Origin: Phycisphaerales bacterium
Lineage (GTDB): Bacteria > Planctomycetota > Phycisphaerae > Phycisphaerales > UBA5793
Assembly: GCA_020852515.1 (NCBI GenBank)
Contig: JADZAS010000023.1
Span: forward strand, 1 to 64,000
DNA: 64,000 bases
Direction of reading: 5' to 3'
The notes under the pieces are model-generated. The model worked only from the letters and a program-made list of their open reading frames with translations. It did not search any database and was not told the origin of the DNA. Both the position numbers and the translations under genes were made by a program. This document shows positions 1 to 64,000 of the stretch, one piece after another; the first letter of the stretch is position 1, and the number at the start of each line of letters is the position of its first letter.

Positions 1-2
1 AC

Positions 3-884
3 GGCGAAAACCTGCTCGCGGACATCCGCAGGCAGCCTGCGACCGCGGACACGCCCGTGATTGTCATGACCGCCCATGGGACTGACGGCCCCGATCTGGG
101 GGTGAAGCAGATGAAGCTCGGTGCGACCGACTTCGTCAACAAGCCCTTCGATGGCGGCAAGCTGGATACCGCTATTCGGGAAGCCGTGGCGAAACGGCAG
201 ATTCCCAATGGGCGCTCGATACCGTCGCTCGTCGAGCCGAAGCCGGCAGGACCGCCGCGCCCGTTCTCGGGCGGACTGCTTATCCTGCACGAGCAGCGCG
301 CGGAATTATGTGGAATCCCAATTGTTGAGAATGGCTCGCGCGGGCATGCCTGGCGCATCCTGGAGATCCTTGCCGAGAAGAACGGGGCGGGAAAGTACCG
401 ATCCCTGAGCGGGCAGCAGCTGGCGACGAAACTCGGTCGCCGTGTCGGGCAGAATGCAGTGTCGCAGTGCATTCGAGCTCTGCGAAAGCGGATCGCGACG
501 ACGCTGATCGAGCAGTTGAACATCGAGTGCGGTGATCAGAATGTCATCCAGAGCGGCGGGCGCGGCTATCGGCTGAACGAGAGGATCGAGGTTCGATTCA
601 ATGCAGGCGATCGTCCAGCAACCGATCCTGGCGGCAGTGACGAATTCGGAGCCGCTGACGGCGCCATGGGCGGGAGTAGCCTTGAGTTCAATGAGCGTCA
701 GCAGTGGATACTCGATGAGCTTCGGGCGGGAGCGGAACTCCGCCGTCGCGACATCGAGACGCGGTTCAACTGCTCGACGAAATCGGCGAAGCGAGACCTC
801 GCCGATTTGCGGGAGCAAGGACTCATCGCGTTCGAAGCGAAACCGGTGCCGGGGTACTACCGGCTCTGCTCGGGCTCAGTTTGA
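3..884 (+). CDS. Partial response regulator: receiver, winged helix and second HTH
   Basis: The frame is already open at the window edge, so the N-terminus and the phospho-accepting Asp lie outside. The first ~50 codons are the second half of a CheY-like receiver: the VIVMTA strand with its conserved Thr, then the conserved Lys in VNKPFD. The middle (about 85-185 residues after the GTG at 57) resembles an OmpR-type winged helix, with the recognition segment around VSQCIRALRKR and a terminal hairpin GGRGYRL. The last ~60 residues form a separate DeoR-like helix-turn-helix (NERQQWILDEL to GYYRL). Two DNA-binding domains behind one receiver is unusual. The stop is 32 bases before the nuclease gene at 917, so the two are probably co-transcribed. 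The second HTH is repeated almost exactly in the gene at 3571. The GTG at 57 is only an internal codon. No kinase partner is visible. Confidence 0.8.
   Translation, partial: GENLLADIRRQPATADTPVIVMTAHGTDGPDLGVKQMKLGATDFVNKPFDGGKLDTAIREAVAKRQIPNGRSIPSLVEPKPAGPPRPFSGGLLILHEQRAELCGIPIVENGSRGHAWRILEILAEKNGAGKYRSLSGQQLATKLGRRVGQNAVSQCIRALRKRIATTLIEQLNIECGDQNVIQSGGRGYRLNERIEVRFNAGDRPATDPGGSDEFGAADGAMGGSSLEFNERQQWILDELRAGAELRRRDIETRFNCSTKSAKRDLADLREQGLIAFEAKPVPGYYRLCSGSV
690..866 (+). repeat. HTH-coding direct repeat, copy 1
   Basis: A 177-base segment coding for the C-terminal helix-turn-helix of the partial response regulator. It aligns without gaps to 3679-3855, at roughly three quarters base identity by eye; the stretch around CAGTGGATACTCGATGAGCT is identical in both. 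The two copies bracket the OLD nuclease and membrane protein genes. Confidence 0.8.
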
Positions 885-916
885 CCACGAACCACCGATG
901 GAGGAGAATTAGTCGC

Positions 917-2833
917 ATGAAACTGAGATCAGTTCGGGTACGGATGTTCCGGAACATCCTCGACTCCACTGAAGTGAAGATCGAGGATAGGGTCACATGT
1001 CTCGTCGGAAAGAACGAATCCGGCAAGAGTGCCTTTCTCCATGCCTTGTGGCGATTGAGGCCCGCTCGGTCGACGCCAAGGTTTTCCATCCCACAGCAGT
1101 ACCCGGCGTGGCTTGAAAAACGTCATCGCAATGAGGGAATTGACCAAGACGATGTGTGCCCCATCGAGGTGACCCTCGAATGGCAGCCGGCGGATGTGAA
1201 ACGGGTGGAGGACAAGTTCGGCGCTGGAGTCGTAGCGGTTGGTGCGATCCTGCGACTGTGGAAGACGTATGACAACAGGTACCGCTGGCAGAGCGGATGC
1301 AACGAACTCCAGGCGATTCGCAACTTCGTCGGAAGGCAGCAGATTCCAGACGGCGCTGTGGCCGCCTATGCCGAGCTGCAGACGTTCGAGGAATTGATGC
1401 GGGGACTCTCTGAGGACGTCGAGAGCCATGCGGAGGACGAGGAAGATCTGAAGTTGTTTACTAATGCACAGTCGGCTGTGAAGACGTTGCTTGGTGAAGA
1501 CAAGAGCTTCGACGACGCAGTCTGGTCTATCGCTCAAGCGCGATTTCCGGAGTTCTTCTACTTTGCCGACTACAGCAAGCTGCCCTACACGGTAAAGATC
1601 CGGCACGTTCTTGAGTCACAGGATCTCAATGACGCCGAAACGACCGCGCGGGCCCTGCTTAGGCTCGGTGGGACGGAGAACGACTACATGCTCAATCCGG
1701 ACTACGAGCATCGGAAGCGCGAGCTTGAGAATGTCGCCAATGTTCTCACGGATGACGTGAACAAGTACTGGTCGCAGAACCCAGAGCTCCGCGTTCAGCC
1801 GGACATCACGCAGATTACCGAGCATCGTAAGGATGGCCAGCATGCTGTGCTGGATGAGTTGAAACTCCGCATCTGGGACAACCGTCACTCGCTGTCGCTG
1901 CCGTTCGATGAGCACTCGGCGGGATTTCAGTGGTTTTTCTCGTTCCTCGCGGCGTTTTCCGAATACGAACACCGCGACCCGCCGGTGGTCATTCTGCTCG
2001 ACGAGCCAGCGGTGGGGCTTCACGCCAAGGCCCAGGCTGACTTTCTGCGGTTCATCGAGGAGCGATTGACGAAGCGGTGCCAAGTCATCTACACCACGCA
2101 TTCGCCGTTCATGGTGCAGCCGGGTAACTTGGAGCGGGTCAGGCTCGTAGAGGACGGCGGTAAGGAAATCGGTGCCGTCGTATCCAGCGAAGTGTTGACG
2201 CGCGATCGAGACACGCTTTTCCCTCTGCAAGGCGCACTTGGCTACGACCTCGTGCAACACTTGTTCGTCGCCGAGAACAACATCGTCGTGGAGGGCACGT
2301 CAGATTATGCCTATCTCAAGCTGATGTCGGACTATCTTGGCGGAAAGGGCCGGTCCAGTCTAGATCCGAAGTGGAGCATCGTGCCAGTGGGTGGAGCTGA
2401 CCTGATCCCGACGTTCGTCGCGCTGCTGGGCAATCATCTCAAAGTGACGGTCTTAGTGGATTCGCGCAAGGAGGGCCATCAGAAACTTGAGCGCATGGCG
2501 AGGGACGGCTACTTGGAGAAGCAGCGCATCATCTTTATCGGCGACGTCCTCAGCCGAAAGACCGGTGACATTGAAGACCTTTTCGAAGAGGAAGAATACC
2601 TCGCGCTTTACAACAAGGCGTACGGAAAGTCGCTCAGGACGAAGGACCTGACCGGGGTTGACCCCATTGTCGGGCGCATCGCTCGGCTCGAAGGCAAAGA
2701 GCGGTTCGACCACGGGCGACCTGCGGACGTCCTGCTACGCGAGCGCGAGGCCATCCTGTCCACGCTGAGCGAGGACACGCTGAAGCGATTTGAACACCTG
2801 TTTGAGCGGATCAACGAGACACTTGGTAAGTGA
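917..2833 (+). CDS. OLD-family ATPase/TOPRIM endonuclease, candidate defence protein
   Basis: 638 residues. An SMC/ABC-type ATPase is split around a long helical insert: Walker A GKNESGKS at residues 31-38, and Walker B VVILLDEPAVGLH with Asp362-Glu363, followed by a YTTHSPF His switch. The C-terminal third is a TOPRIM nuclease domain with the acidic residue in VVEGTSD (Glu459) and the following Asp in VLVDSR (Asp515). This order is that of OLD (overcoming lysogenisation defect) nucleases, which cut or nick DNA and often act against phage. The frame extends up to a TTG at 881, but ATG 917 has a GGAGGAG Shine-Dalgarno about 11 bases upstream and starts with the usual MKL-x-S-x-RxFRNI entry strand. 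No UvrD-like helicase (Gabija partner) follows; a small membrane protein does. Codon use looks less GC-rich than in neighbouring housekeeping genes, consistent with transfer. The defence role is inferred. Confidence 0.88.
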   Translation: MKLRSVRVRMFRNILDSTEVKIEDRVTCLVGKNESGKSAFLHALWRLRPARSTPRFSIPQQYPAWLEKRHRNEGIDQDDVCPIEVTLEWQPADVKRVEDKFGAGVVAVGAILRLWKTYDNRYRWQSGCNELQAIRNFVGRQQIPDGAVAAYAELQTFEELMRGLSEDVESHAEDEEDLKLFTNAQSAVKTLLGEDKSFDDAVWSIAQARFPEFFYFADYSKLPYTVKIRHVLESQDLNDAETTARALLRLGGTENDYMLNPDYEHRKRELENVANVLTDDVNKYWSQNPELRVQPDITQITEHRKDGQHAVLDELKLRIWDNRHSLSLPFDEHSAGFQWFFSFLAAFSEYEHRDPPVVILLDEPAVGLHAKAQADFLRFIEERLTKRCQVIYTTHSPFMVQPGNLERVRLVEDGGKEIGAVVSSEVLTRDRDTLFPLQGALGYDLVQHLFVAENNIVVEGTSDYAYLKLMSDYLGGKGRSSLDPKWSIVPVGGADLIPTFVALLGNHLKVTVLVDSRKEGHQKLERMARDGYLEKQRIIFIGDVLSRKTGDIEDLFEEEEYLALYNKAYGKSLRTKDLTGVDPIVGRIARLEGKERFDHGRPADVLLREREAILSTLSEDTLKRFEHLFERINETLGK

Positions 2834-3016
2834 CGTCATGTCGAATGACAACCGGCTGCAGCGGACGTTCCGCCACGTGGCTCGCTGCTGAACGAGAGAG
2901 CGTCGAGAGCCGTGGCCTCGGCGCAGGCTCTCGGCGGACGACACCCGTACGAATCGCTGCTATGCTGCCCGATGGTGGCTCGTTAGGCCGCATACTGAGT
3001 CGAGGAGGATCAGCAA

Positions 3017-3511
3017 ATGGACGAAACGCCGCCAGCCTCGCATGAGGCGGGAGCAGGGAGTCCTTCCTCGCACCGGGACATCCTCATGACGCTCGATCAG
3101 CTTGAATCGTCGGGGAAGCTGGATGTCTTGGCATTTCTCGGAGACCAACTGCACGCGGAACAGTCTCACTACTGGAATCGATGGGCCGCTCTCGCGGCCC
3201 TTCACGCTGCACTCTTGGTCGTAGCCGTCGAGACGTCGGGCTGGGCTCGGACCCTGACGGCGGTTTTCGGTATCGGCCTCGCCGTTGTCTGGATCGCGAT
3301 CCAAGCGAGAAGCCGCGAGTACGTCAACCGTTGGAAGCCGTTCTTTCACTCTTATCGAAGGGCGCAGGGGCTTGCCTGGATCGGAGAACAAGCATCGGCG
3401 GCTGATAGTTCGAAGTGGGCCTCCACAGAGTGGGCGGGACTTGTTCCGTGGGGACTGCTTCTCCCATGGGTAATCCTCGCAGTTCTTGGCATCATCAGTA
3501 TTGCGGCCTAA
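3017..3511 (+). CDS. Small three-helix membrane protein next to OLD nuclease
   Basis: 164 residues starting at an ATG with GAGGAGG about nine bases upstream. An N-terminal cytoplasmic helix region (residues 1-55, including DQLESSGKLDVLAFLGDQL) is followed by two close membrane helices (about 57-75 and 78-97), a basic amphipathic segment (QARSREYVNRWKPFF), and a third hydrophobic helix at the end (about 142-162). I do not recognise the family with certainty. The layout resembles small oligomeric membrane proteins found beside defence ATPases (RipA-like or SLATT-like), and a membrane effector or anchor for the upstream nuclease is one possibility. It lies 183 bases after that gene. The gap holds an 8-bp inverted repeat (2904-2911/2926-2933) without a T run. 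Confidence 0.75.
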   Translation: MDETPPASHEAGAGSPSSHRDILMTLDQLESSGKLDVLAFLGDQLHAEQSHYWNRWAALAALHAALLVVAVETSGWARTLTAVFGIGLAVVWIAIQARSREYVNRWKPFFHSYRRAQGLAWIGEQASAADSSKWASTEWAGLVPWGLLLPWVILAVLGIISIAA

Positions 3512-3570
3512 CAATGGCATGCTGCCGATGCTGATCCGCACCGCCTGTCTTGCTGAGCGTCGCTCCCAGA

Positions 3571-3876
3571 ATGATCTCCCGTGCGACCGGATGGGATCCT
3601 CAGCGAGCGGCGACCCTGGGGGACAGCAGCGGGGTCACTTCGGTTGTCCCCGGGGACAACGATGGTGTCCCCGGGGTCAACGAGCGACAACAGTGGATAC
3701 TCGATGAGCTTCGGGCGGGAACGGACCTTCGCCGCGGCGACATCGAAAGTCGGTACAAGTGCTCCGCGAAGACGGCGAAACGCGACCTCGCCGAACTGCG
3801 GGAGCGCGGTCTGATCGAGTTCGTGGCAAAGCCGGCGCCCGGGCACTATCGTCTCTTATGCCCGGTCTCAGGCTGA
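3571..3876 (+). CDS. Short DeoR-like HTH protein, paralogue of regulator C-terminus
   Basis: 101 residues from ATG 3571 (a TTG at 3550 would add seven). The C-terminal ~60 residues are a helix-turn-helix nearly identical in pattern to the end of the regulator at 3-884 (NERQQWILDELRAG, then DIESRYKCSAKTAKRDLAEL, then GHYRL). The N-terminal ~35 residues are low complexity and coincide with an array of palindromes at 3619-3681, so this stretch may be selected as DNA rather than as protein. It could be an autoregulator of the upstream genes, or a fragment left by duplication of the regulator. No convincing Shine-Dalgarno sequence is visible. Confidence 0.6.
   Translation: MISRATGWDPQRAATLGDSSGVTSVVPGDNDGVPGVNERQQWILDELRAGTDLRRGDIESRYKCSAKTAKRDLAELRERGLIEFVAKPAPGHYRLLCPVSG
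3619..3681 (+). promoter_or_regulatory. Array of GGGGACA-type half-sites with perfect palindrome
   Basis: The 18-base perfect palindrome GTTGTCCCCGGGGACAAC lies at 3643-3660. A second, imperfect palindrome TGTCCCCGGGGTCA is centred exactly 21 bases downstream (3666-3679). Further direct half-sites GGGGACAG (3619-3626) and GGGGTCAC (3631-3638) precede them. Palindromes two helical turns apart are typical of co-operative repressor operators. The array is inside the reading frame of the HTH gene. Confidence 0.5.
3679..3855 (+). repeat. HTH-coding direct repeat, copy 2
   Basis: Gap-free partner of 690-866, coding for the HTH of the 101-residue protein. Similarity starts abruptly at the NERQQW codons and ends near the stop codon, so the duplicated unit corresponds closely to one domain. 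Confidence 0.8.
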
Positions 3877-4145
3877 TTTGCGGGCGATGTCGGCCAGTTG
3901 GAGCAGATGCGGCGGCATTGACGATCCGAATGCGTCCACATACCGTTCGACCATCGAGGCGACCGGTTCAAACGAGTGCCAGTCGCCCCGATGAACCCAG
4001 AACAACGCCCGCCTCGGTCGACGAATCGATGGCGTAGACGATCCCCCCAACTCACCGCGATGATGTCGTTGACGGCCAGGGCCGCGCTCCTCCCCCCTCC
4101 GAGAAGCGCTCCCACGGACGCGATCAATGCGAGTCTGCTGCCCAT
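3868..4145 (-). pseudogene. Frameshifted remnant of a secreted-protein gene
   Basis: From ATG 4145 the minus strand reads MGSRLALIASVGALLGG, a signal-peptide-like start, then AVNDIIAVSWG. At a run of six G (about 4044-4049) removing one base continues sensibly in another frame as IVYAIDSSTEAGVVLGSSG, a pattern seen at the start of planctomycete secreted repeat proteins. A further shift leads to DWHSFEPVASMVERYVDAF, ending at 3868. No single frame gives a sensible protein. It is either a decayed gene or homopolymer sequence errors. The 3' end touches the convergent HTH gene. Confidence 0.4.
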
Positions 4146-4434
4146 TTCGTTTCTCAGGACGCCTGCCCCGACAGTCGCACTCCCTCGGGCTCGGCGCGGT
4201 TCCACTCGTGGCCGCATCTCGGGGGCGTTAGAGTACCCGATTCTTGCCTCGGCTGCCATCCGGCGGATGCGGGCCCTTGTTGAAGTTCAGCGGTGAACGC
4301 TGTCCGGTCCGGCGGGGCGGAAGCGGCGGGCGATTTCTGGATCGCCGCGCCGCGGCCGGTCGATGAAGGCCGCAGGCTGGAGGCCGACCCTTCCGAAGCG
4401 CGAACGCCCGGGACCGGCCGGCAAAGCCCGTTGG
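4146..4434. other. Non-coding stretch before murJ
   Basis: GC-rich sequence with no frame that looks coding, and no clear hairpin or repeat. The murJ -10 box lies just beyond its right end. Confidence 0.4.
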
Positions 4435-4440
4435 TACACT
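4435..4440 (+). promoter_or_regulatory. -10 box of murJ, leaderless arrangement
   Basis: TACACT ends seven bases before the GTG start at 4448, so transcription would begin at or next to the start codon. No Shine-Dalgarno is visible and no clear -35 element stands at the expected distance. Confidence 0.45.
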
Positions 4441-4447
4441 CCGCGCG

Positions 4448-6109
4448 GTGGCGACCCAAGATCAAGACAACGCGACCGCCCCGGCCCCTGTCCCCAAGTC
4501 CGGGGCGGCGCGGGGGCTCGTCGCGGCCACCTGGGTCGTTTCCGGCCTCACATTCCTGTCCCGCATCGCCGGGCTGGTTCGCGACGCGGCAAACTCGCGG
4601 ACGTTCGGCTCCGGGCCGGACTTCGGTGCCTTCACCTTCGCGTTCCTCATTCCCAATCTGTTCCGGCGGCTGTTCGGCGAGGGCGCGCTGAGCGCTTCAT
4701 TCCTGCCGCGCTACACGAACCTGCTCGATGAAGATCCCGGCAAGGCGCGGGCGTACGCCCGGCTCGTGATCGGATCGACGGCGCTGGCGCTGACGGCGAT
4801 CACGGTGATCGTCGAGGTTGGTCTTGCGCTGCTCTGGCTGCAATGGCGCGATCAGCCGGACCTCTCGACGCGCGTGCTCGCGGTCGAACTGACGATGCTC
4901 ACGTTCCCGTACATGCCCATGGTGTGCGTCACGGCGCTGCTGGGCGCCGTGCTGCAGGTGCACCACCGCTTCGGTCCGACCGCGGCGTCGCCGATCCTGC
5001 TCAACCTGGGCATCATCATTCCGACGATCGGCACGTGGTGGTACTCGACCACGCATCCGGAGTTCGACCGCACGCGCGGGCTCTACTTCGTCTGCGTGGC
5101 CATTCTGATCTCGGGCGTCGTGCAGATCATCTGGTCGCTGTGGGCCCTGCGCGATGCGCGGACCCAGGCGCCCCGCCCCAGCCGCGCTCAGATGGACGAG
5201 AGGCGAGCCGATCTTCGGGATACCTGGCGCTTCGCGCTGCCGATGATCCTGGGCCTGGGCGTGCTGCAGCTGAACACCTTCTTCGACGGGCTCATTGCCT
5301 CGTACCCGTTCCTCGTCGGACCGACGCTGCTCGGCTTGGATTACCCGCTCGACGGCCATTCCGCAGCCATTGTCGGGTACGCGCAGCGTCTCTACCAGTT
5401 CCCGCTGGGCGTGTTCGGCATCGCCGTCGCGACCGCGATCTATCCGGCGCTGGCGCGCACCGCACGAGCGGATGGCGAATTCGCCGAGGTCGTGCGACAC
5501 GGGTTGCGGCTGACGATCTTCATCGGCCTGCCGGCCACGATCGGGTTGATGTTCGTCGCCACGCCGATGACGGCGGTCATCTATCACGGCGGGCAGTTTC
5601 CGGCGCAGGACGTGTTGCGCGTGGCGCGCGTCCTGCTGGCCTACAGCCCGGCGGTGTGCGCCTACTCGATCATTCACGTGCTGACGCGAGCGTACTTTGC
5701 CCGCGGCGATTCGATGACGCCCGTGCGCATCTCGCTGTGCATGGTCGGCTGCAATCTCACGCTCAACCTGCTGCTTATCTGGTGGCTCGGCGAGGCCGGG
5801 CTCGCCGCCTCTACCTCGATCTGCGCAATCATGCAGGTGCTGCTGCTGGTGCGCGGTGCGCGGCCGGTCGCCGATGACGCACTCATGGGCCATCTGGCTC
5901 GCATTGCGTCGGCGACGCTGGTGATGACCGTAGTGCTTGCCGCGTTGCGCACCGTCTGGCCCAGCGACTCGGGGGATTGGTGGGCGTCGCTGCGCGAACT
6001 CGCTGCGTTCACGACTGCGGGCGTTGCGGCGTATCTGCTTGCGGCCCGGCTGCTGAAGCTCGAAGAGTGGCGCTGGCTCGTGCAACGGGAGAGCGGCGTT
6101 GAGGGTTGA
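4448..6109 (+). CDS. murJ: Lipid II flippase MurJ (MviN)
   Basis: 553 residues, a normal length for this MOP-superfamily protein with about 14 membrane helices. It begins with the diagnostic pattern WVVSGLTFLSRIAGLVRD and has the conserved segments DFGAFTFAFLIPNLFRRLFGEGALSASF (in part) and LTRAYFARGDSMTPV. It moves lipid II across the cytoplasmic membrane for peptidoglycan synthesis. The start is GTG with no ribosome site and a -10 box seven bases upstream. A long antisense frame on the other strand is a GC-rich shadow. The gene stands alone; the SDR gene 33 bases downstream has its own -10 box. Confidence 0.95.
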   Translation: MATQDQDNATAPAPVPKSGAARGLVAATWVVSGLTFLSRIAGLVRDAANSRTFGSGPDFGAFTFAFLIPNLFRRLFGEGALSASFLPRYTNLLDEDPGKARAYARLVIGSTALALTAITVIVEVGLALLWLQWRDQPDLSTRVLAVELTMLTFPYMPMVCVTALLGAVLQVHHRFGPTAASPILLNLGIIIPTIGTWWYSTTHPEFDRTRGLYFVCVAILISGVVQIIWSLWALRDARTQAPRPSRAQMDERRADLRDTWRFALPMILGLGVLQLNTFFDGLIASYPFLVGPTLLGLDYPLDGHSAAIVGYAQRLYQFPLGVFGIAVATAIYPALARTARADGEFAEVVRHGLRLTIFIGLPATIGLMFVATPMTAVIYHGGQFPAQDVLRVARVLLAYSPAVCAYSIIHVLTRAYFARGDSMTPVRISLCMVGCNLTLNLLLIWWLGEAGLAASTSICAIMQVLLLVRGARPVADDALMGHLARIASATLVMTVVLAALRTVWPSDSGDWWASLRELAAFTTAGVAAYLLAARLLKLEEWRWLVQRESGVEG

Positions 6110-6131
6110 TCCCCGCTGACGAGACTACCGT

Positions 6132-6137
6132 TACAAT
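6132..6137 (+). promoter_or_regulatory. -10 box of SDR gene, leaderless arrangement
   Basis: TACAAT ends five bases before ATG 6143. A TTGATC element at 6106-6111 is slightly too far (20-base spacer) for a good -35. Confidence 0.5.
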
Positions 6138-6142
6138 CCCCC

Positions 6143-7015
6143 ATGAAATCGCTCAAGGATCGGGTCATCTGCATCGTCGGCGCCAGCAGCGGCATCGGCC
6201 GCGCCACCGCCGTCGAGTGCGCCCGCGCCGGCATGCAGGTGGCGGTCGCGGCCAGACGGATGGATCGCCTTGAGCAACTCAAGGACGAACTGGCTGAGCA
6301 TCGCTGCGAAGCCCTGGCGCTGCGCTGTGACATCTCGTGCGAGACGGAATCAGCCGAATTGATCGATCGATGCCGTGAGCGGTTCGGACGGGTGGACGCG
6401 GTTCTGGCCAACGCGGGTTACGGCCACGAAGGCTCCATCGTGGACCTCTCGGATGAGGCGCTGCGACAGATCTTCGAAGTGAACTTCTTCGGTACGGTGC
6501 GGATCGCCCGAGCCGCCGTCGAGGCGTTCCGCCGGCAAGGCAACGGCCATCTGCTGATTACGAGCAGTTGCCTGTCGCGCTTTACGCTGCCTTATTCGGC
6601 GGCATACAGCGCGACCAAGGCCGCCCAGACGCATATGGCGCGAGCGCTTCGCCTGGAACTTGAGCACGAGGGGATCGACGTTTCGGTGATTCACCCGATC
6701 ACGACACGAACAGAGTTCTTCGACACCGCCTGCGACGTCGCCGGAGTGGAGCGGCGCGGCCTTCCCAAGCACTCGCCCAGGCTGTTCATCCAGCCGCCTG
6801 AGCGCGTTGCACGGGCGATTGTCAAGTGCCTGCGCCGGCCGACGCCCGAGGTGTGGACGAGCCACATCACCCGTCTTGCAGCGGGGGTGATGGTTGCGTT
6901 TCCGTCGTTCCATGACTTTTGCGTTCGTCGCGAACTGGCGCATCGCCGCTCGTTCACGACCAGCGAGGCTGTGACCCCGCCGCCGGCCAAATCAGGGCCA
7001 AATCCCGCCTCCTGA
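6143..7015 (+). CDS. Short-chain dehydrogenase/reductase
   Basis: 290 residues. The NAD(P)-binding Rossmann fold starts with VGASSGIGRATAVECA, carries ARRMDRL at the second strand (basic residues favour NADP), the NAG motif in LANAGYGHEG, the catalytic Ser in LLITSSCLSRF, and the YxxxK pair in YSAAYSATKAA. The C-terminus (residues ~225-290) resembles the classical DltE/short-chain family with a membrane-associated tail. The substrate cannot be told. The transcript appears leaderless. Confidence 0.9.
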   Translation: MKSLKDRVICIVGASSGIGRATAVECARAGMQVAVAARRMDRLEQLKDELAEHRCEALALRCDISCETESAELIDRCRERFGRVDAVLANAGYGHEGSIVDLSDEALRQIFEVNFFGTVRIARAAVEAFRRQGNGHLLITSSCLSRFTLPYSAAYSATKAAQTHMARALRLELEHEGIDVSVIHPITTRTEFFDTACDVAGVERRGLPKHSPRLFIQPPERVARAIVKCLRRPTPEVWTSHITRLAAGVMVAFPSFHDFCVRRELAHRRSFTTSEAVTPPPAKSGPNPAS

Positions 7016-7178
7016 AGGGCGTATCACGCCTGCTTCTGTTGATGGCGCCGGGCAGTTCGCTACGATAGCAGTTCATTCCGGCTGCACCGATCGCCAGCGC
7101 CGTTGCTGGATGAGCCGTGCCTTCTTCTCGCCCCGCAGCCGCTCACCGAGCCCCTTACCTTCAGCAGGTCCATTGCAC

Positions 7179-10019
<2,841 letters not shown>

Positions 10020-10028
10020 GCGCGCCCG

Positions 10029-10877
10029 TCAACCATCAGTATCTTCAGCCGGCTCTGCATCAGGTGCGGAGCCGGCCCGCTTTTCCCGCTGCAGTCTGGC
10101 CTCACGAGCCTTGGTCGCCTGCTCGTAGAGACCCCACTGCATGACGAGCTGCGGCCCGACGTCGAGCGCGAGTTGGGCCCAGATCTCCTCCAGCTGCCCG
10201 GCGTTTTCCTCGGCGATGCGCCGCTCCGTCCACTCCACGCCGTTGGTCACGCTCTTGAACATCGAGTTCATGATGCGCCACTCGTAGTCGGTCTGCGGCA
10301 TCTGCGAACTCAACCCCGGAATGTACTCGGGCAGGTGAAAGTACCACTTGCCGTCTTCCGCTTGACGGATGAGAATGCCCACACCGAAGGCCGGCTGCCC
10401 GTCGATGGTGAGCGCGTACGTCTCATCATCGACGTAGATGGTGCTCACCCGCGCCATCTCCCGATCCATGGTGCCGAATGGATCGGCGATGATGAGCGTC
10501 ATTCGATCCCGCCACTGCTCGCCACTTCGGGAGGTTCGGCCGGAGGCGGCAAGCTTTTCGCTGCCCGCCTCGGCCGCCCTGGCGAGCAAGCCTTCGACTT
10601 CATTGGGGTACTTTTCCTGAAGCGTCTCGGAGAGTTTGTACAGACGATCGAAAAGCGGGCCGAGCCGATCGAGCAGTTCCTGCATCTTCGGGTCCTGCGC
10701 GCGAATGAGCGACGGGATCTGGCGCACGTTGCCGTCCTTGAGCATGTCCGCCAGCGACTGCACCGTTGCATCCGCTGAGGCCTGGCTGTAGGATCGCCTG
10801 CGGCAGCCGGGCAGTGCCAGGCACGCCAGCAGGCCGGCGACGACTACCAGGTAGACCAAGCTGCTTCGGGTGCGCAT
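10029..10877 (-). CDS. Lipoprotein of unknown function
   Basis: 282 residues from ATG 10877, which has GGGAAG about 11 bases upstream; a GTG at 10889 is four codons longer. The N-terminus is a lipoprotein signal with lipobox ALPGC. The mature part is mostly helical (DMLKDGNVRQIPSLIRAQDPK region), then a small beta region (TIYVDDETYALTIDGQPAFGVG) and an acidic, disordered tail. It is probably anchored in an envelope membrane. Family not recognised. Its 3' end overlaps the terminator of the convergent ppdK. Confidence 0.75.
   Translation of the reverse strand: MRTRSSLVYLVVVAGLLACLALPGCRRRSYSQASADATVQSLADMLKDGNVRQIPSLIRAQDPKMQELLDRLGPLFDRLYKLSETLQEKYPNEVEGLLARAAEAGSEKLAASGRTSRSGEQWRDRMTLIIADPFGTMDREMARVSTIYVDDETYALTIDGQPAFGVGILIRQAEDGKWYFHLPEYIPGLSSQMPQTDYEWRIMNSMFKSVTNGVEWTERRIAEENAGQLEEIWAQLALDVGPQLVMQWGLYEQATKAREARLQREKRAGSAPDAEPAEDTDG
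10048..10084 (+). terminator. Rho-independent terminator of ppdK
   Basis: GCCGGCTC (10048-10055) pairs with GAGCCGGC (10069-10076) around a 13-base loop, followed by CCGCTTTT. It is embedded in the last codons of the convergent lipoprotein gene. Confidence 0.6.
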
Positions 10878-11007
10878 GTGCAATCTCACTTCCCGCCTGA
10901 TCTACCGCCGCGCCGGGCTGTAGATGCACGGCCGCAGCGGAATGCCTCTGCGCGGGTCAGCCCGTCATTGAAGGATACCATCGCGACGGCCTCGCGGGCC
11001 CGTTTCC

Positions 11008-11517
11008 ATGCCAGACGAAATCCGTCTCACCATCCAGGTCGTCGTTTCGCTGCTGATCATCTTCGGCGTGTTGTGGTGGATGTGGCGCATCCCCGGCGAA
11101 GCGATCCGTGGCTCGGTCGCGGCCGCGATGCTGGCGTTCGTCTCGGTGTGGTTTGGGGTGGCCGCGATTGTCGCCGCCGCCTGGCTCTGGTGGACAAGCG
11201 TGCCGCAGTTCTGGGCCATCACGACGGTGCTCATCTGGGCTGCGGCCATCTCGACGGGTTTATTGGCTCTGTGGACCTACCGCCACACGCCGCCCGATCA
11301 GATGCTCGCGGAAGTCCACTTGCAGCGGACGCAGGCTCGCGTGGGCGTGGCGCTGGGGCTCGTGGCGGTGACGATGTGGTACATCTACATGATCACCCGG
11401 TTTTCGGGTCTTCCGACTCAGGAGCCGGGTGAGCCGGCAGCTGGGCTCGGCGCCCATGTCGCACCGCTGCGCACTGCCGAAAACGAGGCGCTGCGTACCT
11501 ACAATCCGCGGTCATGA
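11008..11517 (+). CDS. Four-helix membrane protein upstream of thiS
   Basis: 169 residues with four hydrophobic helices (about 8-26, 35-58, 65-85 and 108-127), a short cytoplasmic loop ([18 protein letters not shown]) and a soluble tail. No recognised family and no catalytic motif. Its stop overlaps the start of thiS (ATGA at 11514-11517), so the two are translationally coupled, but a role in thiamine synthesis or transport is not shown by the sequence. Confidence 0.7.
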
Positions 11518-11714
11518 TGATTGTCGTCAATGGCGAAGAGATTGACATCGCCGGCTGCCCGACGCTGGCCGATCTGGTCGAGCACTTTGGCCTGGGCGAC
11601 CGGGCGGTGGCCGTCGAACTCAACCGCGAACTGATCCCCCGCGACCGGCACGCCGAAACGCGGCTGCGCAAGGGTGACCGCATCGAACTGGTCACGCTCG
11701 TCGGCGGCGGATGA
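11514..11714 (+). CDS. thiS: Sulfur carrier protein ThiS
   Basis: 66 residues, the usual size. Beta-grasp fold: it starts [12 protein letters not shown], has the conserved [13 protein letters not shown] segment, and ends with the Gly-Gly that is adenylated and thiocarboxylated (TLVGGG). It donates sulfur to ThiG for the thiazole of thiamine. The ATGA overlap with the preceding gene suggests translational coupling. thiG follows after 40 bases. Confidence 0.92.
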
Positions 11715-11754
11715 CCAGGTTGCGAGGCGCCGCCCCGCCCACCGGAAAGAAACG

Positions 11755-12576
11755 ATGTCCGAATCGCTCATCCTTGGTTCAATTGAGATCGCTTCGCGCC
11801 TGATCGTCGGCACCGGCAAATACGCCAACTACGACCTCATGCAGGCGGCGCTGGACGCCTCGGGCGCGGAGGTCATCACTGTGGCCGTGCGGCGCGAGCG
11901 GCTGCTGGATGACCGCGGGCGCTCGCTGCTCGATTTCATAGACCTCGACCGGTATGCGATCCTGCCCAACACGGCCGGGTGCTTCGACGCGGCCGATGCC
12001 GTCCGCGTCGCCCGCCTCGGCCGCGAACTGCTCAGCCAGATGAACAACCCCGGCCGGGATTGGGTCAAGCTCGAAGTGCTCGGCGACAAACAAACGCTTC
12101 TGCCCGACCCGATGGGCACGCTCGAAGCCTGCCGCGAACTCGTCAAGGACGGCTTCAAGGTGCTCTGCTACACGTCGGATGATCCGATCGCTGCGGTGCG
12201 CCTCAAGGCTGCAGGAGCCACGAGCGTGATGCCGGCGGGCTCTCCGATCGGCTCGGGGCGCGGCATTGCCAATCCCGCCGCGATCCGCATCATCCTCGAG
12301 CGACTCAAAGACGGCGACCCGGCTTACCCCGTCATCGTCGATGCCGGCGTCGGCACCGCCAGCGACGTGACGCTGGCGATGGAACTCGGCTCAGATGGCG
12401 TGCTGCTCAACACCGGCATCGCCCACGCGCGCGATCCGGTCACCATGGCGTCAGCGATGAAGCACGCCTGCCTCGCCGGCCGCGCCGCCTACCTCGCCGG
12501 CCGCATTCCCAAGAGGCTCTACGCGACCGCGAGCAGCCCGTGGGAGGGCGTCATTTCGTACATCCCGGGCGAATAA
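11755..12576 (+). CDS. thiG: Thiazole synthase ThiG
   Basis: 273 residues from ATG 11755, preceded by GGAAAG. Class I TIM barrel that makes thiazole phosphate from deoxyxylulose phosphate, dehydroglycine and ThiS-thiocarboxylate. Visible markers are [10 protein letters not shown] at the N-terminus, the Schiff-base Lys region WVKLEVLGD, the phosphate-binding [13 protein letters not shown], and [11 protein letters not shown]. The frame is open further upstream but those codons overlap the thiS end. thiH/thiO, thiF and thiE are not in the window. Confidence 0.95.
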
Positions 12577-12622
12577 CTCCGGACTTTCATATCCGGTTCA
12601 CCGGCGGGAATTGTGGCCGCTG

Positions 12623-12656
12623 GCCGGGATATCCCGGCTTCTGCTGGCCGTTTTTT
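12623..12656 (+). terminator. Possible terminator after thiG
   Basis: A 16-base palindrome GCCGGGATATCCCGGC (12623-12638) followed, 12 bases on, by six T. The gap between stem and T run is longer than in a standard terminator. Confidence 0.35.
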
Positions 12657-12690
12657 GACACTGGGGCCAGCGCAGAGGCCCAATGAGCAC

Positions 12691-12707
12691 TGGCACAACC
12701 GTTGCAT
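12691..12707 (+). promoter_or_regulatory. Sigma-54-type (-24/-12) promoter of LEPR surface protein gene
   Basis: TGGCACAACCGTTGCAT matches the RpoN consensus TGGCAC-N5-TTGCW exactly, with GG and GC at the required spacing. The predicted start site is near 12718, leaving a leader of about 44 bases to ATG 12762, which has GAAGGA upstream. Control by RpoN and an enhancer-binding protein is inferred. Confidence 0.8.
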
Positions 12708-12761
12708 AGTGCCTTCGCAAGCGACCACTTTGAACAACCCAAGGTCGCGCGAAGGAACGCC

Positions 12762-15392
12762 ATGAGCACCCCCACCCCCCGCCGAGCCAGCCGGTACTGC
12801 CGAACCACTTCCCCCGCCGACGCCCGACCGGTCTTCAACCCGCTCGAGCCCCGGCGGCTTCTCACGGTGATCGTTCCGCACCTGATTTTCGATCCGACCG
12901 GGGCGGCGCCGGCTCACGTGGGTTCGCTCAGCGCGCAGGGCCAGACGGCCGAGTTTTTGTTCACCGCAGGCAACTCCGGTTCTGCCGAGTTCGATCACGG
13001 CGGCTCGGGCTCGGATGCCGACCTGACGATGCGCCTCTATCGAGGCAATGAGCTCCTCGCCACTGAAGACGACGGCGATGGGAGCACCGGCCTGGCGGCA
13101 AGCGTCTCCGAGGGAGCCGAGTACCGCCTCGTCATCACGTCAAACGTCGCGTCGCCCGTCGGCTACAGCGCCTCACTCCATCTGCCGACGCCGCAGATCA
13201 TCGACGCCAGCCCCAACAGCGGCGGCGACTTCGAAAGCGGCCTGCTGCGCTTCGACACCGCGACCCAATCCTGGTACTTCGCGTACACCGCGCCTTCCAG
13301 CGGCCTCATCGAGGTCGAGGCCGAGAGCGACGACGTCCGCCGCAACGGCGAGGACTTTGACACGGACCTCTTCGTCTTCGACGCCTCCGGCAACGAGATC
13401 CATCGCGATGTGAACCCGCAAGACGAGGGGCGATGGAACGCGTCGGTCGTCGGCGGCCAGACTTACACGTTCCTCGTCCGCCAGGACATCTCCGGCTTTG
13501 ACGTCGGCACCTTTACGTTCAAACTCGAAGGACCTGAAGGCAACGGAGGAGGCGGAGGCGGAGGAGGCGGTGGAGGCGGTGGAGGTGGCGGCAACAACGG
13601 CAACAACCTCCCGCCGAGCCTCTCGGCGACACCCGGCATCGTCCGGCACGGCGACACGCTCACACTGCTCATCGAAAACGACGGGCACGGCGGCGGTCGG
13701 CACAGCGGCAACGAGTTCGAAGTCCGCCGCGCCTGGTTCTACCGAGATACCAACCACAGCGGATCACTCGACAGCGATGATGCCCTGCTTGGCACAGACT
13801 TCAACGACGACTTCGGGTTCCGCTGGGTCGGCGGTGTCAGTCACACATGGGGAACCGGAGACCAGGGCTTCTTTGCTGTCATCGAAGATGAGAACTTCTC
13901 CACGCGGACCCTGTCCGCCACGGTGACCATCGACAACAGCGCGGCCGCGAACCAGATCTCCATCTATGAAGAGGACGGCGACGAGATCACCCTGAGCCTC
14001 AAGGGCTCCAGCGGCACCATCAGGTATGAGACCGACGATCACGGCGGCATCGCCCGGATCATTCTCGACGGCGAGGACTTCTCCAGTGGTAAGCTGTCAT
14101 CGCGCCTGCGGCGCGGCAGCAACAGCGATGGCCGCCTCTCCGTCGGCGAACTGGTCGGGGAAGACGGCCTTCCCATCGAATCGCTCAGGCTGCGCACCAT
14201 CGATCTGCGCAACGTCGATTTCACCGGGCAGGGCCTGATGATCAACGGGGCCGACACGGTCATGCTCGGCAGCCTCAGTGGCGACGCCTCGATCAGCGGT
14301 TCCGTCCGCCGTCTGACGCTCGGAAGCGTCGATACTGACGGCTCATTCGACCTCGGCGACGTTACGTCGATCACCGCAGATTCGCTCAACGTCCGTGGAG
14401 GCCTGCGTATCAGGTCGGTAGGTTCGATCAATATCAAGGGTGACGGTCACTTCAGCTTCGATGCCGGTGACGACAACTCCCCCACCACCATCAACCGCAT
14501 CCGCGTGCGCGGTGACGCCTCGGGTCAATGGACCTTCCGCGGCGAGACCGAAGTTCGCAACGTCATCATCGACGGCCGTGGAGAACTCGAACTCAACGAT
14601 GATCGCACCGGCCGCTCGTCGGTGCGCAAGATCACCGTGCGAGGTGACGATGATTTCTCCAGCATGCACATCGAGATGGAGCACCTCCAGCGCCTCGACA
14701 TCCACGGCGGGCTGCGACTGATCGATGACAGCGACATCCGCGGCCTGCTGAACATGCGAATCCGCGGGTCGTTCGAATCCGGATCGCTCAACCTGGTCGG
14801 CGAGGACAACGTCAAGATCCGCGTTGACGGCGACGTCGCGGCCGGCGCCATTCTCAACGTCGACGGCGGCTCCCTGGATGTCCGCGGCGACGTGCACGGA
14901 ACCGTCAACATCGACAGCGCCCGCAAGGCCGACGTACGCGGCGATCTGGCCGGCGGAACGCTCAACTTCACCAACTCCGAGTCCACCCGGCTCCACGTCC
15001 GCGGCGACGCCCGCGAAGGGGCGACCATCTCTGCCGAGTCCTCCATGAGGGAAATCATGGTCGGCTCGCTCCTCGACTCCGCCATCTACATGGGTCTTCG
15101 CAACTGGGGCGGCGGCCTGCCGGGATCATTCGCACAGTTCGATGCGCCTGAGAGCGTGCTGGAGCGCCTGACCGTCAAGGGAATCACCAGTGGCTCGACT
15201 ATCGCCGCGCCGCGTATCGAGCGGCTTGATCTGGGCCGCGTGTCCGACGCAGGTTTGACGCAGATCGGGGCTGGCTCAGTCGAAGAGGCTCGATTCAGCG
15301 CCGCAGATGGACTGCGCTACTTCCTCCGGGACGGCAGCCTGTTCGAAAGCGGGCCGGACCTGCCCTACCTGGATCTGCTGGAATTGATCTGA
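12762..15392 (+). CDS. Secreted LEPR-x-LL surface protein with beta-solenoid repeats
   Basis: 876 residues. The N-terminus carries FNPLEPRRLLT, the LEPR-x-LL motif typical of planctomycete exported proteins, instead of a plain signal peptide. Residues ~35-140 and ~145-255 look like two beta-sandwich domains of the pre-peptidase type (GRWNASVVGGQTYTFLVRQD). A run of 16 glycines (13545-13592) is a linker. After an Asp-rich domain (~280-400), the last ~450 residues are short parallel-beta units with recurring RGD/VRGD and SLDVRGDVHGTVNI-like turns, which suggests a right-handed solenoid. ATG 12762 is chosen over the upstream frame because of GAAGGA and the sigma-54 promoter. Probably an adhesin or envelope protein. 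Confidence 0.85.
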   Translation: MSTPTPRRASRYCRTTSPADARPVFNPLEPRRLLTVIVPHLIFDPTGAAPAHVGSLSAQGQTAEFLFTAGNSGSAEFDHGGSGSDADLTMRLYRGNELLATEDDGDGSTGLAASVSEGAEYRLVITSNVASPVGYSASLHLPTPQIIDASPNSGGDFESGLLRFDTATQSWYFAYTAPSSGLIEVEAESDDVRRNGEDFDTDLFVFDASGNEIHRDVNPQDEGRWNASVVGGQTYTFLVRQDISGFDVGTFTFKLEGPEGNGGGGGGGGGGGGGGGGNNGNNLPPSLSATPGIVRHGDTLTLLIENDGHGGGRHSGNEFEVRRAWFYRDTNHSGSLDSDDALLGTDFNDDFGFRWVGGVSHTWGTGDQGFFAVIEDENFSTRTLSATVTIDNSAAANQISIYEEDGDEITLSLKGSSGTIRYETDDHGGIARIILDGEDFSSGKLSSRLRRGSNSDGRLSVGELVGEDGLPIESLRLRTIDLRNVDFTGQGLMINGADTVMLGSLSGDASISGSVRRLTLGSVDTDGSFDLGDVTSITADSLNVRGGLRIRSVGSINIKGDGHFSFDAGDDNSPTTINRIRVRGDASGQWTFRGETEVRNVIIDGRGELELNDDRTGRSSVRKITVRGDDDFSSMHIEMEHLQRLDIHGGLRLIDDSDIRGLLNMRIRGSFESGSLNLVGEDNVKIRVDGDVAAGAILNVDGGSLDVRGDVHGTVNIDSARKADVRGDLAGGTLNFTNSESTRLHVRGDAREGATISAESSMREIMVGSLLDSAIYMGLRNWGGGLPGSFAQFDAPESVLERLTVKGITSGSTIAAPRIERLDLGRVSDAGLTQIGAGSVEEARFSAADGLRYFLRDGSLFESGPDLPYLDLLELI

Positions 15393-15430
15393 CGCACGTG
15401 ACGCCGCAGGGCAGCGGCCATTGGATGATC

Positions 15431-15436
15431 TAGCAT
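15431..15436 (+). promoter_or_regulatory. -10 box of nitronate monooxygenase-like gene, leaderless arrangement
   Basis: TAGCAT ends six bases before ATG 15443. No Shine-Dalgarno and no clear -35 are visible. Confidence 0.45.
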
Positions 15437-15442
15437 CTTCCG

Positions 15443-16894
15443 ATGGCTGCTGCCAAACTGCCCACGATCATCCAGGGCGGAATGGGGATCGGAGTATCCC
15501 ACTGGCCGCTGGCCCGCGCGGTTTCGCTGCGCGGCCAACTCGGCGTCGTTTCGGGTACAGCGCTCGACGCCGTCTTTGCCCGCCGCCTGCAGAACGGCGA
15601 TGTCGGCGGCCACCTCCGCCGCGCTTTGACCCAGTTTCCGATCCCCGGCGTCGCCGAGCGCGTGCTCGAACGCTACTTCATTGACGGCGGCCGCCGGCCC
15701 GGCGAGCCTTATCGAGCGACGCCGCTGCCGGCGTTGCAGCCGACGGCGCACCAACTCGAACTGCTCATCGCCGCCAACTTCGTCGAGGTCTTCCTCGCCA
15801 AGGAGGGCCACGCAGGCCTTGTCGGAATCAACTACCTCAGGAAGATCGAGCCGCCCACGCTGCCGTCCCTGTTCGGGGCGATGCTGGCGGGCGTCGATGT
15901 CGTGCTCATGGGCGCCGGCATCCCCACGACCATCCCAGGCATTCTTGATCGCCTGGCGCAAGGCCGCAGCGTTGAACTGCCCCTCGAAGTGCAGGAGGGT
16001 GAAAGCGCGCCGATGCACTTCGACCCGCGCGCCTTCTGCGAACTGCGCGGCGGCGCCATGCCACCACTTGAACGACCCGACTTCTACGCCATCGTTTCTT
16101 ACGACTCGCTCGCCACGATGCTCTCGCGCAAAGCCACAGGGCGCATCAACGGGTTTGTTATCGAAGATTTCACCGCGGGCGGCCACAACGCCCGGCCGCG
16201 CGGCCGCATGCAACTCAACGAACGTGGCGAGCCGATCTTCGGTCCGCGCGACGTGGCCGACCTGGCCGTATTTCGTGAACTCGGCGTGCCCTTCTGGCTC
16301 GCGGGCACTCGGGGCCACCCGGATCGCGTGCGCGAAGCGATTGAGGCGGGTGCGCAGGGGGTGCAGGTCGGCACTGCGTTCGCCTTCTGTGCCGAGTCCG
16401 CCATGACGCCGGATGTCAAGCGCCGCGTGTACGAAGCAGTGCTGGCCGACCGTGCTGACGTGTTGACCGACCCGCTCGCATCGCCGGCGGGCCTGCCCTT
16501 CAAGATCGTCCAGCTCGACGACACGCTCTCGGACTCGTGCCTGTACGAGGCCCGCCCGCGCTATTGCGACCTTGGCTATTTCCGACATGCATATCGGCGC
16601 GAGGATGGAAGCATCGGCTGGCGCTGCCCCGCCGAACCGGTGGACGACTACGTCCATCGCGGCGGAAAGGCCGAGGACACCGTCGGCCGCAAGTGTCTGT
16701 GCAACGGCCTGATCGCCGCCATCGGCCTGCCGCAGATTCGCAATGGAGGCGATGAGGAGCCGATGCTGATCACCGCCGGCCAGGGCCTGCGCGACATCGC
16801 CCGATACATCCGACCCGACGGGCAGTGCTACACGGCAGACGAGGTCGTTGACGACCTGCTCGCCGGCGCCATTGCGGCTCGTGCAAGCGCCTGA
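15443..16894 (+). CDS. FMN-binding nitronate monooxygenase / PfaD-like TIM-barrel enzyme
   Basis: 483 residues. The barrel begins IIQGGMGIGVSHWPLARAV, the usual FMN-site start, and has the AGGHNARPRG flavin loop and the phosphate-binding GAQGVQVGTAFAFC. The family oxidises nitronates or, as PfaD, acts as enoyl reductase with polyunsaturated fatty-acid synthases. The C-terminal ~120 residues (with several Cys: DSCLYEARPRYCDLGY, RKCLCNGL) extend beyond simple nitronate monooxygenases (~330) and fit the longer PfaD-like group. No polyketide or fatty-acid synthase genes are next to it, so the substrate is open. Convergent with the prepilin array. Confidence 0.8.
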   Translation: MAAAKLPTIIQGGMGIGVSHWPLARAVSLRGQLGVVSGTALDAVFARRLQNGDVGGHLRRALTQFPIPGVAERVLERYFIDGGRRPGEPYRATPLPALQPTAHQLELLIAANFVEVFLAKEGHAGLVGINYLRKIEPPTLPSLFGAMLAGVDVVLMGAGIPTTIPGILDRLAQGRSVELPLEVQEGESAPMHFDPRAFCELRGGAMPPLERPDFYAIVSYDSLATMLSRKATGRINGFVIEDFTAGGHNARPRGRMQLNERGEPIFGPRDVADLAVFRELGVPFWLAGTRGHPDRVREAIEAGAQGVQVGTAFAFCAESAMTPDVKRRVYEAVLADRADVLTDPLASPAGLPFKIVQLDDTLSDSCLYEARPRYCDLGYFRHAYRREDGSIGWRCPAEPVDDYVHRGGKAEDTVGRKCLCNGLIAAIGLPQIRNGGDEEPMLITAGQGLRDIARYIRPDGQCYTADEVVDDLLAGAIAARASA

Positions 16895-17704
16895 TCAATC
16901 CCAGTATGGCGTGGTTGTCTTCTCATCCGTCGCGCCGAAGAGGCCGAGCCACATGTCGCCGCCTTTTTCGAGGTCATCGACGCGGAAGAGGTTGTCGCCG
17001 TTCACTTCAAAGAGCTTTTCGCTCTCCGCGTTGAAGGTCAGCTTCTGAGAGTGGCCGTCGTTGAACATCACGTTGCCGGTCCAATCCGATGCATCGCCAT
17101 GACGCTTGTTTGTCTGCGAGTCGGCATTGAACGCGCCGTCCTTGGGCCCGCGATCCGCGAGCACGACAAACTTGCCGTTCAGCGAGTCGCACCATTCAGC
17201 TGTTCGCCGCGCGCCGAGAAGTGCGAGCATGGCATAGCTCACATTGGCTCCTGGCTTGGTGATATCGGCGCTGAAGTTCGGATCCCAGAGCCAGTAATCG
17301 TTCCAGTCCTTGTCATCCATCGTGCCATACCGGTAGTCCTTCTTGACGACGACGTTCGGATTCGCCTCGTCGGGACAAACGGTGATCTCTGGCGAGTAGT
17401 AGGTATTGAAAATCATGTACGAGATCACATTGGCCGTGGAGTTACCCGACTGCGAGTTCGCGGCTGCCGTCTTTGCAGAGATCTTGTTGGGGATGGGAAA
17501 CTGGCCGCCAAAGTCGTTCGCGAAAAGCACAAGACCCTTGTGCATTTGGGAGAGGCGCGTTGAGCACAGCCGCGATCGATCACGGACTGGCTGACTCGAG
17601 TAGCTCGGGTATACGAGCACCAGTAGAAGCACACCGCAGGCGATCAGGGTGAGAAGCTCAATCACAGAGAACGCACGGCGACTCGGTGTCAAGGCACGAT
17701 TCAT
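16895..17704 (-). CDS. Prepilin-like protein 4 of tandem array (Ala at cleavage site)
   Basis: 269 residues from ATG 17704 with AAGGAG upstream; the frame is open further but that part is not coding-like. A short basic leader is followed by RRA-FSVIELLTL and a hydrophobic helix: a type IV prepilin/pseudopilin N-terminus, but with Ala instead of Gly before the cleavage point. The globular domain has the NDFGGQFPIP, NTYYSPEITVCPDEANPN and WTGNVMFNDGHSQ segments seen in planctomycete DUF1559-like proteins and ends TTTPYWD. Last gene of a four-gene unit transcribed from 20266 leftwards. Likely an exported filament or secretion-system subunit. Confidence 0.82.
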   Translation of the reverse strand: MNRALTPSRRAFSVIELLTLIACGVLLLVLVYPSYSSQPVRDRSRLCSTRLSQMHKGLVLFANDFGGQFPIPNKISAKTAAANSQSGNSTANVISYMIFNTYYSPEITVCPDEANPNVVVKKDYRYGTMDDKDWNDYWLWDPNFSADITKPGANVSYAMLALLGARRTAEWCDSLNGKFVVLADRGPKDGAFNADSQTNKRHGDASDWTGNVMFNDGHSQKLTFNAESEKLFEVNGDNLFRVDDLEKGGDMWLGLFGATDEKTTTPYWD

Positions 17705-17799
17705 CGCATCACGCTCCTTCCGGGAGAGTTGTGGAATGCATGATTCTACAGGTGGCGCGACGATGCAGGCAATGATCGAATTCCCGGCGGCTGGCTGAA

Positions 17800-18618
17800 T
17801 CAATCCCAATACGGCGTGGTTGTGTTCTCATCCGTCGCGCCGAAGAGGCCGAGCCACATGTCGGCGCCTTTTTCGAGGTCATCGACGCGGAAGAGGTTGT
17901 CGCCGTTTACGTTGAACGCGTTGGGGTCCCTGGACGTAAACGTAAACTTCTGCACGTGGCCGTCGTTGAAGGCGACATTGCCGACCCAATCCTTCGTGTT
18001 GCCGTGGCTCTTCATGGTGACCGATTTGGCGTTCCAGGCGCCGTTCTTTGGCCCGCGATCGCTCACTACGGCAAAGTTCGGGTCGAGCGAGTCGCGCCAC
18101 TGGTTCTTCTTGCGGTCGCCGATCATGGCGAGTGTGGCGTAACTCACGTTCGCGCCGGGCTGCGAAATATCGGCGCTGAAGTTGGGGTCCCAAAGCCAGG
18201 CGTTATTCCAGTTCGGATCGTCCATCGTGCCGTAGCGGTAATCACTCTTGACGACAAGATTCGGACTCGCGTCTTCCGGGCAGGTGATGACTTCAGGCGA
18301 GTAGTAGGTGTTGAATGTCATGTAGGAGAAGAGGCTCGCGGACGAGTTACCGGTCTGCGTGGTGACCGCCGCGGTCTCGGGCGAGATGTCCATGGGGATC
18401 GGATAGGTTCCGCCGAAGTCGTTGGCGAAGAGGATGAGGCCTTTGTGGATCTGCATCGCTCGTGTGGAGCACGTCAAAGTCTTGCCGCGCCCGCCGCGCG
18501 GACGATTGCACGCGCGCAACACGATCCCCATCCCCAGAACAACCGCCAGCACCATGATCACGACGATCGCGTCGAGAAGCGAGAAGCCGCGGCGCATTGA
18601 CCAGTTCCGCGTTCGCAT
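17800..18618 (-). CDS. Prepilin-like protein 3 of tandem array (Asp at position +5)
   Basis: 272 residues from ATG 18618, with AGGAG about 11 bases upstream. The N-terminus reads MRRG-FSLLDAIVV: Gly is present at the cleavage site, but the almost invariant Glu at +5 is Asp. The rest follows its neighbours: NDFGGTYPIPMDISPETAAV, YYSPEVITCPEDASPN, DWVGNVAFNDGHVQKF, and VDDLEKGADMWLGLFGATDE shared with the gene at 16895. An extra Cys-Arg-rich stretch (RACNRPRGGRGK) follows the membrane helix. Spacing to the gene at 16895 is 95 bases, larger than in the rest of the array. Confidence 0.82.
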   Translation of the reverse strand: MRTRNWSMRRGFSLLDAIVVIMVLAVVLGMGIVLRACNRPRGGRGKTLTCSTRAMQIHKGLILFANDFGGTYPIPMDISPETAAVTTQTGNSSASLFSYMTFNTYYSPEVITCPEDASPNLVVKSDYRYGTMDDPNWNNAWLWDPNFSADISQPGANVSYATLAMIGDRKKNQWRDSLDPNFAVVSDRGPKNGAWNAKSVTMKSHGNTKDWVGNVAFNDGHVQKFTFTSRDPNAFNVNGDNLFRVDDLEKGADMWLGLFGATDENTTTPYWD

Positions 18619-18636
18619 CCTGCACACTCCTCATCA

Positions 18637-19446
18637 TCAATCCCAGTACGGCGTGGTCGTCGTTTCATCGGTCGCGCCGAAGAGGCCGAGCCACATGTCG
18701 CCTCCCATGCTCCCGTCGTCGGCAAAAAAGAGGTTGTCGCCGTTGATGGCGAAGCTCGGTGAGTCCTTGGCCCCGAAGACCGATACCTGCACGCTCCCAT
18801 CGTTCATCGCGACGCTCCCTTTCCAGGCATCGCGATTGCCGTGGTTCTGCAAGGTGAGAGATTTCGCATTCCACACCCCATCCTTCGGTCCGCGATCGCC
18901 GGCCACCGCGAAGTTCGGGTCGTTGAGGTACTTCCAGTGGTTCGTCCTGCGGTCACCGATCATTGCGAGCGTCGCGTAGCTGGCATTGGCGCCCCATTGG
19001 GTAATGTCCGCGCTGAGGCTCGGGTCCCACTTCCAGGCAGTGTTCCAGCCCTCGTCGTCCGGCGTTCCGTAACGATAGTTGGTCTTGACGACAAGGTTCG
19101 GGTTTGCATCGCTCGGGCACGTGATCGCGTCAGGCGAGCAATAGGTGTTGAAGATCAGGTAGGAAAAGAGGTTGGCGGACGAGTTGCCAGATTGCTTGCT
19201 CAGCGCAGCCGTCTCGGGCGAGATGCCCATCGGGATGGGGTAGGAGCCGCCGGAATCGTCGCTGTAGAGTGCCACCCCCACGCAGATCTGCCGGACGCGT
19301 GTCATGCAACGTACTTGAGGACTCACGCCACAAGTCGTGCCATTCACTCGCCAGAGTAACCAGAAGAGTGCTGCGCAGACGAGCACCACTACAAGAAGTT
19401 CAATGAGCGTGAAACCGCGGCGGACTGGCCTGTTCGAAGCTCGCAC
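18637..19446 (-). CDS. Prepilin-like protein 2 of tandem array (canonical signal)
   Basis: 269 residues from GTG 19446, chosen because AGGAG stands seven bases upstream and the peptide then runs directly into RRG-FTLIELLVV, a textbook prepilin cleavage site with Glu at +5. The membrane helix is followed by a Cys-containing segment (GTTCGVSPQVRCMTRVRQIC). The C-terminal region has GDNLFFADDGSMGGDMWLGLF, the version shared with the gene at 19460. Its stop codon lies 18 bases upstream of the start at 18618. Confidence 0.85.
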   Translation of the reverse strand: MRASNRPVRRGFTLIELLVVVLVCAALFWLLWRVNGTTCGVSPQVRCMTRVRQICVGVALYSDDSGGSYPIPMGISPETAALSKQSGNSSANLFSYLIFNTYCSPDAITCPSDANPNLVVKTNYRYGTPDDEGWNTAWKWDPSLSADITQWGANASYATLAMIGDRRTNHWKYLNDPNFAVAGDRGPKDGVWNAKSLTLQNHGNRDAWKGSVAMNDGSVQVSVFGAKDSPSFAINGDNLFFADDGSMGGDMWLGLFGATDETTTTPYWD

Positions 19447-19459
19447 GGCACACTCCTCA

Positions 19460-20266
19460 TCAATCCCAGTACGGCGTGGTCGTCGTTTCATCGGTCGCGC
19501 CGAAGAGGCCGAGCCACATGTCGCCGCCCGTCTCACCATCGTCGGCGAAGAAGAGGTTGTCGCCGTTCGCGGCGAATGGCGCCGCGTCCTTCCTTGTGAA
19601 CTTCATGCCGCGCACGCTGCCGTCGTTGAACGCGACGTTGCCGGTCCAGTCATCGCGCTTGCCATGGCTGAGCAGTGTCAGGGACTTCGCATCCCAGACG
19701 CCGTCCCTGGGTCCGCGGTCGGCCGCCACGGCGAAGTTGGGATCGAGCGAGTCGCGCCACTGGTTCTTCGCACGATCGCCGATCATCGCCAGCGTGGCGT
19801 AACTCACGTTCGCGCCTGGCCGCGTGATGTCGGCGCTGAAGCTCGGGTCCCATTTCCAGGCGGGGTTCCAGTTCGGATCATCCTGCGTGCCGTAGCGGTA
19901 GTCGGTCTTCACGTCCACATTGGGATTTGGGTCGCCGGGGCAAATGACAAACTCCGGCACGGAGTACGTTTCGAACACCATATACGAAAGCAGATTGGCG
20001 GACGAGTTGCCGGATTGAGCGCCGATCGCCGCCGTCTCTGGTGAGATTTCCATGGGGAGCGGATACACGCCGCCGGAGTCGTTCGCGTAGAGGAGAAGTC
20101 CCTTGTAGAGCTGATTCGATCGAGTCTGACAGGTCAGCATGTCGTTGTGCTGGTGGTGGCTCGACGCGGGCATCAGGATTACGACGAGTAAGACGAGCAC
20201 CACGAGTACAACGATGAACTCGATGAGCGTGAAACCGCGGCGGACCGGACGAGCCTCTCTGTTCAC
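19460..20266 (-). CDS. Prepilin-like protein 1 of tandem array (canonical signal)
   Basis: 268 residues, first gene of the array. GTG 20266 has GAGAGGA upstream. Leader MNREARPVRRG, then FTLIEFIVVLVVLVLLVVI: canonical cleavage by a PilD-type peptidase is expected. The globular domain shares NDSGGVYPLPMEISPETAAI, a Cys-Pro-Gly-Asp loop, DWTGNVAFNDGSVRG and the TTTPYWD end with the other three. A tandem set of major or minor pseudopilins is common in planctomycetes; whether they form a filament is not known from the sequence. Confidence 0.85.
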   Translation of the reverse strand: MNREARPVRRGFTLIEFIVVLVVLVLLVVILMPASSHHQHNDMLTCQTRSNQLYKGLLLYANDSGGVYPLPMEISPETAAIGAQSGNSSANLLSYMVFETYSVPEFVICPGDPNPNVDVKTDYRYGTQDDPNWNPAWKWDPSFSADITRPGANVSYATLAMIGDRAKNQWRDSLDPNFAVAADRGPRDGVWDAKSLTLLSHGKRDDWTGNVAFNDGSVRGMKFTRKDAAPFAANGDNLFFADDGETGGDMWLGLFGATDETTTTPYWD

Positions 20267-20404
20267 CTTGTCATTCCTCTCTTCGCCGCAGCGGCGATGG
20301 GAATCGTATCAGCAGCCCGTTCGCAGGATCATCGCCCATGGTTCCGCGATTCGCCTGCCCGGTGCGCTCCCTGACTGCGCGGCAAATCCTGGCCGCGAGC
20401 ACGA

Positions 20405-20410
20405 TACGAT
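20405..20410 (+). promoter_or_regulatory. -10 box of zinc-ribbon membrane protein gene, leaderless arrangement
   Basis: TACGAT ends six bases before ATG 20417. No Shine-Dalgarno is visible. Confidence 0.4.
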
Positions 20411-20416
20411 CGCCTG

Positions 20417-20878
20417 ATGCGACAGCGCCTGCGCAGCACGATCAAGTGGACCGGTACGGCGGCGACCGTGGGGCTGCTGGTGGTGTGGGTGGGGAGTGCG
20501 TTCGGAGGGGCCGGCTTCGACTGTTCGCCGACACTAAATGGCGGGGTACGGTCGGGATGCCTCTACCTCGGTTGGGAGACTCCGTGGAGAGCTTGGCCGC
20601 AATCCTGGCATGGTGAAGTCTACAGGAACATGAGGGTCGGAATGTTCTGGGAGTGGTGGTTCGCGGTCTGGCAAGTAGCGCTGCCTGGTGGCATCACTTA
20701 CGCTGGCGTCGCTATCCCTGTTTGGAGTATCGCAATCACCATGGGCACTCCAATCGCTTGGCTATGGATTCGCGACCGCCGCCGCGCGCCGGGGCTCTGC
20801 CTCAACTGCGGCTACGACCTGCGCGGAACGGATCATGCGGCGTGTCCGGAGTGCGGTGACCAGAAAGCGCCTCGCTGA
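20417..20878 (+). CDS. Small membrane protein with C-terminal zinc ribbon
   Basis: 153 residues. Two hydrophobic helices (about 10-30 and 88-112) flank an extracytoplasmic loop with two Cys. A basic segment (WIRDRRRAPG) leads into a cytoplasmic C-terminal zinc ribbon, CLNCGYDLRGT...CPECG. The YDLRG-type ribbon at the end of small membrane proteins is a recurrent planctomycete feature with no assigned function. The transcript appears leaderless. Confidence 0.75.
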   Translation: MRQRLRSTIKWTGTAATVGLLVVWVGSAFGGAGFDCSPTLNGGVRSGCLYLGWETPWRAWPQSWHGEVYRNMRVGMFWEWWFAVWQVALPGGITYAGVAIPVWSIAITMGTPIAWLWIRDRRRAPGLCLNCGYDLRGTDHAACPECGDQKAPR

Positions 20879-21120
20879 CGCTTCGGGCTCGCTTCGCGCG
20901 TGCTCGAACGATCATGCCGCTCCGTCGTAGGTCGGGACCGCTGCTCTGAGCGCGGCCCGGCGGGCTGGACGTGTTATGGAGCTTGGACGTGCGTGGCGCG
21001 CCGGCCGTCGAATTGCCGGGCCTGCGCTCTTCGGCTCGGCTCAGGATCTCGACAGAGCCTTGTCCCGACCTACGCCCGTGCGAGGACGCGTGTCGAGATG
21101 GCTCGCCATGAGCGACGCAT
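20879..21120. other. Intergenic region left of GIY-YIG gene
   Basis: No convincing coding frame. It contains the first copy of a 27-bp direct repeat (21092-21118) and otherwise nothing I can name. Confidence 0.4.
21092..21118. repeat. 27-bp direct repeat, copy 1
   Basis: Identical over 27 bases (from GTCGAGATGGCTCGCCATG to AGCGACGC) to 21524-21550. The pair brackets the GIY-YIG gene. Both are close to the mobile element's left end. Confidence 0.8.
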
Positions 21121-21408
21121 TCATCTTGTGCGTCGCCGACTCAACTCGTGGAGTTGCTTCACGTCTCCGGCGATGAGGGCTTCCTTTTTTCCCCGGGACC
21201 ATCTCTTGATTTGGATTTCGCGCTTTCGAGCGGCGCTCAATGTGGGATGTGGCTCGGAGTAGACCAGCGAGACCGGTCTCCGCTTCGCGGTGTGGGCTGA
21301 ACCACGACCGCTGTTGTGGACGTCAACTCTTGAGTCGAGTTCGGCGGTGACGCCGACGTAGAGAGACTGGTCGGCGCAACGGAGAGTGTAGAGATGAAAG
21401 GCAGACAC
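21121..21408 (-). CDS. GIY-YIG nuclease-domain protein
   Basis: 95 residues, the size of a stand-alone GIY-YIG domain (UPF0213/YhbQ-like). The first strand reads FHLYTLRCADQSLYVGVTAEL, with LYT and YVG in place of GIY and YIG. Arg in the first helix (DSRVDVHNSGRG), the TAKRRPVSLVYSE strand and KREIQIKRWSRGKKEALI follow the family pattern. Members of this size are often annotated as endonucleases without proven activity. The gene sits between two 27-bp direct repeats, next to the integrated element but outside its att sites. Confidence 0.85.
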   Translation of the reverse strand: MSAFHLYTLRCADQSLYVGVTAELDSRVDVHNSGRGSAHTAKRRPVSLVYSEPHPTLSAARKREIQIKRWSRGKKEALIAGDVKQLHELSRRRTR

Positions 21409-21523
21409 GCCGGGAGTCTAGGAAGCATTGACTCCGTTCTGGACGTAGGCCACGGCAGCCCTTCGACTCCCAGAACCTCGCTCAGGGCATTCGACTCCGC
21501 ATCATTCGCGCGGAACAAGCGGA

Positions 21524-21550
21524 GTCGAGATGGCTCGCCATGAGCGACGC
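21524..21550. repeat. 27-bp direct repeat, copy 2
   Basis: Second copy of the repeat at 21092-21118, 27 bases left of the att core. It is preceded by an inverted repeat TCGACTCCGC (21491-21500) / GCGGAGTCGA (21519-21528) that overlaps its first bases. Confidence 0.8.
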
Positions 21551-21577
21551 GCCGGTGCCTGCACCGCCGTGGAGTCG

Positions 21578-21603
21578 AATGGAGCCGGGGGGAATCGAAC
21601 CCC
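21578..21603. repeat. Left attachment site (26-bp copy of tmRNA 3' end)
   Basis: These 26 bases are identical to 23877-23902, the 3' terminus of ssrA (acceptor end and T-arm). They are the displaced end left by site-specific insertion. After the core the sequence diverges from tmRNA, so this is not a tRNA gene although it looks like the 3' end of one. In the frame of the integrase it reads MEPGGIEP. Confidence 0.85.
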
Positions 21604-21779
21604 GCGAAATCAGCTGTGGCGGTAGCCGCAATGGGCATGACGCACAGATAGACGCACAGGGCAACGCCGATCTCGCCCGCGTCGTGCGTGCGTGGCCGAA
21701 TATGCCCGACAAACTGCGAGCCGTAGTCGTGGCGGCGGTGGATGCGTTGGGGTTGCTGCAAGGGGAAGTCGATGAGTGA
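21604..21779 (+). other. Detached C-terminal coding segment of the integrase (restored on excision)
   Basis: From the core the frame reads MEPGGIEP, then REISCGGSRNGHDAQIDAQ and a helical end ADLARVVRAWPNMPDKLRAVV...GEVDE, stopping at 21779. It lacks a start of its own. The integrase at 22600 reads the other core copy in the same phase (MEPGGIEP). Joining 22600-23902 to 21604-21779 gives 1479 bases, an intact 492-residue frame. From memory, planctomycete integrases often end in a similar AW-P-LP-x-R-x-A segment. It is therefore probably the native integrase tail, separated by integration; a remnant of an older integrase is the alternative. Confidence 0.65.
21637..21658. repeat. Putative arm-type integrase site, copy in left end
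   Basis: 22-base sequence identical to 23714-23735. Each copy contains GACGCACA twice, separated by GATA (12-base period). In the circular form the two copies would lie on opposite sides of the att core, as arm-type sites do. Confidence 0.5.
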
Positions 21780-22425
21780 TGTTGAGCGCATCAACGCGAT
21801 TCTTCCGCGTCTCCTGCGTGACCTGGCGAATCAGGTTGAGGCGGCGGGGCCGCTCGGGGGCGAGGCTTTGCGAGCGGCGCAGCCCGGAGCGGGAACGACC
21901 GACGCTTTGGGAGGGAGTGACTGCGCAGCCCCGAAGCGGTCCCGAGTCCGTAGTGAGCGAGCCTTCAGGCCGCGAGCGAACGAAGGACGGTCCGCCGATG
22001 TTGTGCGCGATGATGAAGTGGCGAGGGGTGAAGTGTCGAACGCGGCCGGGCTGACCAGCCCGGCCGCGTTCCTTTCACTTGAATACATTCAACAAGATCG
22101 TGACCATGTTGAGAGTGCGTTGGTGACAAGGTATGACATGCGGTGCTTGACCCCACGCCATGCAACGAATAGCGTTGTTTCGACTCTCGAGGGAGAGCCA
22201 CATCCTGCCGGCAGGTTGCCAGCGAGCGCCCAGCCGAATATGCAGGCACCTTCCATCGCACGCAAGTGGCTGCGTGCACGAGTCCATGTGAAACGAAATG
22301 CAGCGTCCGCCCAGGCTGAAACGTCTGTGCCTGGTGATCGAGTCGGGTGCTGCACTCACACGGAACCGCTCACCGTCGAACGCGGCGAGCAGATGGCAGG
22401 AGTGAATCATGAGTCGGGAACTTGA
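21772..22425 (+). CDS. Hypothetical protein overlapping the integrase tail
   Basis: ATG 21772 overlaps the stop of the integrase tail (ATGAGTGA), an arrangement of translationally coupled genes. The first ~25 residues (MSDVERINAILPRLLRDLAN) look like a real amphipathic helix. Beyond about residue 40 the composition becomes less protein-like, and the frame runs through the strong hairpin at 22038-22071, so the true gene may be shorter or frameshifted. No family recognised. In the circular form of the element it would be the third gene of an xis-int operon. Confidence 0.3.
   Translation: MSDVERINAILPRLLRDLANQVEAAGPLGGEALRAAQPGAGTTDALGGSDCAAPKRSRVRSERAFRPRANEGRSADVVRDDEVARGEVSNAAGLTSPAAFLSLEYIQQDRDHVESALVTRYDMRCLTPRHATNSVVSTLEGEPHPAGRLPASAQPNMQAPSIARKWLRARVHVKRNAASAQAETSVPGDRVGCCTHTEPLTVERGEQMAGVNHESGT
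22038..22071 (+). terminator. Strong hairpin inside the mobile element
   Basis: Perfect 15-bp stem (GAACGCGGCCGGGCT pairs with AGCCCGGCCGCGTTC) with a GACC loop, followed by CCTTTCACTT. It would stop transcripts entering from the left, including the operon re-formed in the circular state. The T run is imperfect. Confidence 0.6.
22072..22408. other. Non-coding region upstream of excisionase
   Basis: 337 bases with no convincing gene on either strand; the minus-strand frame here is a continuation of an antisense shadow of the integrase. A small palindrome TTGAAT-AC-ATTCAA at 22079-22092 could be an operator. The xis/int promoter should lie in this stretch but I cannot place it. Confidence 0.4.
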
Positions 22426-22603
22426 GCAGTACCTGAGCGTAAAGCAAGTGGCGGCCCGGTTGGCTTGTTCGACTCGGACAGTCTGGCGTCGGGTCGCGGA
22501 AGGTCTTCTGTCGGAGCCGAAGCGATTCGGCGGGCTGACCCGTTGGCGTGAGGATGATGTCGTGAAATCACTGCGGCGGATGGAACGGAGCGGCGCCCAA
22601 TGA
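22409..22603 (+). CDS. Excisionase-type HTH protein (AlpA/MerR-like)
   Basis: 64 residues, with AGGAG nine bases before the ATG. The pattern YLSVKQVAARLACSTRTVWRRVAEGLL ... RFGGLTRWREDDV (in part) is that of excisionase/AlpA winged-helix domains, which bend DNA at att sites to favour excision. Its stop overlaps the integrase start (ATGA at 22600-22603), so both are translated together. Together they make the recombination module of the element in ssrA. Confidence 0.85.
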   Translation: MSRELEQYLSVKQVAARLACSTRTVWRRVAEGLLSEPKRFGGLTRWREDDVVKSLRRMERSGAQ

Positions 22604-23940
22604 TCGCCAAGGTCGTGCGTCCAACTCGAATCCGCAACGGCAAGCGAGTGAAGGGCCGCATTCTCCGCGGCCGCATCAAACTCGACGGTGACGCAAAAGA
22701 GCGTTGGGTTTCGCTTGGAACCTCGGACCAGCGAGTGGCGGATAAGCGTCTGCGTGAGATCGTGGAGCGGGAAGAGCGTGAACGGGCCGGGATCGCTCCG
22801 CCTCGCGCTCTTGTCGATGCCGCGTCTCGTCCGGTGGTCGAGCACCTGGCGGAGTACATCGAGGAACTGCGCAGTCTCGGGCGGAGCCGTGATTACGTGC
22901 GCAAGCCGGAGCATCGGATCGGAGAACTCATCGCCGATTGCGGCTGGAAGTTCCTGCGTGAGGTGACGCCGGAGAGTTTTGAGGCGTGGCGTCGTGGCGC
23001 CCTGAATCGTCTGGCCGCGAAGACGTTGAATGAGTACTTGGCGGCGGCCCGATCATTCCTGGCGTGGCTGCATGATCGCGAGCGGATCGCCAGCAACCCG
23101 CTCAGCCGCGTCCGTCGCGTCGGTAAGGCTCCATCGCATGAGCGGCGGGCGTTTGCCCTGGATGAACTGCAACGGCTCCTCGACGCTTCTGGGCCGCGTC
23201 GGGTGGTGTACCTGGTTGCGGCAAAGACGGGGCTCCGGTTCAACGAGCTGCGTCGTCTGCGATGGAGCGACGTGCATCTCGACGGTTGTCAGGGGCTCGA
23301 TGGTCGTGCAGCCATCTTGCTGCGAGCGGAAAGCACGAAGGCAAAGCGGCCCGACGTGTTGCCGCTGTCCGGTGATGTCGTCGAGGAACTGCGGAGCATC
23401 CGGCCGCAATCGCCGGGCGTGGATGCGCGCGTGTTCGCCAAGGGAATGCCGAGTCACCATACCTGGGCCGAAGACTTGCGACGGGCCGGGATCAAGGCGA
23501 GCGAAGTGATTGACGGGCTGGAGGTCCGTGTGTGCTTTCACTCACTGCGCCACACGTTTGCGACGATGCTCGACGGAGCGGGCGTGACGGGGCGGATGAA
23601 GATGGCGTTGACGCGGCACACGGATCCTCGGCTGTCAGAGGGCGTGTACACACACGTGCGGAGTCTTTCCCTGGCGGGAGCCGTTGACCGGCTTCCTGTG
23701 CTTCGCCGGGGCGATGACGCACAGATAGACGCACATGTTTGGGTCACGGAGAGTCGCGGGGCGTCTCGGGGTGACACTGCGGCCGATTCGGACGGGGCTT
23801 CGGAAAGTGCTGGAAATGAAGGGGTTTTTGCACGAAATGACGCGGATGGGCACGTCGTGGCAGAGGCGGTAGAATCAATGGAGCCGGGGGGAATCGAACC
23901 CCCGTCCCGTACAGTCGAACTGCCGCCTCTACGTGTGTAG
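22600..23940 (+). CDS. Tyrosine recombinase (integrase) of element in ssrA
   Basis: 446 residues. An N-terminal arm-binding-like region (about 1-75) and a SAM-like core-binding domain (about 80-170) precede the catalytic domain. Catalytic residues are Arg213 in TGLRFNELRRL, His314 and Arg317 in HSLRHTF, His340 in LTRHTDPRL and nucleophile Tyr350 in GVYTHV. Codons after 23877 are antisense to the tmRNA gene: the last ~22 residues (MEPGGIEPPSRTVELPPLRV) come from the host att site, not from the element. In the circular form the frame would run instead into 21604-21779. It catalyses insertion into, and with the excisionase removal from, the 3' end of ssrA. Confidence 0.92.
   Translation: MIAKVVRPTRIRNGKRVKGRILRGRIKLDGDAKERWVSLGTSDQRVADKRLREIVEREERERAGIAPPRALVDAASRPVVEHLAEYIEELRSLGRSRDYVRKPEHRIGELIADCGWKFLREVTPESFEAWRRGALNRLAAKTLNEYLAAARSFLAWLHDRERIASNPLSRVRRVGKAPSHERRAFALDELQRLLDASGPRRVVYLVAAKTGLRFNELRRLRWSDVHLDGCQGLDGRAAILLRAESTKAKRPDVLPLSGDVVEELRSIRPQSPGVDARVFAKGMPSHHTWAEDLRRAGIKASEVIDGLEVRVCFHSLRHTFATMLDGAGVTGRMKMALTRHTDPRLSEGVYTHVRSLSLAGAVDRLPVLRRGDDAQIDAHVWVTESRGASRGDTAADSDGASESAGNEGVFARNDADGHVVAEAVESMEPGGIEPPSRTVELPPLRV
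23714..23735. repeat. Putative arm-type integrase site, copy in integrase gene
   Basis: Identical to 21637-21658, with GACGCACA twice, separated by GATA. It lies 141 bases left of the right att core, inside the integrase reading frame (DDAQIDA). Confidence 0.5.
23877..23902. repeat. Right attachment site (3' end of ssrA)
   Basis: 26 bases identical to 21578-21603. It is the intact acceptor 3' strand and T-arm of the tmRNA, so insertion kept the tmRNA gene functional. The distance between cores gives an element of 2299 bases. Confidence 0.88.
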
Positions 23941-24228
23941 TCGATGTTTTGATCTCGATCCTCGGACGACCATCGACGGCCTTCCTTTGGATCACTCCGC
24001 GATCGTTTCTCGCCCTTGTGAGTTCGCGATGGACTCTCCGGGCCAGCCTGCTGTGTTTTCGATCCACCCCGCCCGCAGGCAAGAGAGACGGATCGTGCCG
24101 CTTATGTTAAGCAGCAAGAGCGAACTGCGTGTTGGCAGTTATGGTTTTGCACATTTGATAACGCGGTCCACGTGCGCCGCGACACGCCACGACAGCCCCA
24201 ACCTGTCCGGTCGAAACCAGTCGGCCCC
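23879..24228 (-). ncRNA. ssrA: Transfer-messenger RNA (tmRNA)
   Basis: The minus strand begins GGGGCCGACTGGTTTCGAC, the standard tmRNA 5' end with the G-rich acceptor strand. It ends GGTTCGATTCCCCCCGGCTCC, and both ends pair as a 7-bp acceptor stem with one G-U. The CCA is not encoded. The tag frame ends at TAA 24109-24107 and reads ...ANTQFALAA, with the ALAA degron for ClpXP and related proteases. Codons upstream of ANTQ (KTIT) may also belong to the tag; the resume codon is not certain. It rescues stalled ribosomes with SmpB. About 350 nt, a usual size, single-piece. Confidence 0.95.
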
Positions 24229-24312
24229 AGTTGTCAATGAGCGATGAATGATAGCGCCAACCGCGTTCACCGTCCGCCTCAACGCGCCGTCGCGAAGCCG
24301 CCGGCGACGTCA

Positions 24313-24318
24313 TACCCT
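24313..24318 (+). promoter_or_regulatory. -10 box of ispD, leaderless arrangement
   Basis: TACCCT ends five bases before ATG 24324. It fits TANNNT only weakly, and no -35 is seen. Confidence 0.3.
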
Positions 24319-24323
24319 TGCCC

Positions 24324-25109
24324 ATGAACATCGCCGTCATCATCACCGCGGCCGGCCGCAGCGAGCGCTTCGGCGGGCGCGACAAACTCAACGAAGACCT
24401 CGGCGGCCGGGCCCTGCTCATGCGGACGGTCGAACTGTTCAACAAGCGGCCCGAAGTGGGGAGCGTGATCGTTGCCGGCCCGCCCGACAAGCTCGATGAG
24501 TTTCGATTCCGCTTCGGCGATCAGCTGGGATTCCACGGCGCGCGGATCGTGCCCGGCGGGCGCGCCGAGCGCTGGGAAACCGTAAGGAACGCGCTCCAGG
24601 AAGTGCCCGGTGACTGCACGCACGTGGCCGTCCACGACGCCGCGCGCCCCGCCACACCTGCCGATGTCATCGATCGAGTCTTCGAGGCGGCGACGATGTT
24701 CGACGCCGTCATCCCGGCCGTTCCGGTTGCGGCCACGATCAAGCGCGTCTCGAAGGAGACGAAGGAAGCAGCCCAGGCGGACCCGATCGCCGCAGCCATT
24801 CTCGGCGAGGCGGCCAAGCCGCGAAACCTCGCCCGGCAGGTTGAAGAGACGATCGACCGGCAGCGGCTGGTCGAAGTGCAGACGCCGCAGATCTTCGAGC
24901 GCGGCCTGCTCATTCGGGCCTACGAACAGAAGGACCTGAGCGGCGCGACGGATGACGCCTCCCTCGTGGAGCGGCTGGGGGAGGCGGTCTTTGTCGTGAA
25001 CGGCGACCCGCGCAACATCAAGATCACCACGCCGGCGGACCTGCACCTGGTGCGCGCGGTGCTTGGCGTGCGGCCGCCGCAGGACCGGCCGGCGCACAAG
25101 CAGTTCTAG
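24324..25109 (+). CDS. ispD: 2-C-methyl-D-erythritol 4-phosphate cytidylyltransferase
   Basis: 261 residues from ATG 24324. Third step of the MEP isoprenoid pathway: CTP + methylerythritol phosphate to CDP-methylerythritol. Markers are the nucleotide-binding start VIITAAGRSERFGGRDKL, the GGRAERWETVRNAL segment with the conserved Arg, VAVHDAARP, and TPQIF followed by TDDASLVE. Slightly longer than E. coli IspD (236), mainly through an insert around EAAQADPIAAAILGEAAKP. No ispF is adjacent. Confidence 0.93.
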   Translation: MNIAVIITAAGRSERFGGRDKLNEDLGGRALLMRTVELFNKRPEVGSVIVAGPPDKLDEFRFRFGDQLGFHGARIVPGGRAERWETVRNALQEVPGDCTHVAVHDAARPATPADVIDRVFEAATMFDAVIPAVPVAATIKRVSKETKEAAQADPIAAAILGEAAKPRNLARQVEETIDRQRLVEVQTPQIFERGLLIRAYEQKDLSGATDDASLVERLGEAVFVVNGDPRNIKITTPADLHLVRAVLGVRPPQDRPAHKQF

Positions 25110-25110
25110 G

Positions 25111-26883
25111 TTACAGTTGTCGCGTGCGTTTCTGCCGTCGGGCGGCAGGCTTGTCTGGCGCGCGGCTGGCCGCATGGCGCGCCGTGGCCAGCAGTTCATC
25201 CGCCTGGTGGAGCGTGATCTCGGTTGCGGACTTGCCGGCGAGCATTTCGGCGAGTTCAGCGCGGCGGGCGGCGTCGGTGCCGAGCGTCGCCACTTCGATG
25301 TGGATCTCGTTTCTGGCCGAATGCTTGGAGATGCGCAGGTGCGTGTCGCCGAACGCGGCGATCTGCGGCAGGTGGGTGATGCAGAGCACCTGGTGGCGCT
25401 GGGCCAGAGCGCGGAGTTTGGCGCCGATGACCGAGCCGAGCCGCCCGCCGATTTTCGCGTCGATCTCATCAAACACGAGCACGCTGATGCGCTCGGCCCC
25501 GGCGAGCACCGTCTTGAGCGCGAGCATGATGCGCGACAGTTCGCCACCCGACGCGATGCGCCTCAACGGGCGCGACGGCTGGCCGGGGTTCGTGCGAATC
25601 ATCATCTCGATCTGATCGGCGCCCGTCGGCCCTGGTTCGTCAAGCGGCTCGAACTGCACATCGAACTGGGCCTCGGCCATCGCCAATTCGGCCAGTTCCG
25701 CTTCGATGCGCGGCTTGAGGGCCCGCGCCGCCTTTTGCCGCGCGGCGCGCAGGGCAGCCGCAATCTCGCTCGCCCGGCCGGCCAGCTGGCTCTGACGCTT
25801 CAGGAGCGCGGCGCTGTCGAGTCCGGCGCCGCTGAGTTCACCGATTCGGCCGCGAATCTCTTCGCGATACTCCAGCACGTCATCGAGCGAGCCGCGGCCG
25901 TACTTGGCAATCAGGCGGTTGAGCGCGTTGAGGCGATCGGTGATCTCGCCGAGTTCGGCTGGATCGAGATCGAGCCTTCCCAGGTAGCGGCCCAGGACGA
26001 ATGACGCGTCCTGCACGGCTGCCGCGGCGGCCTCAACCTGCCCGGCCGCCTCCTCCAGCGCCGGATCAATCTCGACAAGTTCACGCATGATGCCAACGAC
26101 GGCCTGCAGTCGCGACGCCACCGATTCATCCGAGTCGTAGAGGACGTTATGGGCCAGACCGATTTGCCTCGTCAGCCGATCGACTTCCGAGAGCACGCGA
26201 TGGCGGGCGGAGAGTTCGTCGTATTCGCCCGGCGTGGGTTCAACGGCGTCGATCTCGCCGGCCTGGAATTCGAGCAGGTCGAGTTGTTCGGTCCGCAGTG
26301 CGCTGCCGCGTTGGGAGTCATTCAGGCGAGTGCGGATGTCGATCAATTCGCGGTAGAGGTCGGCGTATTGCGCGAGCAGCGATTCGCTTCCGGCAAAGGC
26401 GTCGACGACCGCCAGCTGGTTCGACGGTCGCAGGAGAAAGGGCGCTTCGCCGGCCGCGCTCGATCCTCCTTCGTCGCCGATGTGCAGGTCGATGAGGCGG
26501 TCGCCGACCTCGCGCAGCATCGCCGCCGTCACGGGATGGCCGTTGATCGAGGCGCTCGAGCGACCGGAGGCGAATATCTTGCGCGTGATGAGCAGGCCTT
26601 CGGCGGCTTGTGGCGTGTCCGCGCCGGGCAAATCGGCGACACGATGGACTTCGGCGGCGAGATGGGCGTCGGGTATCTCAAATACTCCACTAACGCGGCC
26701 CTCGGCAGCGCCGGGCCTGAGCAGATCGGCCGGGCTGCGGCGGCCCAGCAGCAGTTCAAAGGCCCCTAGGATCAGCGATTTGCCTGCGCCGGTCTGGCCG
26801 GTGAAGACGTTGAGCCCGGGCGTCAGTTCGAGCCGGAGGTCTTCGATGATCGCCAGGTTGGAGATGTGCAGTTCGCGGAGCAT
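25111..26883 (-). CDS. recN: DNA repair protein RecN
   Basis: 590 residues from ATG 26883, where LRELHISNLAIIEDL begins; earlier in-frame codons are not conserved-looking. SMC-like ATPase for double-strand break repair. Walker A is GQTGAGKS, the ABC signature region is RIASGGELSRIMLALK, and Walker B is VLVFDEIDAKIGGRLGSVIG. Two coiled-coil arms fill residues about 160-370. The Ala in place of Gly in the usual DEVDxGIGG is a small variation. The C-terminal ~30 residues are basic. Convergent with ispD with a one-base gap. Confidence 0.94.
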   Translation of the reverse strand: MLRELHISNLAIIEDLRLELTPGLNVFTGQTGAGKSLILGAFELLLGRRSPADLLRPGAAEGRVSGVFEIPDAHLAAEVHRVADLPGADTPQAAEGLLITRKIFASGRSSASINGHPVTAAMLREVGDRLIDLHIGDEGGSSAAGEAPFLLRPSNQLAVVDAFAGSESLLAQYADLYRELIDIRTRLNDSQRGSALRTEQLDLLEFQAGEIDAVEPTPGEYDELSARHRVLSEVDRLTRQIGLAHNVLYDSDESVASRLQAVVGIMRELVEIDPALEEAAGQVEAAAAAVQDASFVLGRYLGRLDLDPAELGEITDRLNALNRLIAKYGRGSLDDVLEYREEIRGRIGELSGAGLDSAALLKRQSQLAGRASEIAAALRAARQKAARALKPRIEAELAELAMAEAQFDVQFEPLDEPGPTGADQIEMMIRTNPGQPSRPLRRIASGGELSRIMLALKTVLAGAERISVLVFDEIDAKIGGRLGSVIGAKLRALAQRHQVLCITHLPQIAAFGDTHLRISKHSARNEIHIEVATLGTDAARRAELAEMLAGKSATEITLHQADELLATARHAASRAPDKPAARRQKRTRQL

Positions 26884-27003
26884 GCGGCGGGGTCCGTCCC
26901 GGTCGAGGTCCAATCCCTTGTACGAGCACAAGAATGTACGGCCCTGCAGGGATGGCGGCAAGAGTGCGCGGAAAACCATCCGACATATACTCAGGGTGCC
27001 CAG

Positions 27004-28758
27004 ATGAAAACACTACAAACCAAACCATCCATCACACGCGGCCGCCGGCTGTCGCTGCTCGCGAGCCTGCTGTTACTGTTCGCTCAACTGGTCGCCCAGG
27101 CTCAGGACGCTACGCCCACACCCGGCGGCGTGTCGGCCAGCCGCCAGGCCAGCAACATCGCGGTCATCACCATCCACGGCCCGATCGACGAAGTGACCAC
27201 CCGCTCGATCAAGCGGCGCATCGAGATCGCGCAAAAGATGAACGCCGACGCGATCGTCTTCGACATCGACACGTGGGGAGGCCTGGCCACCGCCGCCATC
27301 GACATCAACCTGATCATCAAGGACTGCCCGATCACCAACACCATCGGGTGGGTGCACCCCAAGGCGATTTCGGCGGGCACGTTTATCGCCCTGGCGTGCA
27401 AGGAAATCGTCATCAGCCCGGGCGGCTACATGGGCGATTGCGCGCCGATCCTGCCGGGCCTGATTCCCATGCCCGCCGCCGAACGGGCCAAGGCGGAGTC
27501 GCCGCTGCTGGCGATTGTCGTCGATTCCGCCCGCCGGCGCGGCTACGACGAGCGGCTGCTCATGTCCTTCGTGGCCGTGGACATTGAACTCTGGCTCGTG
27601 GAGAACAAGGAAACGGGCGATCGGCTGTTCGTCGATCGCACCGAGTACCAGTTGCTTTTTGGCAGCGATCCCCCGCCGACCGTGCGGAGCAGCGCGTCGG
27701 GCGGAGTGCCCTCAGGCGACATGTCAAGCATCAAGGCGCCGGTTCCGTTCCTGCAGGAGATCTACCAGCAGCAGTCCGACACGCTCACGCCCGAGCAGAT
27801 CGCCGATCAGGTCGAGAAGAACCAGGAGTTCCTCTCGAAGCGGCCTCAACTCTCACTGGAGGATCGAGGCAAGTACGAGCTGGTTGCCCCCGTCATTGAT
27901 GACAAGACGCTTCTCGTGGCCAACGCGCACGAGGCCCGGCAATGGGGGCTCTCGCAGGCGACTGTCGCCAATGAGGCCGAGTTGAAATCCTTCGTCGGCG
28001 CCACGAGTGTCACGTGGCTTGAGCCAACCTGGTCAGAGAATCTCGTGCAGGTGCTGACGAGCATGCCGGTTCGGGCCCTCCTGCTGGTGGTGTTTCTTGT
28101 CGGGTTGATCTGGGAAATGGCGACGCCGGGCATTGGCGTGCCGATGACCATTGCCCTCGCGGCGGCGCTGCTGCTGTTCGGTGCGCCGGCGCTGACGGGC
28201 TTGGCGCAGTGGTGGGATATCGTGCTGGTCCTTGTCGGCTTCTGCCTGCTGGCCGCCGAGTTGTTCCTCATCCCCGGCTTTGGCGTCGCGGGAATCGCCG
28301 GCATCATCTGCATCGGACTTGGCTTCATCGGCACGTTCATCGCGCCCGATCCCTCCGGCTCGATCCTCCCGACTTCGGAACTGGCGCGGCAGGCGATGGT
28401 GCGCGGCGCCTCGACGCTGCTGCTGGGTTTCTTTGCCGGCGGCGTGGCAATGTGGATGGGCGTCAAACACTTCACGCGCATTCCGGGCCTGAGCCGCCTC
28501 GTGCTCAGCGAACAACTGCCGCGGAGCGATGATGCGGACTCGCTGCTGGGCGCCATGGCCATGCCGGTAGCGGGTCCCGGGGTGGGCAGCGTCGGAATGG
28601 TCGTTTCAACGCTCCGTCCGATCGGTCGCGCCCGTTTTGGCGCGACGATCTACGATGTGGTCGCCGAGCGCGGCATCATTGAGGAGGGCCGGCGCGTGCG
28701 GGTCGTATTCGCCTCGGCGTTCAAGATCCTTGTGGAGGATGCGGATGAGCCCGCTTGA
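27004..28758 (+). CDS. NfeD-family membrane-bound serine protease (long form)
   Basis: 584 residues. A signal peptide (basic TRGRR, then LLASLLLLFAQLVAQAQ) precedes a ClpP-fold protease domain (about 45-290) with the nucleophile region KAISAGTFIALACKEI and the following GGYMGDCAPI. A hydrophobic region of four or five helices (about 350-500) and a C-terminal OB-fold NfeD domain come last. Families of this type cleave membrane proteins and are typically encoded with flotillin/stomatin genes, as here. ATG 27004 is chosen for the signal peptide. Overlaps the next gene by 14 bases. Confidence 0.88.
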   Translation: MKTLQTKPSITRGRRLSLLASLLLLFAQLVAQAQDATPTPGGVSASRQASNIAVITIHGPIDEVTTRSIKRRIEIAQKMNADAIVFDIDTWGGLATAAIDINLIIKDCPITNTIGWVHPKAISAGTFIALACKEIVISPGGYMGDCAPILPGLIPMPAAERAKAESPLLAIVVDSARRRGYDERLLMSFVAVDIELWLVENKETGDRLFVDRTEYQLLFGSDPPPTVRSSASGGVPSGDMSSIKAPVPFLQEIYQQQSDTLTPEQIADQVEKNQEFLSKRPQLSLEDRGKYELVAPVIDDKTLLVANAHEARQWGLSQATVANEAELKSFVGATSVTWLEPTWSENLVQVLTSMPVRALLLVVFLVGLIWEMATPGIGVPMTIALAAALLLFGAPALTGLAQWWDIVLVLVGFCLLAAELFLIPGFGVAGIAGIICIGLGFIGTFIAPDPSGSILPTSELARQAMVRGASTLLLGFFAGGVAMWMGVKHFTRIPGLSRLVLSEQLPRSDDADSLLGAMAMPVAGPGVGSVGMVVSTLRPIGRARFGATIYDVVAERGIIEEGRRVRVVFASAFKILVEDADEPA

Positions 28759-29344
28759 TGCGTTCATCAACCTGGCCCAGACGACGACGGCGCAGGCTCC
28801 CGCGGACACCGGCGGTGCGCTGGGCTGGTGGGTGGTCGGGCTGCTCATGCTGGCCGCGATCATGGTGGCGCTTGAATTGTTCGTGCCTTCCGGCGGTTTG
28901 ATCAGCGTGGTGGCGGGTCTGTGCGCCATCGCCGCGGTCGTCCTCGCATTCAGGATCAGCATGACCACGGGAGGCATCGCACTGGGCCTGGTCGTCGTGC
29001 TGACGCCGACGATCCTCTGGCTGGCGATCAAGGTGTTCCCGAGCACGCCCGTGGGGCGGCACATCATCCTCACTGAAGGAACGACAGAGGAAGACATGCA
29101 GCGCCGGCTTCACGAGCGCCACGCCGAAGCCGAGGCGATCTCATCGCTCATCGGCGCTCAGGGCAAGGCTTTGACCGGTCTGCGGCCGGGCGGGACGATT
29201 CGGCTCGACGGCGAGGACATTGAAGCGTTCGCCGAGACGGGCATTATCCCGGCGGGAACCAGGGTGGTGATCACCTCCGTGAACGGGCGGCAGATCCGGG
29301 TCATGCCCGCGGACGAGGCGGGCGAGTTCACCACCCCCGCCTGA
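28745..29344 (+). CDS. Short NfeD-family protein
   Basis: 199 residues from ATG 28745, with GTGGAGG just upstream and overlapping the end of the long NfeD gene, so translation is coupled. Two or three membrane helices (about 24-95, GWWVVGLLMLAAIMVALELFVPSGG) are followed by a C-terminal OB-fold (LIGAQGKALTGLRPGGTIRLDGEDI... typical of NfeDb proteins). It probably regulates or partners the flotillin two genes downstream. Confidence 0.85.
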   Translation: MSPLDAFINLAQTTTAQAPADTGGALGWWVVGLLMLAAIMVALELFVPSGGLISVVAGLCAIAAVVLAFRISMTTGGIALGLVVVLTPTILWLAIKVFPSTPVGRHIILTEGTTEEDMQRRLHERHAEAEAISSLIGAQGKALTGLRPGGTIRLDGEDIEAFAETGIIPAGTRVVITSVNGRQIRVMPADEAGEFTTPA

Positions 29345-29408
29345 GTTGGGCGCTACTGTGAGTCGATGGGATCCGACGCGCCGGCCGACGCGGGCCGCCT
29401 GATAAGAG

Positions 29409-29867
29409 GTGCACGAGATCGAGGTGCCGTGGCAACTGCTCACATACCTGGCGATGGGCACTGTCCTGGTGGTGGCGACGGTTTCGCTGCTCGTGATCGG
29501 CATGTTTTTCAACCTGTGGTTCCAGGCTTTTTTGTCGGGCGCGCCGGTGTCGATGCTCCGGGTGGTTCGGATGCGGCTCCGCGGCGTGGATCCGCATGTT
29601 ATCGTGCTCAATCGAATTCAGGCGGTGAAGGCGGGCGTGGAAATCTCCACCGAACAGCTCGAGTCACACCACCTGGCCGGCGGGCGAGTGCCGCTCGTGG
29701 TGCGGGGGCTGATCATGGCCCGGCGTGCGGGGCTGGAACTCGACTACGATTCGGCCTGTGATATGGACCTCGCGGGGCAGGACGTTTGCGAGGCCGTACA
29801 GAGTTCGATTCGCATAGCGGGGCTGGATACGCCGGCGCCGAGTGCCGTTGAAGAAAGGATGATCTGA
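29409..29867 (+). CDS. FloA-like N-terminal-only protein
   Basis: 152 residues from GTG 29409. It matches the first ~140 residues of the FloA encoded immediately downstream: membrane hairpin followed by [38 protein letters not shown], and [16 protein letters not shown]. It then stops, so most of the SPFH domain and the whole coiled-coil oligomerisation region are missing. It is not a frameshifted gene: it has its own stop, and floA starts four bases later. It could cap or modulate FloA assemblies. Confidence 0.8.
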
Positions 29868-29871
29868 ACGA

Positions 29872-30882
29872 ATGGCTAGCGCATCAGATGTGATCTTCTG
29901 GGTGGTCCTTGGCGTCGTCGTGATCTTTTCGATTGTGGTGCTGGTCATCATCGGCCAGTTCTTCAATCTGTGGTTCCAGGCGTTTCTCTCCGGCGCCAGC
30001 GTGTCGTTCATCGACCTGGTGGGAATGAAGTTCCGCAAGGTCGATCCGCGCATCATCGTGCTCAATCGCATCCAGGCGGTCAAGGCCGGGCTCAACGTCA
30101 CGACCAAGGAACTCGAGACGCACTACCTCGCGGGCGGCCGCGTGCCGCTGGTCATCCGAGCGCTCATCGCGGCGGACCGGGCCAAGATCGACCTTGGATT
30201 CAACACCGCGTGCGCCATCGACCTCGCCGGCCGCGACATTTTCGACGCCGTGCAGACGTCCGTGAAGCCCAAGGTGATCGACTGCCCCGACCCCTCCCGC
30301 GGCCGCAGCACGATTGATGCAGTGGCCCAGGACGGCATCCAATTGAAGGTCAAGGCGCGCATCACCGTCCGCGCCAATCTGGCCCGCCTCGTCGGCGGTG
30401 CGCTCGAAGAAACGATCATTGCACGCGTGGGCGAAGGCATTGTCACGACCATCGGCTCGGCGAACACGCACAAGGAAGTGCTCGCCAATCCCGACAACAT
30501 CAGCAAGACGGTGCTCAAGAAAGGCCTCGACTCAGGCACAGCGTTCGAGATTCTCTCGATCGACATCGCGGACGTGGACGTCGGCGACAATATCGGCGCC
30601 AAACTGCAGGCCGACCAGGCCGAGGCGGACAAGAAGCGATTCCAGGCCGAAGCAGAGAAGCGGGCCGCGATGGCTCGCGCGCAGGAGGCCGAGAACCGCG
30701 CGCTGATCGAATTGAACCGCGCCAAGGTGGTCGAGGCCGAAGCCGAGGTTCCCCGGGCGATGGCCGAGGCGTTCCGCGGAGGCAACCTGGGCATCATGGA
30801 TTACTACCGCATGCGCAACATCCAGGCGGACACGCAGATGCGCTCCTCCATCGGCGGCGGGCCTGGTACCGAGAAGGGCTGA
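29872..30882 (+). CDS. floA: Flotillin-like protein FloA
   Basis: 336 residues, the usual length. A membrane hairpin (about 8-38), a conserved [17 protein letters not shown] segment, an SPFH core (about 40-210) and an Ala-Glu-rich coiled coil (about 235-300, [20 protein letters not shown]) follow the FloA/YqfA plan. Flotillins form membrane microdomain scaffolds. Fourth gene of the nfeD-nfeD-floA stub-floA operon, with only four bases to the stub. Confidence 0.93.
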
Positions 30883-30887
30883 GCCCC

Positions 30888-32585
30888 CTACTTCGCCGGC
30901 CGCTCGTCGCGCGCGCGCTGCGCTTCATCCGTTCGCCCCTGCGATTGGAGTACGACGACCAGCGCCGCTCGCGTCTGATCGAATTCAGGATGCGCTTCAA
31001 GACAGTCCTGAAGTTGCACGACTGCTTCCTCGACCGGGCGGTAGTTGAGCATGACTCGGGCCAGATCGCGGCAGAGCACATCAGTCGCGCCGCCGAGTTC
31101 GACGCCGCGGCGCAGATGCTGCTCGCATTGCTGCCACTCGCCCTTGAGCAGGTGGACGCGGGCCCGCGTCAGCGTCAGATCGAGGTTTGCAAGCAGCCCG
31201 ATCCCCCCGACCCGCCACGAGTCGGCCTTCTGAAGGTGGGCGGCGGCGAGCGCGAGTTCGCGGCTGGTCTCTGAGTCGAGTTGCAGAGCCCCTGCCCATG
31301 CCTCGTCAATGGACGCGTGGAGATGGTCGGCCAGGTGCATGCCGCGGCGGGTGTGGTACTGCACCAGCGCGCTGTGCACGGTGGTCACCGCGAGCAGCGC
31401 CGCGAGCGCCAGCCAGCCGCCACCGGCAGCGGTCATTTTGCCGCTGCGTTTCAACTGGAACCGATGAAAGCGACCATCGCGATCGCCCAGCAGCCGCCAC
31501 GCCTTCCAGAAGATGAACGCAGCGCATCCGGCGATGCCGACCGCAAACAGCATGGGCACCAGCGCATACAGGCCGCGAAACGCGAAGAAAGCCGCGGCGA
31601 ACACCGCCGCGCACAGCGCCTCTTCACCCCAGGTGAGATCGAAGCGGCGCTTTGCAGGGCTTTCCACGCGCGCGCGGACGGCCAGCGAAGGCGCGCCCAG
31701 GCCGAAGTAGAGCGCGTCATTGGGGCACACGCTCACGCAGTCGAGGCATTTCATGCACCCGGGATCGATAACCATGCCGTAGTCGCGCACTTCTTCGTGC
31801 ACGCGCACGTTGCTTGAGCACGCGGCCGTGCAGTGGCCGCAGTGCTCGCAGGCGTCGGTAACGCGAATGCGCCCCGGCGAGAGGCGATCGAGGGGCGCAA
31901 AGAAACCGCCGTAGGGGCAGCCATAGGTGCAGAATCCCTTGGCGCCGAGGAAGTACACCGTCGCGAAGCCGCACACGAGAAGAAAGGGAATCGCCACCGC
32001 CACGGCGGCGAACGTGTGCCAGAAGTCGGACGTGGTGAGCTGCGCCTGCAGTTCCCATGGCGGCAGCTGGACGGGGGCATCCGGCGGAGGCGCGAGCCAC
32101 CACCGGTATGCCGCGGGCCAGACGAACATGTACAGCGCCAGAAGCAGCGGCACCCACATGAGCAGGCGCGAACGGAACGGACGCGGCCGGATGCCCGCTC
32201 TCTTCATCAGCCAGGCGCAGGCGTCCTGGAGCATGACGAGATGACAACCCCAACCACAGAACCACCGCCCGAGCACAAGCGTGGAGAGCAGCGCGATACA
32301 AAAGAAGATGAGTCCGGCGTTGACCACGCCGCGCTTGACAAACTCCATCGACTCGGAGGGCTCGACAGGCGTCACCGTGCTGCCAGTGATAAGCCAATGC
32401 GCAACGTGCGCGATCATGAGTAACTGCACGATGGCGAGCACGATGGCGCGGCGGCGACCCATCTTCGAGCGGCGCATAGCGCTGGCCCCCGTGGGCGAGT
32501 CGCTGGCAAGCGGCAGATGGACGACCGCATCGCCGGCGCACCGGACCCGGGCTGCTTTCGAGTTGTCAGGAAGCGCTGTACTCAC
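30888..32585 (-). CDS. Polyferredoxin-type membrane protein with C-terminal TPR-like region
   Basis: 565 residues from GTG 32585. The N-terminal ~300 residues are NapH/CcoG-like: membrane helices, the FCGWGCHLVMLQD segment, a second CTYGCPYGGFF segment, then two 4Fe-4S clusters, CEHCGHCTAAC and CMKCLDCVSVCP. Two more membrane helices follow (about 325-365) and another near 390-410. The last ~130 residues are helical repeats of TPR type (LLKGEWQQCEQHLRRGVELGG). The fusion of a NapH-like electron-transfer core with a repeat domain is uncommon. Probably an electron-transfer protein at the cytoplasmic membrane; the partner is unknown. Confidence 0.8.
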   Translation of the reverse strand: MSTALPDNSKAARVRCAGDAVVHLPLASDSPTGASAMRRSKMGRRRAIVLAIVQLLMIAHVAHWLITGSTVTPVEPSESMEFVKRGVVNAGLIFFCIALLSTLVLGRWFCGWGCHLVMLQDACAWLMKRAGIRPRPFRSRLLMWVPLLLALYMFVWPAAYRWWLAPPPDAPVQLPPWELQAQLTTSDFWHTFAAVAVAIPFLLVCGFATVYFLGAKGFCTYGCPYGGFFAPLDRLSPGRIRVTDACEHCGHCTAACSSNVRVHEEVRDYGMVIDPGCMKCLDCVSVCPNDALYFGLGAPSLAVRARVESPAKRRFDLTWGEEALCAAVFAAAFFAFRGLYALVPMLFAVGIAGCAAFIFWKAWRLLGDRDGRFHRFQLKRSGKMTAAGGGWLALAALLAVTTVHSALVQYHTRRGMHLADHLHASIDEAWAGALQLDSETSRELALAAAHLQKADSWRVGGIGLLANLDLTLTRARVHLLKGEWQQCEQHLRRGVELGGATDVLCRDLARVMLNYRPVEEAVVQLQDCLEAHPEFDQTRAALVVVLQSQGRTDEAQRARDERPAK

Positions 32586-32683
32586 TGCGGCTGATTGCTG
32601 TGCCTGCCCACCGGTCCATTCTATCGGCCCTTTTCAGGTGCGCCCCCACCCCACCAGGCTCGGACCCCGGCTGACGCGTCGGC

Positions 32684-32689
32684 TAGCGT
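32684..32689 (+). promoter_or_regulatory. -10 box of hypothetical gene 32697, leaderless arrangement
   Basis: TAGCGT ends seven bases before ATG 32697. No ribosome site is seen. Confidence 0.35.
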
Positions 32690-32696
32690 TCGGTCC

Positions 32697-33410
32697 ATGC
32701 GATTGCACGTTGAAATTCCGCTCGCTACCGCTGAGCCGCTCTCCGGGCTGGTGGCCGAAGTCGTGCCGGTGGACCCGGACGCGGCCGCTGAGGCGCTTGC
32801 CAGGCGCTGGGCGGGCAATCTCCTGCAACTCACTGAGCCGATCATCGAGTCGATCGGCAGCGGCCGCATCATCGTCAACTCCGGCTCGCTCGCGGATGAT
32901 CTTGTCGCGCTCGAGCCGCACAACTGGCTCGGCGGCGGGAAGGCGGCGCTGACAACCCATCTGGAGCGCATCGAGCCGGCGCTGCGAGCGTCGCCGGTGC
33001 GCCTTCTCATCGAGCCGTGCAGCCGGCACGTCATCCACGATGCGCAGGCGGCGCTGCTGTTTCTGCAGGAACAATCTGCCGCGCCGGTGGGGCTTGCCCT
33101 GAATCCGACGGCGCTCTTTGAGCCAAGCATGCTGGCGTTCCGCGAGGATCACCTTCTGCGAATCGCAGAGAGCCTGGCGCCCCGGTGCGAGATGCTGATC
33201 CTCGCCGGAATGGAACTCGACGAAGTCGATGAGCGGTTCAATCCATGCAGTCCCGAGGAGGGCGAGTTCGACCTCGTTGAGGTGTGGACGGCGTGCCGGG
33301 CGCACTTGCCCGCTGAGGCGCCCGTTGTGCTTCGGGCGAATACGCGCCGCCTGCCTGACGCCGCTTTGCTTGAGCGACTGATGGCCGCCGGAGCTGCCGG
33401 GCGCCGTTGA
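32697..33410 (+). CDS. Conserved hypothetical protein, possible TIM barrel
   Basis: 237 residues from ATG 32697 (MRLHVEIPLATAEPL); the upstream frame to 32595 looks non-coding. Alternating strands and helices (RLLIEPCSRHVIHDAQAAL, VGLALNPTALFEPSML, MLILAGMELDEVDERF) resemble xylose-isomerase-like TIM barrels, but no metal-site signature is clear. Function unknown. The stop overlaps the nuoC promoter. Confidence 0.65.
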   Translation: MRLHVEIPLATAEPLSGLVAEVVPVDPDAAAEALARRWAGNLLQLTEPIIESIGSGRIIVNSGSLADDLVALEPHNWLGGGKAALTTHLERIEPALRASPVRLLIEPCSRHVIHDAQAALLFLQEQSAAPVGLALNPTALFEPSMLAFREDHLLRIAESLAPRCEMLILAGMELDEVDERFNPCSPEEGEFDLVEVWTACRAHLPAEAPVVLRANTRRLPDAALLERLMAAGAAGRR

Positions 33411-33435
33411 GTTGACACGTCCCGCTCCGTATGAT
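33407..33435 (+). promoter_or_regulatory. Sigma-70-type promoter of nuoC
   Basis: TTGAGT (33407-33412) and TATGAT (33430-33435) are separated by 17 bases. The leader to ATG 33453 would be about 11 bases. The -35 box overlaps the stop codon of the preceding gene. Confidence 0.6.
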
Positions 33436-33452
33436 CGAACGAGCCACCCGCC

Positions 33453-34007
33453 ATGCCAAAGCCAACACTTGACCACCCGACGTTGCCCCGGCTGAAAGTC
33501 GAGTTCGCCGAATCAGGCCTCAAGGCCACGGAGTTCCGCGGCCAGACGGCGGTGATCGCCCCTCGGCGCATGCTTCACCGCGTGATGGCGTTTCTGCGCG
33601 ACGACGAGCAGTGCCGCTACAACCTGCTGTCGGATGTCACTGCCGTTGATTACCTGAACTATCCCGCGCCCACTCCCGGCCGCTTTGCCGTCGTCTACGT
33701 GCTGGTCAGTACGCACTTCAATCGCCGGCTGATCGTCAAGACGCATCTCGATCCATCCGGCGACACGACGGGCAACGCGGATGATCCGGCGCTGGAGATC
33801 GATTCGGTAACCGACCTCTGGCCGGGCGCGGAGTGGCCCGAACGCGAGGTCTACGACATGTTCGGCATTCGCTTCGCGAACCATCCGGACCTGCGCCGCA
33901 TTCTGCTGTGGCGCGATTACCCGGCGTTCCCGCTTCGCAAAGACTACCCGCTGCGCGGCCGCGGCGAGCGCGAGTCGTACAACGTGGTGCAGCGCGAGGA
34001 CGCCTGA
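33453..34007 (+). CDS. nuoC: NADH-quinone oxidoreductase subunit C
   Basis: 184 residues. Hydrophilic complex I subunit of the connecting region. Conserved segments are YNLLSDVTAVDYL, SVTDLWPGAEWPEREVYDMFGIRFANHPDLRRIL, and FPLRKDYPLRGRGE. No other nuo gene lies within the window on either side, which is unusual because nuoC normally sits between nuoB and nuoD. It has its own promoter. Confidence 0.95.
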   Translation: MPKPTLDHPTLPRLKVEFAESGLKATEFRGQTAVIAPRRMLHRVMAFLRDDEQCRYNLLSDVTAVDYLNYPAPTPGRFAVVYVLVSTHFNRRLIVKTHLDPSGDTTGNADDPALEIDSVTDLWPGAEWPEREVYDMFGIRFANHPDLRRILLWRDYPAFPLRKDYPLRGRGERESYNVVQREDA

Positions 34008-37000
34008 TCAGCCTGGCCCATTGATGGGCGGCAAGGGTCCATCGACGCGGGCGCCTTCCACCGTGATGCCGTTCGTGAAGAAGTCCCACAGGATGCGCCG
34101 CGCCTGCACCGCCCCGCCGGTTGTGGCCGTTTCCATGACGACGTAGTTGTCGCCCGTGGACTCGATCGTGGCGAGCAGGGCGCTCTTGTCGTAGATGAGG
34201 CGATCGGCCCAGATGCTCCGATCCTCGCGGCGCACAAAGACGGCGCCTTCGGCCACGGCGCTGGTGAGTTCCATGCCGTCGTTGCCCGAAAGATCAAGAG
34301 CCGACACAGACTTAGAGTCCTTCGAGGCCAGTGACGCGGTGAGCACGTCGCAGTCGACGCGGACCACCGGTTCGCCGCGCGGCCGGTGGCGCATGACTAC
34401 GTTGTCGACAATCGTGAGCAACCCCGGGCTGCGGCGCATCGAAAGCCGGCCGGTCCACGTAAATTCCGTCTCGCCGGGGCCGGAGAACTGCACCGCCGGC
34501 TTACCCTCCTGCAGTGCCGCTTCGCGCGGCTCGGGCGTCGACTCGCTGGCGTCAACGACGAGCATCCAGCCTTCGCCGATCGCTTCGAACGTCTCGGTTG
34601 ATTCGCTGTACTCGATGACATCGCTCGAAATGGCGAGCAGCATCTCGCGCTGGGCGTGCGTGGCGTCGGTGTAGCGCTGCGCCTCCACCTGGGCCGCCCG
34701 GTCGCGGCTGCCGAGCATCGTCATCTTCTGCAGTCGGCGCACGGCCTTGCCGGGTTCGCCTGCGGTAGTTCTGGTCTCGATGGGGTCGGTGAGCTGAATC
34801 TGCATCCAGTTCCCGCTCAGCCGATCGATCTCGCGGTCGGAGGGCTCAGAAGTTGCGTTCACTCCGCCATGGAAGGTGATGAGCCCCTGCGCTTCTTCGA
34901 AGGTCAATTGATCCGTCCACTCGACGTGCACAGCGCCGACTTCGTCGCCCGCCGGTGCCTGCGGCGCCGAGGCAGGCTCGGTCGGCTCAACCTGGGGAGC
35001 GGGCGACGGAGGCGGCTGCTCACCGTTGAGGCGGCGACGAAGTTCTTCGCGCATCTGCTCCGGCGTCGTTACCGCGCGATTTCCGGCGCCGTCTTGCATC
35101 GTCGGCGCCTTGGGTTCGAAATACGTCAGCGTGCCGGCGCCGACGAACGTCGCGATGCGGCTGGCGGTCTTGCTCGAAATGTTGCTGATCTCGGCGCGCT
35201 TGCCCATGACCTTGAGCGACGGATCGCTGACGACGACGTTCTCGCCGCTGAGCACCGCCGTGTCGGTTCGCGCATCGGCCTCAAGGCGATCGGCCAACGC
35301 CGTCACGCCGCCATCGAACGACAGCACGACGGTTCCCTGCGCGAGCACTTCGCTCACGGCAAATGAAGACGAGCCGCCAAAGGCGGAAGGCAGCGCTTCC
35401 TCGGCCGCCATTGAAGGCTCGATGAGATCGGCCTGGATGTACTGAGCCGCCAGGGAGCCGCCGGCGTCAGCGACGCGTCCTTGACCGGTGACGGTCATCT
35501 GCGACGGGTAGGATGAGCCTTGGGCGTTCTCGCTGAACAGCACGAAGAGTTCGTCGCCGTTCACGTTGCCCTGGGCCGACTGGAGCCTGGCTTCTCCCGT
35601 GGCGGTGATGCTCTCGACGCGTTGCCCGTCTTGCTCGTCGGGCTTCTCCTTGAAGTCGATGCGCAACCGGTGCGAGTCGAGCGTGTAGCCGTTGGGATCG
35701 TCCACGTGCACCTGGCCATCAAAGACGGCGGCGGCGATGCGGCCGAGGCCGCTGCCTTCGTTGGCTCCCTCGAACTCGACGGTGAAGTTGTCGAACCAGT
35801 TCACCGAGAAGCCCTCGGGCAGGCCCTTCATCGAGGAGAAGTCCGTCTCCACGGGCTGGCCGGGCGGCGCGTCGTCGGGCCTGGGAATGAGACCCACCAG
35901 CGTGCCCGCGCCGAGAAGCGTTCCCGTATTGCGGCCGAGTTCGTTCTTTTCAAAGTAGTACTCGAATGGCGCCACGGAGGTGAGCCGGGCGCCGTCGGGC
36001 AGGCCCGCTTCGATCGGCTGGTCGAATCGGCAGTTCAACGTCGCCTTGGCCAGAGAACTGGAGTACTCAAGATCCGAGCCCGTCGCGTAGAACGAGCCGT
36101 AGGAGATGTGAACCGGCTCGCCGTCCAGCGTAGCGTAGAGGTCACGGGGCGAGGCGAGATGCTCTGAAGAACCGTCGGCGGGAGTGAGCCGAAGCGCGCC
36201 CTGCCCGGTGATTCGAATGTCCTCGGGGCCGGGCGTCTCCGAACTGCCCAGAAACGTCACAGACGGCTGGATCATCGCCCCCACCGTCAGAGATGCAAGA
36301 TGCGCCCACCGGTCGTTTGCAGCCGCAGACGACGGTGACATCGATGCGCCGGGGGTCCGGGCGGCCCCATCCGGGAGAAAAGTCGACGAGTGGCCAAGCA
36401 GCCCGCCCTCACTGATCGAATCTGGGCCGAGGGCAAATTCCGCCAGCAGATCGCGTCCCCGGATAAGCAGCGCCTTCTCGCGTTCTCCCTGTTCGACGAT
36501 GACTTCATCCGTCAGCGCCAGTTGATACCTGGTGGCGCCGTCCCACGGGTCCGGCGGACTCGGCGGCGCGGCAGTATTCTCCGCGGTGGATGCCGGCGCA
36601 TTGGCCGAGGCGGGCTTCGATGCGGCGCTCGTGCTTGCGGGTTCCTGCTTCCGGTCGCGCTGGCGGTAGACGATGAGTTCGCGCTGGGCGATTTCGAGTT
36701 CTTCAATGCGGCCCAGAGTTTCGTTGAACGCCAGATCCATGCCCCGGCCGATCATGATCGCGTCGGCGGTGCGCGCCACCACGCGATCCTGCGTGCGCCC
36801 GGTGAACTGCATGGCGTCGAAGTTGAGCGAATCCGTCTCGAACTGCGCGATCGGGGGCGTAACATCGGGATTGATTTGATAGACGCCGCCGCGCTCTTCC
36901 GACTGATACACCGCGATCACCACATGACCGGTCAGCACGCCCGCCTGGGGCTGGCGGTTCTCGGCCAGCCGAAACATCCCTTCATCGGAGGTCAGGCGGA

Positions 37001-37394
37001 TCAACTGCCGGTCGGAGCGGTAGATCCACGCCTGCGGGTTGGTGAAGCGGTTCCAGCCGGTTTCAAGGGGATCCGATTTGTCCCACCGATAGCGAAACGC
37101 GAGAAGGCCATCGTCATTGGTGAATTCGAGTTCGCCGCGGCCGGTCTGAAGCGACTGCAGCGGATCGCCCGTGGTCTGCCGAGCCTGCCCGATCCGCACG
37201 CGCGAGTCGGGATCGCGATCGGGAATGGGTGTGTTGAGCAGATCCGAGGATATCTGCGGCGAGCCGTCGGCCTGCCGGACGCGATTCCGCGCCCCCGCGA
37301 AGAGCAGCACCATCAGCACGAGCGCGCCGCACACGCCAGCCGCACCCACGAACAGGAGTTGTCGATCCGCCAGGGCGGCATGTCGCGCTCGCAT
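34008..37394 (-). CDS. Very large LptC/LptA-like envelope protein
   Basis: 1128 residues. One N-terminal membrane helix (about 15-33), then a long periplasmic part of beta-rich LptC/OstA-like segments (QISSDLLNTPIP, TRTAGEPGKAVRRLQKMTMLG, IVDNVVMRHRPRGEPVVRVDCDVL) broken by Pro/Ala-rich linkers near residues 260-285 and 790-830. Standard LptC has ~190 and LptA ~185 residues, so this would be several beta-jellyroll units in one chain. It sits directly behind kdsC (three-base gap) with GGAGG inside the end of kdsC, so it is co-translated with the Kdo genes. The role as an LPS transport bridge is inferred from context and fold pattern. Confidence 0.7.
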   Translation of the reverse strand: MRARHAALADRQLLFVGAAGVCGALVLMVLLFAGARNRVRQADGSPQISSDLLNTPIPDRDPDSRVRIGQARQTTGDPLQSLQTGRGELEFTNDDGLLAFRYRWDKSDPLETGWNRFTNPQAWIYRSDRQLIRLTSDEGMFRLAENRQPQAGVLTGHVVIAVYQSEERGGVYQINPDVTPPIAQFETDSLNFDAMQFTGRTQDRVVARTADAIMIGRGMDLAFNETLGRIEELEIAQRELIVYRQRDRKQEPASTSAASKPASANAPASTAENTAAPPSPPDPWDGATRYQLALTDEVIVEQGEREKALLIRGRDLLAEFALGPDSISEGGLLGHSSTFLPDGAARTPGASMSPSSAAANDRWAHLASLTVGAMIQPSVTFLGSSETPGPEDIRITGQGALRLTPADGSSEHLASPRDLYATLDGEPVHISYGSFYATGSDLEYSSSLAKATLNCRFDQPIEAGLPDGARLTSVAPFEYYFEKNELGRNTGTLLGAGTLVGLIPRPDDAPPGQPVETDFSSMKGLPEGFSVNWFDNFTVEFEGANEGSGLGRIAAAVFDGQVHVDDPNGYTLDSHRLRIDFKEKPDEQDGQRVESITATGEARLQSAQGNVNGDELFVLFSENAQGSSYPSQMTVTGQGRVADAGGSLAAQYIQADLIEPSMAAEEALPSAFGGSSSFAVSEVLAQGTVVLSFDGGVTALADRLEADARTDTAVLSGENVVVSDPSLKVMGKRAEISNISSKTASRIATFVGAGTLTYFEPKAPTMQDGAGNRAVTTPEQMREELRRRLNGEQPPPSPAPQVEPTEPASAPQAPAGDEVGAVHVEWTDQLTFEEAQGLITFHGGVNATSEPSDREIDRLSGNWMQIQLTDPIETRTTAGEPGKAVRRLQKMTMLGSRDRAAQVEAQRYTDATHAQREMLLAISSDVIEYSESTETFEAIGEGWMLVVDASESTPEPREAALQEGKPAVQFSGPGETEFTWTGRLSMRRSPGLLTIVDNVVMRHRPRGEPVVRVDCDVLTASLASKDSKSVSALDLSGNDGMELTSAVAEGAVFVRREDRSIWADRLIYDKSALLATIESTGDNYVVMETATTGGAVQARRILWDFFTNGITVEGARVDGPLPPINGPG

Positions 37395-37397
37395 GGG

Positions 37398-37937
37398 CTA
37401 GACCTCCTTGTGCCCGTACGGGACGTAGCGGTCCACCGCCTCATCCCATCGACCATGCGCGCCGAGCAGGTGCTCGACCGCCTCTCGCACGGCGCCGCGT
37501 CCGCCGGGCTGCCGCGTGACAAACCGCGCGACCTGCCGGACCTCGGCAACGGCATCCGCCACTGCCATAGGATAGCCGACGGCCCGCAGAAGCGGCAAAT
37601 CCACGATGTCATCGCCCATGGCCGCCGCCTCGTGTGCCTTCCGGCCCGTTCTCTCCAGCACGAGACGCAACGCGTCGCTCTTGTCGCGCACCCCCTGCAT
37701 GACGTGGTGGACCTTCAGTTCCGCAGCCCTTAGTGCGACAACCTGGCTCGATCGGCCCGTGATGAATGCAACCTCGCCGCCCATCATCTGCCAGACGCGG
37801 ATCGCCAGACCATCGCGCACGTGAAAGGCCTTGGTTTCGCGCCCGAGATCGTCGATGATGATCGAGCCGTCGGTCATCACGCCGTCCACGTCAAGAATGA
37901 GCAGCGAAATGGCGCGGGGGTCGGGCGGCTGGCTCAC
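37398..37937 (-). CDS. kdsC: Kdo-8-phosphate phosphatase-like HAD protein
   Basis: 179 residues from GTG 37937. C0-type HAD phosphatase: motif I LLILDVDGVMTDGSI, motif II ITGRSS, motif III Lys in DKSDALRLV and motif IV GDDIVDLPLL, as in KdsC tetramers. It releases phosphate from Kdo-8-P for LPS inner core synthesis. It lies six bases after kdsD and three bases before the LptC/A-like gene, forming one operon. Confidence 0.9.
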   Translation of the reverse strand: MSQPPDPRAISLLILDVDGVMTDGSIIIDDLGRETKAFHVRDGLAIRVWQMMGGEVAFITGRSSQVVALRAAELKVHHVMQGVRDKSDALRLVLERTGRKAHEAAAMGDDIVDLPLLRAVGYPMAVADAVAEVRQVARFVTRQPGGRGAVREAVEHLLGAHGRWDEAVDRYVPYGHKEV

Positions 37938-37943
37938 GATCGA

Positions 37944-38969
37944 TCATTCCTGGATGATCCGCTGCGCGATGAGATCCTGCACATCAACCAGACCGATCGG
38001 CCGGCCGGCGTCATCCACGACAGGAATCTCATCCGGCCGGAACTTCTGCACGAGTTCCACCGCTTCGCGCACGATCTGATCGCAGCGCAGCACGCGCGGG
38101 CGGCTGGTCATGACGGTGGCGATCGGCTGGTCGAGCGCGCCCGCTCCGTCTCGAAGCAGGAGGCGGCGGAGATCGCCGTCTGTGAACAGCCCCGCCAGAG
38201 CGCCTGAATCGTCAACGATGAGCATCGCGCCAGGTCGCCGTCCCACTTCGGCCCGCTGCAGCGCTGCGCCGACGGTGGCATCAAGGGGGATCAGCGGCAG
38301 GTTCTCGCCGACTTTGAACCGCAGCACTTCGGTGACCGGTTGGAGCAGCACGCCGAGCATGCCGCCGGGGTGCCTTCGCCGGAAGTCGGCTTCGGAGAAC
38401 TGCCGCCGACGACTCACGGCCAGGGCGAGCGCATCGCCCAGCGCGAGCATCGCCGTCGTGGAGGCGGTGGGCGCCAGGTTGAGCGGGCAGGCTTCGGAAA
38501 TATCGCCGAGGTTGAGATGAATCGTCGCCAGTCGGGCCAGGCGGCTGGCGGGATTGGAACTCACCGCGAGAATCGGCAGGCCCTCGGCCCGGAGCACGTG
38601 TCCGAGTTGCACGACTTCTTCGGTATTGCCCGAGTAACTCAGCGCCCAGACGGCGTCGCCATCGCGCACGCGGCCGAGATCGCCGTGCAGCGCTTCAGCC
38701 GGGTGCATGAAGTGGCTGGGCACGCCGACGCTGGACAAGGTGGCGCTGATCTTCTGGGCGATGAGGCCGCTTTTGCCCATGCCCGTGACGACCACGTGGC
38801 CGGTGCACGAATCGAGCAGATCGACCGCCGCGGAGACCTCCTCGCTGACCGAGGCCGCCGCGTGCTCGATGGCAGCGCATTCGGCCCTGAGCGCGGCGAG
38901 GATGAACTCGCGCTCATCGGCGCTGTGTGCAATGGCCTCTGAGGCCGATTTCGGCGCCGTGGTGCTCAA
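37944..38969 (-). CDS. kdsD: Arabinose-5-phosphate isomerase
   Basis: 341 residues from TTG 38969, with CGGAGAA seven bases upstream. SIS domain (about 35-170) with VVTGMGKSGLIAQKISATL and the conserved HPAEALHGDLGRV. Two CBS domains follow (about 205-335) after GDALALAVSRRR. It converts ribulose-5-P to arabinose-5-P, the first step to Kdo. First gene of kdsD-kdsC-lptC/A-like. A TTG start in this position is supported by spacing and by the alignment-like start of the family. Confidence 0.93.
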   Translation of the reverse strand: MSTTAPKSASEAIAHSADEREFILAALRAECAAIEHAAASVSEEVSAAVDLLDSCTGHVVVTGMGKSGLIAQKISATLSSVGVPSHFMHPAEALHGDLGRVRDGDAVWALSYSGNTEEVVQLGHVLRAEGLPILAVSSNPASRLARLATIHLNLGDISEACPLNLAPTASTTAMLALGDALALAVSRRRQFSEADFRRRHPGGMLGVLLQPVTEVLRFKVGENLPLIPLDATVGAALQRAEVGRRPGAMLIVDDSGALAGLFTDGDLRRLLLRDGAGALDQPIATVMTSRPRVLRCDQIVREAVELVQKFRPDEIPVVDDAGRPIGLVDVQDLIAQRIIQE

Positions 38970-39060
38970 GACAATTCTCCGGATCGACGCGGTAAAGCGG
39001 TATTCTAGGCGACGATCGCCCCGCTACCGGCCAAACTGGAGTCCGCGCCGGGCAGGTCGT

Positions 39061-40191
39061 TCAGCCGCCCAGCAGGCCGTCGAGCAGTTGGGGGACGCCC
39101 TGGCCGCGGGTGGCGATGGTTTCGAAGATCGGCCGGCCCTCGGAGATGTCGAGCAGGTCGCGCACGAGGCTCGCCTCGCCGGGGAAGTCGGCTTTGTTGC
39201 ATACAAACAGATCGCCGATCTCGAGCAGACCGGCCTTGTCCATCTGGATCGAATCACCCATGCCGGGCACGAGCACCACGGCGGTGCGATCGACAAACTG
39301 CCGGATCGCCACGTCATTCTGCCCGGCCCCCACCGTCTCGACCAGCAGCGTGTCGAACCCGGCGGCGCCAATGAGGCCGATGATCAGCGGCAGCGTGGCG
39401 TAGTCTTCGCCCGTGATCGCCAGCGAGCGGTAGAACACGCTTTCATCGAGGTTGTTGAAATCGACGCGCAAGCGATCGCCCAGCAGCGCGCCGTGCGTGA
39501 TCGGGCTCTGAGGATCAAACGCGACCACCGCGAGGCGGCCCAGATCGCGACGGACGAATTCGCCGGCAAGCGAGGCGACCAGCGTGCTCTTTCCCGCGCC
39601 GGGCGAACCTGTGATGCCGATGACGCGGGGCGGCCGGCGCATCGCGCTCTCAGCCGGCTTCCAGCTGCCGTCGTGCGCCAGGCTCAGCGCGCGAGCCAGC
39701 GCTGCGGTGGCATGTTCATACGTCTCGGGAGCTGCGCGCCGGCGGGTCGCCCGGCGGACCGACTCGACGATGTCGGCCATGCTCGTGCCGGTGTGATGAA
39801 CTTCGTTCACGCCGGCGTCGCGCATCACCTGCACATCTTCCTGGGGGATGATGCCGCCGATGTTAACGATCATGTCCGGCCGACCGACCTGGGCGCACTC
39901 ATCGACAAGGCGGGGCACAAGCACGAGGTGACTGTTGCTCATCATCGACGCGGCGATGCAGTCGGCGTCTTCATCGCGCGCCGAGATCGCCAGCGAGCGC
40001 GGCGTCTGCCAGAGACCCGAGTAGATGACGTGGATGCCGCTGTCGCGCATGGCGCGGGCGATGAGTTTCACGCCGCGATCGTGCCCGTCGAGGCCCATCT
40101 TGCCCAGCAGCACGCGCGGCCGATGGTCGAGATCAGCGCAGCGGTCGGCTTTGTCAAGTGGAGCGGGGGCTTGGCCTTGCGGATGAGTCAT
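39061..40191 (-). CDS. Cobalamin-binding domain fused to MeaB-type GTPase
   Basis: 376 residues from ATG 40191. Residues about 20-150 are a B12-binding Rossmann domain like the end of methylmalonyl-CoA mutase: LLGKMGLDGHDRGVKLIARA contains the DxHxxG base-off motif. Residues about 185-375 are a MeaB/ArgK GTPase: Walker A GSPGAGKSTL, switch VAFDPQSP, ETVGAGQND and base-recognition NKAD. This resembles the first half of fused isobutyryl-CoA mutase IcmF without the catalytic barrel. It probably serves a split acyl-CoA mutase encoded elsewhere, as B12 carrier and chaperone in one chain. Confidence 0.88.
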   Translation of the reverse strand: MTHPQGQAPAPLDKADRCADLDHRPRVLLGKMGLDGHDRGVKLIARAMRDSGIHVIYSGLWQTPRSLAISARDEDADCIAASMMSNSHLVLVPRLVDECAQVGRPDMIVNIGGIIPQEDVQVMRDAGVNEVHHTGTSMADIVESVRRATRRRAAPETYEHATAALARALSLAHDGSWKPAESAMRRPPRVIGITGSPGAGKSTLVASLAGEFVRRDLGRLAVVAFDPQSPITHGALLGDRLRVDFNNLDESVFYRSLAITGEDYATLPLIIGLIGAAGFDTLLVETVGAGQNDVAIRQFVDRTAVVLVPGMGDSIQMDKAGLLEIGDLFVCNKADFPGEASLVRDLLDISEGRPIFETIATRGQGVPQLLDGLLGG

Positions 40192-40287
40192 GCACGCACC
40201 TTTGCCGCGCCTCGAGCGCCGCGATCGATCGGAAAAGCAGGGCAATCATGCCGGTTGCGCCGCGGCAAGTCAAACCTCGCGATTCGT

Positions 40288-41073
40288 TTACAGGCTCTTC
40301 ACGAAGGCTCGCACCGCATCGGCCACCGGCCCGGGCTGCTCGGTGGGAGCCAGATGACCGGCCCGCGGAACGATCACCAGCCTCGAGTCGCGAATCGCCT
40401 CGTGCATGATTCGGGAATCTTCCGGAGGCGTGATCGAGTCCTCTTCCCCCACGATGATCAGCGTCGGCACGTCGATCTGGGCGTACGTCGGCGTCGAATC
40501 GGGTCGCGACGCCATCGCCCCCAGCGCCGCGGCGACGCCCTTCGGGTCGGATCGCGACATCACGTCGAACCACTTGTCTCTCAATTCCGGTGCAACTGAA
40601 CCCGCGAACACTTTTCCGATCATGCCCTCGGCGACGATGCGACTGCCGTTGGCCCGCACCTTGTCGGCCGTTGCGTGGCGGCCCTTTGCGGCTTCGGCGG
40701 AGTCCGGCGTGCCGCGCGTGTCGGCGAGAATGAGGGCCTTGATTCGCTTGCGCGCACGGCGGAAGAACTCGAACGCGATGTAGCCGCCCATCGACAGACC
40801 CATGACGGTCACGGGTCGAGACTCGCCGAGATGATCGAGCAGCGCCACGCAATCGTCTACATAGGTGGCCATGGTCGCCTCGGCCCCTGCTTCGCTGCCT
40901 CCGAGGCCGCGCAGGTCGGGGTTGATGAGTCGCAGCTCGCCCTCGAGCCGCTCGATCATGGGCTGCCACATCTCGCCGCTGAAAGGAAAGCCATGGATCA
41001 GCAGCACCGGCGGGCCAAGATCGGGACCCGTAACTTCGTAGTGCAGTTTCAGTCCTTCGCGCGTTAAGTACAT
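40288..41073 (-). CDS. Alpha/beta hydrolase
   Basis: 261 residues from ATG 41073, preceded by GGAGGGAAA. Alpha/beta fold: oxyanion HGFPFSG, nucleophile elbow GLSMGGYIAF, acid in GEEDSITPP and His in RAGHLAPTEQP. Similar to 3-oxoadipate enol-lactonase/esterase-type enzymes; the substrate is unknown. Two bases after the decarboxylase gene, so co-transcribed with it. Confidence 0.88.
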   Translation of the reverse strand: MYLTREGLKLHYEVTGPDLGPPVLLIHGFPFSGEMWQPMIERLEGELRLINPDLRGLGGSEAGAEATMATYVDDCVALLDHLGESRPVTVMGLSMGGYIAFEFFRRARKRIKALILADTRGTPDSAEAAKGRHATADKVRANGSRIVAEGMIGKVFAGSVAPELRDKWFDVMSRSDPKGVAAALGAMASRPDSTPTYAQIDVPTLIIVGEEDSITPPEDSRIMHEAIRDSRLVIVPRAGHLAPTEQPGPVADAVRAFVKSL

Positions 41074-41075
41074 TC

Positions 41076-42521
41076 TCAGTTTCCCTCCAGGACTTCGTCG
41101 GCTGCCTCGCTGATCAGTTTCCACGCGCCGCGAACGTGCTGTTCGCCGGTGCGCGGCTGACCGACGCAGAACCTCAGAGCATAGCGGCCGTTCAGGCGCG
41201 TGTGCGTGAGGTGAATGCGGCCGCTGCGGTTGAGCGCGTGCAAGAGCGCCTCGCTCGGCCCGTCGCCGGCTCTGAGCCGAAAACAGACCAGGTTGAGACT
41301 CGGGGGCGCGGCAAGTTCGAATCGATCATCCGCCCGCACCCACTGTGCGAATTCGCCGGCGAGCCGGACGTGTTCGCGGATGTGGCGCCGGATGCCCTTG
41401 ACGCCGAAGGTGCGAATGACGAACCACAACTTCAGAGCACGAAAGCGCCGGCCCAGCGGGATGTGCCAGTCGCGGTAGTTGATGACTTCATCCGACTCGG
41501 CCGCCCGAAGATACTCGGGCAGGATCGAGAGCGTGCGCGTGAGGCGCTGCGGCTGCCGCACGTAGAACGCGTCGAGATCGAAATTGGTCAGCATCCACTT
41601 GTGCGGATTGACGCAGAATGAATCCGCCAGCTCGAGCCCTTCGGCGATGTGTCGGAACTCAGGGCACGCCAGCGCTGTGCCCACCATGGCGCCGTCCACG
41701 TGAAACCAGATGTTTTCTTTGGCGGCGATGCGCCCGATGGCGGGCAGCGGGTCCATGGCCAGCGACGATGTCGTACCCATGGTGGCGCTGATGAAGCACG
41801 GCTCTCGGCCCGCGGTCCGGTCCTGCGCAATAAGGCGCTGCAGTTCATCCGGATTCATGGCGCCGGCAGCGTCGCTCGGCACGAGCCGCACGTTCTCGCG
41901 GCCGATCCCGGCGATCATGGCGGCTTTCTCGATGGATGAGTGCGCCTGGTCCGAGGTGTAGGCGGCGAGCGGAGCCGACTGGTTCGAGAGGCCCAGCGCG
42001 TTGCCGCGCCAGTCGAGGGCCTGCTCCCGGCCGCACAGCAGGGCGCAGAGCGAAGCGCTGGAAGCGGTGTCCTGAATGACGCCGGCCCCTTTGAAGTGTT
42101 CCGGCAACGCAAGCAGTTCCACGAGCCAGTCGAGCACGAACGTCTCAAGTTCGGTCACGGCCGGGCTGCTCGACCAGAGCATGCCGTTGACGCCAAGCCC
42201 CGCTGAAAGCAGTTCGCCGAGAATGGCCGGGTATGACGCGTTGGCCGGAAAGTACGCGAAGAAGTTCGGCGATTGCCAATGCGTGATGCCCGGCATGATG
42301 TGGTGCTCGAAATCGCTCCAGATCGACGGCCAGGCTTCGCCGCCTTCCGGGAGCGGCCGCTCCACCGCGTCGCGCACCTGCCCGGGCTCAACCGGCGAGA
42401 GCACGCGGTACTGCTCCGCGTACTCCAGATAACCGGCGATCCAATCGATAAGATCGTGACCGGCGCTGCGGAACTGTTCGGCTGTCATGCCCAGCGGCGG
42501 CGTGTTTTTGTTCTCGGCCAT
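41076..42521 (-). CDS. PLP-dependent (aromatic-type) amino acid decarboxylase
   Basis: 481 residues from ATG 42521. Group II decarboxylase fold: PLP-stacking His in SDQAHSSIEKAAMIAG, Asp in IWFHVDGAMVGTA, and Schiff-base Lys in VNPHKWMLTNFD. N-terminal HWQSPNFFAYFPANASYPAI matches aromatic-L-amino-acid/tyrosine decarboxylases, and length fits. The usual VDAAYAG is VDGAMVG, so the exact substrate is uncertain. Upstream in-frame sequence to 42884 is not coding. Forms a unit with the hydrolase downstream. Confidence 0.9.
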   Translation of the reverse strand: MAENKNTPPLGMTAEQFRSAGHDLIDWIAGYLEYAEQYRVLSPVEPGQVRDAVERPLPEGGEAWPSIWSDFEHHIMPGITHWQSPNFFAYFPANASYPAILGELLSAGLGVNGMLWSSSPAVTELETFVLDWLVELLALPEHFKGAGVIQDTASSASLCALLCGREQALDWRGNALGLSNQSAPLAAYTSDQAHSSIEKAAMIAGIGRENVRLVPSDAAGAMNPDELQRLIAQDRTAGREPCFISATMGTTSSLAMDPLPAIGRIAAKENIWFHVDGAMVGTALACPEFRHIAEGLELADSFCVNPHKWMLTNFDLDAFYVRQPQRLTRTLSILPEYLRAAESDEVINYRDWHIPLGRRFRALKLWFVIRTFGVKGIRRHIREHVRLAGEFAQWVRADDRFELAAPPSLNLVCFRLRAGDGPSEALLHALNRSGRIHLTHTRLNGRYALRFCVGQPRTGEQHVRGAWKLISEAADEVLEGN

Positions 42522-42631
42522 GGGCTGATTCTTGCAGGCCGCGTTGCCTGCGTCTCGCGCAGGTGACAATGCGGGCGCGAATGGATGGTTCGAACTTTCC
42601 CAAGGAATGATGATTCTGTTCGCGAGGCGTA

Positions 42632-43318
42632 ATGAGTGCAAAGCAGCGAAGTCTGGCGGCACTGCTGCTGCTGGTCCCCGCGCCGACCATCGGCGTGCTG
42701 GCGGCGATCGTCTGGGCTCCGGGGCCGCGCGGCCAGGCGGTGTACAGCATTTCCAAGGCTTGGATTCTGCTCCTGCCGCTGCTCTGGCTCTGGTTTGTGG
42801 AGCGCCGGCCGATTGAGGTGACCAGCCCGGCCCGGGCAAAGGGCTTTGGAATGGCGTTCGGGCTGGGCGTGTTGATCGCCACAATCATCATCGGCGGCTA
42901 CCTGGTCATCGGCACGCAGTGGATCGACGCCGCCGCCGTGCATGCGATCGCGGAGCGAAACGGTCTGACGAAGGCGTGGAAATACCTCGCGCTGGCCGGG
43001 TATTTGTGCATCATCAACTCGCTGCTCGAAGAGTATGTGTGGCGATGGTTCGTGTTTCACCACTGCGCCGTGCTTGTGCCGCGCTGGCCGGCGGTGCTGC
43101 TCTCGGCCCTGTTCTTCACCATCCATCACGTCTTCGCGCTGGGCTTCCAGTTTGACTGGCGCATTACCCTGCTCGGCTCCGTGGGCGTGTTCATCGGCGG
43201 CGTGGTCTGGTCGTGGCTCTACCTCCGCTTCGGCACCGTCTGGCCGGGCTGGGTGAGCCACCTCATCGTCGATCTGGCGGTGTTCGCCGTGGGCTGGATG
43301 ATTCTCTTCCCGGCTTGA
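42632..43318 (+). CDS. CPBP-family intramembrane glutamic protease
   Basis: 228 residues, with about seven hydrophobic helices. Catalytic motif EExxxR is visible as LLEEYVWRWFVFH, the second motif as FFTIHHVFALG, and the third as HLIVDLAVF. The family (Rce1-like, ABI) cleaves within membranes or processes peptides; no target is visible. Divergent from the decarboxylase gene with 110 bases between them. Confidence 0.88.
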   Translation: MSAKQRSLAALLLLVPAPTIGVLAAIVWAPGPRGQAVYSISKAWILLLPLLWLWFVERRPIEVTSPARAKGFGMAFGLGVLIATIIIGGYLVIGTQWIDAAAVHAIAERNGLTKAWKYLALAGYLCIINSLLEEYVWRWFVFHHCAVLVPRWPAVLLSALFFTIHHVFALGFQFDWRITLLGSVGVFIGGVVWSWLYLRFGTVWPGWVSHLIVDLAVFAVGWMILFPA

Positions 43319-43413
43319 GTCGTGCGCCTGCAACTCGCGGGCGCATCCCTCCTATGCTGATGCGCCCCGGCCCCCGTCGATGACGGCGCGGCCCGGGCGA
43401 GGAGGGAACGATC

Positions 43414-44382
43414 ATGCGGGCTGCCTGCTTTCAGCGTCTTTTCGCCGTCTTGCTCGTGCTCGGCGCGGTAATTGGCGCAAGAGCCGACGTCAATCTCCAT
43501 CACGTCGTGTGCTTTGGCGACAGTCTCACGGACAACCAGAGCATTTTGCCGCGCTACACCGGCCTGCCCTCGACGCTGTACGGCCACGATCCGATGGAAC
43601 TGGTCTTCGACAAGAACCGTCTGCAGGGCAACGAGCTCTCGAACTACGCGGTTGCCGGCTTCACGTCGGACAACGTTGGACTGCAAGTCGGGCTGTATCA
43701 GTTCAACATCACCTTCGGCTTTGAGAACAAGGCGACGCTGTTCCAGATGGAGATGGGCGGCAACGATATTCTCAACAACGATTCCCTGCTCTACAACAAC
43801 GCGCCCGGGACGAACCGCCAGGCCGATCGCGTCATCAACACGCTGCTGCGCAACTGGCGCACCTACACCGCCGACCTGGCTTCCACTTCGCGCCCCGACG
43901 TCAAAGCCGTGCTGTGGACCATTCCTGACATCACGCTCACGCCGCGCTACTGGGAGCAATTGAGCGGCCAGCAGCAGGCGAATCTTCGGGCTCACACCGA
44001 GCGGGCCAACGCGTTCATCCGCTCGCTCGATCACTTTGACAACGTGCTGGTGCTGGACGTGTGGTCGATCCTCGCGGACTTTGTCAACAATCCGCCCCAG
44101 ATCGGCCACATCACCCTCGAAGGCCCGCCCCAGCACGGCCACACGACGGACATGTTCGCCGACGAGATCCACCCCACCGCGGTCAGCAATGCACTGATCG
44201 CCAACGAACTCATCAGGACGATGAATCTGGAGTGGAACGCCGGCTTCGAGTTGTACTCCGAAAACGAGCTGCTCGACTTCGCGCTCAATGGCGGCTGGCG
44301 CATTCCCACGCCGGGCACCGCGACGCTGCTGATCATCGGCTCGATCTTCGCGGCGCGGCCGAGACGACAGCGGGCGGCATGA
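43414..44382 (+). CDS. Secreted SGNH/GDSL hydrolase with PEP-CTERM-like sorting tail
   Basis: 322 residues. Signal peptide (LFAVLLVLGAVIGARA), then block I FGDSLTDN with the nucleophile Ser, block III GGNDILNND, and block V FADEIHPTA with the Asp/His pair: a GDSL esterase/lipase. The end, IPTPGTATLLIIGSIFAARPRRQ, has the Pro-rich motif, hydrophobic helix and Arg cluster of PEP-CTERM (exosortase) substrates. AGGAGGG precedes ATG 43414. Probably exported and anchored or released at the cell surface. rsmG overlaps its stop by four bases. Confidence 0.88.
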   Translation: MRAACFQRLFAVLLVLGAVIGARADVNLHHVVCFGDSLTDNQSILPRYTGLPSTLYGHDPMELVFDKNRLQGNELSNYAVAGFTSDNVGLQVGLYQFNITFGFENKATLFQMEMGGNDILNNDSLLYNNAPGTNRQADRVINTLLRNWRTYTADLASTSRPDVKAVLWTIPDITLTPRYWEQLSGQQQANLRAHTERANAFIRSLDHFDNVLVLDVWSILADFVNNPPQIGHITLEGPPQHGHTTDMFADEIHPTAVSNALIANELIRTMNLEWNAGFELYSENELLDFALNGGWRIPTPGTATLLIIGSIFAARPRRQRAA

Positions 44383-45077
44383 TCCCGCCGGGTTTTGAAC
44401 AGCGTCTGGCTGATCTGGGCATCGAACTCGACTCCGGCGATCTGCCGCGCCTTCAGCGATTCCTCGAGCTGCTGCTGCGGCGCAACGAGCAGTTCAACCT
44501 CACCGCGATCCGCGACGAGAACGAGGCGTGGGAAAGGCACATTCTCGACAGCCTCACGCTCATCGGGCCGCTGGCGGACAGCGGCGCCGAAACGGTTGCT
44601 GATGTGGGCAGTGGCGGCGGCCTGCCGGGCGTTCCTCTGGCCATCTGCCTGCCCGACGTGTCATTCACACTCATCGAGGCCACTGGAAAGAAGGCGGCCT
44701 TTCTGCGCGAAGCGATCGAGACGCTCGGACTGAGCAACGCGCGAGTCGTACAGGGGCGCGCGGAAACCCTCGGCCGCGACCATCACGCCTTTCGCGAACA
44801 GTTTGATGCCGTGATCGCGCGCGCGGTTGGCCCGCTTCGCGTGCTGCTCGAGTTGACGGTGCCGCTGGCCAAGATCGGCGGGTTTGTTCTCGCCGTGAAA
44901 GGCGAGAAGGCCGATGCCGAACTGTCAGACGCCAGAGCGGCACTGCACGCGCTGCACGCCGTGCATGCGCAAACGATCTCTACTCCGACTGGGCGGATTG
45001 TCGTGATCGAAAAGCAGCGCAAGACGCCGCGGCAGTATCCGCGATTGCCCGGCGAGCCAAAGCGCAAGCCGCTGTAG
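44379..45077 (+). CDS. rsmG: 16S rRNA (guanine-527-N7)-methyltransferase
   Basis: 232 residues from ATG 44379, overlapping the preceding stop (ATGA). N-terminal RNNQFNLTAIRD-like segment (RRNEQFNLTAIRD), then the SAM-binding DVGSGGGLPGVPLAI, TLIEATGKKAAFL and IARAVGPLRVLLEL. Normal length. It normally sits near parA/parB or mnmG, but here it follows a secreted hydrolase, so coupling looks accidental. Confidence 0.94.
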   Translation: MIPPGFEQRLADLGIELDSGDLPRLQRFLELLLRRNEQFNLTAIRDENEAWERHILDSLTLIGPLADSGAETVADVGSGGGLPGVPLAICLPDVSFTLIEATGKKAAFLREAIETLGLSNARVVQGRAETLGRDHHAFREQFDAVIARAVGPLRVLLELTVPLAKIGGFVLAVKGEKADAELSDARAALHALHAVHAQTISTPTGRIVVIEKQRKTPRQYPRLPGEPKRKPL

Positions 45078-45113
45078 CACTCGTTGCGCGAGCGGCCCGA
45101 ACCCCGAGACCGT

Positions 45114-45692
45114 TCAATACACCAGCGCGAGGACTTCTTCGATCGCGGCGATGGCCTGGCGCAGGTTGAAGGGCTTCTTGAGGAAGCCGTCAAAGCCTGA
45201 CATTCGCAACTGGTGCGTCTGCCCGTCGGTGAGTTTGGCGCTCATGCCGATGATCTTGGTCATCTGCAGGTCGTCCTGCGAGCGGACCATCTTTGCCAAT
45301 CCCCGGCCGTCGATGCGCTCGATGTCGATGTCGGTGAGCAGGACGTTGGGGCGGAAGCGCTCGCACTCGATGCCCGCGCCGAAACTGGCGGTCGCCGTGC
45401 GGACCTCGTAGTTGCCGTGTTCGGCGAGGAGTTTCTGAAGCGTGTCCACGATCTCCTGCTCGCCGTCAACGACGAGCACGCGGGTCTGGCCGGAGACAAG
45501 GCCCTCGAGCGGAATGCCGTGCTGCTTCATGAATCGGATGAGGCCGTTGAGCGGGATGCGCCGGTCCTTGGAGCCGGGGATCCGGTAGCCGCGCAGCTGC
45601 CCCGAGTCGAACCACTTGGACACGGTGCGAGGCGCGACATTGCAGATTTTGGCGACTTCCCCGGTCGTCAATACATCTTTCTCACGCGGCAT
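45114..45692 (-). CDS. HTH-receiver response regulator (DNA-binding domain first)
   Basis: 192 residues from ATG 45692. Residues 6-60 are an excisionase/MerR-like helix-turn-helix (LTTGEVAKICNVAPRTVSKW). Residues ~70-190 are a CheY-like receiver: acceptor Asp in VLLTDIDIERIDG, Ser in GMSAKLT, and Lys in FLKKPFNL. The acidic pair that normally follows VVD is VVDGE, so one magnesium-site acid is replaced by Gly. The order of domains is reversed relative to most regulators but is known for this HTH type. Target genes are not evident. Confidence 0.85.
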   Translation of the reverse strand: MPREKDVLTTGEVAKICNVAPRTVSKWFDSGQLRGYRIPGSKDRRIPLNGLIRFMKQHGIPLEGLVSGQTRVLVVDGEQEIVDTLQKLLAEHGNYEVRTATASFGAGIECERFRPNVLLTDIDIERIDGRGLAKMVRSQDDLQMTKIIGMSAKLTDGQTHQLRMSGFDGFLKKPFNLRQAIAAIEEVLALVY

Positions 45693-45835
45693 GGCAATGG
45701 ACCCTCGATGGAACCGGCATGGCCTGTCAATCCCCCCGGGAATGAACAACAGGCAACATCGGAACAATCGATACGGGGGTTTACCCCGCGCGGCGTGCAC
45801 GTTGGTGATGGGCAAAATGATCGTCCAACCGCGGG

Positions 45836-46870
45836 CTATCGGGCCAGTGCCGATTCGCGCTCGCTCTGCTCGATAATCTGCTGCACTTCCGAATCGGTTA
45901 TCCACGGCAGCGCGGCGATCTTCTCGCGGAGCGAGTCGGGCACCGGCCTGCCGGCCCGTTCGTGCGGCGGCCGCGACTTCCAGCGGCGATGCACCCAGAA
46001 GTACTGCTCGGGGGCCTGCCGCACCATCTCCTCGATCGAGCGCGTGTACCGGGCGGTGATGTAGTACAGCGGGTCGCTCTGGCACTTCCAGTCGGCAGGC
46101 TCGATGACGTCGGCCAGGTCCAGCGTGTAGCGGAACACGTCGGGCCGATCGCGCCGGGCGAAGCCGCAGATGATCGGCACGTCGTAGCGCATGGCCAGCA
46201 GTCCGATGGACTTGTACGCCGAGGCCAGCCGGCCGAAGAATGGCACAAACAGCCCTCGATCGCCCGCGTTCTGGTCGGCGATGAATGCGACGCGGCGCCC
46301 CTGCTCGATGAGTTGCGCGACCTGCTCGGTGGCGCCGAATTTGGTGAGGATCGTCATGCCGCGCTTCTCGCGGATGTCAAAGAGCCAGTCGCTGAGGCGC
46401 GGGAGATCGAGCGGGCGGGCCAGGGCCGTCATCGGAAAGCCAAACGTGGCCAGGGTGAAGCCGAGCAGTTCGAAATTGCCGCAGTGGCCCGAGAGGAAGA
46501 TCGCGGGCCGGTCGGCAGTCAGTATCGGCATCGCGCGGCGGACGTCGCCCAGCCGCACATAGCGCGGCCAGGTGCTCGGCGTGACGAGCCTGGGCGTGAA
46601 GAGCAACTCGACTGCGAAGGTCTGAAGCAGGTGGCGCATAGACAGCCGGCACAACTCGCTTGATTCGCCGGCGCTCAGGTGCGGCAGGCTGGCTCGAATG
46701 TGGGCCAGTGATCGCTCCCTGCGTCGCTGGTCGCGGCGATACCACAGATCGCCGATCCCCCCCACAGCCGCCATGACGTCGTTGACCTCAAAGCACTGCA
46801 TGAGCGTGCCCAAGGCGCGCACGCCCACGTACGCAGACTGATTGAGGATGTAGGACTCGTTACGCGCCAC
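45836..46870 (-). CDS. LpxL/HtrB-like lipid A acyltransferase
   Basis: 344 residues from GTG 46870. Acyltransferase motif HxxxxE appears as SGHCGNFELLG. ADQNAGDRGLFVPFFG and the conserved region before YWRHRRWK (here FWVHRRWKSRP) match late acyltransferases that add secondary acyl chains to lipid A at the cytoplasmic membrane. No clear N-terminal membrane helix is seen. Together with the kds genes it points to LPS production. Confidence 0.85.
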   Translation of the reverse strand: MARNESYILNQSAYVGVRALGTLMQCFEVNDVMAAVGGIGDLWYRRDQRRRERSLAHIRASLPHLSAGESSELCRLSMRHLLQTFAVELLFTPRLVTPSTWPRYVRLGDVRRAMPILTADRPAIFLSGHCGNFELLGFTLATFGFPMTALARPLDLPRLSDWLFDIREKRGMTILTKFGATEQVAQLIEQGRRVAFIADQNAGDRGLFVPFFGRLASAYKSIGLLAMRYDVPIICGFARRDRPDVFRYTLDLADVIEPADWKCQSDPLYYITARYTRSIEEMVRQAPEQYFWVHRRWKSRPPHERAGRPVPDSLREKIAALPWITDSEVQQIIEQSERESALAR

Positions 46871-46912
46871 GGCTCATCTTCGTCATCGACTGCAACGGGC
46901 CGAAGAGGATAT

Positions 46913-46940
46913 GAAAAGCCCCGCGCCGGAGCGCGGGGCT
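46913..46940 (-). terminator. Rho-independent terminator of coiled-coil gene
   Basis: AGCCCCGCGC (46917-46926) and GCGCGGGGCT (46931-46940) form a 10-bp stem with a 4-base loop. On the minus strand it is followed by TTTT. Confidence 0.75.
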
Positions 46941-46967
46941 GAAAGGACATTCTGGCTGTCCGCCGGT

Positions 46968-48338
46968 TCAGTTCCCGTAGTAACCAATCAGCGTCAGCAG
47001 GCGATTCTGGTTGAGCACGGGAATCGAGAGCTTCTGAGCGCGATCGAGCAGGTTCTGATAGTCGTCATAGAACTGCCGCTCGCGGCGATAGCGCATGACC
47101 TCGGGCGGGGTGGCGTCCGAACGGGGCTGCAGCGGCATCGTCGGCGCGACGCCCAGCACGAGGAAGTCGATGTCGCCGGAGAACTGGTCACGGATGTTGC
47201 CGCCCCACTCCTTGATGCGGGACCGAACGATTTCCGTTTCCAGCGAACTCGTGCCGTTCTCCCCGTCGAGATCGAAATCGCCGAAGACGAAGAACTGGTA
47301 TTCCTTGTTGCGGTCATAGACGGGATTGACGATGAGGTCGCCTTCGACGACGGCGCGGCCCGGCGTGGCGCGGATGATGCGGGCCGTGGAGGTCGTATCG
47401 CCGATGCGGGTGACTTCGATCGTCGCCTTGCCCTGAGGCACCTGGCCGGCGGCGTCGGGCCGCATCTCGGAGGTCGAGCCGTACACGTTGAAGGTCATGC
47501 CGAGCACAACGTGCTGCTTCTGGCCGAGGTTGATGAACACCTCGTCATTGCCCACCATGCGGACGATTTCACCGTCGGTCTGCTGGCCTTCGTCCACGCT
47601 GCTGATCGAGGTCTCTCGGAGCCGCGTCTGGAGCGAGGTGACGTTGTCCTGCAGACCGGCGATCGTCACGTCGCGGCGCTCGAGCTGCTCGGTGAGCGAA
47701 GCGATCCGCTGCTCGAGGTTGTCGCGAATTTCCTGCACGCGAGCGTCCATGTTCTGCTCGGACTGGAGCACCTGCTGCTGATAACGGTCGGCGCGAGCCT
47801 TGGTGGCGTCGATGTCGGCCTTGAGCGCTGCGACGGTCGCCTCGTAGTCCTTCTGGTTCTGCTCCCGGCGCGCGACTTCTTCGCCCAGGCGCGTGTGCGC
47901 GTTGTTCAATTCGGATTCGAGGGAATCGATCTGATCCTGAGCGTCTTTGAGTTCGGTTCGCAGGGTCGTCACCAGTCCGGTGAGGGACTCACCCTCGGCC
48001 ATGCCCAGTTGCTCGAGTTGCGTGCCCAGCCGCGCAGGCGAGAGGTTCGCGTTTCCAGCGACTTTGCGCATCGTGGTCTGGATCTGATCGCGGAGGTACA
48101 TGACGACGCTCTTGCCCTCGGCGGACGCTTCGCTCTTGAGCCGCGTGATGTCGTCGCGGTTGCGCTCGTCCTGGCGGATGAACTCGCGGGCAGCGGCTTC
48201 GGCGGATTCGCGCGCCTGCGCTTCTTTGTCCGCCTTGGTGTAAAAGAGCATAAGCAGCAGCAGCAGCGTGATGGTGAGCATGATGAAGATGACCAGGGCC
48301 ACCAGCACCCCCATGCCGCTATTCGATCTTGACGCCAT
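46968..48338 (-). CDS. Single-pass membrane protein with long coiled coil
   Basis: 456 residues. One N-terminal membrane helix (about 10-32), then a coiled coil of ~220 residues (heptads through SEQNMDARVQEIRDNLEQRI), then a mixed alpha/beta domain (about 265-456: NDEVFINLGQKQHVVLGMTFNVYG, and TARIIRATPGRAVVEGDLIVNP). Similar proteins of unknown function occur in planctomycetes. Possibly a periplasmic scaffold. A clear terminator follows at 46913-46940. Confidence 0.75.
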   Translation of the reverse strand: MASRSNSGMGVLVALVIFIMLTITLLLLLMLFYTKADKEAQARESAEAAAREFIRQDERNRDDITRLKSEASAEGKSVVMYLRDQIQTTMRKVAGNANLSPARLGTQLEQLGMAEGESLTGLVTTLRTELKDAQDQIDSLESELNNAHTRLGEEVARREQNQKDYEATVAALKADIDATKARADRYQQQVLQSEQNMDARVQEIRDNLEQRIASLTEQLERRDVTIAGLQDNVTSLQTRLRETSISSVDEGQQTDGEIVRMVGNDEVFINLGQKQHVVLGMTFNVYGSTSEMRPDAAGQVPQGKATIEVTRIGDTTSTARIIRATPGRAVVEGDLIVNPVYDRNKEYQFFVFGDFDLDGENGTSSLETEIVRSRIKEWGGNIRDQFSGDIDFLVLGVAPTMPLQPRSDATPPEVMRYRRERQFYDDYQNLLDRAQKLSIPVLNQNRLLTLIGYYGN

Positions 48339-48545
48339 TGTCCGAGACCTCCAGGAGGCGAATTCCGTTCGATGGGCGTTCGCTCAGCTCCGTCGATGGG
48401 CCGAGAGCGCGCCTGACCCGTTCCGACACGTTCCGCGCCGGCCGCAAGCACGGCGTGCGGGTCCAACAGTGTCTCGCCCGGTCAGGCACTCGTCAAGTGG
48501 TTGGCGTCAATGATTTTCGGGCCCCCTCCGGGCGTCGCGCGCCGT

Positions 48546-50057
48546 TCAGCCGCCGGGCGGTGCCAGCAGCAGCCGCTGGAGCACGCTCGCCAGGCCGAGG
48601 AAGGTGAGAAAACTGACCGAATCCGTCACCATGGTCAGGAAAATCGTCGATCCCGTTGCCGGATCGAAGCCATACCGATCGAGCACCAGCGGCATCGCCG
48701 AGCCCGCCAGGCAGCCCGTCCCCACTGACGCGGTCATGGCCAGCGCTATGACGATTCCCAGTTCCCACTGCACGCTGCGCAGGCCAAGCAGCGTCATCGC
48801 CGCCACGATCAGTCCAATGCACGCACCGACGAGGAACCCGTTGAGCACGCCCACGGTGACTTCGCGCCGCACCAGCGGCCAGGCTCGCCGGCCGCGGACT
48901 TCGCCCAGCACCAGGCCGCGCAGCGTGACCGCCAGCGACTGCTGGCCGGCGTTGCCGGCCTGGTTGGCGATGACGGGCATCAAGACGGCAAGGATCGCCA
49001 GTTCGGCAATGAGGTGATCGAACTGCAGCACCACCATCGCCGCCACCATGGACGTAAAGACGTTCACGACCAGCCAGGGAAAGCGTCCGCGAAACTTCTG
49101 CCAGATGCTGCTGTAGACCGCCTCGCCCATGCCGGCGCCGACCATCTTGTACGCGTCTTCGGTGTGCTCGGCGCGGATGATGTCGAGCACGTCATCGACC
49201 GTCACGATGCCCAGCAGCCGGCCGGCGTGATCGACCACGGGCATCTCGTTGTAGTCGTAACGCTCAAACGCGGCGGCGATCTCTTCGCGGTCGGTTTCGG
49301 GGCGCAGGTAGTCCAGTTCGTCGTCGACCAGATCTTCGATCGGATCCGTAGCCGACGCGACGATCAGGCTCTTGGGCGACACCGTGCCCACGAGGTGCTG
49401 CTTCGAATCCACGCAATAGACCTGGTTAAACTCGACGTCATGCTGGCGGCGGAGCGACTCGATGGCCTGCGCCACCGTGGCGTCGCGCCGCACCTTGACA
49501 AATTCGATGGTCATCATGCCGCCGGCCGTCTCGGGATCGAATCGCAGCAGTTGCTTGAGATGCACGGCGCTGGCGGGCGGGAGCACGTCAAAGAGGCGCT
49601 CGCGCTCCTCCTCGGTCATGGCCTGGAGGATGTCGACGGCGTCGTCGGCTTCCATCCGGTCGAGGTAGCGGCAGGCGATCTCCGCACCGTAGTCGGTCAT
49701 CACCTGCCGGAGCACCTCGACGGCCCAGGGCGTCTCCATCGCGGCGATGTCGGCGGCCGCCTCGTCTTCGGGCATGCGCACGACCACGTTGGCCGCGGCA
49801 TCCATCTCGATCTCTTCGAGGGCGTCGGCGGCGTCGGCAGGCTCGAGGGCCTGCACCGCCGGAGCGAGCACGTCGACATTGACGAGTTCAGGCGCGGAGA
49901 GAATCCGCGCAACCGTCTGATCGAGCGGAGACTCGGCCGTCACATCCTCAAGCAGCGGCCGCGCGCTTTCAATCGGCGTCTTGGCGAGTTCGCCGGCGAT
50001 CGGCGCGCGATCCACGGGCGCCTCCGGCTGGTCGTGTTGCTCCGGTCCGCTGGACAT
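48546..50057 (-). CDS. mgtE: Magnesium transporter MgtE
   Basis: 503 residues from ATG 50057. N domain of MgtE repeats (about 40-190: LEPADAADALEEI, and MEADDAVDILQAM), two CBS domains (about 195-315: YDYNEMPVVDHAGRLLGIV), a plug helix and five membrane helices (about 340-500) with the pore segment ANQAGNAGQQSLAV. Normal length and order; it gates Mg2+ uptake by cytosolic Mg2+. The frame extends far upstream, but those codons are antisense to the divergent permease gene. A TACACT box ends six bases upstream of the start. Confidence 0.94.
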   Translation of the reverse strand: MSSGPEQHDQPEAPVDRAPIAGELAKTPIESARPLLEDVTAESPLDQTVARILSAPELVNVDVLAPAVQALEPADAADALEEIEMDAAANVVVRMPEDEAAADIAAMETPWAVEVLRQVMTDYGAEIACRYLDRMEADDAVDILQAMTEEERERLFDVLPPASAVHLKQLLRFDPETAGGMMTIEFVKVRRDATVAQAIESLRRQHDVEFNQVYCVDSKQHLVGTVSPKSLIVASATDPIEDLVDDELDYLRPETDREEIAAAFERYDYNEMPVVDHAGRLLGIVTVDDVLDIIRAEHTEDAYKMVGAGMGEAVYSSIWQKFRGRFPWLVVNVFTSMVAAMVVLQFDHLIAELAILAVLMPVIANQAGNAGQQSLAVTLRGLVLGEVRGRRAWPLVRREVTVGVLNGFLVGACIGLIVAAMTLLGLRSVQWELGIVIALAMTASVGTGCLAGSAMPLVLDRYGFDPATGSTIFLTMVTDSVSFLTFLGLASVLQRLLLAPPGG

Positions 50058-50063
50058 GGCACG

Positions 50064-50069
50064 AGTGTA
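50064..50069 (-). promoter_or_regulatory. -10 box of mgtE, leaderless arrangement
   Basis: On the minus strand TACACT ends six bases before ATG 50057. No Shine-Dalgarno is visible between them. Confidence 0.45.
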
Positions 50070-50183
50070 GGTCGCCGAGTCGTTGCATCCGCGCGGCGCG
50101 TGAAGCGCTCGGAAATGAAGCGATGGCTCCTTGCGCTTTGTGAATCGGCCGCGCCCGTCGCCGCGGTCTACTGTTTCGACCGC

Positions 50184-51923
50184 ATGAGACTTCGGCTGCT
50201 TGGGCAACAGGTTCTGGTTCTGGCGCTGCTGGCGGTGCTGGCGGTGTTCCTGATCTGGCCCATTGTGCTCACCGTGCGGGGCGGCTTTGTCGGCCCGGAT
50301 GGCGCGTTTTCGTTGGCGCCGATCCGGCTTGTTTTTGCCGACCCGTCGCTTCGCGAGAGCCTGGCGAGCTCGGCGATGATCGCCGCAGTTACCACGGCCC
50401 TGGCGGTCGCGATGTCGCTGCCGCTGGCCGTCGTTTCGGCGCGATACGCCTTTGCGGGCAAGCGGCTCTGGAACGCGCTGGTGCTCGTGCCGCTCGTGCT
50501 GCCGCCGTTCGTGGGCGCCATCGGCATGAAGCACATCCTCGGCCGGGCCGGTTCGCTCAACGCGCTGCTGGGAACCGAACTCGACGTGCTCGGGCAGGGC
50601 AAGTTCTGGGGCGTGGTCATCGTCGAAGCGCTGCACCTCTACCCGATTGTCTACCTGAACGTGCTCTCCGCCCTGGCGAATCTGGATCCCACGCTCGACG
50701 AAGCCGGCCGCAACCTTGGCGCCGGCGGTTGGCTGCGCTTCCGGCGCATCACGCTGCCTCTCATCCGGCCGGGGATCTTTGCAGGCGCCACGATTGTCTT
50801 TGTGTGGTCATTTACCGAACTGGGCACGCCGCTCATGTTCGACATGCGCCACGTACTGCCCGTGCAGGTGTTTTACCAGTTGAAGGAGATGGAGTCGTCG
50901 GCCCAGCCTTACGCGCTCACGGTAGTCATGCTGGTCGCGGCAATGCTGCTGTACGCGCTGGGCAAAGGCGTCTTCGGCTCGCGCGGCCATGCGATGTACT
51001 CCAAGGCGTCAATCCGATCCGAAGAGCGGCCGCTGGGACCGGCGGGGACTTTGGGCGCCTGGCTGCTGTTCGCGGCGGTCATCGTTCCGGCAATGCTGCC
51101 GCACATCGGCGTGATCGCGGCGAGTTTCGCCGCACCCGGCCAGTGGTACCACTCCGTGCTCCCGCTGCAGTGGACAACGGATCACTACAGCGATGCGCTC
51201 GGCCACAGCCTGGCGATGGGCTCAATTGCCAATTCGCTCAAGTACGCGACGATTTCGATGCTGCTCACGCTGGTGATCGGCACGCTCATCGGATACCTCA
51301 TCGCGCGCGGCCGGGTGTTCGGGCGCGGATTGCTTGATGCGCTGTCCATGCTGCCGCTGGCCGTGCCGGGCATGGTGCTCGCCTTCGGCTACGTGGCGAT
51401 GACGTTGGCTCCGCCCTTCAGCTGGGGCCGTGAGGCGGAGGGTTGGCGAGCATGGCTGGCGCCGCTGGCCGAACGGTTCGACGTCCTTGGTCCGGAGGCC
51501 AATCCCCTGCTGCTGCTCGTGATTGCCTACGCCGTTCGCCGCCTGCCGTACATGGTGCGCTCGGTGACTGCGGGCCTCGAACAGACCGCCGTGGAACTCG
51601 AAGAGGCGGCTCGCAACCTCGGCGCCGGGCCGCTGCGGACGCTCTCGGTCATCACGCTGCCGCTGATCATGGCGAACCTGATTGCAGGCGGCCTGCTCGT
51701 GTTCAGCTTCTCGATGCTCGAAGTCTCCGACTCGCTGATCCTCGCGCAGCGCGAGGTGCACTACCCGATGACCAAGGCGATCTACACGCTCTACCAGCGT
51801 CTGGGAGACGGCGAGTACATCGCGTCGGCCATGGGCGTCTGGGGCATGCTGCTGCTCATCGTGACGCTGACGGGCGCTTCGGTGCTCATGGGCCGAAAGG
51901 CCGGTGCGCTGTTTCGCGTGTGA
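50184..51923 (+). CDS. Two-domain ABC transporter permease (iron/thiamine type)
   Basis: 579 residues from ATG 50184; an in-frame ATG at 50115 is possible, but the frame further upstream is antisense to mgtE. Twelve or so membrane helices in two binding-protein-dependent permease halves, each with an EAA loop: LDEAGRNLGAGGWLRFRRITLP and LEEAARNLGAGPLRTLSVITLP. This double arrangement is that of FbpB/ThiP-type permeases for Fe(III) or thiamine. Neither ATPase nor binding-protein gene is adjacent in the window, so the substrate is open. Confidence 0.9.
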   Translation: MRLRLLGQQVLVLALLAVLAVFLIWPIVLTVRGGFVGPDGAFSLAPIRLVFADPSLRESLASSAMIAAVTTALAVAMSLPLAVVSARYAFAGKRLWNALVLVPLVLPPFVGAIGMKHILGRAGSLNALLGTELDVLGQGKFWGVVIVEALHLYPIVYLNVLSALANLDPTLDEAGRNLGAGGWLRFRRITLPLIRPGIFAGATIVFVWSFTELGTPLMFDMRHVLPVQVFYQLKEMESSAQPYALTVVMLVAAMLLYALGKGVFGSRGHAMYSKASIRSEERPLGPAGTLGAWLLFAAVIVPAMLPHIGVIAASFAAPGQWYHSVLPLQWTTDHYSDALGHSLAMGSIANSLKYATISMLLTLVIGTLIGYLIARGRVFGRGLLDALSMLPLAVPGMVLAFGYVAMTLAPPFSWGREAEGWRAWLAPLAERFDVLGPEANPLLLLVIAYAVRRLPYMVRSVTAGLEQTAVELEEAARNLGAGPLRTLSVITLPLIMANLIAGGLLVFSFSMLEVSDSLILAQREVHYPMTKAIYTLYQRLGDGEYIASAMGVWGMLLLIVTLTGASVLMGRKAGALFRV

Positions 51924-51926
51924 CCG

Positions 51927-52736
51927 CTATTCGGCCCGTTCAGCCGTTCCCGACCAGAGCGCCATGAATTCGGCTCGCGTGCTGACGTCGAGTGCCTGGT
52001 AGATCGACTTGGTGTGGTCGTGGATGGTGTGCTCGCTGCGCTGGAGCCTGGCGGCGACTTCGCGCTTGCTCAGGCCCTGGGCGAGCATTTCGGCAACGCG
52101 CAACTGCCCAGGCGTGAGGCGCTGGCGAAGCGACGCCATGCGGGCGGGTCCCTTGCTCATGGCCTCGATGTACAGCCCTTCCGCAGCCCGCCAGGCCTGA
52201 AGGAGGGCCGCCCGACGTCCTGCGTCATCGGCCGCCACTCGCTCAGCCGACCACACGGACAGAAACAGCGTCCGTCCGGTCTCGCGCCGAGGCTCCCCCT
52301 TGTCCAGGGGGCCCCCGAAGTAGTCCAGCGATTCGACGCCGAGCCGGCGCGAGTAGGCCTCAAAGGTCCGGCGTTCGTGGTCCGATTCGTAGCGGCCGCG
52401 CGTGAGGCGACCTGCAATGGACGTTTGGACCGTCTCGGCGATCACGCTGGGAGTGATTCCCGCGTCGTCGAGCGTATGCATGAATTGGCTGTTCCAGCGG
52501 GCGGCCTCCGCGGGCTGGGTGGCGCTGACGCCAAGGTGGATGAACTCCCATCGGGATGCATCCGCCCCTTTCCCGTCCCAGAGGGAGACGACCTGGCGCG
52601 GGGCCAGGTGGGTTCGGATGATCTCCGCCGCGGCCGTCAGCCATTCCGCAGGTGCGGCGGCGTGAATTCTGGACATCGCGATGATGCAATCAGTCAGCGC
52701 GTTGAGATGATCGCGCTGGTCGGCAATGCTGACCAT
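51927..52736 (-). CDS. LuxR-type transcriptional regulator
   Basis: 269 residues from ATG 52736, with AAGGAA upstream. The N-terminal ~190 residues resemble a GAF/PAS-like sensor region without a clear signature. The C-terminal ~65 residues are a GerE/LuxR HTH: RLTPGQLRVAEMLAQGLSKREVAARLQRSEHTIHDH (in part) with the Thr-x-x-x-His recognition helix. The frame is open up to 52934, but that part overlaps the tyrS start. Convergent with the ABC permease with a three-base gap. Confidence 0.85.
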   Translation of the reverse strand: MVSIADQRDHLNALTDCIIAMSRIHAAAPAEWLTAAAEIIRTHLAPRQVVSLWDGKGADASRWEFIHLGVSATQPAEAARWNSQFMHTLDDAGITPSVIAETVQTSIAGRLTRGRYESDHERRTFEAYSRRLGVESLDYFGGPLDKGEPRRETGRTLFLSVWSAERVAADDAGRRAALLQAWRAAEGLYIEAMSKGPARMASLRQRLTPGQLRVAEMLAQGLSKREVAARLQRSEHTIHDHTKSIYQALDVSTRAEFMALWSGTAERAE

Positions 52737-52913
52737 GTTGTGCTGTTCCTTTACCTCGACTGGAGGCGGCGCCCGGCACACGCTCGTGCGTGGTCCCCCC
52801 GTCACCGCAACGTCCAGACATAACGATAGCACCGCTGCGCGATATTTGTTACTGCTCTCCAGCAGGATGATTGCGCCAGGCGCCGCCGCGGCGATTCCAC
52901 CCCCTCCAACGGA

Positions 52914-52919
52914 TAGGAT
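52914..52919 (+). promoter_or_regulatory. -10 box of tyrS, leaderless arrangement
   Basis: TAGGAT ends six bases before ATG 52926. There is no Shine-Dalgarno and no T-box-like leader. Confidence 0.45.
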
Positions 52920-52925
52920 CACGCC

Positions 52926-54134
52926 ATGCCACAACCGGATACGACGATCGACGCACTTCTGCGCGGTACGGCGGCAGTCTACACGCGCGATGAGCTCGCC
53001 GGCAGGCTCGCAAAGGCCAGCGCCGCCGGGCGTCCGCTGCGCGTGAAACTTGGCCTCGATCCGTCAAGCCCGGACATCCATCTCGGCCACACCGTGGTCC
53101 TCGGCCTGATGCGCCGATTTCAGGATCTCGGCCACATCGCGGTGCTCATCATCGGCGACTACACCGCTCGAATCGGCGACCCCACCGGCAAGTCCAAGAC
53201 GAGGCCGATGCTCACCGAACTGGAGATCGACGCCAACGCCCAGACGTATCTCGAGCAGGCGACCCGTGTGCTCGACGCCGATCCGAGCCGGCTCGAAGTC
53301 CGCCGCAACAGCGAGTGGCTCTCGAAACTGACGTTTGCTGACACGATCCGCCTGGCGAGCCACATGACCGTGGCCCGCATGCTCGAGCGCGACACGTTCG
53401 ACAAGCGATACAAGGCGGGTCAGCCGATCTCGGTGCACGAGTTTCTCTACCCACTCATGCAGGGTTGGGACTCGGTGTGCATCCGCGCCGACGTCGAACT
53501 CGGCGGCACCGACCAGACGTTCAACAACCTCGTCGGTCGCGACTTTCAGATCGCCAACGATCAGCCGCCGCAGATCGTGATTACCATGCCGATCCTGCGA
53601 GGGCTCGACGGGCGCGAGAAGATGAGCAAGTCGCTGGGCAATTACATCGGCGTGACGGAGAGCGCCGACGAGATGTTCGGCAAGACGATGTCGATCCCGG
53701 ATGACCTCATGTCCGAGTGGTTCACGCTGTGCACCGCCGTCCCCGCCGACGAGATCGAAGCGCTGTGCGATGCGCAGCGCACGCACCCGCGCCAGGCCAA
53801 GGAGCGACTCGGCCGCGAAATCGTCAAGCGGTTCCACGGGCCCGAAGCGGCACAGCGCGCGGCGCAGGAATTCGCGTCCCGGTTTCGCGAGGGCAATCTT
53901 CCAGCCGATCTGGAGACGCACCGGCTGGCGCTCGAGTCGGCGGGCGTGCTCGACCTGATGCGCGAAGTCGGCTTTGCCGCCAGCAACAACGAGGCCCGCC
54001 GACTGGTCGCCCAGGGCGGCGTGAGCATCGACGAGCAGAAGGTCTCCGATCCGACGCTGACGGTGCCGCTCAAAGCGGACGGTATCATCCTCCGCGTGGG
54101 CAAGCGGCGCGTCTGCCGAATCGTCCGCGCATGA
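52926..54134 (+). CDS. tyrS: Tyrosyl-tRNA synthetase
   Basis: 402 residues. Class Ic synthetase: HLGHTVVLGLMRRFQ carries the HIGH-like signature, KMSKSLGN the KMSKS loop, and DVELGGTDQTFNNLVGRDFQ the Tyr-site region. A C-terminal S4 RNA-binding domain (about 335-400, ASNNEARRLVAQGGVSID) is present. It is the TyrZ-like form, since the gap between motifs is short. The next gene begins 23 bases downstream. Confidence 0.96.
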   Translation: MPQPDTTIDALLRGTAAVYTRDELAGRLAKASAAGRPLRVKLGLDPSSPDIHLGHTVVLGLMRRFQDLGHIAVLIIGDYTARIGDPTGKSKTRPMLTELEIDANAQTYLEQATRVLDADPSRLEVRRNSEWLSKLTFADTIRLASHMTVARMLERDTFDKRYKAGQPISVHEFLYPLMQGWDSVCIRADVELGGTDQTFNNLVGRDFQIANDQPPQIVITMPILRGLDGREKMSKSLGNYIGVTESADEMFGKTMSIPDDLMSEWFTLCTAVPADEIEALCDAQRTHPRQAKERLGREIVKRFHGPEAAQRAAQEFASRFREGNLPADLETHRLALESAGVLDLMREVGFAASNNEARRLVAQGGVSIDEQKVSDPTLTVPLKADGIILRVGKRRVCRIVRA

Positions 54135-54157
54135 CACCGCCATCCCGGAGGTCAGAG

Positions 54158-54688
54158 ATGAGAGCCCACCAGTGCAGCGCTGCCACGCGCGTCATCCCTG
54201 CGGCAATCGGACAGTTGATTATCCACTTGTCCGCTGATGGGTCGCTGCGATCGCAATGGCGGCAGCTGGCGGATGAAGGCGGCCATGTCCGCAGGAAAGG
54301 CAACTCGCCATGGCTCGACCACGTCGCGGATCGCCTGCGCGGCTACTTTGCCGGCGACGCCATCCCCGACTGGTCCGACGTGCCAACACCCGAGGGCCCC
54401 GAATTCCAGCGCCGCTGCTGGGAGGCTTGCCGGAGCATTCCGCACGGGCAGGTGCGCTCGTACGCCGAACTGGCGGAGATGGCGGGTTCGCGCATGGCTT
54501 CGCGCGCCGCGGGACAGGCGATGCGCTGCAACCCGCTTTCGGTCATTGTGCCATGCCATCGCGTCGTGGCCAGCGATGGCAGGCTGCACGGCTATGCGGG
54601 CACGACCAACAGCGCCAGCGATGCGCTGGGCATCAAGCGCGGCCTGCTCTCGCTTGAGCGCAACGCCGCGCTCGCCGCGGCTTATTGA
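54158..54688 (+). CDS. Methylated-DNA-protein cysteine methyltransferase
   Basis: 176 residues from ATG 54158, with GGAGG at 54147-54151; ATG 54131 overlaps the tyrS stop and lacks a ribosome site. C-terminal Ada/MGT domain: YAELAEMAGSRMASRAAGQAM, then the active-site PCHRV in SVIVPCHRVVASDG and GYAG. It repairs O6-alkylguanine in a suicide reaction. The ~80 residue N-terminal domain is less conserved, as usual. Follows tyrS in one transcription direction. Confidence 0.9.
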   Translation: MRAHQCSAATRVIPAAIGQLIIHLSADGSLRSQWRQLADEGGHVRRKGNSPWLDHVADRLRGYFAGDAIPDWSDVPTPEGPEFQRRCWEACRSIPHGQVRSYAELAEMAGSRMASRAAGQAMRCNPLSVIVPCHRVVASDGRLHGYAGTTNSASDALGIKRGLLSLERNAALAAAY

Positions 54689-54717
54689 TCCTCCTGGAAC
54701 GAACCCGAGGCGACAGC

Positions 54718-55905
54718 ATGCCTTTCCGGACCGAACTGTGCGGCTCCGTGCAATGGAACTCGTGGGGCCTGGACCTTGATCCCGCATCCATCGAGCAGAT
54801 GCGCAACGCGTGCGAACTGCCCGTGAGCGTCTCGGCTGCGCTGATGCCCGATGCGCACGTCGGCTACGGACTGCCCATCGGCGGCGTGCTCGCTACGGAT
54901 AATGCCGTGATCCCGTACGCGGTCGGTGTGGACATTGCCTGCCGCATGAAGCTGAGCGTGCTCGATCTGCCGGTGAACGCGCTGCGCGGCCAGGTGGATC
55001 GGCTCTCAAACGCTCTGACGGCGGAAACGTCGTTTGGCATGGGCGCCAGGTGGGAGAAGAAGCGCGATCATCCGGTGCTGCAGATGGACTGGTCTGTAAG
55101 CCCCGTGACGCGGCAGGCGCGCGACAAGGCGTGGTGGCAACTGGGCACCAGCGGCTCGGGCAATCACTTCGTCGAGTTCGGTCGCCTGACGCTCGACGAG
55201 CCGGACCTGGGCCTGGCCGCGGGCGAATACGTCGCACTGCTCAGTCACAGCGGCAGCCGGGGCGCCGGCTTTGCCGTGGCCAATCACTATTCGAAACTGG
55301 CGATGGAACTGCACCCGGAACTGCCCAAGGCGCTGCGACACCTGGCCTGGCTCGATCTCGACACCGATCCCGGCCGCGAGTACTGGGCGGCAATGGAACT
55401 GATGGGCGCCTACGCCTCGGCCAACCACGCGCTGATCCACGAGGGTGTGGTGCGAAACCTCGGAGCACGCGCGATCGCCGGCGTGGAGAACCACCACAAC
55501 TTTGCATGGAAAGAGGAACACGGCGGTCGCGAGGTCATCGTTCACCGCAAAGGCGCCACTCCCGCCGGTACTGGCGTGCTGGGGGTCATCCCCGGCTCGA
55601 TGGCCGATCCCGGCTTCATCGTGCGCGGCAAGGGAAGCGCCGCCTCGCTCAACTCCGCTTCGCACGGCGCCGGGCGCGCCATGTCCCGCTCCGAAGCGCG
55701 AAGGTCTTTCCGCTGGTCGCATGTGAAGAAGCTGCTCGCCGAGCGCGAGATCACGCTGCTCAGCGCCGGTCTCGATGAGGCGCCGATGGCGTACAAGGAC
55801 ATCCGGCAGGTCATGGCCCAGCAGGATGATCTCGTGGACGTTGTCGGCCGGTTCGATCCCCTTATCGTGCGCATGGCGCCCGATGGCGAGCGTGCCGAGG
55901 ACTGA
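54718..55905 (+). CDS. rtcB: RtcB-family RNA ligase
   Basis: 395 residues from ATG 54718. Metal/GMP-site residues are visible: LMPDAHVGYGLPIGGV, Cys in YAVGVDIACRMKLSV, GTSGSGNHFVEFG, LSHSGSRG, VENHHNFAW, HRKGATPA, and the guanylated His in SASHGAGRAMSR. RtcB joins 2',3'-cyclic phosphate and 5'-OH RNA ends. The protein is shorter than E. coli RtcB (408) and fits the RtcB2-like group. The start overlaps no ribosome site; the frame is open 33 bases upstream. Confidence 0.93.
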   Translation: MPFRTELCGSVQWNSWGLDLDPASIEQMRNACELPVSVSAALMPDAHVGYGLPIGGVLATDNAVIPYAVGVDIACRMKLSVLDLPVNALRGQVDRLSNALTAETSFGMGARWEKKRDHPVLQMDWSVSPVTRQARDKAWWQLGTSGSGNHFVEFGRLTLDEPDLGLAAGEYVALLSHSGSRGAGFAVANHYSKLAMELHPELPKALRHLAWLDLDTDPGREYWAAMELMGAYASANHALIHEGVVRNLGARAIAGVENHHNFAWKEEHGGREVIVHRKGATPAGTGVLGVIPGSMADPGFIVRGKGSAASLNSASHGAGRAMSRSEARRSFRWSHVKKLLAEREITLLSAGLDEAPMAYKDIRQVMAQQDDLVDVVGRFDPLIVRMAPDGERAED

Positions 55906-55908
55906 GCC

Positions 55909-56514
55909 TCATTCGATTTCGACGTTCTCGATGCGCCGCAGCACGCCGCTCGCCTCAACGGGAAAGAGCAGGCTGAGCCTTTCAGGAGTCAGGTACGCGT
56001 CGATTTCCGCCTTGGCGCCGGTGAGGTGCACGTTCTTCGACTGGGTCGCGGCAAACCCCTCGACCACCTCGCCGTCTCCCTGGGCTTCACCCTTGAGTTC
56101 GCCTCGCTTGATGGCCGCGGCGAAGCGGTCCGCATCGGCTGCTAAGTAGATGATCTCTCCCGATTCGGTGATCAGCAGCCGCGTCAGCGAATAGCGCGTT
56201 TCGCTCTCCTGCTCGCGCTGTTCGGCGATCTGCAGGATGACGGCCTCGCCCACGGCGCGAACAAAGACTGTGTCCTGCTCGATCGTGAACTTCTGCTCGC
56301 CGTCGTTCCACCGGGTGGTGCCGACGTGCGTCTTGCCCTCGCCGAGGTGGTGCACGAAGAAGATCGAATCGCCGCCGACCCACGCGCCTTCGAGCCTGGC
56401 CGCCTGCTCGGCATCAATCGGCTCGCCGAGCAGGTGCGTAGTAGTCACCGACGAACAGGCGCCCAGGGTCAGAAGCAGCAGGGCAAACAGTATTGAATTG
56501 AGCGATCGAAGCAC
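55909..56514 (-). CDS. Lipoprotein of unknown function
   Basis: 201 residues from GTG 56514, with GAGGAG eight bases upstream. Lipoprotein signal LLLTLGACSS. The mature part alternates beta strands (AWVGGDSIFFVHHLGEGKTHVG, ETRYSLTRLLITESGEIIYL), possibly a lipocalin-like or DUF-type barrel. Not recognised. Three bases from the convergent rtcB stop. Confidence 0.75.
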   Translation of the reverse strand: MLRSLNSILFALLLLTLGACSSVTTTHLLGEPIDAEQAARLEGAWVGGDSIFFVHHLGEGKTHVGTTRWNDGEQKFTIEQDTVFVRAVGEAVILQIAEQREQESETRYSLTRLLITESGEIIYLAADADRFAAAIKRGELKGEAQGDGEVVEGFAATQSKNVHLTGAKAEIDAYLTPERLSLLFPVEASGVLRRIENVEIE

Positions 56515-56690
56515 TTGAATCTCCTCTCATGCCGTGGCATTGTTGGTGTCAAAATGGATGAAGGATGATGCAGCGCTGCTGATTGTGAGTCAAGCCGGCG
56601 TGACGCGACTGCGTTGACCAGCGCGCCCGGGCGTTTACACTCGCTTGGGTCCACGGACAAGCGCCGCGCGGGCGCGCCACTGGAGCAGGC

Positions 56691-57581
56691 ATGCGATTCG
56701 ACCAGATCCTGGCCGATCATCGACCGAGCATTTCCTTCGAGTTTTTTCCGCCCAAGTCGGATGAAGCCGCGAGGACGCTGTATTCGACGGTTTCCGGGCT
56801 CGAACCGCTCGGGCCCTCGTTCGTCTCCGTCACGTATGGCGCCGGGGGATCGACGCGCGACCGCACGCGGGAACTCGTACTCCGCCTGAGGCGCGACACG
56901 ACGCTGACGACCGTGCCGCATCTCACGTGCGTGAACTCCTCGCGCCGCGAGATCGCAGAGATCCTGCAGAGTTACGTCGAGGGAGGAGTCGAAAACGTGC
57001 TGGCCTTGCGCGGCGACCTGCCGCCCGGCGCCGAGCATTTCGAGCCACCCGCGGATGGGTTCCGCTACGCCAGCGACCTCGTCGCGTTCATCCGCAAGGA
57101 GTTCCCAGCGCTGGGGATCGGCGTGGCCGGGTATCCGGAAGGGCACCCCGAGACGACCGACAAGATGCTTGATCTCGACAACCTCAAGCGCAAGGTGGAC
57201 GCGGGCGCTGACGTGGTCATCACGCAGCTGTTCTTCGACAATCGCGACTTCTACGACTTTGTCGAGCGCTGCGAATTGGTCGGCATCAGCAAGCCCATCG
57301 TGGCCGGCATCATGCCGATCCAATCCATCGCCGGAGTCAAGCGCATGGCGAGCCTGAGCGGGGCGCGCCTGCCGGCCGAACTGTTGCGGGCCCTGGCCCG
57401 GGCGGGCGATGATGACGAGCGCGTAGCCAGCGTCGGCGCTCACTGGGCGGCCGACCAGTGCCGCCGCCTGCTCGACCACCAGGTACGCGGGCTGCACTTC
57501 TACACGCTCAACCGGTCCGCCGCGACGCGCCGCATCTACGAGAGCCTTGGCATCAAGCACTCACATCAGTTGCGGGCCTGA
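56691..57581 (+). CDS. metF: Methylenetetrahydrofolate reductase
   Basis: 296 residues, the usual bacterial length. FAD-dependent TIM barrel making 5-methyl-THF for methionine synthesis: SFEFFPPKSDEAARTL, SVTYGAGGSTRDRT, HLTCVNSSR, NVLALRGDLP, VITQLFFDN and VAGIMPIQS. An intergenic region of 176 bases precedes it without a recognisable riboswitch. No metH or metE nearby. Confidence 0.96.
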   Translation: MRFDQILADHRPSISFEFFPPKSDEAARTLYSTVSGLEPLGPSFVSVTYGAGGSTRDRTRELVLRLRRDTTLTTVPHLTCVNSSRREIAEILQSYVEGGVENVLALRGDLPPGAEHFEPPADGFRYASDLVAFIRKEFPALGIGVAGYPEGHPETTDKMLDLDNLKRKVDAGADVVITQLFFDNRDFYDFVERCELVGISKPIVAGIMPIQSIAGVKRMASLSGARLPAELLRALARAGDDDERVASVGAHWAADQCRRLLDHQVRGLHFYTLNRSAATRRIYESLGIKHSHQLRA

Positions 57582-57599
57582 AGCGGAGCGGCGCACCAC

Positions 57600-57629
57600 A
57601 AAAAAAGCCCGCGCTCGTCAAGCGCGGGC
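57600..57629 (-). terminator. Rho-independent terminator of DUF1579 lipoprotein gene
   Basis: GCCCGCGCT (57607-57615) pairs with AGCGCGGGC (57621-57629) around a 5-base loop. On the minus strand the stem is followed by a run of seven T (57606-57600). Confidence 0.85.
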
Positions 57630-57655
57630 CTCCGGGATTCGCGGGTGAAATCGCT

Positions 57656-58255
57656 TCAGCGCCTGCGGGTGTACACGATTTCCATGGTTTTCATTTCGTC
57701 GCCGCCGCGCTTCTCAAACCACTCGAACGTGTACTTGTCCGGGCTCACGATGGTGATGACCTCGCGGCACTTCTGAATGCCGCCCATCTCACCGAGGTTC
57801 ATCTCGCACTCGAAGTTGAACACCTTGCCGTCCTGCGTGCAGTGACCCTCAGAGGTCATCAGGCCCGTGGACATCGAATCGCCCCAGACGTTGATGTACT
57901 TGCCGGTCATGTTGTCATAGCAGGTGAGGCCCTTGCCGGTGAACTTTTCGCCCTCCCACTCGCCCTCGTACTCGCCTTCGAGGTAGCGGCCGTCCATGAT
58001 CATGCGATTGACCGCGACGCCGGTCGAGACCATGGGTTCGCCGCCTGGCTCCATCCACATGGTGTTGACGACGTCCCAGGTGCCGACCATGGACTTGAGG
58101 TGCTCCTGATGTTCGCCGGGCTGGTTCATGGCCTCCCACTGGGCCATCATCTCTTCCGGATCCATCTCCGGTTCGTCGGACGAAGCACAACCGGTGAATG
58201 ATGCAAGCGCAACCGCCGCGGCGGCCGACCAGCCGAAGATGCAAAGCCGATTCAT
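57656..58255 (-). CDS. DUF1579-type lipoprotein
   Basis: 199 residues from ATG 58255, GAGAGAC upstream. Signal peptide with lipobox SFTGCASS. Acidic Met-rich linker (EMDPEEMMAQWEAMNQPG), then a DUF1579 domain: LKSMVGTWDVVNTMWMEPGGEPM, RYLEGEYEGEWEGEKF, GLTCYDNMTGKYINVWGDSM. The family folds as a lipocalin-like barrel of unknown role. Followed by a strong terminator. Confidence 0.85.
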   Translation of the reverse strand: MNRLCIFGWSAAAAVALASFTGCASSDEPEMDPEEMMAQWEAMNQPGEHQEHLKSMVGTWDVVNTMWMEPGGEPMVSTGVAVNRMIMDGRYLEGEYEGEWEGEKFTGKGLTCYDNMTGKYINVWGDSMSTGLMTSEGHCTQDGKVFNFECEMNLGEMGGIQKCREVITIVSPDKYTFEWFEKRGGDEMKTMEIVYTRRR

Positions 58256-58413
58256 GACGTCTCTCCTGCAATTGATCACCCGATCGAGTTGAAGCCGGGC
58301 AACGTGCCGGCGGCGATCGGTATTTGTTCGGATATCTTTGCATCGTGGAGCGTCTTTGGCAAGTTCGCGCCAGCCGACTCGGAACCGCCCGCAGGGCCCG
58401 GCTACAACTACCC

Positions 58414-59928
<1,515 letters not shown>

Positions 59929-60017
59929 CGCTTCGGAAAACCGAATCTGGTGGAGCAATGCGTTGTTCCGGGGCATCTACCCGGGCGTGGACATCGCGAT
60001 ATGAACCAGTCGTCGAC

Positions 60018-60977
60018 CTACCGCATCCGCTTCTCGGAATCCGGTCCGACGTAGATAACGCAATCCGCGCGGCCCTCATCCTCTTCGCGCAGCGTGTCGG
60101 ACCAGTCGTTCACCATCGAAATCGTCCAGAGGAGGACGTCGCTGCGCTGATCGGCAATGCGCGAAACCGTGCCGCCGGAGTAGTCACAGTGCATCTGCCC
60201 AACGACGTGCACAACCGGGTGCCGCCCCTGGGCGACGGCCGACAGGATTGAATCAGCCATCGTGGCGTCCCACATGTTCTGCGCGCGGTAGTAGCCCTCG
60301 CCGTCGACCGGCGGCGCATTCGGGTTCGGGCTCCCCTCGCCGTGGTCCCCCATCATTTCAAAGAACTTCTCGCGATACCGGCCGCCGGTGAGCGACTCGG
60401 GAACGACGAACAACCTCTGCTGCTCGGCGCTGAGTTGACGCAGCGAATCGAAGCCATCGAGGCGTGCTTTTGTGACATACCGACGGGGAGCATTCGCGGC
60501 GATGACCGGTTGTCCGTTGGCCCTGGCCGTCTCGACCATGGCCCGGTGGCCCGGAGGATAGTTCGATGCGAACCGGTCAGCCGCGGCCCAGAACTCCGGT
60601 TCCTTTTCAGTGACTCCCGTGAGGTAGTCATCAAGCGAGACTTGCTCATCGCGCTCGAAGAACTCCATGCTCAGCGCCGCGTCGGGCTGCGCCGCCGCGA
60701 CCTGCTCCCACAGCCGTAACGCCGTGGCGAGCCCGATCGGGTGGCCGTGCCTCTCGCCGATGAGCACGACGTCGGCCTCGCCGGCCGCCCGGACGAGATC
60801 CTCCCACTGCATCGGCGAGCCGTTCATGCCGTTGAAGAGGCGCAATTCATGCACATCAACCTCTGCGACTGGCTCATTGGGGTCGGGCAAGGGGCGCACC
60901 ATCCGATCGCCCGGTCCCTTGCAACCCACCAGAAGCGACAGGCTCGCGATCACTGCAACTGCGGTTTTATGAATCAT
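60018..60977 (-). CDS. ChaN-like lipoprotein
   Basis: 319 residues from ATG 60977. Lipoprotein signal SLSLLVGCKG, then a ChaN/EreA-like domain: ADVVLIGERHGHPIGLATAL, LSMEFFERDEQVSLDDYLTG, and HVVGQMHCDYSGGTV. ChaN proteins bind haem or iron at the outer membrane; Cys-His residues in the last motif could do so. A region of 89 bases separates it from the convergent aldehyde dehydrogenase. Confidence 0.83.
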   Translation of the reverse strand: MIHKTAVAVIASLSLLVGCKGPGDRMVRPLPDPNEPVAEVDVHELRLFNGMNGSPMQWEDLVRAAGEADVVLIGERHGHPIGLATALRLWEQVAAAQPDAALSMEFFERDEQVSLDDYLTGVTEKEPEFWAAADRFASNYPPGHRAMVETARANGQPVIAANAPRRYVTKARLDGFDSLRQLSAEQQRLFVVPESLTGGRYREKFFEMMGDHGEGSPNPNAPPVDGEGYYRAQNMWDATMADSILSAVAQGRHPVVHVVGQMHCDYSGGTVSRIADQRSDVLLWTISMVNDWSDTLREEDEGRADCVIYVGPDSEKRMR

Positions 60978-61057
60978 GCGCAAGGATCGCACGCGCCGGG
61001 GGCCGGTCAACCGGCTTGCGCCCAATCAGGTTGACATTCCTGAAAGGTGAGGCGCGC

Positions 61058-62005
61058 TCAGCCGCCCAGCGCTTCGGCGTTGAGCGACTTTGACCTCGGC
61101 CGCACGAGCGGGGCCGCCTGCTTGTCTGCATGGTAACTCGAGCGCACCATCGGGCCGCTTTCCACGCCGCGGAAGCCTCGCTCGAGACCCTCCCGCCGGA
61201 AGCGCTCGAACGCGCCAGGATCGACCCAGCGATCCACGGGCAGGTGGTTGCGCGTCGGCTGAAGGTACTGGCCGATGGTGAGAATGTCGCAATCGCTGCC
61301 GGCTCGCACATCGTCCATCAGTTCGAGCACTTCGTCATCGCGCTCGCCGATGCCGACCATGATCCCCGTCTTGGTGACCAGCCCGGCGTCCTTGCAGCGG
61401 CGCAGCAACTCGATCGATCGATGGTACTTCGCCTGGGGGCGGACCGTGCGGTACATCCGCCGCACCGTTTCCATGTTGTGGCTGAGCACCTCGGGTTCGG
61501 CGTCGATCACCTTCTGCAGCGCGTCCCATTTGCCGCAGAAGTCCGGTATCAGCACCTCGACGCTCGTGTCGGGGCACATGGCGTGCGTCTGGCGGATGGT
61601 CTCAGCCCAGATCGACGCTCCGCCATCGGGCAGCTCGTCTCGGTTGACGCTGGTGATGACCACGTACCTGAGATTCATGATCCGCACGGCGTCGGCCACG
61701 CGACCCGGCTCATCGACGTCGAGCACCGGCGGCCGGCCGGTCTTGACATGGCAGAAGCCGCACGAGCGCGTGCAGACATCGCCGAGGATCATGATGGTGG
61801 CGACCCCGTCGGCCCAGCACTCGCCCATGTTGGGGCACTTGGCCTCTTCACAGACGGTGTGGAGGTTGTGGCCCGTGACCAAATCGCGCAGTTCGTGGTA
61901 CTTCTCTCCCCCGGGCAGCCGCGCGCGGATCCACTGCGGCTTGCGCCGGCGGAAATCCAGCGGCTCGGCGCTGAGGATCAGGTTGGAAAGGCTCAGGCTG
62001 CTCAT
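61058..62005 (-). CDS. lipA: Lipoyl synthase
   Basis: 315 residues. Radical SAM enzyme that inserts sulfur into octanoyl groups. Auxiliary cluster [12 protein letters not shown], radical SAM cluster CTRSCGFC, and the C-terminal RSSYHAD Ser ligand are all present. Conserved [14 protein letters not shown] and [14 protein letters not shown] are intact. No lipB is adjacent. The start ATG 62005 follows TAAACT by nine bases on the minus strand. Confidence 0.96.
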
Positions 62006-62237
62006 GGGAACTCAAGTTTATGCATCGGCTGGATCGGGTGGCGCTGGAGTGAAAGTCTGCGGCCGCCGTTGGGGTCAGGTCGATAGTCGCTGGATGACCG
62101 CCTTGACGGATCTGCATCGTCAGGGCACGCACGGCTCACCGCGGATAAGATGCCAAAGGCCGAGTTCCGGCCCACGGCGCCCTCCCGCGGCCCGCGCCGC
62201 AGCCCAGCCGATTCTCCCTTCATCGGAGTTCGACACG

Positions 62238-63836
62238 ATGACCGTCGATTCGACCCGCTCTGAGACAAGTTTCACCCGACGCAGCCCGCTGGCGATGCGG
62301 CGCTGCGTCCTTTCCAATGTCGCGCGGCCGCGGCCGTTTTTTGCCCGCGCGGGGCTCTGCGGCATGGTCCTTTCCGCGGTCAGCCTGACCGGCTGCCAGT
62401 GGGACTCGTTCATGGACCCGTCCGTGACGGGCCGCTTCGACGAGACGCCGATCCGCGTACCCATTCTCGACCGCATCGCCGTGATCGAAACCGATCAGGA
62501 CGATTCGATCCAGGCGACGGAGATCCAGCCGTCGGATCTGATTGCCGAGCCGGTCATCTACAAAGTCGGCCCCGGCGATCTGCTGACGATCGATGTCTTC
62601 GAGTTCATCGCGCCCGGCCAGCCTTACGTCATTCAGCGCAGCGTGGATGAGCGCGGTTTCATCACCATCCCACAGTTGGGACAGGTGTACGTGGCGGAAC
62701 TGACCGAGGCCGAGATCCGCGACAAGATCGCCGATCTCGTTGATCCGCAGTTCGTGCGCAATCCGGTGGTGAGCGTCGTTTCGGAAACCAAGCGCCAGAC
62801 CACCTACAACGTGATCGCCGGCGTGGGCACCTCGAACACCTACTTCATTCCCGAGCCGAACTTCCGCCTGCTCGACGCCATCGCAACGGCCGGCGGCATT
62901 CCCGACACCGTGCGAACCATCAGGATCGTGCGCCAAGTTCCGCTTAAGCGCGAGGTCGAACTCGGCCACGGCAGCCCGGAGCGCGACGATCCGATGGACG
63001 ATGAAGTCCCGGTAGAAATGCCCGAGCCGCGGAGCCCGGACGAGGACATTCTCGATCTCATCGATGACGTGATTGAGGGCACGCCCGACAAGCCCGGTGT
63101 GGTCGGAGCCGACGCCTCTGATTTGCGGCACCGCACGAGCCGGCGCCAGCCGCCCGCCGGCGATGGCGCGCAAAATGTTCCGCCGGCGATCGATATGCCC
63201 GCTCCAGCAAGCGAGGACCGCGACACCGATTGGGCCTACCTCGGCGGCAAGTGGGTGCAGATCGCGCGCAGTCCTGAATCCAAGGCCCTGGCGGCCAAAC
63301 AGGAGACGCAAGAAGCCGAGCAGGAGTTCGAGCAACTCGTGACGCAGCGCGTGATCGAGGTGCCCGTCGAGCCGCTCATGGATGGGCTCGCGTCGTACAA
63401 CATCGTCATTCGCCCCAACGACATCATCATGATCCCGCGACCGCTGCAGGGCCTGGTGCACCTCGATGGCGAAGTCGCGCGAGGCGGCACGCTGGCCATC
63501 CCGCTCAACGGCCGCCTGACGCTCAAGCGGGCCATCGCGGCCTCCGGCGGCCTTGGGCCGCTGGCCATTCCCGAACGCCTTGAGATCCACCGCATCCTCA
63601 ACGACAACCTCGAAGCGATCGTCATGCTCAATTACCGGGCGATCAAGGAGGGCGTCGAGCCGGACGTGTATCTCAAGCCTGACGATCTGATTGTCGTGGG
63701 CACGACGTGGTACGCAGCGCCGCTGGCGGTGATCCGCAACGGCTTCCGGACCTCGTATGGGTTCGGATTCCTGCTCGACCGGAACTTCGGCAATGACGTG
63801 TTCGGGGCGCCTCCAGTGAACAGGGTTGGCCAATAG
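62238..63836 (+). CDS. Wza-like polysaccharide export protein
   Basis: 532 residues from ATG 62238; the longer upstream frame is antisense to lipA. Lipoprotein signal SAVSLTGCQW. Polysaccharide export (Poly_export) domain at about 115-200: YKVGPGDLLTIDVFEF, SVDERGFITIPQLGQVYV, and the two SLBB domains, one interrupted by a long acidic insert (about 250-360), the second at PLQGLVHLDGEVARGGTLAI. It forms an outer-membrane exit for capsule or exopolysaccharide. Longer than Wza (379) mainly because of the insert. Likely first gene of an export locus to the right. Confidence 0.88.
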   Translation: MTVDSTRSETSFTRRSPLAMRRCVLSNVARPRPFFARAGLCGMVLSAVSLTGCQWDSFMDPSVTGRFDETPIRVPILDRIAVIETDQDDSIQATEIQPSDLIAEPVIYKVGPGDLLTIDVFEFIAPGQPYVIQRSVDERGFITIPQLGQVYVAELTEAEIRDKIADLVDPQFVRNPVVSVVSETKRQTTYNVIAGVGTSNTYFIPEPNFRLLDAIATAGGIPDTVRTIRIVRQVPLKREVELGHGSPERDDPMDDEVPVEMPEPRSPDEDILDLIDDVIEGTPDKPGVVGADASDLRHRTSRRQPPAGDGAQNVPPAIDMPAPASEDRDTDWAYLGGKWVQIARSPESKALAAKQETQEAEQEFEQLVTQRVIEVPVEPLMDGLASYNIVIRPNDIIMIPRPLQGLVHLDGEVARGGTLAIPLNGRLTLKRAIAASGGLGPLAIPERLEIHRILNDNLEAIVMLNYRAIKEGVEPDVYLKPDDLIVVGTTWYAAPLAVIRNGFRTSYGFGFLLDRNFGNDVFGAPPVNRVGQ

Positions 63837-63905
63837 TCCTGAAAAACCGGTCCAATAACGGAGCATCTTGCTACAATCCGGTGTTTTGGAAACCGGAAGC
63901 GGCCG
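63837..63905. other. Intergenic with possible -10 box
   Basis: TACAAT at 63872-63877 may be a -10 element for the gene beginning near 63906. No matching -35 is clear. Confidence 0.3.
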
Positions 63906-64000
63906 ATGGTGATGCTGCCCGGTACGGGTATTCCCGGACCCGGGTCCTATGAGCGGATCGATCGGGCAGACCAGGCAACATGCAACCTCGTGCAGGGACA
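63906..64000 (+). CDS. Start of an unidentified gene cut by the window end
   Basis: From ATG 63906 the frame stays open to the edge (MVMLPGTGIPGPGSYERIDR...). Gly-Pro-rich start; a second ATG lies at 63912. It follows the polysaccharide export gene in the same direction, so it may belong to that locus. Too short to identify. Confidence 0.35.
   Translation, partial: MVMLPGTGIPGPGSYERIDRADQATCNLVQG

Follow-up and report, generated by a model that had tools for sequence, protein, structure and literature searches.

A conserved aspartate at position 5 in one member of a tandem prepilin-like array from a Phycisphaerales bacterium

One member of a tandem array of four prepilin-like genes in a Phycisphaerales bacterium carries aspartate at position 5 (Asp5), where the canonical residue is glutamate (Glu5). 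As judged by sequence comparison, this aspartate is a true departure from the canon and a conserved, selected trait of that single array member, P3. Alanine at position -1 (Ala-1) of another member, P4, is an ordinary residue for this organism and is predicted to be cut normally. The best explanation of the four genes is that a prepilin family found widely in this planctomycete order has expanded in tandem in this genus alone. That P3 is a processed, specialised and co-assembling subunit is an explanation held with about even confidence, its cleavage, its co-assembly and the choice among the several type IV machines of the genome being steps that we infer. The sequence data themselves show the signals, their conservation, selection and the background frequencies. 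Glu5 is regarded as nearly obligatory for filament assembly. A natural, selected Asp5 subunit and a related Gly5 clade in one family, the canonical members of which all carry Glu5, would supply matched pairs for testing residue 5. In the available text of the open-licence literature on position 5, Asp5 was found only in a mutant of the pilin TcpB, and among open-licence papers on planctomycete or Phycisphaerae pilins, tandem arrays and position 5 none concerned this prepilin family by title or abstract.

Organisation of the array

The window, that is the whole stretch of DNA analysed (64 kb), contains four co-directional prepilin-like genes on the reverse strand that, on the reading of open frames, fill positions 16895-20266 exactly (Table 1). 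The four genes and their signals (RRG-FTLIE twice, RRG-FSLLD and RRA-FSVIE) had been described in a sequence-only reading and were confirmed from the open frames. The start codons given are the likely ones; purine-rich tracts ahead of them, judged by eye, may serve in ribosome binding. The intergenic gaps P1-P2, P2-P3 and P3-P4 are 13, 18 and 95 nt respectively. Each signal shows the features of class III signals, a short basic leader with Gly or Ala as its last residue and then a hydrophobic helix, and residue +5 is Glu in P1, P2 and P4 and Asp in P3. The four are paralogues, P2, P3 and P4 being 56-64% identical to P1 with near-identical C-terminal ends.

Table 1. Genes and signal codons of the array and its convergent neighbour
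Feature	Position	Strand	Length, start and signal	Remarks
P1, prepilin-like	19460..20266	-	268 aa, start GTG 20266, RRG|FTLIEF	
P1 Gly -1 codon	20236-20234	-		
P1 Glu +5 codon	20221-20219	-		
P2, prepilin-like	18637..19446	-	269 aa, start GTG 19446, RRG|FTLIELL	
P3, prepilin-like	17800..18618	-	272 aa, start ATG 18618, RRG|FSLLDAI	
P3 Asp +5 codon	18573-18571	-	GAC	Matching helices in three sister species
P4, prepilin-like	16895..17704	-	269 aa, start ATG 17704, RRA|FSVIELL	
P4 Ala -1 codon	17674-17672	-	GCG	One clade with G014_D and G024_D
Nitronate monooxygenase-like	15443..16894	+		PF03060; convergent neighbour of the array, context only

Relatives in the genome, genus and order

A search of the organism's own genome (G000) with P1 yielded 27 matches, made up of the four array genes, a pair of paralogues at C25 (E 5e-76 and 6e-38) with the standard helix FTLIELLVVIAIIALLIG, and 21 weaker matches confined to the N-terminal part. 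The prepilin family was found in 194 of 301 genomes of the order (profile search, E<=1e-20) and in all six genomes of the bacterial family present in the search collection. Five of these six belong to the genus and are its known members, the four sister species being represented by metagenome or uncultured assemblies. Array genes number three in G004, two each in G009 and G014 and one in G024, where only about 0.3 kb of contig remains upstream of the sole array gene. A large LEPRRLLTV protein adjoins the array in 5/5 genus genomes; the nitronate monooxygenase-like gene lies between the two in G000, G004 and G009 and is absent from that place in G014 and G024, and what we take from its sequence to be a thiazole-synthase-like gene comes next in G004, G009 and G024.

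Alanine at position -1

The sequence-only reading had regarded Ala-1 in P4 as non-canonical and perhaps as leaving the protein unprocessed, a view that does not survive a census of the genome. Among 77 matches to the prepilin model TIGR02532 (E<=10; 71 flagged over the cut-off), 53 have Gly-1 and 24 have Ala-1, and on the strength of these 24 the idea of Ala-1 as a blocked processing signal was rejected. In the available text of two reviews the leader is said to end with Gly or Ala (PMC10191384) or, in the older one, invariably with Gly outside archaea (PMC4471445); the census accords with the former statement and not with the latter. A Gly-1 rule is thus unsafe for planctomycetes, given that roughly one in three of the signals read in the genome carries Ala. 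Some of the Ala-1 genes adjoin T2SSE/T2SSF genes (e.g. C23:180001, C16:233620 and C29:18607). One Peptidase_A24 gene was detected in the genome; it encodes a protein of 428 aa with the A24_N and A24 domains of a bifunctional prepilin peptidase, the A24 domain falling slightly under the cut-off in a single-protein scan. Since only this one was detected, Gly-1 and Ala-1 signals are probably handled by one enzyme, and it would probably cut all four array prepilins.

Ala-1 was present in 3/3 P4 counterparts (RRA in G000, RRA in G014 and RHA in G024), which group together as a clade with support (96/99) when the tree is computed from globular domains only. The chance of such an outcome is 0.03 at the genome frequency of Ala-1 and 0.007 at the family frequency, but both figures ignore shared descent and so the conservation of Ala-1 in P4 is no strong argument for a function.

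Aspartate at position 5 within the genus

A P3 counterpart was found in 4/5 genus members, the fifth being G024 with its contig ending near the array. All four counterparts (G000, G004, G009 and G014) have Asp5 within the helix FSLLDA(I/F/L/L)VV, and G004 has one more Asp5 gene, with FSHFD. Conservation of the altered residues by position, which the sequence-only reading had proposed to look for, was therefore found both for Asp5 in P3 and for Ala-1 in the P4 clade, and the random loss in close relatives that it had named as the sign of decay was not observed.

The Asp5 codons of the four P3 counterparts are GAC, GAC, GAT and GAC, a synonymous change, and a single third-base change would convert Asp to Glu. 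At four-fold third positions the purine/pyrimidine class is the same in all four P3 genes at only 22 of 72 sites. This amounts to modest evidence of selection, coming as it does from a single codon, but it accompanies conservation of the whole helix. Of the array helices that of P3 is the best kept: its identity between species is 0.61-0.83 (six pairs), against 0.10-0.52 for the P4 type (three pairs) and 0.33-0.59 for the P1/P2 types (six pairs). In matched species comparisons the P3 helix was better kept in 5/5, with p<0.05, uncorrected, in 4/5. The globular domains gave dN/dS values of 0.10-0.19 for P3, 0.14-0.22 for P4 and 0.16-0.27 for the P1/P2 types.

The TIGR02532 census is uninformative on residue +5 because the model and the reading of signals both favour Glu, and position 5 was therefore judged from a stringent pattern search of the DNA for Asp5 signals and from a census of globular domains. 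The pattern (R(G/A)F(S/T)xxD with hydrophobic +3 and +4, which misses signals such as the FSHFD of G004) gave seven matches in the six genomes of the bacterial family, namely the four P3 counterparts and three non-prepilins. In the globular-domain tree the P3 counterparts did not come out as a clade, though a tree forcing them together was not rejected (AU p=0.36). Its absence as a globular clade is probably due to exchange of sequence among paralogues, and this fits the finding that the globular domains of paralogues from the same genome can be as alike as those of counterparts (0.79 for G004_A and G004_C).

Position 5 across the prepilin family

For the globular-domain census, regions were taken only for the better-scoring matches listed in the order-wide search, and every protein with a globular-domain match was read. 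The 172 matches gave 166 readable signals from 79 genomes and 40 genera, after exclusion of two unreadable signals, three incomplete proteins and one duplicate. Helices were divided into canonical and divergent by residues +6 to +22 alone. Glu5 was present in 127/127 proteins with a canonical helix, and it was present in every canonical member at all split thresholds from 9 to 13. In the 39 proteins with a divergent helix position 5 was Glu in 22, Gly in 8, Asp in 6, Leu in 2 and Ser in 1, so that 17/39 are without Glu5 (Fisher p=8e-13, a value that overstates independence because the members are related). Counted by genus, a non-Glu5 member occurred in 9/18 genera with divergent members and in 0/31 with canonical members. 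Loss of Glu5 thus goes with divergence of the helix in this prepilin family. No such link was seen for Ala-1, which occurred in 8/39 divergent and 24/127 canonical helices (Fisher p=0.82). A tree of 82 globular domains, made by a quick method, contained a clade (98, starred) of twelve divergent members from seven other genera, of which 11 are without Glu5 (Gly in 8, Leu in 2 and Ser in 1), and at least eight changes of the +5 state are required on this tree.

The conservation of Asp5, together with the tie between Glu5 loss and divergent helices, argues against the view that Ala-1 and Asp5 mark decay, in which pseudogenising copies are no longer processed. P3 and P4 do score poorly against prepilin models, as such copies might. 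However, 12/12 array members in the five genomes are open frames, dN/dS of the globular domains stays within 0.10-0.27 across counterpart pairs, Asp5 and Ala-1 are each kept by position and Ala-1 is common genome-wide. Decay is disfavoured and highly improbable.

Assembly of the array proteins

Following duplication, purifying selection would have held the globular domains of the array while the membrane helices diverged, and P3 would have become a subunit in its own right, its FSLLDA(I/L/F)VV helix, which bears Asp5, being tightly conserved. The processed protein would most likely join Glu5 subunits in a type IV filament, in a specialised role or at low copy number. Asp5 would retain an acid for docking onto the N-terminus of the neighbouring subunit, so docking would be weakened and not lost. 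In the available text of a review, cleavage does not require Glu5, and mutants at this residue form no homopolymers yet assemble together with the wild type (PMC4471445); in the accessible part of another paper, E5D in the minor pilin TcpB caused a slight functional loss and E5Q and E5V larger ones (PMC5207764). By analogy with these data, P3 is most likely cleaved, weakly docking and co-assembling. P3 resembles the slightly impaired E5D mutant of TcpB from Vibrio cholerae in having Asp at position 5 but, unlike that residue, which as far as the available text goes was made by mutation (PMC5207764), the Asp5 of P3 is natural and conserved.

Against co-assembly it must be set that the helices of P1, P2 and P4 drift strongly, unlike those of subunits packed in a common core. 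This drift keeps alive the main rival to a co-assembling P3, a real but minority possibility in which the array products are anchored in the membrane as surface or periplasmic proteins, insert by means of the class III signal and never assemble, position 5 being relaxed and the P3 helix being kept for some other membrane partner. The loss of Glu5 in 17 of the divergent helices speaks for it, as does the result that no genes of a type IV machine were detected in the 64 kb window. There is also precedent, within the portions of the sources available, in the surface sugar-binding proteins with class III signals of the bindosome (PMC4471445) and in the prepilin-motif proteins of Tuwongella immobilis, most of which bear an SBP_bac_10 domain (PMC8567305). 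On the other hand, P3 has the best-conserved helix of the four proteins, with an acid still at +5, and Glu5 is retained in 22/39 divergent members.

Several type IV machines are indicated by 17 genomic matches to T2SSE, 16 of them over the cut-off, and by 18 matches to the T2SSF domain. G019, of the sister genus, has a divergent Glu5 member of the family directly upstream of a PilM-like gene, a weak PilN match and then relatives of PilB, PilT and PilC. The same machinery is collinear in the array-bearing genome at C11:127212-139023, where no family gene adjoins it. The G019 gene and those of the array are not in one-to-one orthology, and the family is thus tied to a pilus machine only indirectly.

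The sequence-only reading had called P3 'Glu-less' and likened it to GspK. A GspK-like initiator or tip subunit would share with P3 the want of Glu5, as is the case for tip-capping subunits in the available text of one review (PMC10191384) and for GspK and PilK pseudopilins. GspK, however, is described in the accessible part of another source as having a hydrophobic +5 residue, a size larger than that of other pseudopilins, a place at the 3' end of its cluster and a T2SSK domain (PMC5207764), and P3 is unlike it in each: its +5 residue is acidic, it has 272 aa against 268-269 for its neighbours, it is encoded by the third of four genes and a Pfam scan gave no T2SSK match. A separate GspK-family gene, over the cut-off, lies elsewhere in the genome at C21:49742. 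The likeness is therefore not supported, and such a role for P3 is improbable. Unlikely as well is the reading in which residue 5 serves planctomycete pilin arrays as a position code, independently of GspK: Glu5 subunits would polymerise, and the separately evolved paralogues with Asp5 (in the genus) and Gly5, Leu5 or Ser5 (in seven other genera) would work as caps or as spacers of low copy number in mixed filaments.

Profile and structural matches

The array proteins share with type IV prepilins and pseudopilins a basic leader, Gly or Ala at -1, Phe at +1, a hydrophobic helix and a globular domain, in a genome with a bifunctional prepilin peptidase. They are unlike them in the Asp5 of P3, in matching TIGR02532 in only 2/12 members from the five genomes, and in the C-terminal domain, for which no Pfam or NCBIfam model scored over the cut-off. 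The two TIGR02532 matches within the array are P1 and P2, and these also exceed the Pfam cut-off for N_methyl, for which P3 falls under the cut-off and P4 gave no match. With the SBP_bac_10 (DUF1559) prepilins of planctomycetes, as described in the available text (PMC8567305), the array has in common its planctomycete host, the prepilin signal and large paralogue sets, but PF07596, with 20 matches in the genome, matched neither the array nor the C25 pair.

An AlphaFold2 model of P3 from 12 sequences had a mean pLDDT of 38.5, too low for a fold search. Among solved structures, the only match by sequence was a weak one at the N-terminus, to geopilin domain 1 (7tgg_A, E=0.015, profile positions 5-64). 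TIGR04294, which we take to be the H-X9-DG prepilin-associated domain, was absent from the NCBIfam matches of P1-P4 and the two C25 paralogues at E<=1. A stretch H...W.GNVAFNDGH in the array proteins resembles the H-X9-DG motif by look.

Annotation of the array and its neighbours

The NCBIfam prepilin signal model TIGR02532 matches only 2 of the 12 array members in the window and its relatives (five genomes of the genus), and most array prepilins would therefore escape routine annotation as such. In each of the five genomes, a gene for a large glycine-rich LEPRRLLTV protein stands next to the array or its counterpart, and a Pfam scan of the window's protein gave no match. In one record titled Vicinamibacteraceae, WYBR01000131.1 (region L079), the array and neighbouring genes are those of the planctomycete genus; this is probably a mislabelled assembly.

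Coordinates of the array and related features
Feature	Location	Strand
Prepilin array	window 16895-20266	-
LEPRRLLTV protein	window 12759-15389	
Family prepilin, sister genus	G019, L237:8469-9383	
pilM/N-like and pilB-T-C cluster, window's genome	G000:C11:127212-139023 (L238)	
Prepilin-plus-T2SSE/T2SSF locus	G000 C29:18224-21965	
Prepilin-plus-T2SSE/T2SSF locus	G000 C37:93349-97090	
Prepilin-plus-T2SSE/T2SSF locus	G000 C39:17347-21082	

Related prepilins elsewhere

Among prepilins related to the array by their globular domain (the family), Glu5 of the mature protein is absent from 11 of the 12 members of one clade, which represents seven genera and draws on regions L193, L190, L209, L199, L179, L206, L208, L211 and L057 of other genera; eight members carry Gly5 in similar helices, e.g. 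FSLLGLLVTLVC. In the sister genus, a family prepilin gene immediately precedes a pilM/N-like and pilB-T-C cluster on its upstream side; the window's genome has a collinear cluster without such a gene. That genome also holds three closely similar prepilin-plus-T2SSE/T2SSF loci, the likeness extending to their corresponding signals, MTLVE and MTLIE.

Follow-up and report, generated by a model that had tools for sequence, protein, structure and literature searches.

The 64,000-nt stretch of planctomycete DNA analysed here (the window) very probably carries a 2.3-kb integrative element with its attP inside its own integrase gene, so arranged that a conserved C-terminal tail, encoded only by the free circle, is lost on integration and rebuilt on excision.

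Element borders and target site

The features of the element and its target, in window coordinates, are as follows.

21578..21603, + strand: attL core, a copy of the tmRNA 3' end; exact 26-bp repeat of 23877-23902; empty site in congeners
21604..21779, + strand: left segment, P' arm linker and circle-only integrase tail, 58 residues; joined ORF open, tail HMM E 5e-20, stop at 21777-21779
21637..21658, + strand: candidate arm-type direct repeat of the P' arm, ATGACGCACAGATAGACGCACA; 33 bp from the core, 22/22 identical to 23714-23735
21663..21752, + strand: conserved two-helix tail motif DLARVVRAWPNMPDKLRAVVVAAVDAL; profile match E 8.4e-15, helices in the AF2 model of homologue L224
21772..22425, + strand: 217-aa ORF overlapping the tail stop; weak coding signature
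22409..22603, + strand: small HTH protein, putative excisionase, upstream of int; phrog_66, HTH_17
22600..23940, + strand: tyrosine integrase, integrated form, 446 aa; PF00589 E 2.5e-12, phrog_1 E 5.7e-46
23714..23735, + strand: candidate arm-type direct repeat of the P arm; 141 bp from the core, inside int
23877..23902, + strand: attR core, identical to the 3' end of the tmRNA gene
23879..24228, - strand: intact tmRNA gene, the target site; ARAGORN, tag ANTQFALAA

The two 26-bp cores (AATGGAGCCGGGGGGAATCGAACCCC) are exact, allow no further extension, lie 2299 bp apart and are both read in one frame as MEPGGIEP. In two congeneric genomes nothing separates the left flank from the core and the tmRNA gene, which were recovered together as a single 880-bp alignment at 90.8% identity in G004 and a single 894-bp alignment at 85.2% in G001. 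Since both congeners display this empty site, the 2.3 kb is an insertion, and with the tDNA end directly repeated at each border it belongs among the tDNA-targeted elements.

The host flank to the left of the element (window 20300-21603) consists of dispersed repeats, with 49 matches in its own genome and including a 27-bp repeat at 21092-21118 and 21524-21550. Repeats related to this flank also adjoin tmRNA or tRNA-Ala genes in congeners.

Within the element, no family was found for the 217-aa ORF. It contains a perfect 16-bp inverted repeat at 22038-22071, possibly a terminator or regulatory hairpin.

Two predicted forms of the integrase

The integrated integrase displays the R..HxxR..H..Y pattern of catalytic residues that defines tyrosine recombinases. 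By motif position these residues (R213, H314, R317, H340 and Y350) are all upstream of the core, which starts at residue 427, and the last 12 residues of the protein are antisense tmRNA. When 22600-23902 is joined to 21604-21779 the result is one open frame of 492 aa; recomputing the frame thus bore out the proposal in the initial annotation that the cores are in phase and that the joined integrase is uninterrupted. Codon-position GC follows the same pattern on both sides of the join, at 0.77/0.44/0.68 in the tail and 0.73/0.50/0.69 in int. The gene calls are corrected accordingly, as the true C-terminus of the integrase sits at the opposite end of the element.

Two details of that annotation required revision. 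The joined gene had been described as an ATGA-coupled pair with the ORF at 21772, but that ORF overlaps the tail stop by 8 nt and not by the canonical 4-nt ATGA. The tail had also been said to have no start codon of its own; this holds for the region before the motif, whereas an in-frame ATG at 21702, inside the motif, could give at most a 25-residue fragment. Overlap of the tail with the start of the next ORF was observed in the window and in G052, G032, G076, G025, G088, L149, L178 and L210, but not in all relatives. In the circle of the window element, the tailed integrase gene, the 217-aa ORF, the HTH gene and int would make a closed chain of overlapping ORFs.

The whole attP, comprising P arm, core and P' arm, would lie inside the 3' coding part of int, where it would encode a flexible linker. 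The direct repeats flanking the core, which the initial annotation had overlooked, are candidate arm-type sites by analogy with lambda-like integrases. Across 30 elements the longest repeat common to the pre-core int and the left segment averaged 13.5 bp, against 6.6 bp in mismatched pairs, and a common repeat of at least 12 bp was present in 17 of the 30 elements compared with 0.9% of controls. These repeats are mostly positioned about 100-180 bp before the core and 23-100 bp after it.

Conservation of the tail

At a lenient E of 1, 222 of the 301 genomes searched in the order contained segments related to the left 50 residues, and the tail profile matched 56 of 199 genomes across the phylum at an E of 0.01. 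Many of the tails are followed, 1 to 40 kb downstream, by a same-strand integrase. The conserved motif in relatives reads L..V...AWP.LP...RA.I.AMV. A left segment unrelated in homologous elements had been named as grounds for abandoning the original proposal; comparison of homologous integrases found it conserved, so that objection fails. The tail had no match to any known domain, its profile had no credible match in the PDB, and the window's own genome held no second copy beyond a chance-level match.

Two further occurrences of the tail were observed. At L081 (G234:C21:2500-8310) a 471-aa frame of DDPFAP repeats, with no relation to integrases, terminates in the tail motif DPDLQRVCDAWPTMAPQLRRAMLALVDAAD; it may be a host gene that has acquired a tail. 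The genome behind L171 (G505) is a single MAG with eleven tail copies, i.e. many such elements or remnants within one genome.

In-phase joining across Planctomycetota

To ask how general the layout is, elements were resolved in two sets, giving 34 in all. The first 14 are the window and 13 tail-integrase pairs picked without regard to phase; the other 20 form a tail-blind set, obtained by gathering integrases on their own sequence only, including with an alignment that stopped before the core. In the tail-blind set the join was scored wherever a core common to the upstream end was found, and most integrase-first loci are outside the count, their left ends lying beyond the DNA examined.

In 32 of the 34 elements the integrase frame runs through the core into a tail in phase, a regularity beyond chance. 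Among the resolved elements the targets are tRNA-Glu, Ala, Gly, Ser, Arg, Lys, Asn, Leu, Met, Thr, Val and SeC genes and tmRNA. All 13 pairs of the first set join in phase, as does the window, through exact cores of 25-60 bp derived from tRNA-Glu, SeC, Ala, Ser, Arg, Gly, Lys, Thr or tmRNA. Seventeen tail-blind elements carry the tail in phase (G088, G005, G042, L137, L141, L144, L157, L160, L166, L169, L170, L174, L178, L188, L210, G029 and G023), and L149 has a divergent tail that is also in phase. The tails of G042, G088 and L149 give weak profile matches; G088 has its tDNA at the other border with the join still in phase, and the elements of G029 and G023 are about 31 and 76 kb long.

The two exceptions among the 34 are G054 and L147, and some further loci also depart from this pattern. 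G054 has an exact 45-bp core but an unrelated 26-aa tail, and L101 (G048, from the genus of G054) has an inexact left core and no visible tail. L147 (CP053450.1, core copies near 1150 and 11396) has tail and integrase in different frames, possibly through a sequencing indel or else through a real break. L083 was left out of the count: the outer part of its left core has a 2-nt deletion, although crossover within the inner core would give an in-phase join to a tail. Nor is the layout obligatory, because the integrases of the L164, L165 and L175-L187 group end without any tDNA nearby. It does explain why many planctomycete integrases end in tRNA-like peptides such as WSRGESNPRP.

Tails and integrase bodies appear from pairwise identities to be shuffled between elements: G004 and G001 share 98% identity in the tail but 76% in the body, and G006 and G011 share 70% in the tail but 92% in the body.

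The congeners also contain int plus HTH elements of 2.2-2.4 kb in tRNA-Glu genes, L063 (G004:C70:106500-111500) and L064 (G001:C72:23000-28000). Over 324 bp at the left end the two are 97% identical, against 78% on the int side, which suggests exchange of halves between elements. At L340 (G029:C185:34500-38500) the apparent 3' end of a second related integrase lies left of the attL core, at about 1480-1683, in phase with core and tail. This sequence looks like the remnant of a tandem neighbour and suggests that tandem arrays may rebuild a hybrid int 3' end while integrated.

Joined forms in viral contigs

As phage and plasmid collections yielded no useful relatives, joined forms were taken from IMG/VR, where a scan with the window's joined protein itself returned one distant locus. 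Contigs L223, L224, L229 and L276 encode the integrase, a tRNA-like core and the tail as one ORF with no adjoining tRNA gene, so the joined state is not merely a reconstruction. The 43,208-bp L224 contig carries a direct terminal repeat of 127 bp, a feature that usually marks a genome as circular or complete. Contigs L214, L234, L237 and L238 read through a T-arm-like core into tails that lack the motif.

In the AF2 model of L224 a three-strand plus helix element lies at the N-terminus; the recombinase body (blocks mostly >90) and a two-helix hairpin at 539-571 (up to 88) are modelled with confidence. The stretch between, 433-532, scores <50; it is predicted to be disordered and would contain the att-encoded linker. 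Foldseek matched the body to XerA, Tn1549 Int and lambda Int.

Taken together, the anatomy of the element, the in-phase join, the conservation of the tail and the joined viral forms indicate that integration exchanges the Int C-terminus and that excision would restore it. The central claim of the initial annotation, an attP inside int with a C-terminus swapped on integration and a longer integrase on excision, is strongly supported by the 32 of 34 elements, the contiguous viral forms and the empty site.

A possible role for the tail

Under the model we propose, the element would consist of int, a putative xis and one further ORF. Beyond the linker, int would encode the conserved helical-hairpin tail, and the full 492-aa enzyme would be encoded by the circle only. 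Integration at the tmRNA gene would leave the catalytic domain intact, replace the tail with 12 antisense-tmRNA residues, and strand the tail at the far end of the element without a start codon; excision would then rebuild the joined integrase.

We infer that both Int forms are made and that the tail alters Int activity. The originally suggested switch could act on the stability, activity or direction of the recombinase. The most likely of the possible roles, still held tentatively, is that tailed Int promotes circle integration and that loss of the tail helps to keep the element integrated until Xis acts; integration proficiency is assigned to the tailed form since an incoming circle can make no other. 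These elements may represent a widespread planctomycete class that controls recombination through a DNA-encoded enzyme switch, a helical "circle-state" tail removed by integration and restored by excision, with the protein reporting the free or integrated state, an interpretation we put forward tentatively. Directionality of such integrases becomes testable in that two natural forms of one enzyme can be compared.

It is somewhat unlikely that the arrangement is a structural by-product, in which attP nested in int forms a compact module of enzyme and site, the tail does no more than terminate the protein and the two versions of Int behave alike. The position of the catalytic residues upstream of the core and the apparent shuffling of tails and bodies would fit this account. 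The authors of Islander likewise allow for integrases extending across attP, naming Mx8 and SSV (PMC4383910), and an archaeal review proposes that an att site within int makes a compact exchangeable module (PMC8371274). However, a useless C-terminus would not be expected to keep the AWP.LP hairpin across families and target tRNAs, or to give dN/dS well below 1; tail values are mostly 0.1-0.6, with many pairs near saturation. An unlikely explanation is that the tail is a stability or partner-binding tag, so that circle-made Int is unstable or bound by a factor of the host or the element and Int levels, rather than chemistry, differ by state. A small hairpin on a disordered linker that matches no known domain is consistent with such a tag, but the last tail residues are variable and form no conserved degron-like end.

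We reject as highly improbable an independent small gene that happens to sit at the left end of the element, for all that most genomes of the order have tail-like matches: among 30 orphan tails there was no in-frame start codon accompanied by a Shine-Dalgarno match, 17 of these tails lack any start codon ahead of the motif, and phase with the core and the contiguous fusions also oppose it. GC-rich DNA does yield long open frames, but the idea of a chance frame through a tRNA-like repeat is refuted, with next to no probability left to it, by conservation of motif and phase at many different tDNAs.

Comparison with known systems

The integrase resembles arm-binding tyrosine recombinases, phage lambda Int among them, in its fold, its N-terminal three-strand plus helix element and the candidate arm-type repeats flanking its core. 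Lambda differs from the window element in having attP outside the coding sequence of int. In mycobacteriophage BPs the attachment site is inside the repressor gene and integration alters the repressor product, whereas in the window element it is the integrase itself that is altered. The BPs attachment site is described in PMC4557955 as belonging to an integration-dependent regulatory (immunity) system.

The "suicidal" archaeal integrases of the SSV type also have attP inside the integrase gene, and integration splits the ORF and inactivates the integrase (PMC8371274). There the catalytic domain is parted from the N-terminal part and the fragments are inactive, while the window element loses nothing but the tail and keeps its catalytic domain in one piece. 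We rejected inactivation of the SSV type, as catalytic residues 213-350 all precede the core at 427.

The closest likeness is to IntP of the Myxococcus phages Mx8 and Mx9, in which, as reviewed in PMC6070905, attP is within int, the catalytic domain is retained and the C-terminus is exchanged on integration. The review states that integration gives Mx8 int a new 3' end, with activity modified, not abolished, and already proposes a "molecular switch" in integrase function; Mx9 is described there as similar (citing Tojo 1996, Magrini 1999 and Julien 2003), and in both a small excisionase gene, uoi, overlaps the int start. Mx8 Int reads STGLEPVLLGS, which is tRNA-like, ahead of its tail. Its body had no BLASTP match to the window integrase with E below 2, and homology of its tail to the planctomycete tail was rejected, the best domain scoring -3 bits against the tail profile. 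The planctomycete tail, by contrast, forms a conserved family that spans a phylum and occurs at many tDNA targets.

Our partial coverage of the literature turned up no published planctomycete case of attP within int, and in the literature surveyed the exchange of an integrase C-terminus by its own integration is known in bacteria for two Myxococcus phages. The principle is thus known from Mx8 and Mx9; what is new is its recurrence as a layout across Planctomycetota, with a conserved tail encoded only by the free circle.
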